Position numbers and translations under genes: made by a program
DNA from: Planctomycetaceae bacterium
Lineage (GTDB): Bacteria > Planctomycetota > Planctomycetia > Planctomycetales > Planctomycetaceae
Direction: 5' to 3'
Length of the DNA stretch: 64,000 nucleotides
Assembly (NCBI GenBank): GCA_002726205.1
Contig: PBSL01000021.1
Coordinates: forward strand, 1-64,000
The notes under the pieces: model-generated
Told to the model about the DNA's origin: nothing
Database searches by the model: none
What the model saw: the letters and a program-made list of their open reading frames with translations, nothing else
Part shown: one piece after another, positions 1 through 64,000 of the stretch
Position numbering within the stretch: position 1 is the first letter of the stretch
How the letters are laid out: the number at the start of each line of letters is the position of its first letter

Positions 1-84
1 GGTTACTGGTTGGGTTACTGGTTGGGTTACTGGTTGGGTTACTGGTTGGGTTACTGGTTGGGTTACTGGTTGGGTTACTGGTTG
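1..84. repeat. 12-bp tandem repeat, seven copies in view, coding for QPVT
   Basis: The unit ggttactggttg is repeated head to tail seven times without a mismatch from base 1 and continues off the window. On the minus strand it is in frame and reads CAA CCA GTA ACC (Gln-Pro-Val-Thr). Because 12 is a multiple of three, copy-number change keeps the frame. Confidence 0.95.
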
Positions 85-957
85 GGTAGTCGGTGCTTTG
101 GCCAGAACTTTGACCGGATCGATCGCCTCTTTCGGCTGAGAATCGGGCCGAATCGTCGATTGACCGGTTTCGATCTGGGCAATCAGCCCATCCGGAGTCA
201 TCGCGGTGGCCGGGAACGTCAGTTTCTGGGATTCGGCCATCAACTTGGCCACCATCGCCAATCTCAAGGCCTCGTTGGGCTTCCCGGCAGTTGCCAGGCG
301 GCGGGCTGCCATCAGGTATTCGCTAACCCGCGTTTCCACCAGGCTGGCGATCGATCGACCTTTGTCGACGTTGATTTTTCCCAGGAGTTTGATCTCCAGT
401 GCCGCCACCAGTTGCGACGGGGGAATGCTTCCTTCGGGGAGGACGATTCCTTCATTTCGTGTCTGGCGGTCAGCCTGGGCCGCCAGGTTCAATGCCAGGC
501 TCAAGTTGCCGGCAGCCGAAGCCGCACGTGACTGTTCCAGGAGGTTTCCGACCTGTGCGACGGGCGACTGAAGTTGGGCGATCAGGTCTGCCGGCGTTGT
601 TTCACCTTCGGCAAAGGTCAACTCGGCCACCCTGGCAATCTGCTGGGCAGTCAGCGCCAGCCGCAGGGCTTCGGCTCGGTTCCCGCGTTGAAACTCCGCG
701 GTGGCCCGATCGAGTTGTTGCCGAACACGACGATGAATGACCGCGCCGGCCGTGCCCACCGCCGTTGATTTTGCAGCCACATCACCGACCGGCACCGCGC
801 GGTCGGCAGTGTCACCGATGGGTCGAGGCGGCGGAGCCACGACCTGAGCCGTTCCTGTCTGTGCCGAGAGGTTTCGAGGTGTCTCTGTGGGCAGAAACAG
901 CCATAACCCCAAAGCGAGGAAACTCGTGAACGCGAACAGTCCGAGGGCCTTTCTCAC
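1..957 (-). CDS. Secreted/anchored hypothetical protein ending in QPVT repeats (3' end outside window)
   Basis: I do not recognise a family. The frame opens with GTG at 957, preceded by GGAGGA with a 7-base spacer, and stays open to the window edge (319 codons visible). The N-terminus (MRKALGLFAF then a leucine-rich stretch to about residue 24) looks like a signal peptide or single membrane anchor. Residues 40-290 are alanine-rich and helical, with two related segments (EALRLALTAQQIARVAELTF and EALRLAMVAKLMAESQKLTF) that point to an internal duplication of a TPR-like helical pair. From about residue 292 the protein becomes a run of Q-P-V-T tetrapeptides. It lies downstream of the PpiC gene on the same strand with its own candidate promoter. 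Confidence 0.75.
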   Translation of the reverse strand, partial: MRKALGLFAFTSFLALGLWLFLPTETPRNLSAQTGTAQVVAPPPRPIGDTADRAVPVGDVAAKSTAVGTAGAVIHRRVRQQLDRATAEFQRGNRAEALRLALTAQQIARVAELTFAEGETTPADLIAQLQSPVAQVGNLLEQSRAASAAGNLSLALNLAAQADRQTRNEGIVLPEGSIPPSQLVAALEIKLLGKINVDKGRSIASLVETRVSEYLMAARRLATAGKPNEALRLAMVAKLMAESQKLTFPATAMTPDGLIAQIETGQSTIRPDSQPKEAIDPVKVLAKAPTTQPVTQPVTQPVTQPVTQPVTQPVTQPVT

Positions 958-1211
958 CGGATATTCCTCCGCACGACTCAACGTGCCAGCCACCGTGTTC
1001 CGGTTCCATCCGGAACACCGTACGACCCGAAGACTCGCGGAGAATCAGACGGTCTCACGGACCGTTTTCTTCTCCAGCGGATCACCAGGGCGACAAGGCG
1101 CGGTGAGTCAGATCAGATTGTGTGTGATAGTCGAGAGAATGGAGAGTTGAGTGAGTTGTCGTCGGAGTGAGATTCAGGACGACTTGGTATGAGAGGTCTG
1201 AAGTGGGCGGG

Positions 1212-1241
1212 GTAATAGTGCATCTTCGTTGACAGGGTCAA
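1212..1241 (-). promoter_or_regulatory. Candidate sigma-70 promoter overlapping a palindrome
   Basis: On the minus strand TTGACC (1241-1236) and TATTAC (1217-1212) are separated by 18 bases. The -35 box lies inside the inverted repeat GTTGAC-AGG-GTCAAC (1228-1242), which could be an operator or merely a short hairpin after the PpiC stop. It would drive the QPVT-repeat gene with a leader of about 245 bases. Apart from this I see nothing in the gap 958-1248. Confidence 0.4.
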
Positions 1242-1248
1242 CCCCGTT

Positions 1249-2574
1249 CTATTCCTTTTCTGGAATCACCCTCGCTTTCTTCGCGGGAGGATCAGCAGCC
1301 GGGCCAGGGTCCGATTCGGCCGTGGGCAGCAGCCTGGTAACCTTCTTGAGGAACGGCTGCCCGGGCCGATCAAACACGGTCGTGATCTGCGCTGCCTGTT
1401 TGAGATCGTTGACGACCCGTTCCATTTCCTTGAGCCGTTCCTGCTCGGACAGTTTTTCTTCGATCTTCGACTGGACGGCTTCGAACTTCTCGGGTCCACC
1501 GTCCTGCCGTTGGGTCGCCACGACCATCTGGAAGAATCCCGCGCCTTCGAAGACCTCGCTGACGGTCCCCTTGGCCGTCTCGAACAGGGCCTTCTCGACC
1601 CGATCGTCGGAGAAGCTGGCGCGGTCGGTCCAGTCCCATTGTCCACCATCTCCGGCCGCCGGTCCGTCGGAATGGACCTTGGCAACATCAGCAAAGTCCT
1701 GTCCCGCCTCGAGCTTTTCCTTGACCGTGTCGATGACCACCCGGGCCGCCTGAGGACCACCCTGTTTCTTGTGAGTCACGAGAATCTGTCGCCAGCGAAC
1801 ACGAGGAGTGGTCGCGAAATCCGCAAGATGCTGCCGGTACCAGGCCGTCATCTCGGTGGGGGCAAACGTTGTCCGCGGTCGAGCCTTTTGCCGCAGGTAT
1901 TCCATCGCCGCCTGCTGCTGCTGGAAATCTTCCTTGAGCACTTCCAGCGTCAACCCCTCCCGGACAAGCTTCTTCTTGAGCTGGATGATCGAGTCGACCT
2001 GATGGCTTTGCAGCAACTGGGGCAGTTCCTGTTCGATGAAGATCTTCTCGAGCTGCGTATCGAGAAATTCCTGCCTGTCGGCATCGAGGTCGTTGCGGAG
2101 TGCCTCGGCCATCAGTTTTCGATCCACATATCCGGACAGTTGTTTCTTGATCAGGTCCTCCTGCAGTGCCCGGAACTGGGCCAGCGGCATCTGATCACGA
2201 GCAGTCAGCAAAGCGCGGTGCTGTCGCTGGAGAATCTCCGAGGCGAAAACCGGGGCGCCGTTGACGACGGCGACCACGTGGGTGCCGGTCAACCAGTCGA
2301 TGTTGTCGTCCGGGTAGTTCAGCCGGAACGTGGCCGGTTCGACACTTCGATCGTGCAGGGGCCCGCCTTCGGCAGCGACGGCGGCTTCCGGCAGTTTGCC
2401 CGAAGCGGGTGTCACTTGCTGGGATTGACCGTCGGCGCCAACAGCACTCGCGGGTGGCGTCGCCGGGGAACTCTTCTGCACACTGCGACACCCCGTTGCC
2501 ACGGCAATCGCGGCCACAAGCAGCAGGACGCTTGCCGGCGTGCCGGGCAGATACCACGTGAGCGAAAGTCTCAT
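1249..2574 (-). CDS. PpiC/SurA-type peptidyl-prolyl isomerase lipoprotein
   Basis: A 441-residue exported foldase, predicted to isomerise prolyl bonds and chaperone proteins outside the cytoplasmic membrane. I chose ATG 2574 because it directly precedes a lipoprotein signal (LLLVAAIAVATGC, lipobox Cys near residue 29); longer starts would run into mfd. A Ser/Pro/Ala linker is followed by a SurA-N-like helical region containing NGAPVFASEIL, and then the parvulin domain (about residues 240-360: RWRQILVTHK, FADVAKVHSD, GDGGQWDW, KGTVSEVFE), then a charged helical tail. It lies 92 bases downstream of mfd on the same strand. The class is secure; the client proteins are unknown. Confidence 0.85.
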   Translation of the reverse strand: MRLSLTWYLPGTPASVLLLVAAIAVATGCRSVQKSSPATPPASAVGADGQSQQVTPASGKLPEAAVAAEGGPLHDRSVEPATFRLNYPDDNIDWLTGTHVVAVVNGAPVFASEILQRQHRALLTARDQMPLAQFRALQEDLIKKQLSGYVDRKLMAEALRNDLDADRQEFLDTQLEKIFIEQELPQLLQSHQVDSIIQLKKKLVREGLTLEVLKEDFQQQQAAMEYLRQKARPRTTFAPTEMTAWYRQHLADFATTPRVRWRQILVTHKKQGGPQAARVVIDTVKEKLEAGQDFADVAKVHSDGPAAGDGGQWDWTDRASFSDDRVEKALFETAKGTVSEVFEGAGFFQMVVATQRQDGGPEKFEAVQSKIEEKLSEQERLKEMERVVNDLKQAAQITTVFDRPGQPFLKKVTRLLPTAESDPGPAADPPAKKARVIPEKE

Positions 2575-2666
2575 CGGGCCGGGTCCATCCGGTCCAGGGC
2601 CATCACGTCGAAGGCCGATGGTGCAAGACAAGGAAGGGCTGGAAGGGGCGGGAGTATAGGTTTGGC

Positions 2667-5897
<3,231 letters not shown>

Positions 5898-5953
5898 GAG
5901 TTGCGGCAGGTCGGCCGGAGGGGCGACCGGAGCCTGCAGTCGATCTTCAGGGA

Positions 5954-6844
5954 TTATCCTCTCCCGGACCGAGACGACGTCCCGGCGGACTTCTTGCCCA
6001 CCGACAGTTCCTTGAGTGTCTTGACCAATCGACCGGGGTCGTCGCTGGAAAGCGACGACGGTCGATGCACCAGCAATCCCAGCACCTCCGAACGGACCCC
6101 GGTTGTTCCATTCAGGTGCAGCCCCACCCGCAACCGGTGCACACGGGCAACCAGGGACGGGGTCTTCTTGACCCAGGCAGGCCACAGACGGATCGTCTCC
6201 ACGCCCGCCTTCACGAAGGCATCGATCGCCTCGGGCCCGGGCACCAGGCCCAGTTGGCGAGCCTTGGGCAGCAATCGGCGAAAACGCTTCGCCTGGGCCA
6301 CGCTGCGAACACCAACGACGATCCGACGGGGATCACCGTGACGGGTGACCTCACCGGCAACCTGCCGGTCGTAGGCGTCTCCCTGTTCCTTCAGATCCAA
6401 CAGCACATCGATCCGACCGCGACTGGTCTCCAGGACCTCCCGCAGCGTCGGCACCCGCTCGTTCTTGTAACGCGCGTCAAACCAACTGCCCGCGTCGAGT
6501 TTCCTGATCGCCGCCAGGGTCACGTCGCCGATCTTGCCGGTGCCGTTGGTCGTGCGGTCCAGCGTGCTGTCGTGGAGAATCACCAGTTGACGATCCCGCG
6601 ACAGGCGAACATCCACCTCGCTTGCCGTCGCCCCCACCTCGATCGCACGTCGCAGCGACGACAGGGTGCACTCGGGCCGATCGGCACTGGAACCGCGATG
6701 CGCGATCACCTGGCGGACCGCCTTGGCACGGGCCGCCACACCGGCGGGTTCGTCGGCTCGGGCACTCCCAACCAGGATCGCCTGCAGCAACAACAGCCCC
6801 GACACCAGGCGAATGCCCCGGGGGACGTTCTCGACAACCAGCAT
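5954..6844 (-). CDS. Secreted glycerophosphodiester phosphodiesterase family protein
   Basis: A 296-residue GDPD-fold enzyme expected to cleave glycerophosphodiesters to glycerol-3-phosphate and an alcohol, outside the cytoplasmic membrane. ATG 6844 has AAAGGAGG eight bases upstream, and the protein begins with a signal peptide ending near GSARA-DEP. Catalytic motifs are present: IAHRGSS with RPECTLSS (Cys where the family usually has Asn in PENT), SEVDVRLSRD supplying the metal-binding Glu/Asp, and LVILHDSTLDRTTNG with the second catalytic His. The C-terminal GxETIRLWPAW stretch fits the end of the TIM barrel. It is 56 bases upstream of the chosen mfd start and divergent from the S9 peptidase, with a 172-base shared control region. 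Confidence 0.87.
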   Translation of the reverse strand: MLVVENVPRGIRLVSGLLLLQAILVGSARADEPAGVAARAKAVRQVIAHRGSSADRPECTLSSLRRAIEVGATASEVDVRLSRDRQLVILHDSTLDRTTNGTGKIGDVTLAAIRKLDAGSWFDARYKNERVPTLREVLETSRGRIDVLLDLKEQGDAYDRQVAGEVTRHGDPRRIVVGVRSVAQAKRFRRLLPKARQLGLVPGPEAIDAFVKAGVETIRLWPAWVKKTPSLVARVHRLRVGLHLNGTTGVRSEVLGLLVHRPSSLSSDDPGRLVKTLKELSVGKKSAGTSSRSGRG

Positions 6845-7016
6845 GGACCAAACCTCCTTTGGAATCGACCCGGCCGCAGGTCTCTCCGGGGATTGTACCG
6901 GGTCAACCCACCGCGTCCACGCCCGGGGCCGGCGACACGGCCGGGTTTCGACAAGCCGTCCGGCGGTCGTTATCATCGCGCCACGTCGCAACGCTGCAGC
7001 CAGCCGGAGAAAACAC

Positions 7017-9050
7017 ATGCCCCGATCCGTCGATCGTCACCGCCTGATCACCACCGAGGACCTGGACCGGTTCGTCCTGGTCTCCGATCCCCAGATCTCG
7101 CCCGACGGACGTCAACTGCTGTTGACCCGGCGTCACGTTGGAGAAAAGAACGAGTACCTGGGAAACCTCTGGGTCGTTGCCGCCGACGGCAACAGCCCGC
7201 CCCGTCAATTCACCTCCGGTGACCACGACGGCCAGGGCCGCTGGTCCCCCGACGGAAGCCGGGTGGCATTCGTCTCGACCCGTGACAAACGACGGCCCCA
7301 GCTGTTGCTGATCGACACCGCCGGTGGCGAGGCGACGGCGCTGACGCGTTTTCCCGAGGGAAACATCGAGGGCTTCAGCTGGTCACCCGACAGCCAGTCG
7401 ATCGCCGTCTCCTTTCGGGAAACCGACCCGGACCGCACCCTCGAAGCCGAGCAGGAGCGTGAACGGACCGGAGCGACCACGCCTCCCTGGGAAATCGACG
7501 GCATGTTCTACCGACTCGATGGCGACGGCTATTTCGGCAGCCAGCGACCTCGGCTCTACCTGGTCGATCTCTCCACCGGTGACCACCGGCTGTTGTTTGC
7601 CCGCGGCAGTGCTGCGTCGTTCTCTTTCGACTGGTCCCCGGATTCTTCCGAGTTGCTGGTGGCGACCAATGTCAGCCGCGAACCGCTGTTGACGCCCTGG
7701 AAGGACGTGATCTTTCGCGTCAACGCCGCCAAGGGGCGGGCCGAGAAGATCCCGGGGCTGCCCGATGGCTGGAAAACCGCGGTCCGGTACAGCCCCGATG
7801 GCCGTCGCGTGCTGTTTGCCGGACGCGAAGGGCGAGAAACGTGGGGTGTTCGCAACACGCACCTGTTCTCCTGCCGCCGCGACGGCAGCGACCTGGTCGA
7901 CCTGACCGGCCACACCGACTTCTGTCTCTCCGCCGTCACGCTCTCCGACACCGCCGAGGCCAGCTTCGGCGTTCACTACGAATTCACGCCCGACGGCCGA
8001 CACGTGTTCCTGAACTTCGGCTGGCACGGCGCGACGGTGATCGCGACGGTGCCGATCGACGGTGGGCCGGTGCGGCTGCTGACCTGCGGACCCGAATCGG
8101 CCGTGATGGGCAATCTCAGCAGCGACGGAAAACGGATGGCCGTTTGCAGCGGCGACGCGGTGAACCTGCCCGAAGCCGGTGTGGCCGAGGTCCGGGGTGG
8201 CCGGCGGCTTGAAGATCTCGAGCCCAGGCAACTTACCGATTTCAACGGCCCGCTGCTCGAGACCCTGGAACTCTCGGTTCCCGACGAACACTGGATCGAA
8301 TCAGACAGCGGGATTCGCGTGCAATGCTGGGTGATGCAACCCCCGGGACAGCGACGCAGAAAACGGCCGGCCGTACTGCAGATCCACGGCGGTCCTCACG
8401 CCCTCTACGGCACGACGTTCTTCCACGAGTTCCAGGTGCTGGCCGCCGCCGGATACATCGTCGTCTTCAGCAACCCCCGTGGCAGCAAGGGATATGGCGA
8501 GGATCACTGCACGGCCATCCAGGGACGCTGGGGTGAGGCCGACTGGGCCGATGTCCAGGCGGTCACCTCCCTGATGCAACAGCACCCCGACATCGACAGC
8601 AAGCGGATCGGTATCATGGGCGGCAGCTACGGGGGCTACATGACCAACTGGGCCATCGGCCACACCGATGTCTTCGCCGCGGCGATCACCGATCGCTGCG
8701 TGTCGAACCTGGTCAGCATGGCCGGTTCGAGCGACTATCCGCTGGTGCCGGGCGAATACTGGCCGGGAAACCCGTGGGACGACAACGAGGAGATCTGGCG
8801 ACAAAGCCCGATTCGCTGTATCCGCCAGGTGACCACCCCGACACTGGTGATTCACAGCGAGGGTGACCTGAGGTGCAACATCGAACAGGGCGAGCAGGTC
8901 TACTCGGCCTTGAAGATGCTGGGGGTTCCCACGCGATTTGTCCGCTACCCGCGTGAAACCAGCCACGGGATGAGTCGCGGCGGTCCACCCGACATGCGGC
9001 GGCACCGGCTCGGAGAAATCCTCGCCTGGTGGAAGCAGCACCTCCGGTAG
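7017..9050 (+). CDS. S9-family prolyl oligopeptidase / acylaminoacyl-peptidase
   Basis: A 677-residue serine peptidase that probably trims short peptides. ATG 7017 follows GGAG with a 7-base gap, and there is no signal peptide, so the enzyme is likely cytoplasmic. Residues 20-400 hold WD40-like PD40 propeller repeats (SPDGRQLLLTRR, SPDGSRVAFVSTRD, SPDGRRVLFAGRE). The alpha/beta-hydrolase domain follows, with GGSYGG (nucleophile Ser about 537), Asp about 617 in HSEGDLRCN, and His about 650 in RETSHGMSR. The oxyanion region HGGPH is present. It is transcribed away from the phosphodiesterase gene and converges on the next gene. Substrate preference cannot be read from the sequence. Confidence 0.9.
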   Translation: MPRSVDRHRLITTEDLDRFVLVSDPQISPDGRQLLLTRRHVGEKNEYLGNLWVVAADGNSPPRQFTSGDHDGQGRWSPDGSRVAFVSTRDKRRPQLLLIDTAGGEATALTRFPEGNIEGFSWSPDSQSIAVSFRETDPDRTLEAEQERERTGATTPPWEIDGMFYRLDGDGYFGSQRPRLYLVDLSTGDHRLLFARGSAASFSFDWSPDSSELLVATNVSREPLLTPWKDVIFRVNAAKGRAEKIPGLPDGWKTAVRYSPDGRRVLFAGREGRETWGVRNTHLFSCRRDGSDLVDLTGHTDFCLSAVTLSDTAEASFGVHYEFTPDGRHVFLNFGWHGATVIATVPIDGGPVRLLTCGPESAVMGNLSSDGKRMAVCSGDAVNLPEAGVAEVRGGRRLEDLEPRQLTDFNGPLLETLELSVPDEHWIESDSGIRVQCWVMQPPGQRRRKRPAVLQIHGGPHALYGTTFFHEFQVLAAAGYIVVFSNPRGSKGYGEDHCTAIQGRWGEADWADVQAVTSLMQQHPDIDSKRIGIMGGSYGGYMTNWAIGHTDVFAAAITDRCVSNLVSMAGSSDYPLVPGEYWPGNPWDDNEEIWRQSPIRCIRQVTTPTLVIHSEGDLRCNIEQGEQVYSALKMLGVPTRFVRYPRETSHGMSRGGPPDMRRHRLGEILAWWKQHLR

Positions 9051-9065
9051 ACCGGTTCGCGGGGA

Positions 9066-9932
9066 TCAAAACCTGCCGCGGGCACGGCCAAGGTACTCCG
9101 AAACACGGCGGGCAAGCCGAAAGACTCGTGGAACCTGCCGCGGGTTGATCCGGGGAACATTCGCAGAAACGTCGTCTTCTGCCTCTGTCGCCGGGGTCTC
9201 AGCGGGGTCCACCGGTGGGGCATCATAGGGAACCCCCGCCTGCGGTTCCGCCGCGTTGAGCGCCTGGACGACGGTCTTGAACGAGGCATTCTCACGGTCC
9301 TCGCGGCTGAGATACCGGAAAGTGCCACCGAAGACCACCAGCGTTTCGATGAATTCCTTTCGACGACTTTTCGCCCGGGTCAAATCCCACAGCGCCGGCC
9401 CCTTCGGCCGCGCCTCGGTCAGTTGCCGCGACCACTCCTGCAGTTTCAACCGATTCGACCGACGCCGTTCCAGCAGGTCGATCTCATCAAGCCGACTCTC
9501 CCGGGTGTCGTATCCTCGACGACGGGGACGCGCCACCTGCCGCCGCAGCCGTTCATCTTCGATCAGGCCTCGCGGCGGAGACCAGATCACCAGTTCCCCG
9601 GCAGCAATCACCACCGCATCACCGGCACGAACCGCGGCGGTCGTTTTCACCGTCACCATCGTTTGCCGCCGCTGGACAAGGCCCGCAATGCAGATGCCGA
9701 CCAAGCGGAAATCATCGCCCTGGCGGCGAAACACCCGAAACCGGTGGCCGGGGACCACGCCCTCGACAAAACCCATATCGATCGCAACATCCCGGCCCTT
9801 GACGAACAGGACCGTCCCGGCCACGTAATCACTGCGACGGATCGGTGCTCCCAACAACAGCAGGTCACGCGCCGAGACTGTCGCGCACAGCCCCAGCAGC
9901 AACAAGACACTCGTCAAACCGACCCTGACCAT
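9066..9932 (-). CDS. Hypothetical secreted protein
   Basis: I do not recognise this 288-residue protein. ATG 9932 is preceded by GGAGG with a 7-base spacer and begins a signal peptide (MVRVGLTSVLLLLGLCATVSA). Residues 35-110 are beta-rich (AGTVLFVKGRDVAIDMGF, GHRFRVFRRQGDDFRLVG), resembling small beta-barrel domains. The middle is very Arg/Glu-rich and probably helical (LLERRRSNRLKLQEWSRQL), and the tail is Pro/Ala-rich then basic. It converges on the S9 peptidase gene with 15 bases between stops and lies downstream of the radical SAM gene on the same strand. Confidence 0.7.
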   Translation of the reverse strand: MVRVGLTSVLLLLGLCATVSARDLLLLGAPIRRSDYVAGTVLFVKGRDVAIDMGFVEGVVPGHRFRVFRRQGDDFRLVGICIAGLVQRRQTMVTVKTTAAVRAGDAVVIAAGELVIWSPPRGLIEDERLRRQVARPRRRGYDTRESRLDEIDLLERRRSNRLKLQEWSRQLTEARPKGPALWDLTRAKSRRKEFIETLVVFGGTFRYLSREDRENASFKTVVQALNAAEPQAGVPYDAPPVDPAETPATEAEDDVSANVPRINPRQVPRVFRLARRVSEYLGRARGRF

Positions 9933-10020
9933 CGAATGGCCTCCGCAGATCCTCGCCCGAGATTGTTCAACGGTCAACAACAGCCCGCCGACCACAAGCC
10001 AGTCTAGCACGTGTTTTCGG

Positions 10021-11316
10021 CTAGACGCTGACCGGTTCGTCTTCGATCGGCGCCGCCGCGTCTAACCGCGTCGGTGCAGAGGTCCGGCTGTGGTCATGAC
10101 CGTCGTAAACGCCAAAGTCGTTATAGAAGAACTTCTTGACCAGGCGGTACACCCAACTCTTCTCGGGGATTTCCTGATCGGGGTGATATTGCGACGTGCG
10201 AACGCTCATCCGTTCAAGTTCCTCCAGGGCGGTGCCCCGAACGGTCGCATCCGGGGCCGCGTGACTCTCGACCAGTTCCTTCAACAGGTCGGGACGTTCG
10301 AGCACGACACAACCACGGGTGGTCTCCTGGGCCAACTCGCGAAAACCGGCCAGGAACTCCGACTGCACGATCTTCTCTCCCAGGGTCTTGTGTTCTTCCA
10401 CCGGGGACTGCGGGTCATCGTAGATCGACTCGGTCGCAAACTGGACGATCGGGCACGGTTCGATTCCACCCCACGGGTTGATGTGGTGGCTGATCCCGGT
10501 GGCTGCCGGGCACAGCGCCTTGCCCTGCCCGTCGTGATAGGCATCGATCACGACAATCGGTTTCTTCACCCGGGTTTCAACAACGAACTCCCGTACCCGC
10601 AACTGCTGTTCGGGTGTCAGGCACAGTTCGGGACGGGCATCCGGACCCATCGGACGATAGACGTGGAACCAGCTGTACATCACCCCCATCTCGATCAGGC
10701 GATCGATCCAGGCGTCGTCGAGCAGGTCATCGATGTTGGTTTGACACACGCTCGTGCAGACACCGGTCAACAGCCCGTTGTCCAGGCAGTTCTGGATTCC
10801 ATTCAGTGTCCTGTTGAGCACACCGCCGGAACCTCGCCGCTCGTCACTGGTGATCTCGTCGCCTTCGACGCTGACCAGCGGGGTCACATTTCCCAGCCGT
10901 TTCAGTTCCCGCGCCACCTCGTCGGTGATGAAGTGCCCGTTGGTGAAGACCTGGAAATAGCACTTCGGGTGCCTCGCGAAGATCTCCAGCAGCTGGGGAT
11001 GCATGAAGGGCTCGCCACCGACGATCCCGAAGAACACGTTGCCCATCTCGCGGGCCTCGGAAATCAGCCTCGACATCGCCTCGACATCGATCCGTTCCTG
11101 CTTGGCCGAGACATCGACCCAGCAACCCTGGCAACGGAGATTGCAACTGTTGGTGACCGACACATAAAGGAAGGGGGGAAAGAATTCACCCCGCTTGAGC
11201 CGCCTGCGATACTTCAGGACCGAGCTGACACCGCCCACGCCCATGATGCGGAGAAACTTCCACACCAGCCGCTTGTTGGTTTCGAACAGGACTCGCCTGG
11301 CCATCTTCAGGTACAT
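10021..11316 (-). CDS. Radical SAM protein with SPASM-like C-terminal cysteines
   Basis: A 431-residue enzyme that should bind a [4Fe-4S] cluster and cleave S-adenosylmethionine to start radical chemistry. The signature CNLRCQGC gives Cys58, Cys62 and Cys65 (CX3CX2C); the SAM-binding glycines are in GGEP (about 100-103). Further cysteines at 269, 288 and 336 (ALCPAATG, GIEPCPIVQ, RGCVVLERP) resemble the auxiliary-cluster (SPASM) region of AdoMet enzymes that modify peptides or lipids. The last 60 residues (QEIPEKSWVYRLVKKFFYNDFG) are basic/aromatic and could touch a membrane. No peptide substrate or other modifying enzyme is adjacent, so the product is unknown. Confidence 0.83.
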   Translation of the reverse strand: MYLKMARRVLFETNKRLVWKFLRIMGVGGVSSVLKYRRRLKRGEFFPPFLYVSVTNSCNLRCQGCWVDVSAKQERIDVEAMSRLISEAREMGNVFFGIVGGEPFMHPQLLEIFARHPKCYFQVFTNGHFITDEVARELKRLGNVTPLVSVEGDEITSDERRGSGGVLNRTLNGIQNCLDNGLLTGVCTSVCQTNIDDLLDDAWIDRLIEMGVMYSWFHVYRPMGPDARPELCLTPEQQLRVREFVVETRVKKPIVVIDAYHDGQGKALCPAATGISHHINPWGGIEPCPIVQFATESIYDDPQSPVEEHKTLGEKIVQSEFLAGFRELAQETTRGCVVLERPDLLKELVESHAAPDATVRGTALEELERMSVRTSQYHPDQEIPEKSWVYRLVKKFFYNDFGVYDGHDHSRTSAPTRLDAAAPIEDEPVSV

Positions 11317-11486
11317 CGGTCACGCTCGCCGTCTACCGATCCGCGGGATTGTCCTGGTCCGCACTCTGCCACCCGATCCTATCACTCCTCGGGAGGAATC
11401 TCGACCGACTATGGTTCTTCCTGCCGCTCGCTCCCGGCTATACTGCGATTCGGCATCACGCGGCCCGAAACCAGCGGAACACCCTC

Positions 11487-11876
11487 ATGACCGATTCGCC
11501 CACGCCGGAGTCCCGCTCCCGACCGGTCAACCGCCGCGAGTTTGCCAGGCGGGTTGCCGCCGGAACCGCGGTGGTCGGACTGGCCGGTAGCGAGAGTTCC
11601 TCCGCCCCCAGGCCAACCGACAAGCCCAAGACACCCGGCAGCAAAAAGCCTGCCAAGCCAGCCGCCGAGCCCGAACCACCGCCACCGCCGGCACTGCTGC
11701 TGGAGATGATCCGTCAGCGGTACCCCGACAAGCGGCTCGACGACGACCAGATCCTGGCGGCGATCTACGGAGAACTTCGCAGCCACCTGGCCCGTTCCCG
11801 CCGGCTCAGCCAATCCCCGCTCGAGAATTCCGACGAACCCGGCTTCGTCTTCTCCGCTTTTCGGTCCAACGACTGA
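11487..11876 (+). CDS. Small protein with twin-arginine-type leader, heading the amidase gene group
   Basis: A 129-residue protein I cannot assign. After MTDSPTPESRSRPVN comes RREFARRVAAGTAVVGLAG, which looks like a Tat leader. A Lys/Pro/Ala linker then leads to a short conserved-looking acidic helical domain (RYPDKRLDDDQILAAIYGEL) ending FVFSAFRSND. Its stop is 33 bases before the amidase start, so co-expression is likely. The gap from the divergent radical SAM gene (170 bases) would hold the promoter. It could be a small accessory subunit of the amidase, but that is only an inference from position. Confidence 0.6.
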   Translation: MTDSPTPESRSRPVNRREFARRVAAGTAVVGLAGSESSSAPRPTDKPKTPGSKKPAKPAAEPEPPPPPALLLEMIRQRYPDKRLDDDQILAAIYGELRSHLARSRRLSQSPLENSDEPGFVFSAFRSND

Positions 11877-11909
11877 CCTCCCCGGGACTTCATCACGGAC
11901 ACGCGCACG

Positions 11910-13313
11910 ATGGCCCTCAAGGACAAACACGCCTTCGCCTCGGTCCGAACCCTCGGCGACCGGCTTCGTCGCCGGGAGTTCACCGCCGTCGAGTTGACCG
12001 GGTTCTTTCTTGACCGGCTCGAGACACTGGGCCCGAAACTAAACGCCGTCGTCACCGTCACGCGAGAAACTGCGCTGGCCGAGGCCGGACGGGCCGACGC
12101 CGAACTGGCCGCCGGCCGCGACCGCGGACCGCTGCACGGGATTCCCTACGGGGCCAAGGACCTGTTGGCCACCCGGGGCATCCCGACCAGCTGGGGAGCA
12201 GCACCGTGGAAGGACCGTGTGATCGATGCCGACGCCACGGTGATCCGACGACTGCGGGACGGCGGGGCGATCCTGGCAGCGAAACTGGCGATGGTCGAGA
12301 TCGCCGGGGGCCTGGGCTATCGGCAGGCGAATGCAAGTTTCACCGGGCCGGGGCTGAACCCCTGGGACACCCGCCGCTGGTCAGGCGGTTCCTCGAGCGG
12401 GCCCGGATCGGCCGTTGCCGGAGGACTGGTACCGTTTGCCATCGGATCGGAAACCTGGGGCTCGATCATGACCCCGGCCGGCTTCTGCGGACTCAGCGGA
12501 CTCAGGCCCACCTACGGTCGGGTCAGCCGCCACGGCGCGATGGCACTCTCCTGGACCATGGACAAGCTGGGACCGATGGCGCGGACGGCCGATGACTGCG
12601 GCCTGGTCCTGGCGGCCATCGCCGGTCACGACCCGGCCGACGCGACCAGTGTCGATCGCCCTTTCCAATGGTGCCGGGACTCGATCGAGAAGAAACGCCG
12701 CTTCCAGGTGGCGATCCTGAAAGGCTGCGACGATCACGTCCAGAAACCGGTGAAAAAGAACTTCCGCAAGTCGATCGACAAGCTCGAGAGGTTCTGCAAT
12801 CTCAGCGAGGTCGCTTTGCCCGACCTGCCCTACGAAGACGTGGCCGGCACCTTCATCGACTGCGAGATGGCGGCCGCCTTCGAGGGACTCGTCAGCAGCG
12901 GCGACGTCTGGGAATTGACCGCACCGGAAGATCGCCACGGCGGACACGCCGCGATGGTGATCCCGGCCAAGGACTACATCAACGCGATGCGGATTCGCCC
13001 GAAGATCCAGCGAGCCGTCGACCGGCTGTTCGACGGAATCGATGCCCTGGTCACACCCACGCTGGCAACGGTGGCCTACCCGATCGACCGGTCGTTTCGG
13101 GATTACCGTCGGGGCTTCCACGCCAGCCGGATCGGCGGAGCCGGCAATGCCGCCGGGATCCCCGCGATCAGTGTTCCCAACGGGTTCGGCGAAGACGACC
13201 TGCCGACCGGGCTGCAGATCGTCGGCCCGGCCTGGAGCGAATCGACCGTGCTCGAGATCGCCACGCGCTACCAGGACGCCACCGACTTTCACGAAAAACA
13301 CCCCGACGACTAG
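11910..13313 (+). CDS. Amidase-signature family amidohydrolase
   Basis: A 467-residue amidase that hydrolyses carboxamides through a Ser-cisSer-Lys triad. Lys83 lies in GIPYGAKD, the cis-Ser cluster is SGGSSSGPGSAVAGG (159-172), and the nucleophile Ser185 is in GSETWGSIMTPAG. The usual motif there is TGGS, so Trp replaces a normally invariant-looking glycine. Although related to GatA, no gatB or gatC is adjacent, so a role in tRNA amidation is not supported. The gene lies within a same-strand group with a Tat-type small protein, an Ntn asparaginase and NagA, suggesting catabolism of amide-bearing compounds. Confidence 0.87.
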   Translation: MALKDKHAFASVRTLGDRLRRREFTAVELTGFFLDRLETLGPKLNAVVTVTRETALAEAGRADAELAAGRDRGPLHGIPYGAKDLLATRGIPTSWGAAPWKDRVIDADATVIRRLRDGGAILAAKLAMVEIAGGLGYRQANASFTGPGLNPWDTRRWSGGSSSGPGSAVAGGLVPFAIGSETWGSIMTPAGFCGLSGLRPTYGRVSRHGAMALSWTMDKLGPMARTADDCGLVLAAIAGHDPADATSVDRPFQWCRDSIEKKRRFQVAILKGCDDHVQKPVKKNFRKSIDKLERFCNLSEVALPDLPYEDVAGTFIDCEMAAAFEGLVSSGDVWELTAPEDRHGGHAAMVIPAKDYINAMRIRPKIQRAVDRLFDGIDALVTPTLATVAYPIDRSFRDYRRGFHASRIGGAGNAAGIPAISVPNGFGEDDLPTGLQIVGPAWSESTVLEIATRYQDATDFHEKHPDD

Positions 13314-13342
13314 CAGCCGACCTGATCGGCCCGGTCCCAGCC

Positions 13343-14401
13343 ATGAGCACGACAGCCACCGCCCCCGTGATCGCGATTGCTTCCAAGAACGGCCTGGAAG
13401 CCACCCGGCTGGCCTGCCGCCAGATGCACGAGGGCGTGGATACGCTCGAGGCGGTCGTCGCCGGGGTGGGCCTGGTCGAGGACGACCCCCTTGACACCTC
13501 GGTCGGCTATGGCGGCCTGCCCAACGAGGACGGCGTCGTCGAACTCGACGCGGCGGTGATGCACGGGCCGACACACTCCGCCGGAGCTGTCGCCGCCCTG
13601 CAGGGAATCCGCCACGCCGCCCGCGTGGCCCGCGACGTGCTGTACCGTTCCGACCATGTGCTGTTGGCCGGCGACGGTGCCGGGGCCTTCGCCCGGGCCC
13701 ATGGGTTTCCCGTCGAGGACCTGTTGACCGACAAGGCCCGCCGGATCTGGCTGCACTGGAGAGAAACACTCTCGGATCGCCAGGACTGGTTGGCAGCAGC
13801 CCACCAGGACCTGCACCCCGACGTGATCGAGTTCTTCAAGATCCCCGACCCGGGCAGCAGTCCAACCCGGGACAGCCAGGACACGACCGTGCAGGCCGAC
13901 ACGGCTGCTGCCGGACGATTCGGCCCCGACTACCACCGCCCCACCGGCACGATCCACTGCGCCGGCCGCAATGCCGCCGGCGAACTCTCCTGCACGACCT
14001 CCACCAGCGGCCTCGCCTTCAAACGCCCGGGACGAATTGGCGACTCACCGATCCCCGGCGCCGGACTCTACGTCGATAACGCGATCGCCTCCTGCGGAAG
14101 CACCGGGCGGGGCGAGGCCAACCTGACAGACCAGGGCAGTTTCGCCGTGGTCGAATTGATCCGCAACGGCCGCTCGCCCCTCGACGCCGGGATCGAGGTC
14201 CTCCAGCGGGTGCTCGCGCACACGCCATCCCGGTTGACCGACGAGCGGGGTCGCCCCAGCTACAATCTCACCTACTATATCCTCACCCGCGACGGCCACC
14301 ACGCCGGGGTCAGCCTCTGGGGTCCAACCCCCTACGCGGTGACCGACAGTTCCGGCACCCGCCTGGAACAGTGCCACGCCCTCCACCAACGGGAAGCCTG
14401 A
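13343..14401 (+). CDS. Ntn-hydrolase asparaginase (glycosylasparaginase / isoaspartyl peptidase family)
   Basis: A 352-residue precursor of the N-terminal nucleophile family that cleaves itself into alpha and beta chains and hydrolyses N4-GlcNAc-asparagine or isoaspartyl bonds. ATG 13343 starts at VIAIASKNGLEA, with the substrate-pocket motif DTSVGYGGLPNEDG (about 51-64). The cleavage site should be at Thr203 (HRPTGTIHCAG), where relatives have T-[IV]-G; here His follows. The beta chain carries STSGLAFKRPGRIGDSPIPG and ASCGSTGRGE, both typical of the family. DTSVGYGGLPNEDG and the neighbouring nagA favour the glycosylasparaginase branch over plant-type asparaginase. It starts 29 bases after the amidase stop. 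Confidence 0.88.
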   Translation: MSTTATAPVIAIASKNGLEATRLACRQMHEGVDTLEAVVAGVGLVEDDPLDTSVGYGGLPNEDGVVELDAAVMHGPTHSAGAVAALQGIRHAARVARDVLYRSDHVLLAGDGAGAFARAHGFPVEDLLTDKARRIWLHWRETLSDRQDWLAAAHQDLHPDVIEFFKIPDPGSSPTRDSQDTTVQADTAAAGRFGPDYHRPTGTIHCAGRNAAGELSCTTSTSGLAFKRPGRIGDSPIPGAGLYVDNAIASCGSTGRGEANLTDQGSFAVVELIRNGRSPLDAGIEVLQRVLAHTPSRLTDERGRPSYNLTYYILTRDGHHAGVSLWGPTPYAVTDSSGTRLEQCHALHQREA

Positions 14402-14468
14402 TCGCCACCGACAACCGCTGCGACCAGCGACAGCGCTACCCAGCCCGACACGCCAGAAGGCCCCGGCC

Positions 14469-15665
14469 ATGAGCCCGATCCTGCATGCCCGTCGTTACGA
14501 CACGGCCGAGCCAATCGCCATCCGCCTCGCCGATGGCCGGATCGACGAGATCACCCCGGCCTGGCCCGACAATCGGGCCGACGACTGGCCCTTCGTGGCC
14601 CCGGGACTGTTCGACCTGCAGATCAACGGTCACGGGGGAACCTGGTTCAGCAACCAGGGACTGACGGCCGACGACGTGATTTCAGTCCTCGAACCACACT
14701 TCGCTCACGGCGTCACCAGGCTGTGCCCCACGCTGATCACCGCCTCGACACAAGCCCTGGCGGCCGGTTTTGCTGCCATCGACGAGGCCTGCCGACAGCA
14801 ACCCTGGGTCGAACGGATGGTGCCCGGCTGCCACCTGGAAGGCCCCTACATTTCCGACGTCGACGGGCCCCGTGGAGCCCACCCGCTCGAGCACATTCGC
14901 CCGGCCGACTATGACGAGTTTTCCCGGCTCCAGGAAATTGCCGGGGGCCGCATCCGCCTGGTCACGCTGGCACCGGAAGTCGAGCAGGCGGTGCCGTTCA
15001 TCAAACGTGCCGTCGCCGACGGGGTGGTGGTCGCCATCGGCCACACCGCGGCCGAACCCGACCAGATCTCGGCCGCGGTCGACGCGGGAGCCAGGCTCAG
15101 CACACACCTGGGCAACGGTGCCCACGGGACAATCCGACGGCATCCCAACTACATCTGGCAACAACTGGCCGACCCGCGGTTGCACGCGAGCCTCATCACC
15201 GACGGGCACCACCTGCCGCCCAGTGTCATCCGTGCCATCCTGGAAACCAAGACGCCCGCCCGCAGCATCATCACCTGCGACGCGGCCGGGCTGGCCGGGT
15301 GTCCACCGGGGGTCTACCAGGAAGGATCGATGGACGTGGAGATCCTCGAGGACGGGCGAATCGTGATCGCTGGACAACAGCAGTTGCTGGCCGGCAGCAG
15401 CCTGTCGACCGACACCTGCGTGGCCCACGCCATCTCCGTCGCCGACATCTCGCGCGGCGACGCGTTCGACATGGCCGGGGCCAACCCGGCCCGCTTGCTC
15501 GGATTCGAGGCAATCGAACTCAAACCCGGCTCCCGCGCTGACCTGCTCGTGTTTCACCATGCAGGACCCGGACACCCACTGGAAATCGTCGCTACGCTCG
15601 CCTGCGGTGAAATTCGATTCGGCGCCATCCCCGAACAAACCGTTCTCGTGTCGGCCCGCGATTGA
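14469..15665 (+). CDS. nagA: N-acetylglucosamine-6-phosphate deacetylase
   Basis: A 398-residue TIM-barrel amidohydrolase predicted to remove acetate from GlcNAc-6-phosphate. Family landmarks are GLFDLQINGHGG (46-57), the metal ligand Glu124 in HLEGPYIS, His192 in AIGHTAAE, His213 in STHLGNGAHG, and catalytic Asp271 in TCDAAGLAG. Length and motif order fit NagA. No nagB or kinase gene is in the window, so the rest of the route must lie elsewhere. It ends the group 11487-15665, and its proximity to a glycosylasparaginase-type enzyme suggests that released GlcNAc is processed here. Confidence 0.88.
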   Translation: MSPILHARRYDTAEPIAIRLADGRIDEITPAWPDNRADDWPFVAPGLFDLQINGHGGTWFSNQGLTADDVISVLEPHFAHGVTRLCPTLITASTQALAAGFAAIDEACRQQPWVERMVPGCHLEGPYISDVDGPRGAHPLEHIRPADYDEFSRLQEIAGGRIRLVTLAPEVEQAVPFIKRAVADGVVVAIGHTAAEPDQISAAVDAGARLSTHLGNGAHGTIRRHPNYIWQQLADPRLHASLITDGHHLPPSVIRAILETKTPARSIITCDAAGLAGCPPGVYQEGSMDVEILEDGRIVIAGQQQLLAGSSLSTDTCVAHAISVADISRGDAFDMAGANPARLLGFEAIELKPGSRADLLVFHHAGPGHPLEIVATLACGEIRFGAIPEQTVLVSARD

Positions 15666-15700
15666 CCGGCCGGCGGTCATGACGGCATCATCGCGCGTGC

Positions 15701-15728
15701 TTGCCTGCCGGTGACAATTTGGTAGGAT
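15701..15728 (+). promoter_or_regulatory. Candidate promoter upstream of the Ser/Thr kinase gene
   Basis: TTGCCT (15701-15706) and TAGGAT (15723-15728) are 16 bases apart, about 105 bases before the kinase ATG. The match to sigma-70 consensus is moderate. A poly-T/pyrimidine stretch precedes the ATG at 15840. Confidence 0.3.
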
Positions 15729-15839
15729 CGCATTTCAGGAACGGGCCAACCTGCCGTGTTGTGGCTGCGCCCGAACCGTGGGGGGGGCCGCGACCTGAGT
15801 CGTTGCACCTTTCTTTTTTTGTCCTGTCATTTCTCTGCC

Positions 15840-17294
15840 ATGGCTGTTTCAAGCCTCAACGAATTCGCCAAGCAACTCACCCGTCTACGGCTGATCGACA
15901 CCGGCGAACTCCAGCAATGCCTGCAGGAGTTACCCGCGGCGGTGCAGACGCCCGACGGGTTGATGGAGGCGTTGCAACGTCAGAACCTGCTGACGAACTA
16001 CCAGGTCAACAAGCTCAAGAAGGGCGACACCGACGGCCTGGTCCTGGGGAACGCGAAGTTGCTGTATCGCAACGGGGCGGGCAGCTTCGCCCGTGTCTTT
16101 CGTGCCGTTTCGATCGAATCCGGCGAGATGCTCGGGGTGAAGTTACTGCGGCAACGCTGGACCGCCGACCCCGAAGCGGTCGCGCAGTTTCATCGAGAGG
16201 CCGAACTGCTCAAGCCCCTGCGGCACCCCAACATCGTGCCGATTTACCAGGTCGGCATCGAAGGCGAACATCACTTTTTTACGATGGAGTTCATCGTCGG
16301 GGGCAACCTCGGCGACATGATGAAGATCCGCGGCGCCCTTTCGCCAGTCGACGCCACCCGCTGTGCCCTGGACATGGCCCAGGGGCTGCGTTACACACTC
16401 GCGAAGGGGATTTCCCATCGCGACCTGAAACGGACCAACGTCCTGCTAGCCACCAATGGCCAGGCCAAGCTCGTCGATTTCGGACTGGGAGCTGACGAGG
16501 CCCTGCATGGTGGAAAGAAGAAAAAGGCCCAACGTTCTGTCGACTACGCCACGCTCGAGGACAACACCGGGGCCCCGCGAAACGACCCTCGCAGCGACCT
16601 CTATTTCCTCGGCAGCATCTTCTATGAACTTCTCGCCGGACAACCGGCCTACCCGCGTGCCAAGACCCGGGAAGACCGGCAGCAATTCAGCCGGTTCTGG
16701 AATGCCCAACCGATCAACACCGTCAAGCCGGGACTGCCGGCCTACGTGGTTGATGCCGTCGATCGGCTGATGCATCTGAGCCCCGACTCGAGACACCAGT
16801 CGCCCACCGAAGCCTGTGACGAACTCAGCAACGTCCTCGATCGGCTCGACACCCAGCCCCGTGACGGCGGACAGGCTGCCGAGTCGTCCAGCGCCGCGAG
16901 TTCGGAGCCGACACTGATGTTCGTCGAACGGCGGCCCGATCAGCAGGCGTTGTTGAGAGATTTCTTCACGAGCCGCGGATTCCGGGTGTTGCTCGTCGGC
17001 GACCTGCAGCGGGCCCTGAACCGTCTTGGCTCGTCACCGCCGGACGGCCTGGTGTTGATGGGCAGTTCAATCGGCCGGGAAATCCTCGACGGTTTCAAGG
17101 ACGCGGTCCGCCGCAGCCAGGGCAGGCCGATCGTCCAGGTCGCCGTACTCTCGAAAGACCAGCTCACCTGGGAAAGACGTCTCGACGACACACTCTCGGA
17201 GACGGCCCGTGTGTTGACACACCCGCTCGTACTCGGGGACCTGATGACAGAGATCCAGGAAGCCCTGGCGTGTTGCAGCGAGATGCGGCGTTGA
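15840..17294 (+). CDS. Ser/Thr protein kinase with C-terminal receiver-like domain
   Basis: A 484-residue Hanks-type kinase. ATG 15840 begins MAVSSLNEFA; residues 1-65 form a small helical domain (LTRLRLIDTGELQQCL, LLTNYQVNKLKKG) often found before planctomycete kinases. Catalytic features: Gly-loop NGAGSFARVF (loose), Lys101 in GVKLL, Glu120, HRDLKRTN (Asp195, Asn200), DFG 213-215, and activation segment SVDYATLEDN. No transmembrane segment is evident. Residues 357-478 resemble a two-component receiver fold (TLMFVERRPDQQALLRDFF, PPDGLVLMGSSI) but the phospho-acceptor position reads Met/Gly rather than Asp and the conserved Lys is missing. The 3' end overlaps the next gene by 25 bases. Confidence 0.87.
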   Translation: MAVSSLNEFAKQLTRLRLIDTGELQQCLQELPAAVQTPDGLMEALQRQNLLTNYQVNKLKKGDTDGLVLGNAKLLYRNGAGSFARVFRAVSIESGEMLGVKLLRQRWTADPEAVAQFHREAELLKPLRHPNIVPIYQVGIEGEHHFFTMEFIVGGNLGDMMKIRGALSPVDATRCALDMAQGLRYTLAKGISHRDLKRTNVLLATNGQAKLVDFGLGADEALHGGKKKKAQRSVDYATLEDNTGAPRNDPRSDLYFLGSIFYELLAGQPAYPRAKTREDRQQFSRFWNAQPINTVKPGLPAYVVDAVDRLMHLSPDSRHQSPTEACDELSNVLDRLDTQPRDGGQAAESSSAASSEPTLMFVERRPDQQALLRDFFTSRGFRVLLVGDLQRALNRLGSSPPDGLVLMGSSIGREILDGFKDAVRRSQGRPIVQVAVLSKDQLTWERRLDDTLSETARVLTHPLVLGDLMTEIQEALACCSEMRR

Positions 17295-18295
17295 GTGCCA
17301 GCGACGCTGAGGTCCGGTTCGGCATCCTGGGCACGGCCCGGATCGCGACCAAACTCGTTCCGGCGATCCAGCAGGCCAGCGGGGCCCGGTTGTCGGTCGT
17401 CGCCAGTCGCGACCCGGAGCGGGCCCGGCAATGGGCCCAGGCCGAGGGCGTGCCGCTGGGCGTCGAGGGCTACCAGCGGGTACTCGACGATCCCGACATC
17501 GACGCCGTCTATATCCCGTTGCCCAACGCGATGCACCACGAATGGACGCTGGCCGCCGCCGAGGCGGGCAAGCACGTGCTGTGCGAAAAGCCGCTGGGCG
17601 TCAATGTCTCACAGGCCGAGGAAATGGCGGCAGCCTGCCGGGAACACGGCGTGCAATTGATGGACGGCGTGATGTGGGTCCACCATCCCCGCGCCCAGGC
17701 GATGAAAGAACAGCTGGTGTCGGGGCCACTGGGAGAACTCCGCCGTGTCACCTCGGCCTTCACCTTTCGCTTCGATGAGATTCCCGATTACGACATTCGG
17801 CTGGACCCGTTGATGGGCGGCGGTTCGCTGGGCGACCTGGGCTGGTACTGCTGCCGGGCGACATTGTGGGCCTTCGACACGCTGCCACACAGGGTCTTCG
17901 CCGCCGCCCGCTACTTCCGCGACGTCGACATGAACCTCTCGGCCCTGCTCTGGTACGACGACCAGCGGATGGCATCGTTTGACTGCGGGTTCGACGTCGA
18001 GTTGAGGAAATGGTTCGAGGTGGCCGGCACCACCGGCTCGCTCGTCTGCGACGATTTCCTGCGGCCCTGGGACCAGGCCCGGCCGAGGTTCTGGACCCAC
18101 GATCGCAACGGGTTGATCGCCCAGCACACCGCCGACGCACCGATCCAGGAAGTGGTAATGGTCGAGAACTTCTGCCAGGCGGTCCGCTCGGGAACTCTCC
18201 GCGAGGACTGGGTCGCCGACGCCGTGGCGACACAACGGATGTGTGATGCCCTGCAACGCTCGGCCCGGGAGGAAAAGGTGGTCGAGCTGGCCTAG
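17270..18295 (+). CDS. Gfo/Idh/MocA-family NAD(P)-dependent oxidoreductase
   Basis: A 341-residue cytoplasmic dehydrogenase likely acting on a sugar or cyclitol. The N-terminal Rossmann motif is GILGTARIATKLV, followed by VYIPLPNAMHHEW and CEKPLGVN, the family signature with the catalytic Lys. The C-terminal substrate domain contains GGGSLGDLGWYC and ends HxxxQ-less, resembling the dihydrodiol-dehydrogenase branch. GTG 17270 overlaps the kinase gene by 25 bases; TTG 17291, which overlaps the kinase stop as TTGA, is an alternative start. Either way translational coupling to the kinase is likely, though no functional link is apparent. Confidence 0.85.
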   Translation: MLQRDAALSASDAEVRFGILGTARIATKLVPAIQQASGARLSVVASRDPERARQWAQAEGVPLGVEGYQRVLDDPDIDAVYIPLPNAMHHEWTLAAAEAGKHVLCEKPLGVNVSQAEEMAAACREHGVQLMDGVMWVHHPRAQAMKEQLVSGPLGELRRVTSAFTFRFDEIPDYDIRLDPLMGGGSLGDLGWYCCRATLWAFDTLPHRVFAAARYFRDVDMNLSALLWYDDQRMASFDCGFDVELRKWFEVAGTTGSLVCDDFLRPWDQARPRFWTHDRNGLIAQHTADAPIQEVVMVENFCQAVRSGTLREDWVADAVATQRMCDALQRSAREEKVVELA

Positions 18296-18315
18296 CGACC
18301 CTCGAGCCGAGTCAC

Positions 18316-18343
18316 TTGCAAGCCCCCACCGCCGCGCTATAAT
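18316..18343 (+). promoter_or_regulatory. Candidate sigma-70 promoter for tRNA-Gly and trigger factor
   Basis: TTGCAA (18316-18321), a 16-base spacer and a perfect TATAAT (18338-18343) lie 30 bases before the tRNA. This is the best promoter match seen in the window. The 27-base gap from tRNA to the trigger factor ATG suggests one transcript covers both. Confidence 0.6.
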
Positions 18344-18373
18344 CGACTCGGCCGCCGTGCGGCGGAGCCGCTG

Positions 18374-18445
18374 GCGGGAGTAGCTCAGTGGTAGAGCACC
18401 ACGTTGCCAACGTGGATGTCGCGGGTTCGAATCCCGTCTCCCGCT
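18374..18445 (+). tRNA. tRNA-Gly(GCC)
   Basis: 72 bases fold as a standard cloverleaf: acceptor GCGGGAG/CTCCCGC, D arm GCTC-AGTGGTA-GAGC, anticodon arm CCACG-TTGCCAA-CGTGG with anticodon GCC, T arm GCGGG-TTCGAAT-CCCGT (one G-T pair). The 3' CCA is not encoded. Confidence 0.97.
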
Positions 18446-18472
18446 CTCTGTTTCGTTCAAGGAATCGACCCG

Positions 18473-20284
18473 ATGAATTTCGACGATGAGACGCCAACCG
18501 GATCGGAAAGCGACGCCGGTTCCGAATCGGTCGATCCGACCGAAGACTCCCACGAATCCGACACCGAAACGGCTGTCGTCGAGACCGCCGACGCCGGTGC
18601 CGCTTCGGAAACCACCGCTGAAGGCGGGGCCGAAACCGAGTCGGCCGACGGTGCCGACGGTGCCGACGGTGCCGACGCGTTGCCCGGCGGAACGCCGCGG
18701 ATGGCGCTCGAGGTGGATATCAGCGATACGGGTCCGTGCCAGAAGCACGTCGTGATCAAGGTACCCCGCAAGGACATCGACGCCGTCCACGGCCTGGCCG
18801 TCGGAGAACTCATCGGTACCGCCGAGGTGCCCGGTTTCCGCAAGGGGCATGTGCCGGCAGAACTCGTGGCCAAGCGCTTCCGGCAGGAACTGGCCGACGA
18901 GGTCAAGCAGAAGCTGCTCATCGGCAGCCTCGAACAACTCGCCGTGGACCACGATCTCGATCCGATCAACGAACCCAATCTCGATGTCGACATGATCGAG
19001 ATCCCCGATGAGGGCGATTTCGAATACGAGTTCGACGTCGAGGTCCGTCCCGACTTTGACCTGCCCGACTACAAGGGGCTGAAAATCGACCGCCCGGTTC
19101 GCGAGGTCACCGACGGGGACGTCGATGACTACCTGCAGCAGTTTCTGTTGCAGTACGCGCACCTGCACGACCACGACGGAGCCGCCGGGCCGGGGGATGC
19201 GATCGTCGCAGATCTCGAGTTCACTCATGACGGCCAGACCACTCGAACCATCGAGGGCCAGGTACTGCACCTGTGGCCGGTGCTGAGGTTCCGCGACGCC
19301 CAGCTCGACGGATTCGCCGAACTGATGACCGGGGTGACTGCCGGCGAGCAACGCGGCACCGAGTTGACCGTTGCCCTCGAGGCGGAAAACGTGGCGATGC
19401 GAGGCGAGACCGTCTCGCTGACACTGAAAGTCGAGGCAGTCAAGCAGACCCACCTGCCCGACCTCGACGAAGAACTCCTCGAACGGCTCGGCGTCGATGA
19501 TGAAGCCTCGCTGCGGGAGGCACTCAAGAGCAGCCTTGAACGGCAGGCCGAATTCCAGCAGCGACAGGCCACCCGATCGCAGGTACTCGAACAGATCACC
19601 GAAAGTGCCAACTGGGAATTGCCCGAGGAACTCGTGTCGAAGCAGACCGAGAACGCGCTGCGACGCGAGATCCTCGAAATGCAGCAGGCGGGATTCACGT
19701 CGCAGGAGATCCAGGCCCGCGAGAACGAGATTCGCCAGAACGCCGTTTCGACCACCCGCCAGGCAATGAAAGAACACTTCGTACTCGACCGGATCGCCGA
19801 GACCGAGGAGATCGATATCACCGCTGCCGATCTCGACAGCGAGATCCAGCTGATGGCGATGCAGTCCGGAGAAAGCCCCCGGCGACTGCGGGCACGACTG
19901 ATCAAGAGCGGGATGATCGAAAATCTCGAAGCCCAGGTCCGTGAACGCAAGTCGATCGACATCATCCTCGAGCATGCCGAGTTCAATGACACCGAGGCCG
20001 AACCACCCGTCCAGGAACTCGTCACGACCGTCGAACAGTCGATCTGCCAGTCGAGCTCGTATGCCGACGCAGCGGCGGCCGAAGAAGCCACCAGCGACAC
20101 CGCGGCAGAGGAACAAGCCGGTGACGACGCGGCAGCCGGGACTGACGACGCGGCAGCCGAGACTGACGACGCGGCAACCGAGACTGACGACGCGGCAGCC
20201 GGGACTGACGACGAGAGCCCGGCCGAAGAAGAAGCCGATGCCTCGGACGAGGCCTCGGGGTCCGAGAGTGATGACGGCGAGTGA
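18473..20284 (+). CDS. tig: Trigger factor with acidic N- and C-terminal extensions
   Basis: Trigger factor binds the ribosome exit tunnel and chaperones nascent chains. ATG 18473 gives 603 residues, well above the usual 430-450. The excess is an acidic low-complexity head (residues 1-75, Asp/Glu/Ser/Thr/Ala) and an acidic tail (about 525-603) built partly of TDDAAAG/E heptads. Between them are the ribosome-binding domain with GFRKGHVP (the GFRxGxxP signature), a FKBP-like PPIase region (about 235-325, PGDAIVADLEF) that looks weakly conserved, and the helical C-terminal arms. It follows tRNA-Gly by 27 bases and precedes two clpP genes, a common tig-clpP order. Confidence 0.93.
   Translation: MNFDDETPTGSESDAGSESVDPTEDSHESDTETAVVETADAGAASETTAEGGAETESADGADGADGADALPGGTPRMALEVDISDTGPCQKHVVIKVPRKDIDAVHGLAVGELIGTAEVPGFRKGHVPAELVAKRFRQELADEVKQKLLIGSLEQLAVDHDLDPINEPNLDVDMIEIPDEGDFEYEFDVEVRPDFDLPDYKGLKIDRPVREVTDGDVDDYLQQFLLQYAHLHDHDGAAGPGDAIVADLEFTHDGQTTRTIEGQVLHLWPVLRFRDAQLDGFAELMTGVTAGEQRGTELTVALEAENVAMRGETVSLTLKVEAVKQTHLPDLDEELLERLGVDDEASLREALKSSLERQAEFQQRQATRSQVLEQITESANWELPEELVSKQTENALRREILEMQQAGFTSQEIQARENEIRQNAVSTTRQAMKEHFVLDRIAETEEIDITAADLDSEIQLMAMQSGESPRRLRARLIKSGMIENLEAQVRERKSIDIILEHAEFNDTEAEPPVQELVTTVEQSICQSSSYADAAAAEEATSDTAAEEQAGDDAAAGTDDAAAETDDAATETDDAAAGTDDESPAEEEADASDEASGSESDDGE
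20123..20206 (+). repeat. 21-bp tandem repeat inside the trigger factor gene, four copies
   Basis: Four head-to-tail units of the form gacgacgcggcagccgggact differ at one or two bases each and encode the heptapeptide DDAAAGT/ET. The unit keeps the frame, so length variation would be tolerated. Confidence 0.9.
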
Positions 20285-20419
20285 ACTGACCGGGAATCTT
20301 CGACGGCGATCGTGCCTTGACGGTCCCCGGGAACATCGGATATCCAACGTCCACTGCCCCGTCCTGAGTGGGACGAGGCGTAATCTCCAAGGTCGAGCTG
20401 ATACGGGAGGATCCACCGG

Positions 20420-21034
20420 GTGTCTTCACTGAATTCGTCATACAACCAGCAGGCCGACTACACCCGCCAACGGCAGATGACCATCGGGGACCTGCTGCTG
20501 GAGAACCGGATCATCTTTCTCGACGGCGTGATCCACGACGGCAGCGCCAACCTGATCGTGATGAAACTGCTCTACCTGCAAAGCGAAAATCGGCACCAGG
20601 ATATTCACCTCTACGTCAACTCGCCGGGAGGTTCGGTCACCGCCACGATGGCAATCTACGACACCATGCAGTACCTCGACTGCGGCGTGGCCACCTATTG
20701 CGTGGGATTGGCCGCCAGTGGCGGGGCGATCCTCATCGCCGGCGGCACCAAGGGCAAACGACACGCCCTGCCTCACGCCAAGATGATGATCCATCAACCC
20801 TACGGAGAGGTCGGCGGGCAGGTCAGCGATATCGAGATCCAGGCCCGCGAGATCCTCGAAACCCGCGAACGACTCAACCAGGTGCTCGCCGACCACACCG
20901 GACAACCACTGGAAACGATCGCCACCGACACCGATCGTGACTTCTACATGACCGCCCTGGAAGCCAAGGAATACGGACTCGTCGACGAAGTGCTCGAAAA
21001 AGAAAAATCCGACGACGAGTCGTCCTCCGACTGA
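20420..21034 (+). CDS. clpP: ATP-dependent Clp protease proteolytic subunit, divergent copy
   Basis: A 204-residue ClpP. GTG 20420 is preceded by GGGAGGA with an 8-base gap. The triad is recognisable as Ser100, His125 (MMIHQP) and Asp174 (TDRDFYM). The segment around the nucleophile reads [14 protein letters not shown], whereas ClpP normally has ASMG/ASxG; Gly replaces the Met after Ser. The handle helix and the glycine-rich strand [18 protein letters not shown] are normal. It lies 135 bases after tig and 50 bases before a second clpP, suggesting a mixed ClpP1P2 tetradecamer. The tail is acidic (KSDDESSSD). Confidence 0.93.
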
Positions 21035-21084
21035 CCCCCCCAGAACCCCGGCCGGCAGCAACCACGGCAGGAACCCCACTCATC

Positions 21085-21702
21085 ATGACGATCCCGATCC
21101 CCTACGTCATCGAACGCCATGGCCGTGAAGAACGCGCCATGGACATCTACAGCCGGCTGCTCAAGGACCGCATCATCATGCTCGGCAGCGGCATCAACGA
21201 CGGTGTTTCCAACAGCATCGTCGCCCAACTGCTGTTCCTGCAATTCGACGACGATCAGTCTGATATACATATGTACATCAATTCGCCCGGGGGTTCGATC
21301 ACCTCGGGCATGGCGATCTATGACACGATGCAGTACATCAACTGCGAAGTGGCGACCTACTGCATCGGCCAGGCTTCGAGCATGGGTGCGATCCTGCTTG
21401 CTGCCGGGGCCGCCGGTAAACGCAACGCGCTGCCCAACAGTCGCATCATGATTCATCAACCCCTGGCCGGCATGGAGGGAACGGCAACCGAGCTCGACAT
21501 TCACGCCCGCGAGGTACTCAAGGTCAAGCAGAGGATGAACGAGATCCTGTTGCACCACACCGGGCAGACACTCGAGCAGATCGAGGCCGACACCGACCGG
21601 GACAATTTCATGACGGCCGAAGAGGCCCAGGGCTACGGGCTGATCGACAACGTGCTCGACAAGTTGGCTCACGAGGGAGCCTCGCCGCCAGAGGACGATT
21701 GA
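21085..21702 (+). CDS. clpP: ATP-dependent Clp protease proteolytic subunit, canonical copy
   Basis: A 205-residue ClpP with a textbook active site: Ser99 in [11 protein letters not shown], His124 in IMIHQPLAG and Asp173 in TDRDNFM. The N-terminus ([28 protein letters not shown]) matches the loop region that interacts with ClpX/ClpA. It is the partner of the divergent clpP 50 bases upstream. No clpX follows directly; the next gene is a lipoprotein. Confidence 0.96.
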
Positions 21703-21744
21703 GTCGGCAAACCAGGCCAACGACCAAACCGGTCGGAGAGACCC

Positions 21745-22422
21745 ATGGACGGGACCCCGGCGATCCGCTGCGTCGGCTCGAACGCCGCCTGGCGGACTCA
21801 CCTGCTGTGGCTGTGCCTGGTGGTGTGCGGTTGTACGGCACCGGCCCGGACCGAACGACTCGAGGCACGATTGCGGGATCACGGCGACCGCCTATCGTCA
21901 CTGGAACAGGAACTCGACTCCACGCGTTCCGAACGCGATGCCCTGCGACGCCAGCGAGACGGCCTGCTCCGCCAGGTTGCGTCTCCGACGGATTCGCCGG
22001 CAATTGCCCCTGAACAGGCGGACCTGCTGGTACGGGTCGGCGGTTTGAAGATCAACACCTGGCTGACCGGCGGCAGCAATCTCGACGCCAGGGATGGTGA
22101 CGATGAGTTGGTGGTACTCTTGCAGCCCCACGACAACGACGGAGAACCGGTCAAGCTGCCCGGCAAGATCCAGCTCGAGTTGATCGATCCCGCCCTGCCC
22201 GGCGACACCCGTCAACTGGGCACCTGGACCTTTTCGCCGGCTGCCTGCCGCGACCACTGGCACGCCGGCATGCTTGCCCGGGGATTTCGCTTTCACCTGC
22301 CCTGGCAAACCGCACCGACTCATCCACGACTGCTGTTGCACGCCCGCTTCGAGACCACCGACGGCAGGAGTTTCAACGCCGACACACTGGTCAACATCGC
22401 CCTTGACGAGGACCGTCGCTGA
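21745..22422 (+). CDS. Hypothetical lipoprotein with coiled coil
   Basis: A 225-residue protein of unknown role. An N-terminal signal ends in a lipobox-like LCLVVCGC (Cys about 30). Residues 35-80 are a heptad-patterned coiled coil (TERLEARLRDHGDRLSSLEQ). The rest is a beta-rich domain that reads like an immunoglobulin-type fold (VRVGGLKINTWLTGG, DDELVVLLQPHDNDGEPV, KIQLELIDPALPGDTRQLG, RFHLPWQ). It lies 42 bases after clpP in the same direction and is convergent with the TPR gene, so it may be read through from the clp genes. Confidence 0.72.
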   Translation: MDGTPAIRCVGSNAAWRTHLLWLCLVVCGCTAPARTERLEARLRDHGDRLSSLEQELDSTRSERDALRRQRDGLLRQVASPTDSPAIAPEQADLLVRVGGLKINTWLTGGSNLDARDGDDELVVLLQPHDNDGEPVKLPGKIQLELIDPALPGDTRQLGTWTFSPAACRDHWHAGMLARGFRFHLPWQTAPTHPRLLLHARFETTDGRSFNADTLVNIALDEDRR

Positions 22423-22440
22423 CCCAGAACGCCCCGCGGC

Positions 22441-22791
22441 CTAACCTCGCCGGTCATCGACGTTCCCGTCTTGATTGGCAGTGGCGGCCAGCTGCCGGGC
22501 CCGGGCCATCGCCTCGTCGCTCTCCTCGGTTCGGCCACAGCACTGGCAGATGACCGCCAGTTGTGTCCAGGCAAACCGATCCTGCGGATCCAGTTGCGTC
22601 ACCCGTTCGGCATGGATCACCGCCTCGTCCCCACGCTCGAGCGACTGCAGGCAGTTGGCCAATGTCGAATGCGACAGCACGTGATCGGGGAAATCGGCAA
22701 CGATCGCCTCCAGTTCCTCAACGGCCGCCTCGATTTCTCCGGCCCGCTTCAACGCCGTCGCCCGGTCATACCGCTCGTTGATTTCCGACAT
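22441..22791 (-). CDS. Small TPR protein
   Basis: A 116-residue cytoplasmic protein made of about three tetratricopeptide units (RYDRATALKRAGEIEAAVEE, HSTLANCLQSLERGDEAVIH, AWTQLAVICQCCGRTEESDE). ATG 22791 has GAGGA eight bases upstream, so I prefer it over the longer TTG start at 22806. The cysteine pair ICQCC may be structural. TPRs mediate protein contacts; no partner can be inferred. It is transcribed away from the membrane glycosyltransferase gene, with a parS site in the shared control region. Confidence 0.75.
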   Translation of the reverse strand: MSEINERYDRATALKRAGEIEAAVEELEAIVADFPDHVLSHSTLANCLQSLERGDEAVIHAERVTQLDPQDRFAWTQLAVICQCCGRTEESDEAMARARQLAATANQDGNVDDRRG

Positions 22792-22870
22792 CGCCGGCTT
22801 CCTCAAGAATTTTTACTCCCCAGAGCGTCTCTGCCAATCACGCCCGGCACGCTATGATGCCCTCTGACGG

Positions 22871-22884
22871 TTTCACGTGAAACA
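22871..22884. other. parS site 1 (ParB-binding palindrome)
   Basis: GTTTCACGTGAAAC, the 14-base core of the bacterial parS consensus, perfectly palindromic. It lies in the divergent region between the TPR gene and the membrane glycosyltransferase gene, 18 bases before the latter's GTG. Confidence 0.9.
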
Positions 22885-22902
22885 CCAGACGAGTTTTCTC
22901 GA

Positions 22903-24618
22903 GTGACGACCACTCCGGATCCCGGCCCACTCCACGACGAGTCCCGCCGAACCTGGTGGGTCTTTCTTGCCCTTGCGGTCGTCGTGGCCACCGCCCTGCG
23001 ACTGGCCTATCCCTCGGGAATCGCCGTCGAGCACTTTGACGAGGGCGTTTACGCCTCCAATCTCTGGTGCCCGGACACCCTGGTCCCGGGAAACTACAGT
23101 TACCCCGACCGCCACCTCTACGCTCCTCCCCTGCTGCCCGCTTCCATCGAAACCAGCCAACTGCTGTTGGGGACTTCCGGCCTGGCCACGATTGTTCCCT
23201 CGTTGCTGGCCGGCGTCGTGCTGATCGTGGTCCTGGGAGCAATGGTCCGCGACTGGTTGGGTGAACCCACCGCGCGGGTGGTCGTCGTACTGGCCGTCTC
23301 TAGCGACGTCCACATCCTCTTCAGCCGCACGGCACTGACCGATGTCAGCTGGATCACCTGGCTGGTGATCGCCACCGGCCTGGCCCACCGGGGCCTCGTC
23401 GGAGGCCGTTTGCCGGTCCTGGCCGCGGCAGGAATCGCGACCGGTCTGGGCTGGTGGACCAAGTACACCGGCTGGCTGCCGTTGGCCGTCACCGCTGCCG
23501 GGATCGCGGCAACGGTCGTCCTGGTCCCGGCCACCCGCCAGCGCTGCCGGACGTGGCTGCTGCGGCTGTGCCTGATCATCGCCGTCACCGCGGCAACGAT
23601 TGCTCCCCTGCTGTGGTCACTGGGCGAAACCGGTGGCTACGGCCCGGTCGCCCGAAATCACGCCCGCTTTCTCGTCGGAATATCAGGCTGGCCCGCTTCA
23701 GCCATCGAACAGGCAAGAAACCTGATGCAGCTGGAGAGCCTACTGACGGTGCTGGGACTTCTCCTGGCGTCCTGGCTGGCCAGCGGGCCGGTCGGACGTT
23801 TCACGTGGAACGCGATCGTGCCCCGTCTGCTGCTCCCGCTGCTGCTGGCCGGGTTTGCCGCCGTCGCATCGTTCACGCTGATTGTCATCCCGCTGGCGAT
23901 CTTCGCCCTGGTCGACGGCTTCCGCGAAATCCGTCGCCGGACCGCGAAATCCCTCTCCGGCGACGATCGACACCTGGCCTGGGGAATGCTCGCCGCCTGG
24001 TGGATCGCCATGACCGTGACTATCCCGCTCTACTACCCCTACCCGCGACTGTCACTTCCCTGGCTGGTCGCCGGCTGGATACTCGTCGGCCGCGGGATCG
24101 TCACCTTGACAACCGCCGCCGATGTCGCGAACCGGTCCGGCCGGCAGTCACTGGCGGTGGCCGGCCTGGGCCTGCTGCTGTTGATCATCGCCGTTCCCGC
24201 CGGGCTGCTTCCCCGGGCCATTCCCGCCTGGCAGTCCCGGACAGCCATCGCCGACCTCGCCGACCAACTGATCGACCGCGTGACGACTGCCCACCCGGAA
24301 GGACTCGTCGTGGTCCGTGTCTGGGGTGAACCGGCACTTTTCTACCAGCTGAGCGTCCGAGGCCCCCAGCGGCTGCTGCTGCAACCGGCCGGGGGCCTGG
24401 CAGTGATCGGCCCCGACCAGCCGGTTCCCGAGGCGCCCGTCTTCCTGGTCGTCGGCCCGCACGTGATTGAAAGCGACCAGGCGCGGCAGCAGGACTGGTC
24501 GGCCTTCACCCAGGTCGACGGGTTCAAGATCCGACCCGGCCTCCAGGTCCGACTCAATCAACCCTCCGACCGTCGGGAACAGGCGATGCCTTTCCGGTTG
24601 TTGCGCTGGCACCCCTGA
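22903..24618 (+). CDS. Polytopic GT-C / GT39-like glycosyltransferase
   Basis: A 571-residue membrane protein with roughly ten to eleven hydrophobic helices, starting at GTG 22903. After the first helix, AVEHFDEGVYASN places an Asp-Glu pair in the first outer loop, as in PMT/ArnT-type GT-C enzymes that use polyprenyl-phosphate sugars; RHLYAPPLLP and SRTALTDVSWITW are also typical of the fold. The C-terminus (about 440-571) is a soluble outer domain. The acceptor cannot be inferred. A near-parS sequence lies within its coding region and an exact parS follows its stop. Confidence 0.78.
   Translation: MTTTPDPGPLHDESRRTWWVFLALAVVVATALRLAYPSGIAVEHFDEGVYASNLWCPDTLVPGNYSYPDRHLYAPPLLPASIETSQLLLGTSGLATIVPSLLAGVVLIVVLGAMVRDWLGEPTARVVVVLAVSSDVHILFSRTALTDVSWITWLVIATGLAHRGLVGGRLPVLAAAGIATGLGWWTKYTGWLPLAVTAAGIAATVVLVPATRQRCRTWLLRLCLIIAVTAATIAPLLWSLGETGGYGPVARNHARFLVGISGWPASAIEQARNLMQLESLLTVLGLLLASWLASGPVGRFTWNAIVPRLLLPLLLAGFAAVASFTLIVIPLAIFALVDGFREIRRRTAKSLSGDDRHLAWGMLAAWWIAMTVTIPLYYPYPRLSLPWLVAGWILVGRGIVTLTTAADVANRSGRQSLAVAGLGLLLLIIAVPAGLLPRAIPAWQSRTAIADLADQLIDRVTTAHPEGLVVVRVWGEPALFYQLSVRGPQRLLLQPAGGLAVIGPDQPVPEAPVFLVVGPHVIESDQARQQDWSAFTQVDGFKIRPGLQVRLNQPSDRREQAMPFRLLRWHP
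23798..23811. other. parS-like site with one mismatch
   Basis: GTTTCACGTGGAAC differs from the exact core by one base (A to G, position 11). It lies inside the membrane glycosyltransferase gene, between sites 1 and 2. It may be a weaker ParB site or chance. Confidence 0.55.
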
Positions 24619-24633
24619 TCCCCGGCCCCGGCC

Positions 24634-24647
24634 GTTTCACGTGAAAC
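24634..24647. other. parS site 2
   Basis: GTTTCACGTGAAAC within a perfect 20-base palindrome (24631-24650). It fills the 32-base gap between the converging stops of the membrane glycosyltransferase and parB, ending one base before the parB stop codon. Confidence 0.92.
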
Positions 24648-24650
24648 GGC

Positions 24651-25682
24651 TCAGGCGGCTCGCCGCTGCAGCACGCGGAGCACTCGCTGAAAGTCGTCGC
24701 CGGAATCGAAGGGAATCACGATCCGGCCGACCTGGTTTTCGGTCAGCCGAATCTCGACCTTGGTACCAAACAGGCTGCGGAGGTGTTCCTGGATACTGGC
24801 CAGGTGGTTGGTCAACTCCGGCGGCCCGGATTTGGTGACCGGATCGGGATCGACGACCTCGATCCCGATCGGCACGACGCCCAGCCGAATCTCACGTGCG
24901 GTCGATTCGGTCACCCGCACCGTCAGGCCTTCCTCGACAATCCGATTGCAGAGGCTGAGCTGATCGCCCGGTTCGAGCGTGACCAGGGCGCGGGCATGAC
25001 CGGCGCTGATCCGCCCTTCCCGCAGGGCCTGCTGGACCGGTTCCGACAATTCCAGCAGTCGCAACAAGTTACTGATCGCTGAACGGCTCATGCTCAGTCG
25101 CTTGGCCAACTGTTCAATCGTGCTGTCGAACTCGTCGAGATATCGGCGAAAGGCCTGGGCCTGTTCGAGCGGGTTGAGGTCCTCCCGCTTGAGATTCTCC
25201 TCCATCGCCGTTTCGTACACCTGTTGATCGGTGTAGTGACGAACCTGGCAGGGAACGATTCCCAACCCGGCTTCTCCGGCGGCCAACCAGCGACGTTCGC
25301 CGGCAATCAGCTGAAAGTTGCCCCCGCCCAACGGGCGAACCAGCAACGGTTGCAACACACCATGCTGGGCAATGCTCTCGGCGAGTTTGGCCAACGCCTC
25401 GGCGTCGAAGTCCTTCCGTGGTTGGTACGGATTGCGAACCAGCGCATCGACGGCGATCTCGAGGAGATCCCCGTCACGGGGAATCTCTTCCTCGTTGGCC
25501 GTCACCGCTGGCATCGAGGTCCCCGCCGAGATGGCGAGTGCCGGCACGTCGTCGCCGCTTGCTCCAGGGGGTTCCATCCCGACCAGCCCGGCCAGTCCAC
25601 GGCCGAGTCGGCTGGCTCGCCGGGGCGGCGGACCCTCGGGGGGTATTGATTCAACGGGCAGGTTCGGGGGTATCGACGACAT
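24651..25682 (-). CDS. parB: Chromosome-partitioning protein ParB (CTPase/DNA clamp)
   Basis: A 343-residue ParB/Spo0J protein that loads at parS and slides as a CTP-gated clamp to organise the origin region. The N-terminus has RLGRGLAGLVG, the stretch that in relatives stimulates ParA. CTP-pocket motifs are NPYQPRKDF (84-92), GERRWLAA (128-135) and ENLKREDLNPLEQA (162-175). The helix-turn-helix is about 188-212 (IEQLAKRLSMSRSAISNLLR), and the C-terminal 35 residues form the dimerisation region. No parA gene is next to it: upstream are a parS site, tRNA-Pro and a kinase-like gene. Four parS or parS-like sites surround it. Confidence 0.96.
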   Translation of the reverse strand: MSSIPPNLPVESIPPEGPPPRRASRLGRGLAGLVGMEPPGASGDDVPALAISAGTSMPAVTANEEEIPRDGDLLEIAVDALVRNPYQPRKDFDAEALAKLAESIAQHGVLQPLLVRPLGGGNFQLIAGERRWLAAGEAGLGIVPCQVRHYTDQQVYETAMEENLKREDLNPLEQAQAFRRYLDEFDSTIEQLAKRLSMSRSAISNLLRLLELSEPVQQALREGRISAGHARALVTLEPGDQLSLCNRIVEEGLTVRVTESTAREIRLGVVPIGIEVVDPDPVTKSGPPELTNHLASIQEHLRSLFGTKVEIRLTENQVGRIVIPFDSGDDFQRVLRVLQRRAA

Positions 25683-25793
25683 GACCGGGTCTCCACCGGG
25701 CCGGGAAAACGGATGCGGATTCTAGTTCGCTCGTCTCAGAATCGACAAGACGGCTTTTCAGCGGTCACGGGCCAGGTGTTGAAGACCGCCCGC

Positions 25794-25807
25794 GTTTCAC
25801 GTGAAAC
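25794..25807. other. parS site 3
   Basis: GTTTCACGTGAAAC, exact core, 111 bases upstream of the parB start and directly before the -35 box of the tRNA-Pro promoter. ParB bound here could influence both parB and tRNA-Pro transcription. Confidence 0.9.
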
Positions 25808-25816
25808 GTCTCCCCG

Positions 25817-25845
25817 TTGACGCCCACCCGGTCCGAACCTAGACT
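25817..25845 (+). promoter_or_regulatory. Candidate sigma-70 promoter for tRNA-Pro
   Basis: TTGACG (25817-25822) and TAGACT (25840-25845) with a 17-base spacer, ending 17 bases before the tRNA. It starts 9 bases after parS site 3. Confidence 0.6.
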
Positions 25846-25862
25846 CAGCCCAAGACGCCTCG

Positions 25863-25936
25863 CGGGACGTAGCTCAGCCTGGCAGAGCGCCGGCTTTGGG
25901 AGCCGGAAGTCGCAGGTTCAAATCCTGTCGTCCCGA
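25863..25936 (+). tRNA. tRNA-Pro(TGG)
   Basis: 74 bases in a standard cloverleaf: acceptor CGGGACG/CGTCCCG with discriminator A, D arm GCTC-AGCCTGGCA-GAGC, anticodon arm CCGGC-TTTGGGA-GCCGG with anticodon TGG, T arm GCAGG-TTCAAAT-CCTGT. CCA is not encoded. Confidence 0.97.
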
Positions 25937-26005
25937 CTCAAGAAGACCCCGGCGGTCTCTGCCACGTTGGCTGCCGGGTCGCACCAGCGGCGGCTGCCAG
26001 GGATA

Positions 26006-27409
26006 TCAGCCGGCCTTGCCCATCCACGTCGGCAGTAGTAGCAGCGGTCGATCGTGGTTTTCTGGGTCGACGAGCAACTGGTCGGTCCCGAGATCATCGA
26101 TCGAGAGGCCGGCCCGGACAATCCGCTCCAGCAGCACGTCGACATCTTGCTCGATCGAATCGCGGTCGTGCCACTGGGCCAGTGGCACCGCCTGATCGGG
26201 CACCGATACCGCCAACACGCCGTGCCGGGCCGTCTCCACGAACAACCACGGCCGAGCGACCGGCAGATCCCGCCGCCACAGCGCGTGACCCAGTTCCCAG
26301 GCCTCACGAGCCGATTCGCCGTCGGTCCCCCTGTCGAACCGCAACAGACGGGTCATCACCGCCCCACGGCCGGTGGCCAGAGGAACGGTGGTTCCGTCGG
26401 GAGGCGGAACGGCCGCGAGCCGGTCCCGGAGATGTTCAAGCTGACGTTGGCCCAGGAAGGCCAGTCCACGGCAGGCCGCCTGGTCGGAATCGGCGATCAA
26501 CAGCCGCCGGTTGCCCCGTGACCAGTGCCGATCCAGCCGCCGCCATCTCCTTTCGCGACGACGGTAGAACAACGGCCCCAGGGCCCGGGCCCACTCTCGC
26601 CGTGTCACCTCGTCCGACTCGACTTCCGCTGACGTCTCCATGTATTCCCGCAGGAACAACCATCGTTCCGACGGCGTCACGCTCGATCCCAGGGTCGCCG
26701 CCAGGCGTGCGAGCCCTGCCAGTCGCCTGGCGGTGGTCGGCCGGCATCTGGCGACCGGGTACAGGTCGATCAACACCAGCCGTGGCCGATTCCCCGGGGA
26801 ACACTGCAGCAGGAAGTTACCGGCATGCAGATCACCGTGCCAGAGCCCTCCGTCGTGGAGTCGCGCGAGGATCCCCGCAGCCTGGCCCAACACCTCCTTC
26901 CGCATCGTGGATTCGATGCCCGGGCCGGCTTCGGCCAGCAATTCGTCCAGCGGCTGCGCGTCGGAAACACCCAGGGTCACCAGCCAACTGTCACGATCGT
27001 GGCCCGGCCACAACGGTCCTCCCACCGCAGCCACGTCGGCGGTGGGAATGCCCAGTTCGGCCACTGCGACCATCGAACGGTGCTCACGCCGGGCCGTGGC
27101 TCCTCGCACACGGCGACGCCAACGAGCCTTCCAGTCGGCCGCACGGTATCGCTTGATGAAAAGAGAGCTCCCGGACAACCCGCCCGACAACTCGAGGCGA
27201 TACACCGTTCGGTGACGACCCGTCTTGATCACCTCCAACACCCCCGCCTCCTGCCAACGTTCCAGCGGCAGGGCATCGGGCCCCCCCGAATCGGTGTCGA
27301 GCAGAACGTCGAGAAGAAACGGAGCGACATCCCACGTGAAAGCGACACCGCCTGATCGCTGCAGGTCACTGGGGGTCGATCCGTTGGTCGAGGATATCGC
27401 CGGGATCAT
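26006..27409 (-). CDS. LPS-kinase (Kdo/WaaP)-like protein with a second, degenerate kinase-like half
   Basis: A 467-residue protein from ATG 27409. The first half has the eukaryotic-like kinase fold seen in lipopolysaccharide core kinases: GRHRTVYRLEL, Lys86 in LFIKRY, catalytic WHGDLHAGNFLL (190-201) and the metal Asp215 in LIDLYPV. A central basic region follows (YRRRERRWRRLDRHW). Residues 350-467 repeat the layout of a kinase (AVMTRLLRFDRG, ARPWLFVETARHG, LSIDDLGTDQLLVD, RPLLLLP) but lack the HGD motif. It probably phosphorylates an envelope glycolipid sugar. The frame is open back to 27607, but that extension looks non-conserved. Confidence 0.78.
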   Translation of the reverse strand: MIPAISSTNGSTPSDLQRSGGVAFTWDVAPFLLDVLLDTDSGGPDALPLERWQEAGVLEVIKTGRHRTVYRLELSGGLSGSSLFIKRYRAADWKARWRRRVRGATARREHRSMVAVAELGIPTADVAAVGGPLWPGHDRDSWLVTLGVSDAQPLDELLAEAGPGIESTMRKEVLGQAAGILARLHDGGLWHGDLHAGNFLLQCSPGNRPRLVLIDLYPVARCRPTTARRLAGLARLAATLGSSVTPSERWLFLREYMETSAEVESDEVTRREWARALGPLFYRRRERRWRRLDRHWSRGNRRLLIADSDQAACRGLAFLGQRQLEHLRDRLAAVPPPDGTTVPLATGRGAVMTRLLRFDRGTDGESAREAWELGHALWRRDLPVARPWLFVETARHGVLAVSVPDQAVPLAQWHDRDSIEQDVDVLLERIVRAGLSIDDLGTDQLLVDPENHDRPLLLLPTWMGKAG

Positions 27410-27616
27410 GGAACCTTGAGATCTGAAGAAATGCCAACCGGTCGCGGATGGTCTCAGAAAGTCCGTGACCGGACAAGACAGGTTCAAAGCACCCTTCAGC
27501 GATTTCGCAGGAAACCCTGCGGATCCGGTTTCCTGCAACCAACCGACTCCGACCGGCCCTGCGAACCTCGTCCCGCGGCGGGGGCTGGCACGATCGCCGG
27601 GCTCCACGGTCGTCCG

Positions 27617-29047
27617 CTAGCCGACCAGTTCAGGCATCGGACGATGATCACCGACAAGGTACTGCGGTCGGCCCGCCAGGTCGGTGAATTGCGTCGTGGT
27701 GACGTCGATGCCCAACCGGGCATACAGCGACGCGAACACCTCGCGGAAATGCACGGGGCGATCCAGTGGCCTCTCGCCCAGTCGCGTCGACGACCCGATC
27801 ACCTGGCCGGTCCGCAACCCACCGCCGGCCAGTAACGCGCCGGCGACACCCGGCCAATGGTCACGACCGGCGTTGCCGTTGATCTTCGGCGTCCGACCGA
27901 ACTCACCCCACGACACCACCGCGACATCATCGAGCAGGCCGCGTTCACTCAGGTCGGCAATCAACGTCGAGAGTCCCAGGTCAAACAACGGCAGCGCCCC
28001 GCGGCCCTCGGAGAAACAGTTCTTGTGCCAGTCCCAGTTGTAGTCGTCCTGCGACATCCGCCCGAAGGGCCATCGACTGAAGGCGATCGTCACGCAACGG
28101 GCACCGGCCTCGATCACTCGCCGCGCCAGCAGGAACTGGCTCAGATGCGTCTTCCCCTGCCGCTCGCTCGGATAGGCACGGTCCAGCCCGTATCGGCGAC
28201 GGACGGCCGGATCCTCGCGACTCAGGTCCAGGGCATCGGCCAGCCGCGCCGACGTCAACACTTCAAAAGCCTGTTTCTGGAACTCGTCCATCCCGTCACC
28301 CAGGCCGTCGCGATCCACCTTGCGGCGGAATCGATCGAAGCTGCCCAGCAAACGACGACGATCATCCAGCCGACGCACATCGACACCGTTGAGCACCAGG
28401 TTGTTGCGGTCAACCGCGTCGACCTCGAATCCGGCGTGCGCCGCGCCAAGAAAGCCCGGCTGCGTCGGTGCCACTCGCATGATGAACCGTGCGTCGGGAT
28501 GAGCCGGCACAAGATCGACCGCCGGGGTCACACCCTGGACCCGTGGACCGAATTGACGCGAGAGAATCGCCCCCAGCGACGGCCAGCCACCCGGAGGAAA
28601 ACCGGGAATCAGCGGCGAGGCAGCCATCTCCTTGTGAGACTCCCAGCCGGTCGAACACCAGTGGGTGTTGTGGTCGTTGTGGAAACCGTGCAGCGAACGG
28701 ATCAGCGTCAGCTTGTCAGCAAGCCCGGCCAGCCCCGGCATCAACTCGCAGATGTCGATCCCGGGCACCCTGGTCGCGATCGGCCGGAATTCCCCGCGAA
28801 TCACCGACGGCGCCTCGGGCTTCAAATCGTACATGTCCAGGTGCGTCGGTCCCCCGGGCAACAGCAGCATGATGATGCCCTTGATCGGCCGATCCGTCGG
28901 AGCCGACACCGTCAGCTTGCCCTCGGATTCCGCTCGCAGGATCTCCGGCAACGACAACCCGCCCAGCGCCAGCCCGCCGATCTTCAGGCAACTGCGACGC
29001 GACATGCCATCGCAGTACCGCGACCGTGCTCCGGGAATCGTCAGCAT
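27617..29047 (-). CDS. DUF1501 secreted protein (copy 1)
   Basis: A 476-residue protein of the DUF1501 family, related in fold to sulfatases/alkaline phosphatases and abundant in planctomycetes; its biochemical role is unestablished. ATG 29047 follows GAGGG by six bases. The N-terminus GMSRRSCLKIGGLALGGLSL is a twin-arginine-type signal. Family motifs: LLLPGGPTHLDMYDLKPEAP, SLHGFHNDHNTHWCSTGWE, VVSWGEFGRTPKINGNAGRDHWP. Unlike most copies it is not next to a DUF1549/DUF1553 gene. The 207 bases between it and the kinase-like gene show no feature. Confidence 0.88.
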   Translation of the reverse strand: MLTIPGARSRYCDGMSRRSCLKIGGLALGGLSLPEILRAESEGKLTVSAPTDRPIKGIIMLLLPGGPTHLDMYDLKPEAPSVIRGEFRPIATRVPGIDICELMPGLAGLADKLTLIRSLHGFHNDHNTHWCSTGWESHKEMAASPLIPGFPPGGWPSLGAILSRQFGPRVQGVTPAVDLVPAHPDARFIMRVAPTQPGFLGAAHAGFEVDAVDRNNLVLNGVDVRRLDDRRRLLGSFDRFRRKVDRDGLGDGMDEFQKQAFEVLTSARLADALDLSREDPAVRRRYGLDRAYPSERQGKTHLSQFLLARRVIEAGARCVTIAFSRWPFGRMSQDDYNWDWHKNCFSEGRGALPLFDLGLSTLIADLSERGLLDDVAVVSWGEFGRTPKINGNAGRDHWPGVAGALLAGGGLRTGQVIGSSTRLGERPLDRPVHFREVFASLYARLGIDVTTTQFTDLAGRPQYLVGDHRPMPELVG

Positions 29048-29204
29048 CAGCAACCCTCGATCAGCAAACACCGGTCGACGATCAACCGGGAAAACCGTGC
29101 AAATTCTGCATTCACCATGATGAGGCTATCGCACTTTATCGGCTCTCGCAATATCTGCCGTCACAACTCTCGCACAAAGCCTCCGTCCATGAGTACGTTT
29201 GTAC

Positions 29205-29618
29205 TCATTCCGTCAGGTCCGAACCCGCCCCACTGGCCATGAAGACCAGCCCTGCTTCGGGACAACTCCGTGACCAGTCAACGCTCACGGCAGTTCCCGG
29301 TGTCAGGTGATCGATTTCCACGACCTGGCCGACGACCCGGGGCCCGGCCGTCAGCGCGACCACTCCGACACACAGCGGGTTCTCCGATCCAAACCCCTGC
29401 CGGGCCATCGACGGCGAGACCATCGCCATCCGGGTGATTGCAACCAGCCGGCCGTCACCACCGGTTTCTTCCCAGGCCAGGTCGGTTCCGTGGCAGGATG
29501 GGCACAGGGCTCGCGGGGGCAGATGCAGTTCGCCACAACTGCAACGTGTTCCCATCAACCGCCCCTCGGACAGGAACGCGGAGAACCCGGTGTCGGAAAA
29601 ACAACGTTGATCACCCAC
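29205..29618 (-). CDS. DUF35-type OB-fold protein with rubredoxin-like zinc ribbon
   Basis: A 137-residue accessory protein of thiolases. The zinc ribbon is formed by RCSCGELHLPPRALCPSCHG (CxC and CxxC), followed by an OB fold (GRLVAITRMAMVSPSM, LCVGVVALTAGPRVVGQVVE). Proteins of this kind form complexes with SCP-x-type thiolases and HMG-CoA synthases and are thought to shuttle acyl-CoA. It begins (GTG 29618) one base after the thiolase stop, so the two are translationally linked and almost certainly act together. Confidence 0.87.
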   Translation of the reverse strand: MGDQRCFSDTGFSAFLSEGRLMGTRCSCGELHLPPRALCPSCHGTDLAWEETGGDGRLVAITRMAMVSPSMARQGFGSENPLCVGVVALTAGPRVVGQVVEIDHLTPGTAVSVDWSRSCPEAGLVFMASGAGSDLTE

Positions 29619-29619
29619 G

Positions 29620-30888
29620 CTAGTCCCTCCGTTCCAGAATCGTCACGGTGCTCGTGCCTCCGGTACCACCGAGGTTGTGGGCCAATCCCAGCCTCAGGTC
29701 ATTCCCGCCCACCTGTCGCGCCCCCGCCTGTTGCCTGAGTTGCAGCCAGAGCTCAACAATTTGAGCGGCCCCGGTAGCGCCGACGGGATGCCCCTTGCAC
29801 TTCAGCCCCCCCGAGGTATTGACCGGGATCTCGCCGTCGCGTTGGGTGCGGCCCTCGAGGCTGGCGGCGGCTCCCTGCCCGGCTGCGAAGAATCCCAGGT
29901 CCTCGAGATGCAGGATCTCGGCAATCGAGAAGCAGTCGTGCACCTCGGCCAGCTGGATGTCGGAAGCATTCACGCCGGCCATCGCGTACGCCTCGGCCGC
30001 GGCGGCTCGGGTCGCTTCGAAGCTGGTCAATTCCTCGGCCGCCTGCAGTCCCCGGCCACTGCCCTGGCCGATCCCGGCGACGAACAATGGCAACGCGTTG
30101 AACTGCGAGGCCCGCTCTTCGGCCACCAGCAACAGGCAGGCGGCCCCGTCGCTGATCGGGCAGCAGTCAAACAGGTGCAGCGGCTCGGCCACGACCGGGT
30201 TGACCACGTCGTCTCCGAGAAACTCTCGCTCGTCCTTCCACTCCGGCACCGTCCGTCCCTGTTGCCGGGCCCGGCGAGCCTTGGAGTCCATCATCTCGCG
30301 AATCGACCGCCCCAGTTGCGCCCGCGGGTTGTCGGCCGCGTTGAGGTGACTTTTGATCGTGACCGCGGCGAGATGTTCGCGGCTGGCACCGTAACGATCG
30401 AAGTAGGCCGAGGCGATCGCACCGAAGACACCGGGAAACGTCAGCCCGGCCCGGCGTTCATCGGGAGTGGCCGCCAGGGCCAGCCCCTCGGCCACCTCGG
30501 CGGTCGAGCGTTTCGACATGTCCTCGACACCGCCGACCAGTACAACATCGTAGAATCCGCTGGCGATGGCGAAACACGCCTCGCGAAACGCGATGCCGCT
30601 CGACGCACAGGCTCCCTCGGTTCGCGTGACCGGCGCCGGGACAATTCCCAGCGCGTCGGCCAGGATCGCGCCCCAGTGTGACTGGCCGACGAAAACATCG
30701 TTGGTGAAATTGCCGATGTAGGCGGCCTGGATCTCCCCGGGGTCCAGTTCCCCGTCGGCCGAATCACGGAGATCGGCGAAAGCCTCCAGGAAAAGATCCT
30801 TCGAATCCTTCCCGGGCCAGACGCCAAAGTCCGACATGCCGGCAGCGACCAGCGCGACCCCGCGGGACAGTCTCGGTTGCTTGCCCAT
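29620..30888 (-). CDS. SCP-x-type thiolase / acetyl-CoA acetyltransferase
   Basis: A 422-residue non-decarboxylating thiolase-fold enzyme, expected to cleave or form beta-ketoacyl-CoA. The acyl-accepting Cys94 is in RTEGACASSGIA; VHDCFSIAEILHLEDLG supplies the conserved His of this branch, and CKGHPVGATGA the second active-site Cys/His region; AHNLGGTGG closes the site. The sequence resembles the archaeal/SCP-x group that partners with DUF35 proteins rather than the FadA type. It is divergent from an SDR gene with 168 bases between, an arrangement suggesting shared use in lipid or steroid-like substrate turnover. Confidence 0.9.
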   Translation of the reverse strand: MGKQPRLSRGVALVAAGMSDFGVWPGKDSKDLFLEAFADLRDSADGELDPGEIQAAYIGNFTNDVFVGQSHWGAILADALGIVPAPVTRTEGACASSGIAFREACFAIASGFYDVVLVGGVEDMSKRSTAEVAEGLALAATPDERRAGLTFPGVFGAIASAYFDRYGASREHLAAVTIKSHLNAADNPRAQLGRSIREMMDSKARRARQQGRTVPEWKDEREFLGDDVVNPVVAEPLHLFDCCPISDGAACLLLVAEERASQFNALPLFVAGIGQGSGRGLQAAEELTSFEATRAAAAEAYAMAGVNASDIQLAEVHDCFSIAEILHLEDLGFFAAGQGAAASLEGRTQRDGEIPVNTSGGLKCKGHPVGATGAAQIVELWLQLRQQAGARQVGGNDLRLGLAHNLGGTGGTSTVTILERRD

Positions 30889-31056
30889 ATGTCGTTGTCC
30901 GTTGTTCGACGGTCTCCGGTCCTGGTTTTCTTATAGCCGCCGGCGGGTTTCCAACAAACGCCGGATGCTTTCTTTCCCATCACCCCCGCGAATCGCGACC
31001 GGCTACGGTATTCTTGTATCCGGCAAACAGGCAAGTTCCGGGAGGAGAATACAACA

Positions 31057-31854
31057 ATGGGCCAACGACTCAAGGACCGGGTCGCCCTGGTCACCGGCGC
31101 GGGTTCGTCGGGTCCGGGCTGGGGCAACGGCAAGGCCACCGCCGTGCTGTTCGCCCGCGAGGGGGCCAGGGTCTGCCTGGTCGACATCAACCGTGAGGCG
31201 GTCGAGGAAACCGCCGGGATCATCCGCGAGGAGGGTGGCGAGTGCCTGGTCGAACAGGTCGACGTGACCGATTCCGAACAGGTCCAACGGGTGGTCAACC
31301 TCTGCACCGACACCTGGGGACAACTCGACGTGCTGCACAACAACGTCGGCATCCTGGAAATGGGGGGACCGGTCGAGGCGAGCCTGGAGAGCTGGGAACG
31401 GGTCGTGGCGGTCAACCTGACGAGCATGTTCCTGACGTGCAAACACGCTCTGCCGGTGATGGAGCGGCAGGCGCGTGGCGCGATCGTCAACATCGCGTCC
31501 ATCACCGCCATCCGCTACATCGGCCTGCCCTATGTCTCCTACAGCGCCACCAAGGGCGGTGTCCTGCAACTGACGCAGTCGATCGCCCTGCAATATGCCG
31601 CGAAGGGTATCCGGGCCAACTCGATCCTGCCGGGACTGATGAACACGCCGATGATCGTCGAACCGCTCAAGGACGCCTACGCCGACGGGGATGTCGACGA
31701 GATGATCCGAATGCGAAACGAGCAGGTCCCGATGAAGCGGATGGGAGACGCCTGGGATGTGGCTCACGCGGCCTTGTTCCTGGCTTCCGAAGAGGCCCGT
31801 TACATCACCGGGGCGCAGCTGGTCGTTGATGGCGGCCTGACCTGTCGCTCCTAG
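31057..31854 (+). CDS. Short-chain dehydrogenase/reductase
   Basis: A 265-residue classical SDR. The cofactor motif TGAGSSGPGWGNGK (13-26) has an unusual extension between the glycines. Asp43 after strand two (LVDINRE) favours NAD over NADP. The family NNAG motif is present here as HNNVG; Asn120, Ser148, Tyr162 and Lys166 (YSATK) form the catalytic tetrad. It ends with ITGAQLVVDGGLTCRS. A strong GGGAGGAG lies ten bases before the ATG. Substrate is unknown; the divergent thiolase pair is a plausible partner. Confidence 0.92.
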   Translation: MGQRLKDRVALVTGAGSSGPGWGNGKATAVLFAREGARVCLVDINREAVEETAGIIREEGGECLVEQVDVTDSEQVQRVVNLCTDTWGQLDVLHNNVGILEMGGPVEASLESWERVVAVNLTSMFLTCKHALPVMERQARGAIVNIASITAIRYIGLPYVSYSATKGGVLQLTQSIALQYAAKGIRANSILPGLMNTPMIVEPLKDAYADGDVDEMIRMRNEQVPMKRMGDAWDVAHAALFLASEEARYITGAQLVVDGGLTCRS

Positions 31855-32012
31855 ACCCGTCACGGACACCAAGAAACTTCTCAAAAGTGGCAAGCGGAGA
31901 TGACCAGTCGTCGATGTTGACGTAGAATCGATGGAGCTTTTGACGAAAACTCGGCGGCCTGTCACCGGGCCGACATCACGAACACCAGATCTGAAAACAC
32001 GGGAGTGAATTC

Positions 32013-33398
32013 ATGAGCCAGTCAGACCAACCCCAAGGCCGTTCGCGGCGCGAGTTCCTGAAGAACACCGGCCGGGTCGCCGGCGCCGCGGCACTGGTCG
32101 GCAGCACGGCTCCGCATCTCTACGCCGCCGAGAACAACACGATCCAGCTTGCCCTGGTCGGGGCCGGTGGGCGTGGCACCGGGGCCGCTGCCAACGCGCT
32201 GGCCAGCACGGCCGGTCCGACACGGCTGGTCGCCATGGCCGATGTCTTCGACAACCGACTCAACAACTCCCACAGGGCTCTCAGCGGCCGTTTCAGCGGC
32301 AGCGTCGATGTGCCCGAAGACCGGCGGTTCATCGGCTTCGAAGCCTACCGTGAGGCAATGGACTGCCTGAGCCCCGGCGACGTGGTGATCCTGACAACCC
32401 CACCGGCTTTCCGCTGGGTGCAATTCACCTACGCGATCGAGAAGGGCTTGAACGTCTTCATGGAGAAGCCGATCACCGTCGATGGTCCGAGCAGCCGCAA
32501 GATGCTCGCCCTCGGCGAGCAATCAGTCAAGAAGAACATGAAGGTCGGTGTCGGCCTGATGTGTCGCCACTGCAAGGCCCGCCAGGAACTGTTCCGCCGG
32601 ATCAAGGACGGCCAGATCGGCGACGTGCTCGAACTGCGGGCCTACCGGATGGCCGGCCCCACCGGTTCGGCTGCCACCGGCAAGGTCCCCAAGGGCAAGT
32701 CCGAGTTGATGCACCAGATCAGCCGCTTTCACGCCTTCCTGTGGCTTTCCGGTGGTGCGGTCAGCGATTTCCTGATCCACAACATCGACGAGTCGTGCTG
32801 GATAAAGGATGCCTGGCCGGTCCAAGCCGAGGCTTCCGGTGGACGGCACTACCGTGGCGACGACGTCGACCAGAACTTCGACAGCTACTCGCTCGAGTAC
32901 ACCTTCGGCGACGGCACCAAGTTGCTGGTCAACGGCCGAACGATTCCCGGCTGCAACCAGCGGTTCGCCAGCCTGGCCCACGGCAGCAAGGGCTCGGCCG
33001 TCATTTCCGCCCGCGGTCACGCGCCCTCGCGGGCCCGGATCTACAAGGGCTGGAACATGACCAAGGAGAATCTGGTCTGGTCGTTCCCCGGCAAGGAGCC
33101 CAACCCCTACCAGGTGGAATGGGACGACCTGCTGACGGCGATCCGCCGCGACGAACCCTACAACGAGGTGCGGCGTGGCGCCGAGGCCAGCCTGGTCACC
33201 GCGATGGGTCGCATGGCGGCACACACCGGGCAGATCATTACCCGCGACCAGATGCTCGCCTGCGAGCACGAGTTCGCGCCGACGGTTGACCGGCTCAAGC
33301 TGGACGGGCCCTCACCGCTGAAGGCCAACGCCGACGGAACCTACCCGGTGCCGATGCCGGGGCTGTTGAAAGATCGTGAGTACGGATCGCTCGCCTGA
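32013..33398 (+). CDS. Secreted Gfo/Idh/MocA-family oxidoreductase with Tat signal
   Basis: A 461-residue exported dehydrogenase. SRREFLKNTGRVAGAAALVG is a twin-arginine signal, implying export of the folded, cofactor-loaded protein. The Rossmann motif follows immediately (LALVGAGGRGTGAAANAL), then MEKPITVDGPSSRKML as the family EKP signature and a long C-terminal domain with GGAVSDFLIHNIDESCWI. Such secreted sugar oxidoreductases are numerous in planctomycetes. Its stop overlaps the start of the next DUF1501 gene by one base (TGATG), so the two are translated together. Confidence 0.9.
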   Translation: MSQSDQPQGRSRREFLKNTGRVAGAAALVGSTAPHLYAAENNTIQLALVGAGGRGTGAAANALASTAGPTRLVAMADVFDNRLNNSHRALSGRFSGSVDVPEDRRFIGFEAYREAMDCLSPGDVVILTTPPAFRWVQFTYAIEKGLNVFMEKPITVDGPSSRKMLALGEQSVKKNMKVGVGLMCRHCKARQELFRRIKDGQIGDVLELRAYRMAGPTGSAATGKVPKGKSELMHQISRFHAFLWLSGGAVSDFLIHNIDESCWIKDAWPVQAEASGGRHYRGDDVDQNFDSYSLEYTFGDGTKLLVNGRTIPGCNQRFASLAHGSKGSAVISARGHAPSRARIYKGWNMTKENLVWSFPGKEPNPYQVEWDDLLTAIRRDEPYNEVRRGAEASLVTAMGRMAAHTGQIITRDQMLACEHEFAPTVDRLKLDGPSPLKANADGTYPVPMPGLLKDREYGSLA

Positions 33399-34879
33399 TG
33401 CCACACCCCGCACTTTCGCTGGACGCCACGCGTCGCCGGTTCCTGGGCCAGGTGGCCACGGGGCTGGGCGCGTTGTCGCTGCCGCATATCCTCAGGCTGC
33501 GGGCCGAGGCGGCGGCGGTGACCGGCCGTCGCGACAGGCGATTGATCCTGCTCTGGCAAGACGGCGGGCCAAGCCACCACGAGACGTTTGACCCAAAGCC
33601 CCGGGCACCGGCCGAGTACCGGGGCGAATTCGACGCGATCCCCACCGCCCTGCCGGGCGTCCAGTTCTGCGAGATCCTGCCGCGATTGGCCGCGTTGGCC
33701 GATCACTTCAACGTGATCCGTTCGATCCATCAACCCTCCTCGGGCCACGTCGTCGGCACGCACAACTTCATCACCGGTTACGACGGATCGCCGCTGGTCG
33801 GCGGTCGTTCCGAGTATCCCGACGTGGCCTCGATCATTCACCGTGTCCGTAGCCGCCAGCAGCAGGAAGCGGCACCGCTGGCGCTGGGAGCATCGACCGA
33901 TCCCCGGCTGGCCCGGGGCATGCGGGGGTCTCGTCGACGCAAATCACACGGCAGCGGGTTGCCCGGCTACATCGCGTTGGGCGGCCAGTCCTCGATCGGC
34001 CTGCACCGGGGAGGCTCGGCCTACCTCGGTCCGACATTCAACCCGTTCCAGGTGTCCGGTGATCCTTCGCGTCCGGGTTTCCAGGTCCAGAACCTGCAGG
34101 TCGGCGATGATCCCGGGAAGTTCCGCCAGCGGCAGGCCATCCTCAGGCAGCTCGATCGCTTCGTTCGCCGGGGAAGTCTCCAGTCGGAAATCGACCTGCA
34201 CGGACAGATCGAGGCGGCCGATCGCTACACGCAACAGGCCTTCGACCTGTTGACCGGATCCGGCCGCGCGGCGCGCGCGTTTGACCTGACCCGCGAAGAT
34301 CGCCGCACCCGCGAACGCTACGGGCTGGGAACGGCGGGCCAACAGGCCCTGCTGGCCCGCCGCCTGGTCGAAGCGGGTACCGACGTGGTCGCCATCCGCT
34401 TCTCGCCCGACGGTCGCGGCGACGGGGACCGGTCGGGGATCGGCTGGGACGACCATGCCGTCCACGGCAACATCTTCCAGATCATGCGACGCCGGGGGCC
34501 ACAGTTCGACCGCGCCGTCTCGGCCCTGGTCGAGGACCTGCAGCAACGCGGCCTGCACGACGATGTCCTGCTCGTCCTGGCCGGCGAATTCGGTCGCACG
34601 CCACGCATCCACGTCCACAAGGGATGCCCCGGCCGGGAACACTGGGGCCCGGCCGGCAACGTGATGCTCTACGGCGGAGGCCTGGCACGGGGCCAGATCG
34701 TCGGATCAACCAACTCCAGGGGCGAGCGGCCCGCCCACCGACCGCTGAAGCCCCAGGACGTGCTGGCGACAATCTACCACGTCCTGGGCATCGACCCCGC
34801 GCGAACCTTCAATAACACGTCGGGCCGTCCCGTCGCGATTCTCTCCAGCGGCGCCCCGGTCGCCGAACTGATCGGCTGA
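33398..34879 (+). CDS. DUF1501 secreted protein (copy 2)
   Basis: A 493-residue DUF1501 protein. ATRRRFLGQVATGLGALSL is a twin-arginine-type leader. Motifs: ILLWQDGGPSHHETFDPKP, IRSIHQPSSGHVVGTHNF, VLAGEFGRTPRIHVHKGCPG and a C-terminal RPAHRPLKPQDVLATIYHVLG. It overlaps the upstream Gfo/Idh/MocA gene by one base, so export and function of the two products are probably linked. It converges on the leucine-rich-repeat gene with a 17-base gap. Confidence 0.9.
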   Translation: MPHPALSLDATRRRFLGQVATGLGALSLPHILRLRAEAAAVTGRRDRRLILLWQDGGPSHHETFDPKPRAPAEYRGEFDAIPTALPGVQFCEILPRLAALADHFNVIRSIHQPSSGHVVGTHNFITGYDGSPLVGGRSEYPDVASIIHRVRSRQQQEAAPLALGASTDPRLARGMRGSRRRKSHGSGLPGYIALGGQSSIGLHRGGSAYLGPTFNPFQVSGDPSRPGFQVQNLQVGDDPGKFRQRQAILRQLDRFVRRGSLQSEIDLHGQIEAADRYTQQAFDLLTGSGRAARAFDLTREDRRTRERYGLGTAGQQALLARRLVEAGTDVVAIRFSPDGRGDGDRSGIGWDDHAVHGNIFQIMRRRGPQFDRAVSALVEDLQQRGLHDDVLLVLAGEFGRTPRIHVHKGCPGREHWGPAGNVMLYGGGLARGQIVGSTNSRGERPAHRPLKPQDVLATIYHVLGIDPARTFNNTSGRPVAILSSGAPVAELIG

Positions 34880-34896
34880 CGACGCTCCACCGGCCC

Positions 34897-35835
34897 TCAG
34901 GGACCGGCCACCGTCACATCCGGCAGGGCCTGCTTCAACGCCGCCAGGGCCTTGGGACTGAGTTTCAAGTCGGTGAGGTAAAGGTCCCGCAGCTGCTTCA
35001 TTTTGTGGAGATGCCCCAGCCCCTTGTCGCCAACCTGGGTGCCGTAGAGATTCAGGGACTCGAGTTTCCTCAATCCGGCCAGCGAGGCGATGCCCTCGTC
35101 GGTCACCGAACACTTGGCGATGTAGAGCCCCTTCAACCGCTGCAGGCGACCGACGTGCTTCAGGCCCGCATCGGTGATTCCCGTGTTGGTCAGGACCAGT
35201 TGTTCCAGGTGCGGCAGGTCTTTCAACAACGCCAGGTCCTCGTCTCGAATCCCCGTGCGAACCAGGTCGAGGCGTCGAATCGGCCCATCAACGGGCGCCA
35301 GTCCCATTGCCCGCAGCGCCGCGGACATGTCGCGGCGCTGGTGGCGGGTGAACAGATCCATGACCCCGGCAAACGTCACCCGTGTGCCACGAACCGGCAG
35401 GTCGATCAGCAGTTTCAACGGTGTGAGCCGGGGAAGTCCCTTGTCGGTCACCCGCGTGTTGGTCAGCACGAGTTCCCGGAGACCGACCAGGCCTGCCAGG
35501 TGCTTCAGTCCCGCATCGCTGACACGTGTGCCTCCCAGCCTGAGCCGGGTCAGTTGCTTGAGTTGACCGAGTGGCTGAAGTCCTTGGTCGGTCAGCTTGG
35601 CATCGAACAGCGACAGCGATTTCAAAGTGCCGATCGCAGCCACCCGCGCCACTCCGGCGTCGTCGATCCCGGTACCCTCCAGGTCCAGTTCCTCGAGTCG
35701 GCGACACTTGGCCAGCAGTGCCAGGTCGGCCTCGACCAGCTTCCGATCCGCCAGTCTCACGGCCACCGGCTGGCCATCCTTGTCGACGCGCACCCGGGCT
35801 CCACGTTGTTTCAGCTGCTTGGCGACCGCGTTCAT
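34897..35835 (-). CDS. Leucine-rich-repeat protein
   Basis: A 312-residue protein made almost entirely of about ten 24-residue leucine-rich repeats of the bacterial LxxLxLxxTxITDxGLxxL type (LRELVLTNTRVTDKGLPRL, LEQLVLTNTGITDAGLKHV). No signal peptide is evident, so it is likely cytoplasmic unless exported by another route. A short charged N-terminal cap (MNAVAKQLKQRGARVRVDKD) starts the solenoid. ATG 35835 overlaps the stop of the upstream ThDP-enzyme gene (ATGA), so the two are translationally coupled, an unusual pairing of a scaffold with a metabolic enzyme. Confidence 0.88.
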   Translation of the reverse strand: MNAVAKQLKQRGARVRVDKDGQPVAVRLADRKLVEADLALLAKCRRLEELDLEGTGIDDAGVARVAAIGTLKSLSLFDAKLTDQGLQPLGQLKQLTRLRLGGTRVSDAGLKHLAGLVGLRELVLTNTRVTDKGLPRLTPLKLLIDLPVRGTRVTFAGVMDLFTRHQRRDMSAALRAMGLAPVDGPIRRLDLVRTGIRDEDLALLKDLPHLEQLVLTNTGITDAGLKHVGRLQRLKGLYIAKCSVTDEGIASLAGLRKLESLNLYGTQVGDKGLGHLHKMKQLRDLYLTDLKLSPKALAALKQALPDVTVAGP

Positions 35836-37490
35836 TCAACGGTCTCTCGAGAAACCACGGCGGATTCCTGCCGCGGCCAGACCGGCCAGGGCAGACTGAC
35901 GGGCACATCGATCACGGTCACACCATCGCTGGCGATGGCCTTTTCCAGAGCCGTCTCGAGTTGCTCGTGAGATTCCGCCCTCATCCCGTCGGCCCCGAAG
36001 GCGCCCGCCAGTGCGACCAGGTCAGGATTGTGGAGATCGGTCTGAAAAGTCCGACCGTAGCGTTGCTGTTGCTGCGGTTTGAGGACCCCGTAGGCACTGT
36101 CGTTGAAAACCACGACCGTCAGCGGCAACTGCTGTTGAACGGCGGTGGCCAATTCCTGCACGTTGAACAGGAAACCACCGTCACCGCACATCGCAACGAC
36201 CGGCACGTCGGGTCGGGCAACCGCGGCACCGATCGCGGCCGGCAGGCCATAGCCCAGCGTGCAGAAATTCCAGGGGTAGAGGTAGGTATTGGGCTCGTAG
36301 ACATCCATCAGGTACCGACCCCAGTAGACGGCAATCGTCAGGTCGTTGACCAGGACCGTCTCGCGGGGCAACCCACGGCGAATCGCCTCGACCAGGTCCG
36401 CCGCCTGTGGACAGCGTTCCCGGCACTGTCGTCTCATCTCGGCCTTCATCGTGGCAACGGCCTCGGACCGCCGGGGGTTCCGGGCCGGCACGGCGTCACT
36501 CAACGCGTCCATCGCCGCGGCGGCGTCTCCAAGGATGCCGGTGGTCACCGGGTAGTTGTGCCCGATCGCCTCGGCGTCGATGTCGACCTGGATCAATGTC
36601 GGCGGCATCGGCAATTCCCAGTTGCAGGTCTCCAGTTGCCCGAGGCCGGTCCCGACCGCCAGCAGCACATCGCATTCCTCGCGGATTGCCAGTGCCGCCG
36701 GGTGCAGGAATCCCTCCCCGGCGGCCAGGGGATGATCGGCCGGCAACGCGCCTTTGCCCAGGACGGTGCAGAAGACCGGGGCGTCGAGTGTCTCGGCCAA
36801 CCGAACCAGTGCGGCACTGGCCCGGCTGCGGATCACACCGCCGCCGGCCCAGATCAGGGGCCTGCGTGCCGCCGCCAGCAACTCGGCCGCGCGGGCCACG
36901 GCCTCCGCATCGCAGGACGCCTCGGCCACCGTGCCGGGGACGACTGTGGCAATCTCCTGCTGAGCATCGAGCACGTCGCAGGGGATATCGATCGCCGCCG
37001 GACGTGGCCGACCGGTTCGCATCGCAACCACCGCCTCGGCAATCGTCGGGCCAATCGAGGTGGCCCCGGTGACGCGGGCCGAGTATCCGGTCACCGGCGC
37101 GTAGCAGGCCAGTTGATCGCGGCACTCGTGCAGGTAGCCCCTGTTTCTTCCCAACCCGGCCACGGGAATCTCGCTGGCGATCGAGAGCACCGGCACCGAA
37201 TCGGCAAAGGCGGTCCCCAGCGGAGTAAGAACATTCAAGGCCGCCGGCCCGGTCGTACTCAGACAAACACCCAGGTCTCCGGTGGCCCGGGCATGACCGT
37301 CGGCCATGAAACCGGCCCCCTGCTCGTGACGAGCCAACACGTGCCGGATCCCCGATTCGGCGGCCAAGGCCTCGTAGACCGCCAGGTTGTGTGTCCCCGG
37401 GATGCCGAAGACCGCGCTGACGCCATGAGCCACCAGGCTCTCGACAACTGCCTCACCTCCGGTCGCCACCATCGCGCGGGCATCGCTCAT
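35832..37490 (-). CDS. Thiamine-diphosphate enzyme, acetolactate synthase/2-oxoacid decarboxylase-like
   Basis: A 552-residue ThDP enzyme with the three-domain layout of acetohydroxyacid synthases and 2-oxoacid decarboxylases. The catalytic Glu56 is in LARHEQGAGFMADGHAR, and the ThDP/Mg motif GDGGFLFNVQELATA runs to a downstream NDS (about 435-465). The middle domain has LIWAGGGVIRSRASAAL. The absence of an ilvN-type regulatory subunit and its surroundings argue against housekeeping acetolactate synthase; it may be a decarboxylase or lyase of an unusual 2-oxoacid. It overlaps neighbours on both sides by four bases. Confidence 0.85.
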   Translation of the reverse strand: MSDARAMVATGGEAVVESLVAHGVSAVFGIPGTHNLAVYEALAAESGIRHVLARHEQGAGFMADGHARATGDLGVCLSTTGPAALNVLTPLGTAFADSVPVLSIASEIPVAGLGRNRGYLHECRDQLACYAPVTGYSARVTGATSIGPTIAEAVVAMRTGRPRPAAIDIPCDVLDAQQEIATVVPGTVAEASCDAEAVARAAELLAAARRPLIWAGGGVIRSRASAALVRLAETLDAPVFCTVLGKGALPADHPLAAGEGFLHPAALAIREECDVLLAVGTGLGQLETCNWELPMPPTLIQVDIDAEAIGHNYPVTTGILGDAAAAMDALSDAVPARNPRRSEAVATMKAEMRRQCRERCPQAADLVEAIRRGLPRETVLVNDLTIAVYWGRYLMDVYEPNTYLYPWNFCTLGYGLPAAIGAAVARPDVPVVAMCGDGGFLFNVQELATAVQQQLPLTVVVFNDSAYGVLKPQQQQRYGRTFQTDLHNPDLVALAGAFGADGMRAESHEQLETALEKAIASDGVTVIDVPVSLPWPVWPRQESAVVSRETVE

Positions 37491-38911
37491 TTCGGTTCCC
37501 CGTCACGCACCACCCCGGTCACGGTGACGTCCTCGGGAACTTCCAGGTCTCCCTGCGTTCCCCGGCCGATCCGCGACCCCGAGACCAGGCTGCCCGAGCC
37601 GCCGCCTCGCCAGACCAGCGCGGTCTGCATCAACCGGGGCTCGCGGTTGTCGATGATCGTACAACCGGTGATCACCGTGTCGTGGCAGTCTTCCAGCAGC
37701 AACCCCCGGGGGGTGCCATCCAGGATCTGCAGGCCCGAGAGATTCATCCGCCGGCAACGGATGATCTCCAGCAGCGCCTCCCGCTGGATTGGCTCGGCAT
37801 CGGTGACCGTGTGTTTTCCAGCCGCGGCGTCTTCGATCAGCAGCCCGGTAAGATTGCAGCTCTGGCAGTCGACAAACCGGATCCCCGTCGCCAGTTCCCG
37901 CTTACGGTAATCGGGATTGTGACCGAAGCAATTCGGGCCAACGACAATATTCCGGGACGACTCGACCAGCAGGTTGCGATGGTGCCCGCTGTAGATGTAG
38001 TTGCCGCTGATAACGACTCCGCGAACGCTCGTCAGGTGAACGTTGGTTCGCTGGCTGCCAATCAGGTTCCCGCTGATCGTCCACATCCCCGCCCGGTGGT
38101 TGACCGCCTCCCCCTCGTGTTCACCGGTCCCGATCATGCGAATGTTGGAGCCGTTGGGACTGGCGGTCGCCTGGATGGTGTTGCTGGCGATCGTACCTTC
38201 GCGAACCGACCCGGCTCCGACGTCGATGTAGATCTCGGCGGTCGGCTCCCCATCGGCCCCCTTCACACCGTGAGCCCGATTGTTGTTGTACTCGATGTCA
38301 TTGCCGGTGATCTGCAGGTTACGGATCTCGCTGTTCTCGATCCGGATCCCGCCCAACCGGCAATAACTGATGTGGCTGTCGGCGATGATCGACTGGTGCA
38401 GGTTGACCGAATCCAGGTGAACTCCGACACCGGTGTTGTTGTAGAAATGGCAGCCGTCGATCACCAGGTTCCGCGCCCGGCTGGTGAGATGCACGGCGGT
38501 ACGAACCTCGCGGACCAGGACACCCGAGAGTGTTGGTTGCATCACCCCGACGATCTTCAGGCCGTCGGCCTCGGGGTGACGGCCTTCGATCTCGATGTTC
38601 GAGACGATCGGCATCCGTTCGTTCTGCCATTCCGACGGTCGAAATCCCCCCGGTTCGGCCGTCTTGGCGTGGGTGCCCTTGAGAAACACGGCGGGACCGG
38701 GACCGGCCATGATCAACTTCGCCGCCCCCCCGGCCCCATCCAACCCGGTCCGACCCACCCGGGCCAGATCGATTGTCAGCGTCGAGGTCAGGCGATAATC
38801 GCCTCGAGGAAACTCGACCAGGCCGACCCCCTCGTCGATCGCATGCTGGATGGCCTCGGTGTCATCGGCTTTTCCGTCACCGATCGCTCCAAAATCACGA
38901 ACGTTGCTCAT
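37487..38911 (-). CDS. Right-handed parallel beta-helix protein (pectate-lyase superfamily)
   Basis: A 474-residue beta-helix protein. The start VRDFGAIGDGKADDTEAIQH is the classic Pfam pectate_lyase_3 opening; after it run many coils of the form GxxISGNxI (LVIDGCHFYNNTGVGVHLDS, GVVISGNYIYSGHHRNL). The sequence may bind or cleave a polysaccharide, but no signal peptide is visible, so it may be cytoplasmic or exported by another route. It is the first gene of a coupled three-gene operon (ATGA overlap with the ThDP enzyme). The 156 bases before it hold no recognisable feature except a possible promoter region. Confidence 0.85.
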   Translation of the reverse strand: MSNVRDFGAIGDGKADDTEAIQHAIDEGVGLVEFPRGDYRLTSTLTIDLARVGRTGLDGAGGAAKLIMAGPGPAVFLKGTHAKTAEPGGFRPSEWQNERMPIVSNIEIEGRHPEADGLKIVGVMQPTLSGVLVREVRTAVHLTSRARNLVIDGCHFYNNTGVGVHLDSVNLHQSIIADSHISYCRLGGIRIENSEIRNLQITGNDIEYNNNRAHGVKGADGEPTAEIYIDVGAGSVREGTIASNTIQATASPNGSNIRMIGTGEHEGEAVNHRAGMWTISGNLIGSQRTNVHLTSVRGVVISGNYIYSGHHRNLLVESSRNIVVGPNCFGHNPDYRKRELATGIRFVDCQSCNLTGLLIEDAAAGKHTVTDAEPIQREALLEIIRCRRMNLSGLQILDGTPRGLLLEDCHDTVITGCTIIDNREPRLMQTALVWRGGGSGSLVSGSRIGRGTQGDLEVPEDVTVTGVVRDGEPK

Positions 38912-39067
38912 CGCTGATCTCTCGCTGTCTTTCTGCAGGACCCGACCGACCTTTTTACGGTTCTACCCGTCAGCCCGGGTCGTCGGCAACGCTGCCACAC
39001 CCACTGGGTGGCCCGGCCCACGCGCGGATCGTCCCGGGGTCCCCGGGGATTGGCCGCCGCGAAATTC

Positions 39068-40843
39068 TCAGGCGGCCTGGGAATCGGGGGGCTGTTGTCC
39101 GAGCTGTTTCAACAGGTCACGGATAATCAGCTCGGCCTGCTGCTTCTCGGCACGCCATCGCTCCTGCAACTGCTGCCAATCCGATTCGCTGCCGGACCCT
39201 TCGGCCGTCTTCTGCTCGACTGCCTCGCTGTGCTCCTGCAGCCGTTGCTCGCGAATCGTCAACTGTGCGGCGGTTTCCTGCTGGATCATCTGCTGGCGTT
39301 CGGCCCGGGCGGCAAGTTGTTTGCGAGCGGCTTCCACCTCGGCCCGCTGCGCCATCAGTGTCTCCCGCATCCGGGAATAATGCTCTTCGACAGATTTCTT
39401 CGCGGCGACGACCGATTCCTGGATGGCCCGGTCATCACCTTCTGCCCCGGAACTTTCACCTCGCAGTGTCGCCAACGACTCTTCGACGGCCAGTCGCAAT
39501 TCAAGAGTTTCGCGTTGAGTTCCCTCGAGTTCCTCGCGAAGTGCCTCGATCCGCTGGCGTTGTTCCTCCAGCGCTTTGGCCTCGGCCGACAGGTGCTCCT
39601 GCTGACGAGCCATCTCCTGCTGTTTCTCCTGCCGCTGCTTCTGCCAGGTCTCGCGGGCCCGCGTCGCGGATTGCTGGGCCTGGGCGAGCGATTCCTCGCC
39701 CGCACGTCTCATCCGCTCCAGGTCGTGTTGTCCCCGCACGAGCAGGGTCTCCCGCTCTTCCAGAAGCTGGCGGCAGCGGTCCAGTTGCCGCCGCCGCGCG
39801 GCGAGCACGTCGAACCGTCGTGCGAGATCGGCCCGCTGTTGCTGGACCTCGCGGCGGAAGGCGGTCTGGTCGGATTCGAGCCGGTTACGCGACTTGGCGA
39901 GATGTTCCTGTTGAAACAGGTTCCGGTTTTCCAACAGTGCCCGTTCCTGCTGCAGCTCGCTGCGAACCGCGTCCTGCTCGACCTGAAACGCCTGCCGCGC
40001 ATCGGCGAGTTCGCGTTCCTGCTTTCGTCGTGCCAACTCGAGTTCCTGGTCCTGAGCCGTCGTCCGCCCGGCCAGTCCCTTCTCGAATTTCTGCACCTCC
40101 TGCTGGTGTGACGCCTGGGACTGCTGCAATTCCTGCAACTCCGTCGAACGTCTCCGCTTCCACTCCTCCTGGTCGCGATCGAACTGCTTTCGTTCGGCCC
40201 GCAGCTCGTCGCTCATCAACTGCTGCGTCAACTCTTGCCGGAGCTGATCGGTACGTTGAGCGAACTGCCGCTCGAGGCTCTCGAGGCGTTCGGCCTGCTC
40301 GGTGTCGAGCGAGACGATTTTCTCCGCCAGTTCCTCCTTCCGGCGGTTCAGCTCTTTCTCGGCATCGGCCAGCCGGCCTCGCTCGACATCGAGTTCTCCC
40401 CGGACCTCGCTCCAGAGCGACTGCTTGCGGCCCTCGAGTTCGGCCGCCACCTTTTCCAGACCCGCTTCACGGGCGGCCACGGCCGACTCACGTTCGTCCA
40501 CCGCCTGCTGGCTTGCCTGGATTTCTCGATTCTGGTTCTCGTTCGCCTCCACCTGGCCGGCGAACTTCTCTTCCTGTTGCTGAACCGCCAATCGGGCGTG
40601 GCGGCGTTCCTGGTCGAGTTGTGAGAACTGCGAGTTGAGGTTTTGTTCGCGACGTTCCAGTTCGGTGGCCTGGACCTGGAGATGATTGGCAACCTGGCTG
40701 GCTTCCTCCAACAGCCGCTGTTGGGGCGTCCCGCCCGCTTCGGTGTCGGCGGCCGGCTCCGCGGGAGCCGGTTCGCCCGTCCCGGGCCAGCCGGCGATCG
40801 GGGACGGCACCTGTGGGCCATCGGGTTGAGCCGAGTCGCTCAT
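39068..40843 (-). CDS. Long coiled-coil protein
   Basis: A 591-residue protein of unknown role. After a Pro/Ala/Glu-rich N-terminus of about 40 residues it is an almost continuous coiled coil to about residue 560, very rich in Gln, Glu, Arg and Leu (EELAEKIVSLDTEQAERLES, RREVQQQRADLARRFDVLAA). There is no signal peptide or membrane segment, so it is likely a cytoplasmic structural or scaffolding element; similarity to myosin/SMC arms would be compositional only. It is 42 bases downstream of trxA on the same strand. Confidence 0.8.
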   Translation of the reverse strand: MSDSAQPDGPQVPSPIAGWPGTGEPAPAEPAADTEAGGTPQQRLLEEASQVANHLQVQATELERREQNLNSQFSQLDQERRHARLAVQQQEEKFAGQVEANENQNREIQASQQAVDERESAVAAREAGLEKVAAELEGRKQSLWSEVRGELDVERGRLADAEKELNRRKEELAEKIVSLDTEQAERLESLERQFAQRTDQLRQELTQQLMSDELRAERKQFDRDQEEWKRRRSTELQELQQSQASHQQEVQKFEKGLAGRTTAQDQELELARRKQERELADARQAFQVEQDAVRSELQQERALLENRNLFQQEHLAKSRNRLESDQTAFRREVQQQRADLARRFDVLAARRRQLDRCRQLLEERETLLVRGQHDLERMRRAGEESLAQAQQSATRARETWQKQRQEKQQEMARQQEHLSAEAKALEEQRQRIEALREELEGTQRETLELRLAVEESLATLRGESSGAEGDDRAIQESVVAAKKSVEEHYSRMRETLMAQRAEVEAARKQLAARAERQQMIQQETAAQLTIREQRLQEHSEAVEQKTAEGSGSESDWQQLQERWRAEKQQAELIIRDLLKQLGQQPPDSQAA

Positions 40844-40885
40844 CGCGGGGAGTCCTTTCCCTGGTCGCGAACAAAACGCAGCGGG

Positions 40886-41215
40886 TCAGCCGATGTGCTC
40901 GTCGAGCACCTCGGTGAACTTCTGTTTTTCCGCCACGCCCGTATAACTCCAAACCACCTGGCCTCCCTTGAAGACCAGGACCGTGGGAATACTGCCCACG
41001 TTGTATCTTTGGGCCACGTCACTGGCTTCGTCGACATTGAGCTTGGCCACCCGGGCCCGACCTGCGAAATCGCTCGCCAGTTCTTCCACGACCGGTGTCA
41101 GCATCAGGCAAGGGCCGCACCAAGGTGCCCAGAAGTCCAGCAACACGGGGGTATCGCTCTCGATGACCTCGGTCTCGAAATTCTCGCTGGTGATCTCCAG
41201 GATGTTCTCAGCCAT
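40886..41215 (-). CDS. trxA: Thioredoxin
   Basis: A 109-residue thioredoxin for general disulfide reduction in the cytoplasm. The active site is FWAPWCGPCLML, followed by the cis-Pro loop VGSIPTVLVFKGG. ATG 41215 is supported by AAGGAA eight bases upstream and by the family's usual length; the frame is open to 41314 but that extension overlaps nothing useful. It follows the FAD-linked oxidase gene by 95 bases and precedes the coiled-coil gene. Confidence 0.96.
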   Translation of the reverse strand: MAENILEITSENFETEVIESDTPVLLDFWAPWCGPCLMLTPVVEELASDFAGRARVAKLNVDEASDVAQRYNVGSIPTVLVFKGGQVVWSYTGVAEKQKFTEVLDEHIG

Positions 41216-41310
41216 CGATGTCGTTCCTTGCCCGCGGACACTGGGTGCCGCGAGATGATAGGGTAAACTCCGAAAGAGTGTCAACGCGGCCGTCGGCGCC
41301 ACGAGAATAC

Positions 41311-42714
41311 TCAATCGGCCGCGACCACGTCGGGCAGCACCTTCCCCGGATTGAGGATGCCGAGTGGATCCAGGGCCTGCTTGATCACCCGCATCACAGC
41401 GACTCCCGGCCCGTGTTCGCGTTCGAGCAGGTGCCGCTTGCCGAGCCCGACACCGTGTTCGCCGGTGATCGTGCCATCCAGCGCCAGTGCATGATCGGCG
41501 ATCGCGTCACTGATCCGCCGCACCTCGGCAAGTTCGGCGGCGTCACCGGGTCGAATGGGAAAAACGACATGGAAATTGCCGTCGCCAACGTGACCGTACA
41601 ACGGGGCCGGCACGCTGCAGCCGACCAGTTCCTGCCGCGCCCGCCGGATGCATTCGGCCATGGCCGTCACCGGCACGCAGACATCGGTCACGTACCCGAT
41701 ACTGCCTTCCCGCAGGGCCAGCGTGGCGTAGTAGCCATCGTGGCGAGCCTGCCACAACCGCTCGCGTTCGGCCTCGTCGGTTGCCCAGCAGAAATCCGAT
41801 CCCCCGAATTCGGCAACGATCCTTCCCACCGCCTCGGATTGCTCGACCACTGCCGATTCCGAACCGAGGAACTCGAAGAAGACCGTCGGCTGCCTGGCAT
41901 GGTCGAACCCCGAGTAGCGATTGACGGCGTCCATCTGGACTTCATCGAGCAATTCCATGCGGGCCAGCGGGATTCCCCGGGCCAGGCACTCGATCACCGC
42001 ATCCACGGCCCCGTCGATCGTCGCGAAGGGACACACGGCCGCGGCGATCGCGGTGGGAAGCGGGGCCAGCTTCAGCGTGACCTCGGTGATCACGCCCAGG
42101 GTCCCCTCCGATCCGACCAGCAACGCCGTCAGGTCGTAGCCGGCCACGCTCTTGCGGGCTCGGCCGGATGTGCGGATCACCGACCCATCGGCCATCACGG
42201 CCTCGACGGCCAGCACGTTGTCTCGCATCGTGCCGAAGCGAACCGAGTTGCTGCCCGAGGCCGACGTGGCGGCCATCCCACCCAGGGTGGCGTCGGCGCC
42301 GGGATCGACCGCAAAAAAGGTCCCCGTATCCTGCTCCTCCAGGCGGGCATTGAGTTGCTCGCGAGTCACTCCGGCCTGGACCGTGGCGTCCATGTCCCGG
42401 GGATGAATGGCCAGGATGCGATTCATTCGCGAGGTGTCCAGGCAAAGCCCCCCAGCCGTCGCCACGACACCGCCTTCCACGGCCGTACCGGCACCGTAGG
42501 GAACCAGCGGCACCACCAGGTCCCGGCAGGCGTTGACCACCCGCACCACCTCGTCGGTCGTCTCGGGCCAACACACCACCTGGGGTCGCGCCGGATCGTG
42601 GTGTGACACGTCGGCGGCATGCTCGTCACGATCGGCGTCGGAGACCGACAGCCGCTCACCGAAATGCGGCGAGAGAGTCTCCAGCAACTCGGTCATCGGG
42701 GACACGCCGGACAT
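41311..42714 (-). CDS. FAD-linked oxidase (glycolate oxidase GlcD / D-lactate dehydrogenase type)
   Basis: A 467-residue flavoenzyme oxidising a 2-hydroxyacid. The PCMH-type FAD domain shows VPYGAGTAVEGG, DPGADATLGGMAAT, AGYDLTALLVGSEGTLG and EVTLKL; the C-terminal half has the family's metal-binding YGHVGDGNFHVVFP and GEHGVGLGKR motifs. It is single-domain, lacking the Fe-S extension of GlcF fusions, and no glcE/glcF genes are adjacent. ATG 42714 or ATG 42696 are both possible starts. It is divergent from the Y/T/V-rich protein with a 283-base gap in which I see only a small inverted repeat (42907-42920). Confidence 0.9.
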   Translation of the reverse strand: MSGVSPMTELLETLSPHFGERLSVSDADRDEHAADVSHHDPARPQVVCWPETTDEVVRVVNACRDLVVPLVPYGAGTAVEGGVVATAGGLCLDTSRMNRILAIHPRDMDATVQAGVTREQLNARLEEQDTGTFFAVDPGADATLGGMAATSASGSNSVRFGTMRDNVLAVEAVMADGSVIRTSGRARKSVAGYDLTALLVGSEGTLGVITEVTLKLAPLPTAIAAAVCPFATIDGAVDAVIECLARGIPLARMELLDEVQMDAVNRYSGFDHARQPTVFFEFLGSESAVVEQSEAVGRIVAEFGGSDFCWATDEAERERLWQARHDGYYATLALREGSIGYVTDVCVPVTAMAECIRRARQELVGCSVPAPLYGHVGDGNFHVVFPIRPGDAAELAEVRRISDAIADHALALDGTITGEHGVGLGKRHLLEREHGPGVAVMRVIKQALDPLGILNPGKVLPDVVAAD

Positions 42715-42997
42715 GCGAAGGAAATCCCCTGCCAGGAGGTGATCCGGGAACCGTCTGGCCGATTCTGGCAGATCACCCGGCGTTCGTCTGCGCCGCCAAC
42801 ACGTCGGTGGTGGCAGGCCATTCGACCGGTCCGAAAACCCCTACAATCGGTCCTTTTCCGCGCCAAACACGGGTTCTTCGGATCCTGACACCTACAAGCA
42901 TCTTGCGTTTGGTAGCAAACAGGCAGGATGATGGGGGTAGCCAATGCGGTCGCCGGCTGCTCGTTCCGGAACCGCCCGCTTCACGGAGAATCCGACC

Positions 42998-44170
42998 ATG
43001 ACGCACCGCATCCCCACCCTGCTCTTACTTTGCTGCCTGGTCATCGTCGCGCAGACCAGTCCCGGCCATCTCCGAGCAGACGACAAGACCGCCCCGACCC
43101 CCACCTGGAAAGCCACCGGGTCCAAGCCCAAGCCCTACGATCCCAAGGTTGCCAGGCCCAGGGCCTGTTCGAAACCGGTTCGCCACTGTGCGACGCCCGG
43201 CAGCCCTTCGACGGCCTACATGCTGCAGCCGGTCACCTGCTACAAGACCGTCATCGACACGATCTACGAACGTGCCCAGGTCACCGTGCCCCGGACCGTC
43301 TACGAAACCGTCTATGTCGATGAGCCGATGACCCTGTATCGCACCGTGTGCAAAACGGAGATGCAGGAACAGACCTACCAGGTTTACCGGACCGTCGATG
43401 AAACGACCGAACGCGAAATCACCGAAACGATTCGTCAGCCGGTCTGGGAGACCAGCGAGCGGGAATGCCGGTACCAGGAACGACGGTTGGTCAAGGAGAC
43501 CACGCAACGCGAGATCCGTCGCCGGGTCCTGAAGCCGGTGACCGAGGAAATCACACGGACGGTGTGTTACACGACCAGGACACCGGTCACCGAAACACGG
43601 ACGGTCACCGAGGACCAGGGCCACTGGGTGTGGCGACAGGTCTATCATCGTGGGCCGCTGCTGCCCGGTCTCGGCCCCAAGCCCTGCGGCGCGCTGGGCT
43701 TTCGCTGGGCCCCCGGTCCCGGCATCCGTTCCAACCGTCGGGAATGGTGCCCCAACCTGGTCACCCGCGAAGTGACCTGCACACGGTACGTGACCAAGCT
43801 CGAGAAAAAAGAGGTTCCGGTCACCGTCAAGCGGATGGTTCCCGATGTACTGGTCGAAACCGTGCCGGTCGAAACCTGCCGCTGGGTGGTTGAAGACAAG
43901 GTCCGCAAGGTGCCCGTCAAGACGCTGCGGTACAAGACCAAGACGGTGACCCGCAAGGTGCCGGTGACAACGCGGAAGGTCGTCAGTGAGACCAAGACCC
44001 GGCAGGTCCCGGTGAAGGTTTCTCGCCGCGAGGCCTACACGGTCAATCGCCGGGTGGCCAAGCAGGTCGCGAAGCAAATCGAGGTCACCTGCACGAAGAT
44101 GATCCCTCGCTACGTCGAGCGACAGGTGTCCTATACGACGCGGCAACTGGTGCCGGTGATCGTCGAGTAA
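42998..44170 (+). CDS. Y/T/V/K/R-rich repetitive secreted protein, YTV-type cell-envelope protein
   Basis: A 390-residue secreted protein. ATG 42998 follows GGAG by nine bases and starts a signal peptide (MTHRIPTLLLLCCLVIVAQT). The body is a string of short beta-type repeats rich in Val, Thr, Tyr, Arg and Lys (VTVPRTVYETVYVDEPMTLY, VRKVPVKTLRYKTKTVTRKV) with scattered cysteines, interrupted by a Gly/Pro-rich loop with several Trp residues (about 220-260). Repetitive Tyr-Thr-Val (YTV) proteins are known from planctomycete cell-wall proteomics; this one has the composition, but assignment is by resemblance only. Disulfide cross-linking in the envelope is a plausible role. Confidence 0.75.
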   Translation: MTHRIPTLLLLCCLVIVAQTSPGHLRADDKTAPTPTWKATGSKPKPYDPKVARPRACSKPVRHCATPGSPSTAYMLQPVTCYKTVIDTIYERAQVTVPRTVYETVYVDEPMTLYRTVCKTEMQEQTYQVYRTVDETTEREITETIRQPVWETSERECRYQERRLVKETTQREIRRRVLKPVTEEITRTVCYTTRTPVTETRTVTEDQGHWVWRQVYHRGPLLPGLGPKPCGALGFRWAPGPGIRSNRREWCPNLVTREVTCTRYVTKLEKKEVPVTVKRMVPDVLVETVPVETCRWVVEDKVRKVPVKTLRYKTKTVTRKVPVTTRKVVSETKTRQVPVKVSRREAYTVNRRVAKQVAKQIEVTCTKMIPRYVERQVSYTTRQLVPVIVE

Positions 44171-44215
44171 TCACGACGACCGCCCCCTGGCGTAACCGGC
44201 GGCGACGCACAGCGT

Positions 44216-45679
44216 CTACGACAGGATGTCGGTCAGGGCGTCTGCCTTGACCAGGTCCCGCGGCTGGTTCAGGTGATTGTAGATCAGCGAGTGGGGATTG
44301 ATCCCCACGCTGTGATAGATCGTCGCCAACAGCTCCCGCGGGTGCACCGGGTTCTCAACCGGGGCCGATGCCGTCTTGTCACTCTTTCCGTGAACGTTGC
44401 CCCGCTTGACTCCGGCACCGGCCATGACGGCCGTGTAGCAGTAGGGCCAGTGGTCACGACCATCGTTGGAGTTGGTGTTGCCCGACGTGGACACGCCACG
44501 CTTGGGGCTGCGGCCGAACTCACCAACGGCGATCACGAGCGTCTCCTTGAGCAGACCCCGTTCATCAAGGTCAGCGATCAGCGTCGAGAGTCCTGCATCG
44601 AGCATCGGGCTGTTCTGCGACTTCATCCGCTTGGTCAGTCCCACGTGAACGTCCCACGAGTGGTTGTCGGAATTGGCAACCTTGGGCCAGTTGACCTCGA
44701 CAACCCGCGTCCCGGCCTCGACCAGTCGGCGTGCCAGCAGGCAACTCTGGCCGAACGTGTTGTTGCCGTAGCGTTCACGGGTTTCTTTCTTCTCGGCCCC
44801 CAGGTTGAAGGCATCCCGGGCACGACCCGAGAGAACCAGGTCCAGGGCCTTGCCGTAGTACTCGTTGAGTGCGTACTTCTGGACCGCAGCGTCGAGATCG
44901 CCCAGGCCGGCATTGATCTTGTCACGCAACGACGCGCGACGCTTCAGCCGCGCCAGGGGAACCTCCTTGCGAAGCTTCAGATCATCGACGTTGATCCGGT
45001 CCATCTTCTTCATGTCCATGTCGTTGCCGGTCGGGTAGAGGTAGTACGGGTCGTGGGCCCGTCCAAGGAACCCGGCGGTCCCCGCCTTGCCGATGATCGA
45101 GCTTTCCTGCAGGGGTCTCGGCATCATCACGTACGGCAACATCGGAATCGTCAGCGGCTTCATCTTGGTGATGTGGCAGCCGAAGTTGGGAAAGTCCTTC
45201 GGGCTGGGCGGTTCCAACTGGCCCGACGGCGAAACCTTGTCGGCCGTGTAACCGGTCAGCATCATGTAGATGGCCGCGGTGTGGTTGAACAGCCCGATCG
45301 GCGTGTAGCTCATCGAACGGATCATCGTGAACTTGTCGTTGACCTGGGCCAACTTCGGCATGTTCTCGGTGAACTGCACACCGGGCAACTTGGTGTTGAT
45401 CGGCTTGAAGACACTCTTGACGTTGTCGGGTACGTCGAGCTTGGGATCCCAGAGGTCCAGGTGACTGGGGCCACCCTGCAGGTAAAGCATGATCACCTGC
45501 TTGGCCTTGCCGAAGCCGGGCCCGCCGTAGCGAGCATCCTCGGCCGCGGTCGCCTGCTGCAATCGCAGCATCTCGGGCAGGCTCAGGCCCAACGCCGCAG
45601 AACCACCCACCCGAAGAAGGTCACGGCGAGAAAAGCCGTCACACGTGTCTTGACCAAAACGTCCGGTAATTCCCAGCAT
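44216..45679 (-). CDS. DUF1501 secreted protein (copy 3)
   Basis: A 487-residue DUF1501 protein. ATG 45679 has AGGAGG upstream. The leader [20 protein letters not shown] is of twin-arginine type. Motifs: [71 protein letters not shown], and [17 protein letters not shown]. It is divergent from the SGNH-like/haem-binding pair, and the 127-base gap should hold both promoters. Its usual DUF1549 partner is not adjacent, though one is present 6 kb away. Confidence 0.9.
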
Positions 45680-45806
45680 CGAACCTCGCCTCCTGTATGC
45701 CACACCGTGTACGGCGGAACAATCAGAGTATCGGCATATGTTCCCGTCTCGGCCCACTATAGCCCGGCTTCTGCGGCGCTGTCAATCAGATGATCTGGCC
45801 GATACG

Positions 45807-47093
45807 ATGGCCGACATGCACCTCAGAATCCCTGCTGCCCTGGCCCTGTCCGCGCTCGTGCTCCCGACCGGCGAAGTGTCGGCCGCGGCGCTGCCATTCC
45901 ACGACGGCGACCGCGTGGTTCTTATCGGAAACACGCTGATCGAACGTTCCCAACGGTATGGTCAGCTCGAAACGGCTTTAGTGTCCCGCTTCGCCGACCG
46001 CAGGCTGACCTTCCGAAACCTTGGCTGGAGCGGAGACACCGTCTGGGCCGAATCCCGCGGGTTGTTCGATCCACCGGCAAAGGGCTACCAGCGGATGCTG
46101 GCACACGTCAAACGGCTCAAGCCAACCGTGCTCGTGCTCGGTTACGGCAGCAACGAGTCATTTGCCGGTGCGAAGGGTTTGCCCCGATTCCTGGAACAGT
46201 ACCGACGACTGATCAGCGACCTGGTGAGCCGCAGTGCCCCGAAGGTCCGGGTCATACTGCTCTCGATTCCTCCCCAGCAGCGACCCGGCCTCCGCCGCCT
46301 GAAAACCACGCCCCGCTCTCACAGCAAGACAGACAACCGTCAACGGGTCGCGTCGCAGCGGCCCTCTCGCCTGCCGCCACCGCTGGCCAGGAACCGGCAG
46401 ATCGAGATCTACAACACGGCGCTCGCCGCTTTCGCCGGAACCCAGGGCCACGTCCTTGTCGATCTCTCCAAACCATTCGCCCGGCAATGGGACGACCGGG
46501 AGCAGCGATTTCGCCTGTTGTTCACCGAGGACGGACGGGCCATCAACCAGGCAGGCTACAGCCTGATCGCCTCGGCAACCATCAGCCAACTCTGCGGCAC
46601 CCCGACGACGCCCGCTGCAGAAATCCGCATCGACCCGTTGAAACAGACAGCGATCAGCGGATCGCTGGTCAGCGGGCCGGTTCGCTACGAGCCGGGGCGA
46701 CTGCAGTTCGCGATTCGTCACCCCTCGGCCTCGGTCCTGGTCCGCGTCGATGGCCTTCCCCGCGGCCGCTACGACGTTCGCATCGACGGTCGCAGTTACG
46801 GGAAGCACAAGGCCGGGGAACTGGCCACGGGCCTGCTGCCGGATCTGTCGCAGGCCCCGTCAAGCCACGAGTCTCTTCGCCGGGCCATCGTCGCCAAGAA
46901 CCGGTTGTACTTCCATCGCTGGCGGCCCCAGAACACAACCTACCTCTTCGGATTCCGCAAACACGAGCAGGGCAACAACGCCCGGGAAGTTGCGGAGTTC
47001 GAGAAACTGGTCGCCGCGGCCGAAGCCGAGATCGACCGGCTGAAACAGGCGGTGATCCGACGATTTGAAATCGTGCGGGGGAAAACAAGATGA
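45807..47093 (+). CDS. Secreted SGNH-fold hydrolase-like protein with altered catalytic residues
   Basis: A 428-residue secreted protein (signal peptide about 1-28). It has the SGNH/GDSL layout: block I GDRVVLIGNTLIER, block II NLGWSGDTVW, block III LGYGSNES, and a late EDGRAINQAGY in place of the usual DGxHLN. The nucleophile Ser of GDS is replaced (GNT, 41-43) and the catalytic His position reads Ala/Ile, so ordinary esterase activity is doubtful. The C-terminal third is a beta/helical extension. The stop overlaps the haem-binding protein start by four bases (ATGA). This pairing recurs in planctomycetes, but its function is not established. ATG 45816 is an alternative start. Confidence 0.8.
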   Translation: MADMHLRIPAALALSALVLPTGEVSAAALPFHDGDRVVLIGNTLIERSQRYGQLETALVSRFADRRLTFRNLGWSGDTVWAESRGLFDPPAKGYQRMLAHVKRLKPTVLVLGYGSNESFAGAKGLPRFLEQYRRLISDLVSRSAPKVRVILLSIPPQQRPGLRRLKTTPRSHSKTDNRQRVASQRPSRLPPPLARNRQIEIYNTALAAFAGTQGHVLVDLSKPFARQWDDREQRFRLLFTEDGRAINQAGYSLIASATISQLCGTPTTPAAEIRIDPLKQTAISGSLVSGPVRYEPGRLQFAIRHPSASVLVRVDGLPRGRYDVRIDGRSYGKHKAGELATGLLPDLSQAPSSHESLRRAIVAKNRLYFHRWRPQNTTYLFGFRKHEQGNNAREVAEFEKLVAAAEAEIDRLKQAVIRRFEIVRGKTR

Positions 47094-50000
47094 AATTCAT
47101 GCCCTGCCACGCACTGGTCATCATCGTGATGCTGGCGTCCCCGGCCCTGGCCCAACGCAACCTCAAGAAGATCCCGCCGCCGGATCCCGAGATCGAGCGG
47201 AAGTCGTTCCAGGTCGCGCCCGGGTTCGAGGTCAATCTGTACGCCTCGGACCCGAAAATTGCCAAGCCGATCCAGATGAACTTCGATCCCCAGGGACGGC
47301 TCTGGATCGCCAGTTCCGAGACCTATCCCCAGATCAAGCCGGGCCAGAAGGCCAACGACCGGGTACTGGTTGTCGAGGACATTGACGGGGATGGCCGGGC
47401 CGAGAAAACGACGGTTTTTGCCGAGGGCCTGCTGATTCCCACCGGCATCGCACCTGGTGACGGGGGTTGTTACGTGGCCAACAGCACCGAGTTGCTGCAC
47501 CTGGCCGACACCAATGGCGACGGACGAGCCGACGATGCCCGCGTGGTTCTTTCCGGTTTCGGAACCGAGGACACTCACCACATCCTGCACACGCTCCGCT
47601 GGGGCCCCGACGGTCGCCTGTACCTCAACCAGTCGATCTACATTCACAGCCACATCGAGACTCCCTGGGGAGTCCGACGGCTCAACGCCGGGGGCATCTG
47701 GCGATTCCAGCCCGAGACAATGCGACTGGAGGTCCTGGCGCGGGGATGGGTCAACAGCTGGGGCCATCACCACGACCGCTTCGGCCAGTCGTTCGTGACC
47801 GACGGGGCCGGCGGCGAGGGAATCAATCACCTGGTGCCCGGGGCCGCCTATCGCACCGCCCGGGGAGTGCCGCGAATCCTCCACGGTCTCAATCCCGGCA
47901 GCCCCAAGTACTGTGGGCTCGAGATTCTCAGCGGACGCCACCTGCCGCAGGACTGGCGAGGCGACCTGCTGACCAACGACTTCCGCGGGAACCGGGTCTG
48001 CCGGTTCAAGGTGACCGAGAGCGGTTCGAGTTTCCAGGCGCGGTTGATGCCCGACCTGATCCGTACCAAGCATGTTGCCTTCCGCCCCATCGATATCAAG
48101 ATGGGACCCGACGGGGCGATCTACATCGCCGACTGGTACAACCCGATCATCCAACACGGTGAAGTGGATTTCCGCGACCCGCGTCGCGACCACGTCCACG
48201 GTCGCATCTGGCGTGTCACGGCCAAGGGACGGGGGCTGGTCAAACGACGACGCCCCCGGGAGTCGACGCTCCAAGAACTGGTCGAATCGCTCTCGGCCCC
48301 CGAGACCTGGGTCCGGCGACAGGCCCGTCGCACGTTGCAGGAACGACCACTCGATCAACGCGGAGCCATCGTCGAGACATTGCGAACCTGGCTGGCGACG
48401 CTGGACCCGTCTGGCGCCGAATCCGAATCGTCGTCACTGGAGGCCCTGTGGACCTTCCTGGCGCTGGACACTCCCGCCCCGGATCTGCTCGAGCGACTGC
48501 TCTCGGCTCGCCACCCCGGGGTTCGGGCCGCCGCGTGCCGCGTCGCCGGCGATTGGCCCGGCCTGGCCGAGGACTCGCTGGTTGCCCGGGTTCGTGACCC
48601 ACATCCCCGGGTCCGGCTCGAAGCCGTCCGCACGTTGGCCCGCCTGCAACGGCCCGGTACGCTCTCGAACGCCCTGGCCGCGTTGTCGCTCGACCGCGAC
48701 GCCACGCTCGACTACGCACTGTGGTTGACCGCCTGGGAACGCCGCGACACCTGGCTGCCACAGCTGCGAAGCGGTCAACTCAGGTTTCTCCAGGACGATT
48801 CGGCCCTGCTGTTCGTTCTTTCCAGCGCCAAGGACCCGGCGGTGGTTCCGGCCGTGCTGGAAATCCTCGGCCGCGGTGCGTTGGCCGAGGCCGACCGCAA
48901 CCGGGCCGTGGCCCTGCTGGCTGATCTCGGGGGACCCGCGCAACTGAGAATCGCCCTGGACCTGGCACTGGCCAACTCGACTCGACCGCCCCAGGCGGCC
49001 AACCTGCTGGATGCCCTGGCCCGTACCGCCCTAACCCGTCGCGTCAGGCCCGCAGGCGACCTGGCCTCGGTCGGAAAGCTGTTCACATCCACCACCGTCG
49101 ACGTGCAACAAGGGGCGGTCCGCTGCGCCGGGCTCTGGAAACTCGAACCGCTCCGACCGGACATGGTCAAGCTTGTCACCGACTCGAAGACGTCGACGGC
49201 CTTGCGGGCCACCGCGCTGACCGGCCTGGCCAACCTCGGCGGTGACACCAGTCGTCGGCAACTGGCCAGGCTCGCCACCGAATCGACTCCGTCCATCCGG
49301 CTGCAGGCCCTGGCCGCCCTGGTCGGACTCGATCCGGCCGCTGCCGCCGGCCTGCTGCCGTCGGTGCTTGGCAAGCTGCCGCAAGGTGATCCCTCCGAAC
49401 TCACCCGGGCCTTCCTCGCCCGCAAGGCCGGGCCGGCACGGCTGACCAAGACCCTCAACGGCAAACGGCTCGCCAGGGACCACGCCAAGATCATTCTGCG
49501 CACGATCGACGCCTCGGGCCGCAAGCTGCCCGCACTGGTCGCAGCGGTACGCACCGCCGGAGGGCTCACGACCGGCCCCCTGAAACTCTCGCCCCAACAG
49601 ATGAAAGAACTGGTCGCCGAGATCAACACCCGCGGCGATGCGAAGCGAGGCGAGGTGGTTTACCGCCGCAAGACGCTGGGTTGCCTGGCCTGCCACGCGA
49701 TCGGCGGAGCCGGAGGGCGCGTGGGGCCTGACCTGGTCAGCCTCGGGGCAAGCGCCCCGGTCGATTACATCGCCGATTCTCTGCTCAACCCCAACGGCAA
49801 GGTCAAGGAGAACTACCATTCGCTGGTTGTCGTCACCAGGGCCGGCAAGGTCATCACCGGGATCAAGCTCCGGCAAAGCGACACCGAACTGGTGCTGCGT
49901 GACGCCCGGGACCGCGAGATCAGCGTGCCGCTGAAATCGATCGAGGAACAGGCCGTCGGCGCGTCGCTGATGCCGGCCGGGCTGACCGAGATCCTGACGC

Positions 50001-50509
50001 GGGCCGAGCTGGTCGACCTGGCCCGTTTTCTCTCGGTCCTCGGCAAGCCCGGTCCCTACGCCGTCAGCCGACGGCGGGTGGCCCGGCGATGGCAGACCCT
50101 GTCCGACACGCCCCAGGCCCGCTTCCGACTCCGGCGAACCCGCGACGGCCAGGTGGCGACCGCCGATCCGGCATTTCGCTGGGAAGCTCGCTACGCGACC
50201 GTCGCCGGGACGGTTCCCCTGGGTGATCTGCCGGTTTTGGTCCTCGGCAAACGCCGGCTCAGCTTTATCCGCTGCGAGATCGAGGTGATCACGGCCGGTC
50301 GAGTGGCCATCGCCGTGGGAGAAACGGCCGGACTCTCGGCCTGGCTCGGTGACCAACCGCTGACACTCGAGTCGGTCACCCAACGCGAACTTCCCGTCGG
50401 CCGCCATCGCCTGACCCTGGCCATCGACCCCGCGAGCCGCAGCACGCCACTGCACCTGGAACTGGCCGAGACAACGACTGCCAACGCACGGTTCGTGACC
50501 GGGAAGTGA
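47090..50509 (+). CDS. PVC-type haem-binding CxxCH protein with propeller and HEAT repeats
   Basis: A 1,139-residue secreted protein (signal peptide ending ALAQ). Residues 35-370 form a beta-propeller of the membrane-bound dehydrogenase/glucose-dehydrogenase-like type (FEVNLYASDPKIAKPIQMNF, GRLWIASSETYPQ, GPDGAIYIADWYNPIIQHGE). About 390-800 is a HEAT-like helical region. A monohaem cytochrome-c-like domain follows with CLACH (865-869), GxVGPDLVSLG and a late Met. The C-terminal 150 residues are beta-rich. It may pass electrons from a bound, oxidised sugar-like ligand, but the substrate is unknown. It is translationally coupled to the SGNH-like gene. Confidence 0.9.
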   Translation: MKFMPCHALVIIVMLASPALAQRNLKKIPPPDPEIERKSFQVAPGFEVNLYASDPKIAKPIQMNFDPQGRLWIASSETYPQIKPGQKANDRVLVVEDIDGDGRAEKTTVFAEGLLIPTGIAPGDGGCYVANSTELLHLADTNGDGRADDARVVLSGFGTEDTHHILHTLRWGPDGRLYLNQSIYIHSHIETPWGVRRLNAGGIWRFQPETMRLEVLARGWVNSWGHHHDRFGQSFVTDGAGGEGINHLVPGAAYRTARGVPRILHGLNPGSPKYCGLEILSGRHLPQDWRGDLLTNDFRGNRVCRFKVTESGSSFQARLMPDLIRTKHVAFRPIDIKMGPDGAIYIADWYNPIIQHGEVDFRDPRRDHVHGRIWRVTAKGRGLVKRRRPRESTLQELVESLSAPETWVRRQARRTLQERPLDQRGAIVETLRTWLATLDPSGAESESSSLEALWTFLALDTPAPDLLERLLSARHPGVRAAACRVAGDWPGLAEDSLVARVRDPHPRVRLEAVRTLARLQRPGTLSNALAALSLDRDATLDYALWLTAWERRDTWLPQLRSGQLRFLQDDSALLFVLSSAKDPAVVPAVLEILGRGALAEADRNRAVALLADLGGPAQLRIALDLALANSTRPPQAANLLDALARTALTRRVRPAGDLASVGKLFTSTTVDVQQGAVRCAGLWKLEPLRPDMVKLVTDSKTSTALRATALTGLANLGGDTSRRQLARLATESTPSIRLQALAALVGLDPAAAAGLLPSVLGKLPQGDPSELTRAFLARKAGPARLTKTLNGKRLARDHAKIILRTIDASGRKLPALVAAVRTAGGLTTGPLKLSPQQMKELVAEINTRGDAKRGEVVYRRKTLGCLACHAIGGAGGRVGPDLVSLGASAPVDYIADSLLNPNGKVKENYHSLVVVTRAGKVITGIKLRQSDTELVLRDARDREISVPLKSIEEQAVGASLMPAGLTEILTRAELVDLARFLSVLGKPGPYAVSRRRVARRWQTLSDTPQARFRLRRTRDGQVATADPAFRWEARYATVAGTVPLGDLPVLVLGKRRLSFIRCEIEVITAGRVAIAVGETAGLSAWLGDQPLTLESVTQRELPVGRHRLTLAIDPASRSTPLHLELAETTTANARFVTGK

Positions 50510-50524
50510 ACCGGCACCGGCGGG

Positions 50525-50809
50525 CTAGGCGCCCCACAAGCCCAGGTACCAGTCGACGACGTCGGCACCCAGGTCCGACGATTCGGCAAACCACTCGATC
50601 GGCGCGTACAGGACATCCAGAATCGGCCACAACGACACCAGCCGCCCCAGGCCGACCTGGGCCATCACCGGCCCGTAACTCGCCGGATAGACCAGGCCGA
50701 TCAGGATCCCCACCGCCACCGGACCCCACAAGGATCGTCGTGAGGTTCCCGCTGCGAAATCGGACGGCTGCGAACCGGTCTCGCCGACGGGCTCTCTGTC
50801 GGGATCCAT
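50525..50809 (-). CDS. Small membrane protein
   Basis: A 94-residue protein I do not recognise. A hydrophilic N-terminus (MDPDREPVGETGSQPSDF) is followed by one clear hydrophobic helix (WGPVAVGILIGLVYPASYG) and a second, weaker, Trp-rich hydrophobic segment near the C-terminus (WPILDVLYAPIEW). It starts four bases after the GH43-like gene's stop and may be co-expressed with it. Confidence 0.6.
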   Translation of the reverse strand: MDPDREPVGETGSQPSDFAAGTSRRSLWGPVAVGILIGLVYPASYGPVMAQVGLGRLVSLWPILDVLYAPIEWFAESSDLGADVVDWYLGLWGA

Positions 50810-50812
50810 CGG

Positions 50813-51730
50813 CTAGGGTTTCCGCGGCAGGTGCAGGTGCACGGCCCCGTGCATCGTGTAGAAGCGAAACTGCGAGCCGTCGTGGACGAGAATCCCGCTG
50901 GACTTGTTTTCCTTGCGAGGCCTCAGGGGATTGCCCGGGTACTTCTTCCAGTTCCGCAGGTCCCTGGAGACGGCCACACCCGACGACCACAACGACGGCG
51001 TCTCCACGCCCCGCGGAGCCCCGTGGTAGTAGGCGTAGTAACGCCCCTTGTACTTGATGATCTGGTTGAGCGCCACCAGGTCGCGATCGTAGAGCGAGGG
51101 CCCCGGTCGCAGGACGGGGTCGTCGGATACGTTGGTCCAGGTGAGCATGTCCCGGGAGGTTGCCAGCCAGATGCCCAGGTCCCGGCGTTCGTAGAAGAGA
51201 TGCCAGGTGCCGCCTTCGTAGTAGGCCGTCGGCGTGCCGTAGGGTCCCTCGGGAATCCTGCGGCCGTTGACCAGACGGACATCCAGCGGACCGCGACGTG
51301 TCCAGTGAACTCCGTCAATCGAGACCAGCAGGTGCGAGACGTCGTTGCGGCCCTCGGCGAACATGAAGTACACCTGCCCCTGCTTGACCACCATCATGTC
51401 CTCGACCCAGTGGTCCCGGTAAACCGGCTTGCTCCCCATTCGCTTCCAGTGAATGCCGTCGCCGCTGGTGGCATAGCCGAGCATTTTCAGCCCCGGCCGT
51501 GTCCCGTCGTAGCCGGTAAACCACAGGTGCCAACGCGGCCCCTCCCGGAGGATGAATCCGCGTTCCCGAATCTTCACGTCCCAGTGTCCCTCGCCGGAGG
51601 CGACAAACAACGGGTTGTGCTTGACCGGTTCGAAGGAAACCAGTTCCGTGGGAAACTCCGGTTCGGCCGCCACAGAGATCACCGGCAGACACGCAACCAG
51701 TCCCAGCAAGGTCGGTAACAGGTAATTCAT
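50813..51730 (-). CDS. Secreted five-bladed beta-propeller glycosidase-like protein (GH43/GH117-like)
   Basis: A 305-residue secreted protein with a signal peptide (MNYLLPTLLGLVACLPVISV). The body shows the repeating pattern of five-bladed glycoside-hydrolase propellers, including WHLWFTGYDG, YATSGDGIHWKRMG, YFMFAEGRNDVSHLLVSIDG, WHLFYERRDLGIWLATSRD and YYAYYHGAPRG. The acidic residues in those blades would be candidates for catalysis. Substrate is unknown; furanose- or galactose-type glycans are typical for this fold. It is divergent from the DUF1549/DUF1553 gene (202 bases) and followed by the small membrane protein. Confidence 0.78.
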   Translation of the reverse strand: MNYLLPTLLGLVACLPVISVAAEPEFPTELVSFEPVKHNPLFVASGEGHWDVKIRERGFILREGPRWHLWFTGYDGTRPGLKMLGYATSGDGIHWKRMGSKPVYRDHWVEDMMVVKQGQVYFMFAEGRNDVSHLLVSIDGVHWTRRGPLDVRLVNGRRIPEGPYGTPTAYYEGGTWHLFYERRDLGIWLATSRDMLTWTNVSDDPVLRPGPSLYDRDLVALNQIIKYKGRYYAYYHGAPRGVETPSLWSSGVAVSRDLRNWKKYPGNPLRPRKENKSSGILVHDGSQFRFYTMHGAVHLHLPRKP

Positions 51731-51932
51731 CGGACGGGCATCTTCTTGAAGGGAGTGACCGGGGAAAGCCGCCGCAGCACGGATCGCAGTGGCGACGGCG
51801 TTTCAGTGTAGCCCCGACGGCAATTGACCGTCCACGCCACGCCGCGATACAACAGGGGTTGGCACACCACCCGGCTGATCCGTCCCCGCCCTCCGCGATC
51901 AACGCCCCGCCCGGCCGATTCGAGGTTTCCCG

Positions 51933-54900
51933 ATGTCGCGACCGATCCTGTTGGCCGGCCTGCTGGCGTCGCTGGTGGTGACGACCGCAACAGCCCCCCC
52001 GGCGCGGGCCGACGACAAGCGGGGAATCGACTACGCCAGACAGGTCAAGACGATTTTCCGCCAGAGATGCTGGGCCTGCCACAGCGCGTTGAAGCAGGAA
52101 GCGGGCCTGAGACTGGATGCGTCACAACTGGTTCGCCGGGGAAGCGACGACGGCAAGATCCTGGTCGCCGGCCAGCCCGAAAAGAGTCGACTCTGGCTGA
52201 GATTGACGGATGATCTGCCCGAGCGGATGCCGCCGGAGGGCAAGCCGCTCTCGGCAGGCGAACTGGCCACGCTCAAGGCATGGATCACCCAGGGTGCTCC
52301 GGCGCCGAAATTCGAGACGCCGCCGATCGATCCCCGCCAACACTGGTCATTCACGCCGCTGCAACGACCACGCGTTCCGAACGTGAAAAACCGCGAGTGG
52401 ATCCGCAATCCCGTCGATGGCTTCGTGGCGTTCCGCCACGAGGCCGCCGGACTGGCCGTACGTCCCGAAGCCGATCGCGCCACGCTGCTGCGGCGGGTCA
52501 CGCTCGACCTGGTCGGCATCCCGCCAACCCGCGAGCAGATCCGGGAGTTTCTTGCCGACAATGCGCCGGGGGCCTACCAGCGGGTGATCAACCGACTCCT
52601 GGAAAGCCCGTTGCATGGCCAGCGCTGGGGACGGCACTGGATGGATGTCTGGCGTTACAGCGACTGGTACGGCCGCCGCCCGAGCAACGAGATTCGCTAC
52701 AGCCAGCGGCACATCTGGCGGTGGCGCGACTGGATCATCGAATCGCTCAACCAGGGCAAGGGATACGACCGGATGCTGCACGAGATGCTCGCCGGTGACG
52801 AACTGGCGCCCGCCGACGACGCCACGTTGCGGGCCACGGGCTTCCTGGGCCGCAACTGGTACAAGTTCGACCGCAACGCCTGGCTGTTTGAAACCGTCGA
52901 AAAAACCAGCAAGGGGCTCCTGGCGCTGACCTTTCGCTGTGCCCGTTGCCACGACCACAAGTTCGACCCGGTCAGCCAGGAAGACTACTACCGGTTCCGG
53001 GCTTTCTTCGAGCCGCACGGGTTCCGCACCGAGGTCCTCTCGGCCGATGTCAGCCGTGAGGTCGACAACGGCAAGTCCAAGGTCCTCTCCGATGGACTCT
53101 CTCGCGTCTTCGACGAAAAACCCGAGGCAGCGACCTTCCTGTTTATCCGGGGTGATGATCGCAACCCCGACACCAGTCGCAAGCTCGCTCCGGGTGTCCC
53201 CTCCGCACTGGGCGACCGGTCCTTCAAGGCCACGCCGATCACGCCGATCGAACTTCCCGCGGTCGCCTACATCCCCGCCCTCCGCCCGGCCGAAGCGGCC
53301 CGGCTGACAAAAGTCGAAACCGACAAGGTCGCCGTCGCCGACAAGGCGATGACCGATCTGCAGGCGAGGATCCTCAAGACCACTTCCGAACTCGACCGGG
53401 CCCGCAAGGATCCCGCCACCAACACCAGCGGCGCCAAGCTTGTCCTGTCGGATTCGTTCAAGACCCTCGACAAGAAGGCCTGGACGATTGTCTCCGGGAC
53501 CTGGACAGCCGCCGACGACGTGTTGACCGAGTCGACCGTCCGGCCCTTTGCCACGCTCGTCTCGACATCGAATCACCCTCACAACTTCCGCGCCCGGCTC
53601 AAGTACCGCACGCTGGCTCCCGGCAACCCGCGATCAATCGGCTTGAGCTTCGACTACGTCAACGCCAAACAGTCACAGGATGTTTACACGGCGATCAACC
53701 CCAACGGCAACACGCCCAGCGTCCAGGCCTTCCACCGTACCGGGGGCCGCGAGGTGTACCCGAAGGCGGGAATCCAGCGAGCCCCGGAGTTGAAGATCGG
53801 CAAGGACGCCGTGCTGGAGGTCACCGTCGTGGACCGTTCATTGACGGTCGTTGTCGACGGCCGCACGGCCCTGGAATACACGTTGCCGATCCAGCGACGG
53901 CCCGGCAAGTTTGCCCTCTGGGTTCACAACGGCAACGCGGCCTTCGACGAACTGACCATCCATGCCATTCGCCCCACCATCAAGGGACTCGAACAGACGC
54001 TGGTGGTTGCTCGCCGTGAGTTGCCCGTCAAACAGGCCGAACGGAACCTGGCCCGGGCCAGCCTGGATTCGCTGCGGGCGCGGCTGGCAGCCGAGCGGGC
54101 ACGGCTGGCCGATTCCGACACCGCGGCCGACATCCCTCGCCTGGCCATGGCCGCCAGCAAGCTCGAACGGCAGATCGCAGTGGCCCAGGCCAAAGTGGCT
54201 CTCGCCAAGGCCAGTCTCGGATTGGCCACCGCCGGCAACAAGCCCAAGCCGCAACACCCGGCAGCCGTCACCGCGGCAACGGCTGCCCTGGAAAAGGCCA
54301 CCGCAGCCCGGGACGCCGCCGACGGCAACTACACGCGATTCAAGGCGGCCTATCCCACCAGGAGCACCGGCCGCCGCACGGCCCTGGCCCGCTGGCTGAC
54401 CCACCGCGACAATCCACGAACCGCGCGGGTGGCCATCAACCAGATCTGGATGCGACACACCGGTGCCAGCTTCGTCAACACGGTCTCCGACTTCGGCATC
54501 CGCAGCCAGCCACGGACGTTCCCCGACCTGATGGACTGGCTGTCGGTCGAGTTGATCGAGAGTGGCTGGGACATGAAGCACATCCATCGCCTGGTCGTCA
54601 ACTCGGCAACGTACCGGCTCTCCTCGAGACTGGCTCCGGCCACTGGCGACAACCGAAAGATCGATCCGGACAACTCGTTGCTGTGGCGGATGAATTCTCA
54701 CCGCATGGAGGCCGAGGTGGTTCGAGACAGTCTGCTGGCCGCTTCCGATGCGCTCGATCCGGCTTTCGGCGGCCCGGACCTGCCAGAATCCCAGGGCCAG
54801 GCCTCGCGTCGCCGCAGCCTTTATTTCCGGACAACCCCTGACAACAAGATGCCGTTGCTGGAGTTATTCAACCTGGCCAATCCCAACGAGTGTTATCGCC

Positions 54901-55292
54901 GCCGAGAGAGCATCATCCCGCAGCAGGCCCTGGCACTCACCAACAGCCCGCTGGCGCTGGATCGCTCGCGACACCTGGCTCGCCGGCTCATCACCGACAC
55001 CGTCGACCGACTCGGGCCGCCGGTTGGTGACTCGCAAGCGACCCACACGACCAGTTTCATCACCTCGGCTTTCGAAACCGTGCTGGGACGCCGGCCCGAT
55101 TCCCGAGAACTGGCCGCTTGCCGGGCATTCCTCGCGCGTCAGGCCCGCCTGCTGGACGATCCGAAAACGCTCAGAAAATTCCCGGCCGGATCCACGGCCC
55201 CGGTCGCCGCTTCCGCCGATCCGGCCATCCGGGCCCGCGAGAATCTTGTCCACGTCCTCTTCAGTCACAACGACTTCGTAACGATCCGCTGA
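51933..55292 (+). CDS. DUF1549/DUF1553 planctomycete cytochrome (PSCyt1) protein with inserted domain
   Basis: A 1,119-residue secreted protein (signal ending RADDK). The PSCyt1 domain carries CWACH (46-50) as a probable haem site. DUF1549 follows (about 150-350, with RRVTLDLVGIPPTREQIREF and a second motif CARCHDHKFDP at 336). Between DUF1549 and DUF1553 lies an insert: a concanavalin/LamG-like beta domain (about 505-680, LVLSDSFKTLDKKAWTIVSG) and a helical coiled-coil stretch. DUF1553 (about 800-1080) ends with the usual NRRESIIPQQALALTN-type motif. It is 22 bases upstream of a DUF1501 gene, the canonical planctomycete pair. Confidence 0.92.
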   Translation: MSRPILLAGLLASLVVTTATAPPARADDKRGIDYARQVKTIFRQRCWACHSALKQEAGLRLDASQLVRRGSDDGKILVAGQPEKSRLWLRLTDDLPERMPPEGKPLSAGELATLKAWITQGAPAPKFETPPIDPRQHWSFTPLQRPRVPNVKNREWIRNPVDGFVAFRHEAAGLAVRPEADRATLLRRVTLDLVGIPPTREQIREFLADNAPGAYQRVINRLLESPLHGQRWGRHWMDVWRYSDWYGRRPSNEIRYSQRHIWRWRDWIIESLNQGKGYDRMLHEMLAGDELAPADDATLRATGFLGRNWYKFDRNAWLFETVEKTSKGLLALTFRCARCHDHKFDPVSQEDYYRFRAFFEPHGFRTEVLSADVSREVDNGKSKVLSDGLSRVFDEKPEAATFLFIRGDDRNPDTSRKLAPGVPSALGDRSFKATPITPIELPAVAYIPALRPAEAARLTKVETDKVAVADKAMTDLQARILKTTSELDRARKDPATNTSGAKLVLSDSFKTLDKKAWTIVSGTWTAADDVLTESTVRPFATLVSTSNHPHNFRARLKYRTLAPGNPRSIGLSFDYVNAKQSQDVYTAINPNGNTPSVQAFHRTGGREVYPKAGIQRAPELKIGKDAVLEVTVVDRSLTVVVDGRTALEYTLPIQRRPGKFALWVHNGNAAFDELTIHAIRPTIKGLEQTLVVARRELPVKQAERNLARASLDSLRARLAAERARLADSDTAADIPRLAMAASKLERQIAVAQAKVALAKASLGLATAGNKPKPQHPAAVTAATAALEKATAARDAADGNYTRFKAAYPTRSTGRRTALARWLTHRDNPRTARVAINQIWMRHTGASFVNTVSDFGIRSQPRTFPDLMDWLSVELIESGWDMKHIHRLVVNSATYRLSSRLAPATGDNRKIDPDNSLLWRMNSHRMEAEVVRDSLLAASDALDPAFGGPDLPESQGQASRRRSLYFRTTPDNKMPLLELFNLANPNECYRRRESIIPQQALALTNSPLALDRSRHLARRLITDTVDRLGPPVGDSQATHTTSFITSAFETVLGRRPDSRELAACRAFLARQARLLDDPKTLRKFPAGSTAPVAASADPAIRARENLVHVLFSHNDFVTIR

Positions 55293-55314
55293 TCCCACAC
55301 GCGGGAATCTCCCC

Positions 55315-56795
55315 ATGTCACTCCACCCCACTTCGACACCAATGCCGCCCTGTGGGCGGGTTCACCGTCGCACGTTTCTTGCCGATACCGGCATGGGATT
55401 TACCGGGCTGGCACTGGGCGCGATGCTGGCCGGCGACAGCCCGGTCAGGGCAGCGGATTCGAACACCTGGAGCCTGCCCAGTGGCCTGGCGCGGGTCGCA
55501 CCCAGGGCCAAGAGCGTGATCTGGTTGTTCATGATCGGAGGAACCAGCCACCTCGAGTCGTTCGATCCCAAGCCGGCGGTCAACAAGTACCAGGGGCTGA
55601 CGATCGCCGAATCGCCGTACAACCAGCGGATCCTCGAGTCCCCCTTCTACCGCAAGAACGTGCGGGACTTCGCTGGAACACCGCGGAAGCTGATGAACAG
55701 GATCTACCCGTTGCAGGTCGGATACCGTAAACGGGGTGAAAGTGGAATCGAGGTCAGTGACTGGTGGCCTCACCTCTCGAGCTGTATCGACGAAATCGCC
55801 GTCGTCCGCTCGATGTGGACCACCGACAACGACCACGCCGCGCAGCTGCAGTTCCACACCGGTCGCCACATCTTCGACGGTTTCTTTCCGTCGATTGGCT
55901 CCTGGGTCCACTACGGCCTCGGTTCGCTCAACGAAAATCTCCCGCAGTTCCTGGTCCTGGGCACCCCGCCCCGTGATTGCTGTGGTGGCGTCGGGGCCCA
56001 CGGAGCCGATTATCTCGGTCCCCAGCATGCCGGCGTGCAGATGCGGATCGATCCGAAGAACCCGCTGCCGTTTGGTACCCCGGGTGCCTCGGTCTACCAG
56101 GAAGAACGCGCCGACCAGATGGAACTGCTCAGGGAACTCAACGGCCTGGCCGCCATCGAGTACCCCGGCGACGCGGCAATGCGGGCGCGGGTCAAGTCCT
56201 ACGAACTGGCCTACCGCATGCAGATGGCCGTCCCCGACGTCATGAACCTCGACGGCGAAACCGCCGCCACGCGCTCACTCTACGGGCTCGACCGCGATCC
56301 GACCCGGCGATTCGGCCAGCAGTGCCTGCTGGCCCGACGGTTCGTCGAGAAAGGCGTGCGGTTCGTGCAGTTGTACGACGGGGGCTGGGACGCTCACAGC
56401 AAGCTGATCTCGAACCACTCCACCAGGATCGGCCAGACCGACCAGCCGATCGCCGGCTTGCTGAAGGATCTCAGGCAACGGGGCCTGCTCGACGAAACCC
56501 TGGTCGTCTGGGAACCGAGTTTGGCCGGACGCCCGGGGCCGAGAATTCCGACGGTCGCGATCACCATCCGTACGGGTTCTCGATCTGGATGGCCGGCGGA
56601 GGCATCAAGGGCGGCACCGTCCATGGTGCAACCGACGAGCTGGGATTTCACGCGGCCGAGCATCGGCACTACGTCACCGATGTCCACGCCACGGTGCTTC
56701 ACCAACTGGGGCTGGATCCCCACGCGTTGGAGGTTCCCGGCCACAAGCGGCTGGAAATCGATTTCGGCAAGCCGATCCACGAGATCATCGCCTAG
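55315..56795 (+). pseudogene. DUF1501 protein (copy 4), frameshifted near the 3' end
   Basis: The N-terminal 400 residues read as a normal DUF1501 protein (leader RRTFLADTGMGFTGLALGAM; WLFMIGGTSHLESFDPKP; IRSMWTT variant VVRSMWTTDNDHAAQLQFHT). At LVVWE (near 56511) the family motif [10 protein letters not shown] is broken: in this frame it reads [10 protein letters not shown], while the -1 frame continues [20 protein letters not shown] and on to HEIIA, stop at 56795. One missing G in the run at 56510-56512 (three where four are needed) explains it. In the original frame translation would run to 57060 with non-family sequence. It may be a real mutation or a base-calling error. Confidence 0.85.
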
Positions 56796-56960
56796 CGAAA
56801 ACGGTCCCGGGCGACCGATTGCCGAGAAGGCCACCGGTGACAAACCCGTGGGGATCGTTCATCATGGGAGCCTCGGCGGGCAACCTCGCCTCGAGTTCGA
56901 GGGGAGGCCAGCCTCCCGCGGATTCTCGAGACAGCCCAACACACGCAGGACGACGCGGAC

Positions 56961-57884
56961 GTGGACGGAACCGATACCGAGTTGGCGACCTTCCTTCACG
57001 GCAACGTGGCGGTGGCCGACACGTTTGCCGAGGCTTTCACGATGGTCGGCACCCGGCTGATCGTGACCGCGGTCACGCCGGAATGGGCCACAATAGCCGG
57101 CGAACAGGCAACCGGTTTCGCCACCAGCGTGATCGCCTGCAGTGCCGAGGCGGCAATCGAACGGGAACTCGCTCCCGAAGACACGCCCGACGGGCGACCG
57201 GGCGTTTCGCTGCTGCTGTTTGCCTTCAGCCGTGATGCGCTTTCCGCGGCGGTCGTCGATCGCGTGGGCCAGTGCATCCTGACCTGCCCGACCACGGCCT
57301 GTTACAACGGCCTGGCCACCGATGACCCCGACAACCGAATCAACATCGGGGGCCAGTTGCGGTTCTTCGGCGATGGTTTCCAGGGCTCCAAGAAACTCGG
57401 TGATCGCCGCCTCTGGCGAGTGCCGGTGATGGACGGGGAATTTCTCTGCGAGGAACACTTCGGCACCGCCAAGGGCGTGGCCGGCGGCAACCTGCTGATC
57501 TGCGGCACGAGTGCCGAGGCGGCGCTGGAAGCCGCCGTTACTGCCGCCGTCGCGATGCGACTGGTGCCCGACTGCATCCTGCCCTTCCCCGGTGGGCTGG
57601 TTCGCAGCGGCAGCAAGGTCGGCTCGCGCTACAAGGCGCTCAAGGCCAGCACCAATGATGCCTGGTGCCCGACACTTCGTGCCCGGACCGAATCGGTTCT
57701 GCCCGATTCGGTCGAAACCGTCTACGAGATCGTCATCGACGGCCTGACGCTGGAATCGGTCACCGAGGCCATGCGAGTAGGACTGGAGGCCGCGGTCGCA
57801 TCTGACGGTGTCGAATTGGTCGGGGCCGGCAATTACGGCGGCCAACTCGGACAGCATCACATTCATCTCCGCGAGCTGGTCTGA
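56961..57884 (+). CDS. ftr: Formylmethanofuran--tetrahydromethanopterin N-formyltransferase
   Basis: A 307-residue enzyme that transfers a formyl group between formylmethanofuran and tetrahydromethanopterin, part of the archaeal-type C1 pathway also found in planctomycetes and methylotrophs (FhcD). Family hallmarks: DTFAEAFTM, ATGFATSVIACSAEAAIE, EDTPDGRPGVSLL, RVGQCILTCPTTACYN, LRFFGDGFQ, GVAGGNLLIC, PFPGGLVRSGSKVGS, STNDAWCPTLRAR and GAGNYGGQLGQHHIHL. GTG 56961 is the likely start. No other H4MPT gene (mch, fhcABC, mtd) is in the window, so it is stranded from the rest of its pathway here. Confidence 0.93.
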   Translation: MDGTDTELATFLHGNVAVADTFAEAFTMVGTRLIVTAVTPEWATIAGEQATGFATSVIACSAEAAIERELAPEDTPDGRPGVSLLLFAFSRDALSAAVVDRVGQCILTCPTTACYNGLATDDPDNRINIGGQLRFFGDGFQGSKKLGDRRLWRVPVMDGEFLCEEHFGTAKGVAGGNLLICGTSAEAALEAAVTAAVAMRLVPDCILPFPGGLVRSGSKVGSRYKALKASTNDAWCPTLRARTESVLPDSVETVYEIVIDGLTLESVTEAMRVGLEAAVASDGVELVGAGNYGGQLGQHHIHLRELV

Positions 57885-57915
57885 AACCCGCGGCCCGTCC
57901 TTCCTGGTGTCCGAG

Positions 57916-59304
57916 ATGTCCGAGACCATCCAGGCCCACGCAACGGTGGATTCGACGACCCGCGCCATCGATCCCCCGTTGTCACCCTTGCTTCGCTGGA
58001 GCCTGGTCGGGCTTGGTTCGGCACTGGCCGCCATCGCCATCCTGCGTGCCGAATCACTGCTGAGTGCCAACGACCGCTCGCGATGGTGCACCGTCTGGTC
58101 ACTGGTCGAACACGGCAGCTACCGGATCGACGAGATCGATGCCCGCAAGGTACTCCACAAGCCCTCGGGAAAACGGCGACGGCGTTTCGGCACGATCGAC
58201 AAGGTCTACCACGAGGGCCATTTCTACTCGACCAAGCCACCGCTGTATCCCACGCTGGTCGCCGGACTCTACGCGGCAGTCAAGACCACGACGGGCTGGA
58301 ACCTGGTCGAGCAGACCGAGGCGGTCTCGCACGTCATCCTGATGCTGGTCAACTGGCTGCCGTGGACCATCGCCCTGGTGGTGCTTTCGCGGATGCTGGA
58401 TCGCTATGCCCGCCACCGCTCGACGCGGATCCTGCTGTTGACCACCGCCGCAGTCGGCACCCTGCTGCTGCCGTTCCTGGTGGCGTTGAACAACCACACC
58501 GTCGCCGCCACGGCCGTGATTTTTTCACTGTCGTCGATCCTGAGAATCACGATCGACGGAGATCATCGCAGGCGGCACTTTGCCGTGGCCGGTTTCTTCG
58601 TCAGTTGGGCAGCGGCCAACGAACTGCCGGCCGCAGCGTTTGCCGTCGTGGCCACAATCCTGCTGTTGCAGAGCAACCCGCGTCGTACCCTGACGGTCTT
58701 CCTGCCCCTGGCGCTGATTCCGCTGGCCGCGTTCCTGGGAACCAATCTCCTGGCCACGGGGGGATGGAAACCGTTTTACGCGTATTACGGCACCGAGAAA
58801 TATCTGTGGACTGTCGATGGGGTCGAGAGTTACTGGAAAAACCCCAAAGGGATTGACCGCGGCGGGGACTCGATGCCGGTCTACCTGATGCACTGCCTGG
58901 TCGGCCACCACGGCGTGTTTTCATTGTCGCCGATCTGGCTGGTCTGGTTGCTTGGCACAACCGGCCGCGTCCGCCAATCCGGTTCCCCGCTGGCTGGACT
59001 CTGGAGATCGAGCGTGGTGCTGACGCTGGTCGTGCTGGGTTTCTACCTGTCGCGAACGGCCAACTACAACTACGGCGGTGTCAGCTGCGCCCTGCGTTGG
59101 ACACTCTGGCTGGTCCCGCTCTGGCTGGTTTCGTCGGCCCCCACACTCGACGCCTGGGCCGACCGGGGACGGGGCATCTTGCTCGGGGCCTGGTTCCTGC
59201 TGGCCGTCTCGTCGGTCTCGGTATTTCTGCCGCTGGAAAACCCCTTCCAGCACCCCTGGTTATTCCGTTTGATGGAGGACTGGGGCTGGATCGCATACCA
59301 GTGA
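57916..59304 (+). CDS. Polytopic membrane protein, GT-C/GT39-like
   Basis: A 462-residue integral membrane protein with about ten hydrophobic helices from ATG 57916. The first outer loop has an unusual charged segment (RRRRFGTIDKVYHEGHFYST), and later loops have WTVDGVESYWKNPKGIDRGG. The layout resembles membrane mannosyl-type transferases, but a clear catalytic Asp/Glu pair is less certain than in the 22.9-kb protein, so the enzymatic call is tentative. It lies 31 bases after ftr in the same direction. Confidence 0.72.
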   Translation: MSETIQAHATVDSTTRAIDPPLSPLLRWSLVGLGSALAAIAILRAESLLSANDRSRWCTVWSLVEHGSYRIDEIDARKVLHKPSGKRRRRFGTIDKVYHEGHFYSTKPPLYPTLVAGLYAAVKTTTGWNLVEQTEAVSHVILMLVNWLPWTIALVVLSRMLDRYARHRSTRILLLTTAAVGTLLLPFLVALNNHTVAATAVIFSLSSILRITIDGDHRRRHFAVAGFFVSWAAANELPAAAFAVVATILLLQSNPRRTLTVFLPLALIPLAAFLGTNLLATGGWKPFYAYYGTEKYLWTVDGVESYWKNPKGIDRGGDSMPVYLMHCLVGHHGVFSLSPIWLVWLLGTTGRVRQSGSPLAGLWRSSVVLTLVVLGFYLSRTANYNYGGVSCALRWTLWLVPLWLVSSAPTLDAWADRGRGILLGAWFLLAVSSVSVFLPLENPFQHPWLFRLMEDWGWIAYQ

Positions 59305-59401
59305 TTCTGGATCAATTTCCAAAAAAGCGATACGATGGAGACGGCCCGCCGCCGGTGGGTGACTTCAAGACTGGAACCCTGGACAGCAGGAGCGACCGAC
59401 G

Positions 59402-59596
59402 ATGCAGATGCTCCGAAAGCGTCCACCCGGTTCTGACAACGATTCGTCACGTCGCCGCGGAGCGGCGACGCTGGATTACGTGCTGGTCCTGGGGGTTATT
59501 GTCTCGCTGGCGGCATTGATGATTCCGATGAGCCGCCACGCGATCACCGTGGTTTACGATATTATCTGCACCCTGGTGGCCTGGCCTTTCGTTTAG
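59402..59596 (+). CDS. Small Flp-pilin-like / TadE-like membrane protein
   Basis: A 64-residue protein: a basic hydrophilic start (MQMLRKRPPGSDNDSSRRRG), then AATLDYVLVLGVIVSLAAL and a short outer tail. The basic-Gly junction followed by a hydrophobic segment with an acidic residue near position 5 (ATLDY) resembles class III prepilins cut by GxGD peptidases. A prepilin peptidase gene lies 300 bases downstream. It may be a minor Flp-like pilin. Confidence 0.65.
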   Translation: MQMLRKRPPGSDNDSSRRRGAATLDYVLVLGVIVSLAALMIPMSRHAITVVYDIICTLVAWPFV

Positions 59597-59639
59597 GATC
59601 ACCGCATCAGGGACTGTGACGGGCAAACAAGGGAAGAAC

Positions 59640-59852
59640 ATGCGGATCATCAAGCCAATCGGCCGGGTCATGAAACGCCTTCACCGCGACGAGCGTGGAG
59701 CGTTGACTCTCGAAACCGTCCTGATTATCGCCGCGATCGCCTTGCCGGTCCTGATCGTGATCATCAAGTTCGGTTGGCCGGCAATCCGGGGCTACTTCGA
59801 ACGTGGACTGGAGAACCTTGAAGACAGTACCAACGACGCCACCACCGGCTGA
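59640..59852 (+). CDS. Flp/Fap-type pilin precursor
   Basis: A 70-residue protein from ATG 59640. The leader RLHRDERG is followed by ALTLETVLIIAAIALPVLIV: cleavage after Gly would put Glu at position 5 of the mature protein, the hallmark of Flp pilins. A short amphipathic tail (RGYFERGLENLEDS) follows. It is probably the main pilin of the Tad system whose other parts lie to the right. Confidence 0.78.
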   Translation: MRIIKPIGRVMKRLHRDERGALTLETVLIIAAIALPVLIVIIKFGWPAIRGYFERGLENLEDSTNDATTG

Positions 59853-59897
59853 CCCCGATCGGTCGGCCGCGGCGCCGGAGAGCGAAGCGGGTTAACC

Positions 59898-60458
59898 ATG
59901 CACGCTTCGCAGATCGTGCTGCTGCTGCTGGTTGCCATCGCCTCGGTCACCGACACCACGCGAGGTCGCATCTACAACTGGACAACCTACCCCGGCCTGC
60001 TGGCCGGATTGCTGTTTCAATCTCTTGACGTTTCCAACGCGGGCCACCTGGAATTCAACGCGACCGGCCTGACCGAGTGCCTGCTCGGAGTGGCCGGCTG
60101 TGGAGGTATCATGCTGGCCTGTTTCCTGCTCTCCGACATGGGTGGCGGCGACGTCAAGCTGTTGGCCGTCGTCGGAGCGTTCCTGGGTCTGCAGAACGGG
60201 CTCACGGCGCTGTTGTGGACAATCGTCCTGGGCGGTTTCGGCGGGCTGGCGATGCTCGTCTGGCGAGTCGGCGCCGGCCGGATCCTCGTCGGCACCTTCA
60301 AACACCTGTCCCTGGCGCTACGGTCGCGGGGCTGGGTCCCCCTGGAACCAGCCGAACGTGAACCGCTGGGACGAACACTCTACCTGGCACCGGCCGCGCT
60401 GCTCGGTGTCCTGCTGACCATCACTGGAGTAACCGAACAGCTCTCTGCCATTTTCTAG
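59898..60458 (+). CDS. Prepilin peptidase of the Tad/Flp system (A24, TadV/CpaA-like)
   Basis: A 186-residue polytopic aspartic peptidase that removes the leader of Flp and TadE-like proteins at the membrane. The two catalytic aspartates are Asp19 (ASVTDTTRGRIYN) and Asp85 in the GxGD motif (DMGGGDVKLLAVVGAFLG). Length and absence of a methyltransferase domain match TadV/CpaA rather than PilD. It starts 45 bases after the pilin gene. Confidence 0.9.
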   Translation: MHASQIVLLLLVAIASVTDTTRGRIYNWTTYPGLLAGLLFQSLDVSNAGHLEFNATGLTECLLGVAGCGGIMLACFLLSDMGGGDVKLLAVVGAFLGLQNGLTALLWTIVLGGFGGLAMLVWRVGAGRILVGTFKHLSLALRSRGWVPLEPAEREPLGRTLYLAPAALLGVLLTITGVTEQLSAIF

Positions 60459-60497
60459 TCGACGACGACGGGGCCGGATGACACCGGCGCCTGGTCA

Positions 60498-61613
60498 TTG
60501 GCTCCCGATTCCCGACCGGTTTCCGCCGTGCTCCACATCCTGATCAACGACTGCCGCCCCTGCCTGTATGCCCTGGGCATTGCGCTGGTGGTATTGCTGA
60601 TTGTACTTCGTGTCAGCGGTGCACGACTGGACCTGGGACGGTTGCGACAATTGCACGGTTGCCAACGTGGCGGCGTGCAAAGCCTGGCGTTCGTGCTGAC
60701 CTTGCCGATCTTCGTGATGATCGTGATGTTCATCGTGCAGGTCAGCCAGTTGATGATCGGCCAGGTCGTCGTGAACTACGCGGCCTTCGGAGCCGCCCGC
60801 AGCCTGGCCGCCTGGGTCCCCCAGTATGTCGTCGAACTCGAACCCGAGGGGGATCCGCTGGGGTTGGAACTGCATGGCCAAAACGTCATTCGCGACACGC
60901 GATTCCGATCGGGCCAGGACTTCGGCTACTGCTACGTCGGCGGTACCCGCGAGGACGGTTTCGTTGATTCGGCCAATGGCGGTCCCCAGGCGACCGAGAA
61001 CCTGTTGAAGTTCGACCGTGCCTTCCGGTCGGCCACGTCGGCCTGTGCCACGATTTCCCCCTCCCGGCACCTGGGCCTCACGATCGAGTCAAAGGCCCTC
61101 GACCGATTCGACGCGACCTGGAGTGCCTGGCAGTTGTTCGCCACAACCAACGCGTCGAGCCAGACCCGCTCGAGGCTCTACAACAAGTTCTGCTACAGCT
61201 TCTGGAACACCGAGCTGTGGATCCGTTTCCAGAACCGCAACGCCCAACTCGGGCCGACCTACAACCCCATCGGCCACCCGGTTCATCAATTCCAGTCCAA
61301 CGAGGTGGGCTGGCAGGATCCGATCACCGTACTGGTGCGGCACAACCTGGCGTTGCTGCCGGGCCCGGGCCGTTGGCTGGCCAAACACCTTGTCACGCCC
61401 GGTGGCCCACCCGACAGGGTCAGCAATCGCATTGCCGAACGTGCCGGACCCCGACGCCAAACCGACACGACCAATGATTCCGGCAGCGGTCCCCACGACC
61501 CCCTCTACAACCGCCGCGTCTTCACGACCACGATCTGGGCCCGGGCCACGGTAACCAACGACGGTGTCAAGTCCCTTGTCCCCTACATGCATGCCATCAA
61601 TGTTGCTCAATAA
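60498..61613 (+). CDS. TadE-like pseudopilin with large outer domain
   Basis: A 371-residue membrane-anchored protein. Near residue 56 comes RGGVQSLAFVLTLPIFVMIV, the TadE-type prepilin-like segment, followed by VVNYAAFGAARSLAAWVP. The remainder is a soluble domain (Arg/Thr/Asn-rich, several cysteines) with no recognised motif. An earlier hydrophobic helix (about 20-40) is unusual for TadE. The start is uncertain: TTG 60498 or GTG 60528. The stop lies inside the next gene's start, so the two are coupled. Confidence 0.75.
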   Translation: MAPDSRPVSAVLHILINDCRPCLYALGIALVVLLIVLRVSGARLDLGRLRQLHGCQRGGVQSLAFVLTLPIFVMIVMFIVQVSQLMIGQVVVNYAAFGAARSLAAWVPQYVVELEPEGDPLGLELHGQNVIRDTRFRSGQDFGYCYVGGTREDGFVDSANGGPQATENLLKFDRAFRSATSACATISPSRHLGLTIESKALDRFDATWSAWQLFATTNASSQTRSRLYNKFCYSFWNTELWIRFQNRNAQLGPTYNPIGHPVHQFQSNEVGWQDPITVLVRHNLALLPGPGRWLAKHLVTPGGPPDRVSNRIAERAGPRRQTDTTNDSGSGPHDPLYNRRVFTTTIWARATVTNDGVKSLVPYMHAINVAQ

Positions 61614-63096
61614 CCTCTGCGGCCGCTGCGGCCGGTTGCACCGCGACGAGCGCGGCACGATCAGTATCGTGACGCTGTTGGTGCTGCTGGTCTTCACGAT
61701 GCTGCTGGTGATGATCACCAACGTCGGTCGGCACGTCGATGACAAGCTCAAGCTGCAAAACGCCGCCGATGCCGCGGCGGTTTCCGGTGGCGTGATCCTG
61801 ACACGCGGCCTCAACGGCCTGGCCCACACCAACCACCTGCTCTGCGAGGTGTTCGCCATCACCGCGTTTCTCCGCGAGGGCCACCAACGCAATGCCGAAC
61901 AGCAGGTCCCCGACATCTTGCAGGCGTGGGGACTGGCCGGAGCCGACCTGCAGGCGGCCACCTTTGAGCCCTTCCCTCCACTGGGCCGGGCCATCGTCAA
62001 CCGCGTCCCGCTCGAACAACAGGCGGTGACCGCTTTCGGAAACGAGCAGGCCGCGGCCGCCGAGCAGTTCCTGCCGATCTTTGAACAGATCCTCGCCGAA
62101 GAATTGATCCCGCAATTCCAGCGGACGCTGATCGAAACCGTTCCGAGCCTGGCGATGGCCACCGCCGGCGAAGCGGTCCGCCGACACGCCCGCCCACGCA
62201 ACGACGTACGTACCGACCGCCGCAGACCGACCTCACAGCCTGGTGACACGCCACTGTGCATCCTCTTTCGTTCCAATACCCAGGCCATCGGGCAGTCAAC
62301 CGAGAGTCACCCGCTGCTCAGGACACTGCCGGCCGTCGATCCGTCGCCGACGGGAAGCGACTTCGGAGCCGCCGGATATGATCAGGAGTACTTCGACGAG
62401 GCACTGCAACAACGAAGCGAGTTGGCCAACAACTATCTCGATCGCTGGAACGACCAGAAGCTGAGCCTCTTCGATGATGATGCCCGCATGTCACGTTTCG
62501 GTGGCCTGTGGCGTATTGCCACGCGAGGCCAGTTGGATCGGCTGCTGATCCAGGAATACCCACTCAGAAACCTGCCGTTCCAGATTCGCCGCATGATCGA
62601 CGGAACTCACCCCAAGAAAATGCGGGAAATGCAGCGCAAAGGCCGTTGGCGACAGGTCAACGGCCACCTCGATCGTGATTACCACTTTGTCGCTGTCGTC
62701 TACCGACGGTATCTCGAAGAAATGGGTCCAGGATTGTTCGAGAATCCACTGAGCAAACAATCCGACGCCCAGGCATTTGCCCAGGTACAGATCTACCTGC
62801 CCGAATCCCGCTACGTCCGGAAAAACGGGCAGTGGTTTCACGACCTGCCCATCCGAGATCGGCGAAGCGGTCAGGTCACCGGGTACAGAAGAGTCATTCA
62901 CGCGGACAACTGGCCGAGCGACTGGAACCTGGACAGCCAGAACTGGACGACAAGGATCATGCCCGCGTCGTTGCCCAACCTGCAGCAGATCCTCGCCCAG
63001 TCGCCCGGTTCATTGACGGCCTCCGCGGCCAACCTGCGACCCGGCCCCTTCGGATCGATTCCGCAAACCACACTCGACGACCTGATCACTCACTGA
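61591..63096 (+). CDS. TadG-like protein of the Tad/Flp system
   Basis: A 501-residue protein with the TadE/TadG hallmark DERGTISIVTLLVLLVFTML, then the characteristic VGRHVDDKLKLQNAADAAAV (the N-A-A-D-A-A motif of TadG N-termini). A large outer domain follows, Arg/Gln-rich with several aromatic segments, no von Willebrand factor motif evident. The start may be ATG 61591 or ATG 61600, both overlapping the upstream TadE-like gene. It is followed 11 bases later by another TadE-like gene. Confidence 0.78.
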   Translation: MPSMLLNNLCGRCGRLHRDERGTISIVTLLVLLVFTMLLVMITNVGRHVDDKLKLQNAADAAAVSGGVILTRGLNGLAHTNHLLCEVFAITAFLREGHQRNAEQQVPDILQAWGLAGADLQAATFEPFPPLGRAIVNRVPLEQQAVTAFGNEQAAAAEQFLPIFEQILAEELIPQFQRTLIETVPSLAMATAGEAVRRHARPRNDVRTDRRRPTSQPGDTPLCILFRSNTQAIGQSTESHPLLRTLPAVDPSPTGSDFGAAGYDQEYFDEALQQRSELANNYLDRWNDQKLSLFDDDARMSRFGGLWRIATRGQLDRLLIQEYPLRNLPFQIRRMIDGTHPKKMREMQRKGRWRQVNGHLDRDYHFVAVVYRRYLEEMGPGLFENPLSKQSDAQAFAQVQIYLPESRYVRKNGQWFHDLPIRDRRSGQVTGYRRVIHADNWPSDWNLDSQNWTTRIMPASLPNLQQILAQSPGSLTASAANLRPGPFGSIPQTTLDDLITH

Positions 63097-63107
63097 CCGG
63101 TATCGAA

Positions 63108-64000
63108 ATGCGTTCGCGTCCCCGACATCATCGACAGCCCCGATCGACTCGACGATCGCGTCGTGGTCTGGCACCGCTGGAACTGGTACTCAGCCTTCCG
63201 GTGCTGCTGTTCGTCATGGGATTGATGATCTTGATCGGCTGGGCGGCGACCTACAAGGTCCGGACACAGATCCACGCCCGTGAGGCAGCCTGGCGATCGA
63301 TCTGGCGGGCCAATCCACGAAGCGATGCCCAGTCGCTGCCCAATCCACCGGGATTCCCACCACCGGCTACGATGAGTGTCGATCGGGACGCCGGTCCGGA
63401 CCTGCTGCAGCCGCCCCCGACGGCGCTGAATCTCTACGACGCACACCCGGTCGCTCGCGGCCCGGTCCTCGTGGCCGCGGCAGGAAGACCTTTGCGGGTT
63501 GATCCCGACGTCCTGGATCTGCGGAAAGGCCTGATGGCAGGGCATGCCGAGCTCGATCGAGGTTTCCCGGTCCTGGGCCAGATGCCGCCAAGGAGATATC
63601 ACCCTGCTGTCGATTTTCAGGTACTCGACGGGCGGTGGCAGTTCTGGCAGAAGGGACTCCACGACAACCGCTCGCGGCGCTCGTCACAGCTTTTCCCGGA
63701 CCTGGACAGCAACTGGCAAAACGCAACGCTTCCTCACACGATTCAGTTCCGCCAGATCGCGGCGCAGTTACGCAACGATCCACAGCGAGCCGCGATGGCC
63801 CTGCTGGAAAGCAACCAGGAACTCCGTGATTACTACACCGGTGCCTTCGGCCCTGCCCGCGACTACTACCCGCGTTTGCCCGACGCCCGCAGCAGTGAAG
63901 CGTCGGCCCTGTCGGCCATCGCCGACCGTCTGGTTCAGCAGATCTACGGCCAGGTGCGACCGCGCAACGGACTGGGCCAGGCCGGAATCCCCGGCCGGCT
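63108..64000 (+). CDS. TadE-like protein, 3' end outside window
   Basis: ATG 63108 opens a frame that stays open to the window edge (297 codons). A highly basic leader (MRSRPRHHRQPRSTRRSRRG) precedes LAPLELVLSLPVLLFVMGLM, a TadE-type prepilin segment with Glu near position 5, then WAATYKVRTQIHAREAAWR, as in other TadE-like proteins. The visible outer domain is Arg/Pro-rich without known motifs. It continues the Tad group, and the ATPase and secretin genes are presumably further right or elsewhere. Confidence 0.75.
   Translation, partial: MRSRPRHHRQPRSTRRSRRGLAPLELVLSLPVLLFVMGLMILIGWAATYKVRTQIHAREAAWRSIWRANPRSDAQSLPNPPGFPPPATMSVDRDAGPDLLQPPPTALNLYDAHPVARGPVLVAAAGRPLRVDPDVLDLRKGLMAGHAELDRGFPVLGQMPPRRYHPAVDFQVLDGRWQFWQKGLHDNRSRRSSQLFPDLDSNWQNATLPHTIQFRQIAAQLRNDPQRAAMALLESNQELRDYYTGAFGPARDYYPRLPDARSSEASALSAIADRLVQQIYGQVRPRNGLGQAGIPGR

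Follow-up and report, generated by a model that had tools for sequence, protein, structure and literature searches.

An ftr gene that stands apart from the other genes of its pathway raises the question whether it still serves that pathway, is left over from it or has acquired a new role. Such a gene lies in the 64,000-nucleotide stretch of Planctomycetaceae bacterium DNA analysed here (the window), which is found on contig C21 of a draft genome (G000; 4.86 Mb, 76 contigs, 96% complete). The preliminary description of the window had placed ftr alone between a broken DUF1501 gene and a membrane protein, had considered its position informative because ftr is usually clustered with fhcABC and mch, and had proposed that planctomycetes hold an early-branching version of the tetrahydromethanopterin (H4MPT) pathway. 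The H4MPT and methanofuran genes of planctomycetes have long been known (PMC5020050, PMC3505017).

The window ftr encodes an intact class-1 formyltransferase

The open reading frame of the window ftr encodes 307 amino acids from a GTG start codon, and a TTG seven codons inward is an alternative start. Profile searches bore out its assignment to the tetrahydromethanopterin pathway. The protein scored 427 bits (E = 3.3e-128) with the NCBIfam equivalog TIGR03119, above the curated cut-off of 292.6, and 432.8 bits with PRK02114. Both Pfam lobes (PF01913+PF02741) are nearly complete (FTR, positions 5-142 of 142; FTR_C, positions 1-149 of 149). The protein is 56.0% identical to Methylorubrum FhcD (6s6y_D) and 48.8% identical to M. 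kandleri Ftr (1ftr). Our alignment had 31 class-1 rows, one of them the window Ftr, as well as 15 rows of class 2 and two Ftr chains of solved structure. All 49 invariant columns of this alignment are kept by the window Ftr, among them Glu245 (M. kandleri number), a residue with a catalytic role. Class-2 signature residues were not found in the window Ftr, and both alignment and tree assign it to class 1. The window gene is a known enzyme type and ordinary for its planctomycete group (Table 1).

Table 1. Features around the window ftr and partner genes in the window genome
Feature	Location	Strand	Remarks
DUF1501 protein, split	Window 55315..56795	+	One frame change near 56511; outside C1 pathway
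ftr / fhcD, class 1 (Ftr1)	Window 56961..57884	+	Formylmethanofuran--tetrahydromethanopterin N-formyltransferase, intact
Membrane protein	Window 57916..59304	+	Start approximate; ORF opens at 57808, overlapping ftr
mch	G000 C59:63303-64235		Profile match 390 bits
fhcA	G000 C69:122131-123753		752 bits
fhcB	G000 C69:120845-122095		486 bits; adjoins fhcA
fhcC	G000 C1:84392-85198		246 bits; contig other than fhcA/B
fae	G000 C75:31516-31992		Adjoins mtdB-type gene
mtdB-type gene (PF09176)	G000 C75:32206-32448		
mfnB (PF04476)	G000 C11:71665-72324		

Pathway partners in the window genome

Absence of all other pathway genes would have suggested a relic or a new role for ftr. Every H4MPT and methanofuran partner gene searched for is present in G000, each on a contig other than that of ftr. 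The search covered fhcA, fhcB, fhcC, mch and mtdB, as had been suggested, and found fae and mfnB in addition. The C1 pathway genes lie at five separate places in the genome, or six when mfnB is counted; operon-scale statements for G000 rest on draft contigs. An aldehyde ferredoxin oxidoreductase gene (AFOR_N, AFOR_C; L081:2469-4307) is located upstream of fhcB-fhcA on G000:C69.

The FhcB of G000 scored 361-365 bits with the archaeal-type FwdB/FmdB chains 8rja_B and 9sfi_Q, and 53 bits with Methylorubrum 6s6y_B. One of its cysteines aligns with the SVCHGP/SVXHGP site, at which one solved chain has X, taken as selenocysteine, and the other has Cys. This Cys is presumably a metal ligand. These comparisons predict that the FhcB of G000 is of the archaeal, cysteine-bearing dehydrogenase type. 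The fhcB genes of relatives G028, G041, G062 and G080 contain one in-frame TGA, which in G028 and G041 is located at the codon where G000 has Cys. Selenocysteine-containing FmdB has already been published for planctomycetes (PMC4807772).

The window gene very probably encodes a working class-1 Ftr that performs one step of a complete Fae/MtdB-type/Mch/Ftr/FhcA/B/C chain. Fae would join formaldehyde to H4MPT to give methylene-H4MPT, which the MtdB-type dehydrogenase would convert to methenyl-H4MPT and Mch, in turn, to formyl-H4MPT. Class-1 Ftr would transfer the formyl group between methanofuran and the N5 position of tetrahydromethanopterin, giving formylmethanofuran. In the final step, FhcA/B/C would oxidise formylmethanofuran to CO2 (or act in reverse) rather than hydrolyse it to formate. 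Because the FhcB of G000 is of the archaeal type with a metal-ligand cysteine, CO2 is most likely the end point and not formate. The searches show what the gene is and that all the partners looked for are present, whereas it is from sequence that we infer the activity of Ftr in G000, the direction in which the pathway runs and CO2 as its end point. An archaeal dehydrogenase-type FhcB with this cysteine would also suit a mainly reductive pathway, in which CO2 would be turned into formylmethanofuran by FhcABC, and Ftr would supply formyl-H4MPT to biosynthesis. We regard this direction as rather unlikely, since the position of fae beside the mtdB-type gene points to formaldehyde oxidation.

C1 gene scattering and the neighbours of ftr

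Ftr of any kind was found in 96 of the 99 genomes searched and class-1 Ftr in 92. mch was likewise found in 92, and fhcA and fhcC were each above cut-off in 90; for fhcB, fae and the mtdB-type gene, the search covered 18 of the 99. Profile searches of G069, G093 and G094 detected no Ftr, Mch, Fae or MtdB, and no full-length Fhc subunit. In family f1, to which the window genome belongs, 57 genomes have class-1 Ftr. Three of these (G020, G033 and G046) have fhcA or fhcC no more than about 10 kb from ftr, compared to 20 of 35 genomes in other families; these counts were read by eye, and contig ends may hide some. mch was not seen by eye within 10 kb of ftr in any of the 57 f1 genomes; it is also close to ftr in eight f2 genomes (G070, G074, G079, G082, G085, G088, G091 and G097). 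Since fhcA or fhcC is so much less often near ftr in family f1 than elsewhere, the dispersal of the C1 genes characterises the family, and the position of the window ftr, which had been thought unusual, is not. A clustered fhc-mch arrangement was not found at the window ftr, as fhcA/B/C and mch are all on other contigs, and adjacency to these genes is not a defining feature of the Ftr enzyme family. The analysis of the window removes a suspected oddity and shows scattering to be a trait of the family; it also contributes a class-1 Ftr whose pathway is complete and includes a predicted archaeal-type FhcB. A fragment matching fhcA positions 2-66 was observed directly upstream of the class-1 ftr of another genome (G052:C10:96471-96668), and may be what is left of an earlier fhcA-ftr cluster.

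The upstream DUF1501 gene is indeed broken. Profile positions 1-295 are in the frame of ORF 55315-57060, and positions 296-389 in that of ORF 55977-56795. Because the two halves abut near base 56511, the gene has a single frame change and not general decay. The change may be a mutation or an assembly error. A second DUF1501 gene in the window (33398-34879) is intact, and a PSCyt1/DUF1549/DUF1553 protein is also encoded upstream of ftr. Genes for an A24 prepilin peptidase and then a TadE-like protein are located at 59898-61613 of the window. The frameshifted neighbour, together with the distance of ftr from fhc and mch, might suggest that ftr is left over from a lost pathway. This is scarcely credible, and we ruled it out: ftr is intact with all its invariant columns, every other pathway gene searched for is present in G000, and an unlinked layout is the norm of the family. 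In the genomes with a real loss (G069, G093 and G094), Ftr, Mch, Fae and MtdB are missing together, and no full-length Fhc subunit is left.

The description of ftr as isolated holds in that neither fhc nor mch adjoins it, but not in respect of the membrane protein, whose gene directly follows ftr, in the same orientation, in 32 of the 57 class-1 genomes of the family. Such direct adjacency could mean that the two form a functional unit, the protein being, for example, a membrane anchor or a transporter for C1 carriers. We consider this very unlikely. The membrane protein is present in 98 of the 99 genomes, including the three without the whole pathway, lies far from ftr in some genomes, and was adjacent to ftr in none of the 35 genomes outside the family when these were read by eye. 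As a C1 unit the pair is a weak candidate, because the protein occurs even where the pathway is absent; for the same reason we read it as a neighbour that has been conserved but is probably no enzyme of the pathway. It has a weak match to putative glycosyltransferases of the LA_3751/LA_3752 type (28 bits; cut-off 200), and looks like the product of a glycosyltransferase-like housekeeping gene.

Placement of the window Ftr in the Ftr tree

The Ftr tree has 66 rows. The relatives contributed 30 of their 92 class-1 and 15 of their 46 class-2 genes, and 10 of 30 fetched gammaproteobacterial class-1 loci were used. The window Ftr was placed among the planctomycete class-1 rows. Planctomycete and proteobacterial class-1 rows formed one group (99/99). 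A tree with archaeal and proteobacterial copies had been proposed as a check; the three archaeal chains fell apart from bacterial class 1 (97/87), but the position of the proteobacterial class-1 rows inside the planctomycete diversity had weak support (93/68). With regard to an early-branching planctomycete version of the pathway, the placement fits a deep planctomycete Ftr set, but one gene does not settle the history.

A second class of Ftr often adjoins a 5-formyltetrahydrofolate cyclo-ligase gene

Class-2 Ftr was found in 46 of the 99 genomes, beside or instead of class 1, with scores of 271-335 bits; none was found in G000. The 15 aligned class-2 proteins have a mean identity of 67% among themselves and about 44% to class 1. 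All 49 invariant columns are kept in them, and they are marked by an insertion of four residues and by several residues specific to their class. Class-2 proteins L085 and L089 scored 312 and 328 bits, respectively, with TIGR03119. In the 66-row tree, the class-2 rows formed one group (100/97) that also takes in five loci bearing the label Gammaproteobacteria, Chromatiales or Methylococcaceae; these five are nested among the planctomycete rows (100/98), although the labels of these draft genomes may be wrong. A predicted model of L142, with a mean pLDDT of 83 and weak stretches at 216-227 and 291-293, matches 1ftr with a TM-score of 0.86. The model confirms the Ftr fold only, and cannot tell the formyl acceptor.

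5-Formyltetrahydrofolate cyclo-ligase is the only conserved neighbour of class-2 Ftr within 3.5 kb. Its gene lies immediately upstream, in the same orientation, in 24 of the 46 class-2 loci of the relatives (L085, L087-L131) and in 61 of 80 named class-2 loci (L141-L220; best 80 of 546 relatives); the two sets overlap in genomes, and the counts are not additive. At least two of the 22 relatives' loci without it directly upstream are cut by a contig end, and at L108 a cyclo-ligase fragment is found downstream of class-2 Ftr instead of a gene upstream. The cyclo-ligase is also upstream in four of the five gammaproteobacterial loci, with aligned ends 12-15 bases apart, and the fifth locus is cut by a contig end. 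Two planctomycete cyclo-ligases tested scored 151-153 bits with TIGR02727 (cut-off 84.9).

The two genes also occur together across genomes. Both were found in 45 genomes, class-2 Ftr only in one, the cyclo-ligase only in 35 and neither in 18 (Fisher p = 5e-5). The corresponding numbers are 31, 1, 14 and 15 within the family (p = 1.6e-5), and 25, 0, 11 and 6 for family genomes at least 95% complete (p = 0.002); kinship was ignored in all three comparisons. The sole class-2 genome without a cyclo-ligase (G009) is 79% complete. TIGR02727 had no match in 19 of the 99 genomes, one of them G000. No genome gave more than one cyclo-ligase match apart from G044, whose second match is a fragment. Joint transfer of the pair is unsupported, because the gammaproteobacterial cyclo-ligases do not nest among the planctomycete rows in the cyclo-ligase tree (100/100 split; unrooted, no outgroup). 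We found no earlier report of the pair in searches of open-licence papers, the two founding 2004 papers on planctomycete C1 genes excepted, and a paper on essential genes in Planctopirus mentions none of the C1 terms searched for in its main text.

Ftr in genomes without Fhc

Besides mch, fae and an mtdB-type gene, genomes G007 and G060, which are probably Alienimonas, contain a class-2 Ftr; profile searches detected in them neither class-1 Ftr nor a full-length FhcA, FhcB or FhcC. The complete genome G012 contains a third, very divergent Ftr (L086, G012:C1:3276027-3276881; 239 bits) that differs at 17 of the 49 invariant columns and has no FPGG loop. Fae, MtdB and Mch are present in G012, and neither Fhc nor mfnB was found there. 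All three genomes have a cyclo-ligase away from Ftr. Since mfnB is present in G007 (179 bits), methanofuran may still be made in this genome, and the idea that Ftr occurs without Fhc only where methanofuran is not made is unsupported for it. mfnB was not found in G060, but this assembly is split into 360 contigs. Loss of Fhc is not general with class-2 Ftr, because FhcA is present in all five gammaproteobacterial class-2 genomes.

A possible link between the H4MPT and folate pools

Exchange of C1 units between H4MPT and folate is usually drawn via free formate or formaldehyde, and 5-formyl-THF is usually regarded as a by-product. We tentatively raise the possibility that class-2 Ftr and the cyclo-ligase bridge the two C1 pools in planctomycetes and some gammaproteobacteria. 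Class-2 Ftr would pass the formyl group that Mch makes on H4MPT to tetrahydrofolate, directly or via methanofuran, and the resulting 5-formyl-THF would be turned by the cyclo-ligase and ATP into 5,10-methenyl-THF for biosynthesis. In Alienimonas and Stratiformator, which have no Fhc, C1 units would leave H4MPT solely by way of a divergent Ftr of the class-2 kind. However, the columns invariant in methanofuran-using Ftr are also kept in class 2, and the adjacency is missing from roughly half of the loci of the relatives, including those of two Fhc-free genomes. Moreover, the cyclo-ligase is a common housekeeping gene. Class 2 might alternatively be an ordinary Ftr whose cyclo-ligase neighbour has been kept by descent. 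The pair might also remove 5-formyl-THF as a by-product, for which formiminotransferases offer a precedent (PMC3223725).

If class-2 Ftr and the cyclo-ligase do connect the two pools, C1 units could pass from H4MPT to folate without going through formate, and 5-formyl-THF would gain a role in a pathway. With a conserved formyltransferase/cyclo-ligase gene pair in two phyla, and the formyltransferase kept without Fhc, the direct route becomes testable, and Alienimonas californiensis CA12 and Stratiformator vulcanicus Pan189 are cultured strains for this question. Such a result would matter more than the window gene itself; it lies outside the window, and G000 has neither gene of the pair.

Comparison with known systems

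Archaeal Ftr (M. kandleri 1ftr/2fhj/2fhk, M. barkeri 1m5s and A. fulgidus 1m5h) belongs to the same family as the window Ftr but, unlike it, falls outside the bacterial class-1 group in the tree. The class-2 Ftr of Planctomycetota and some Gammaproteobacteria is also of this family. It differs from the window Ftr by its identity of about 44% and its four-residue insertion and, unlike the window Ftr, often adjoins the cyclo-ligase gene; it is absent from G000. Methylorubrum extorquens FhcABCD (PDB 6s6y) shares with the window genome the same Ftr family and the same pathway partners, whereas the window genome has dispersed genes and a predicted archaeal-type FhcB with the presumed metal-ligand Cys. 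The selenocysteine FmdB of planctomycete P2 (PMC4807772) is the same FhcB/FmdB subunit with the same site, at which G000 has Cys.
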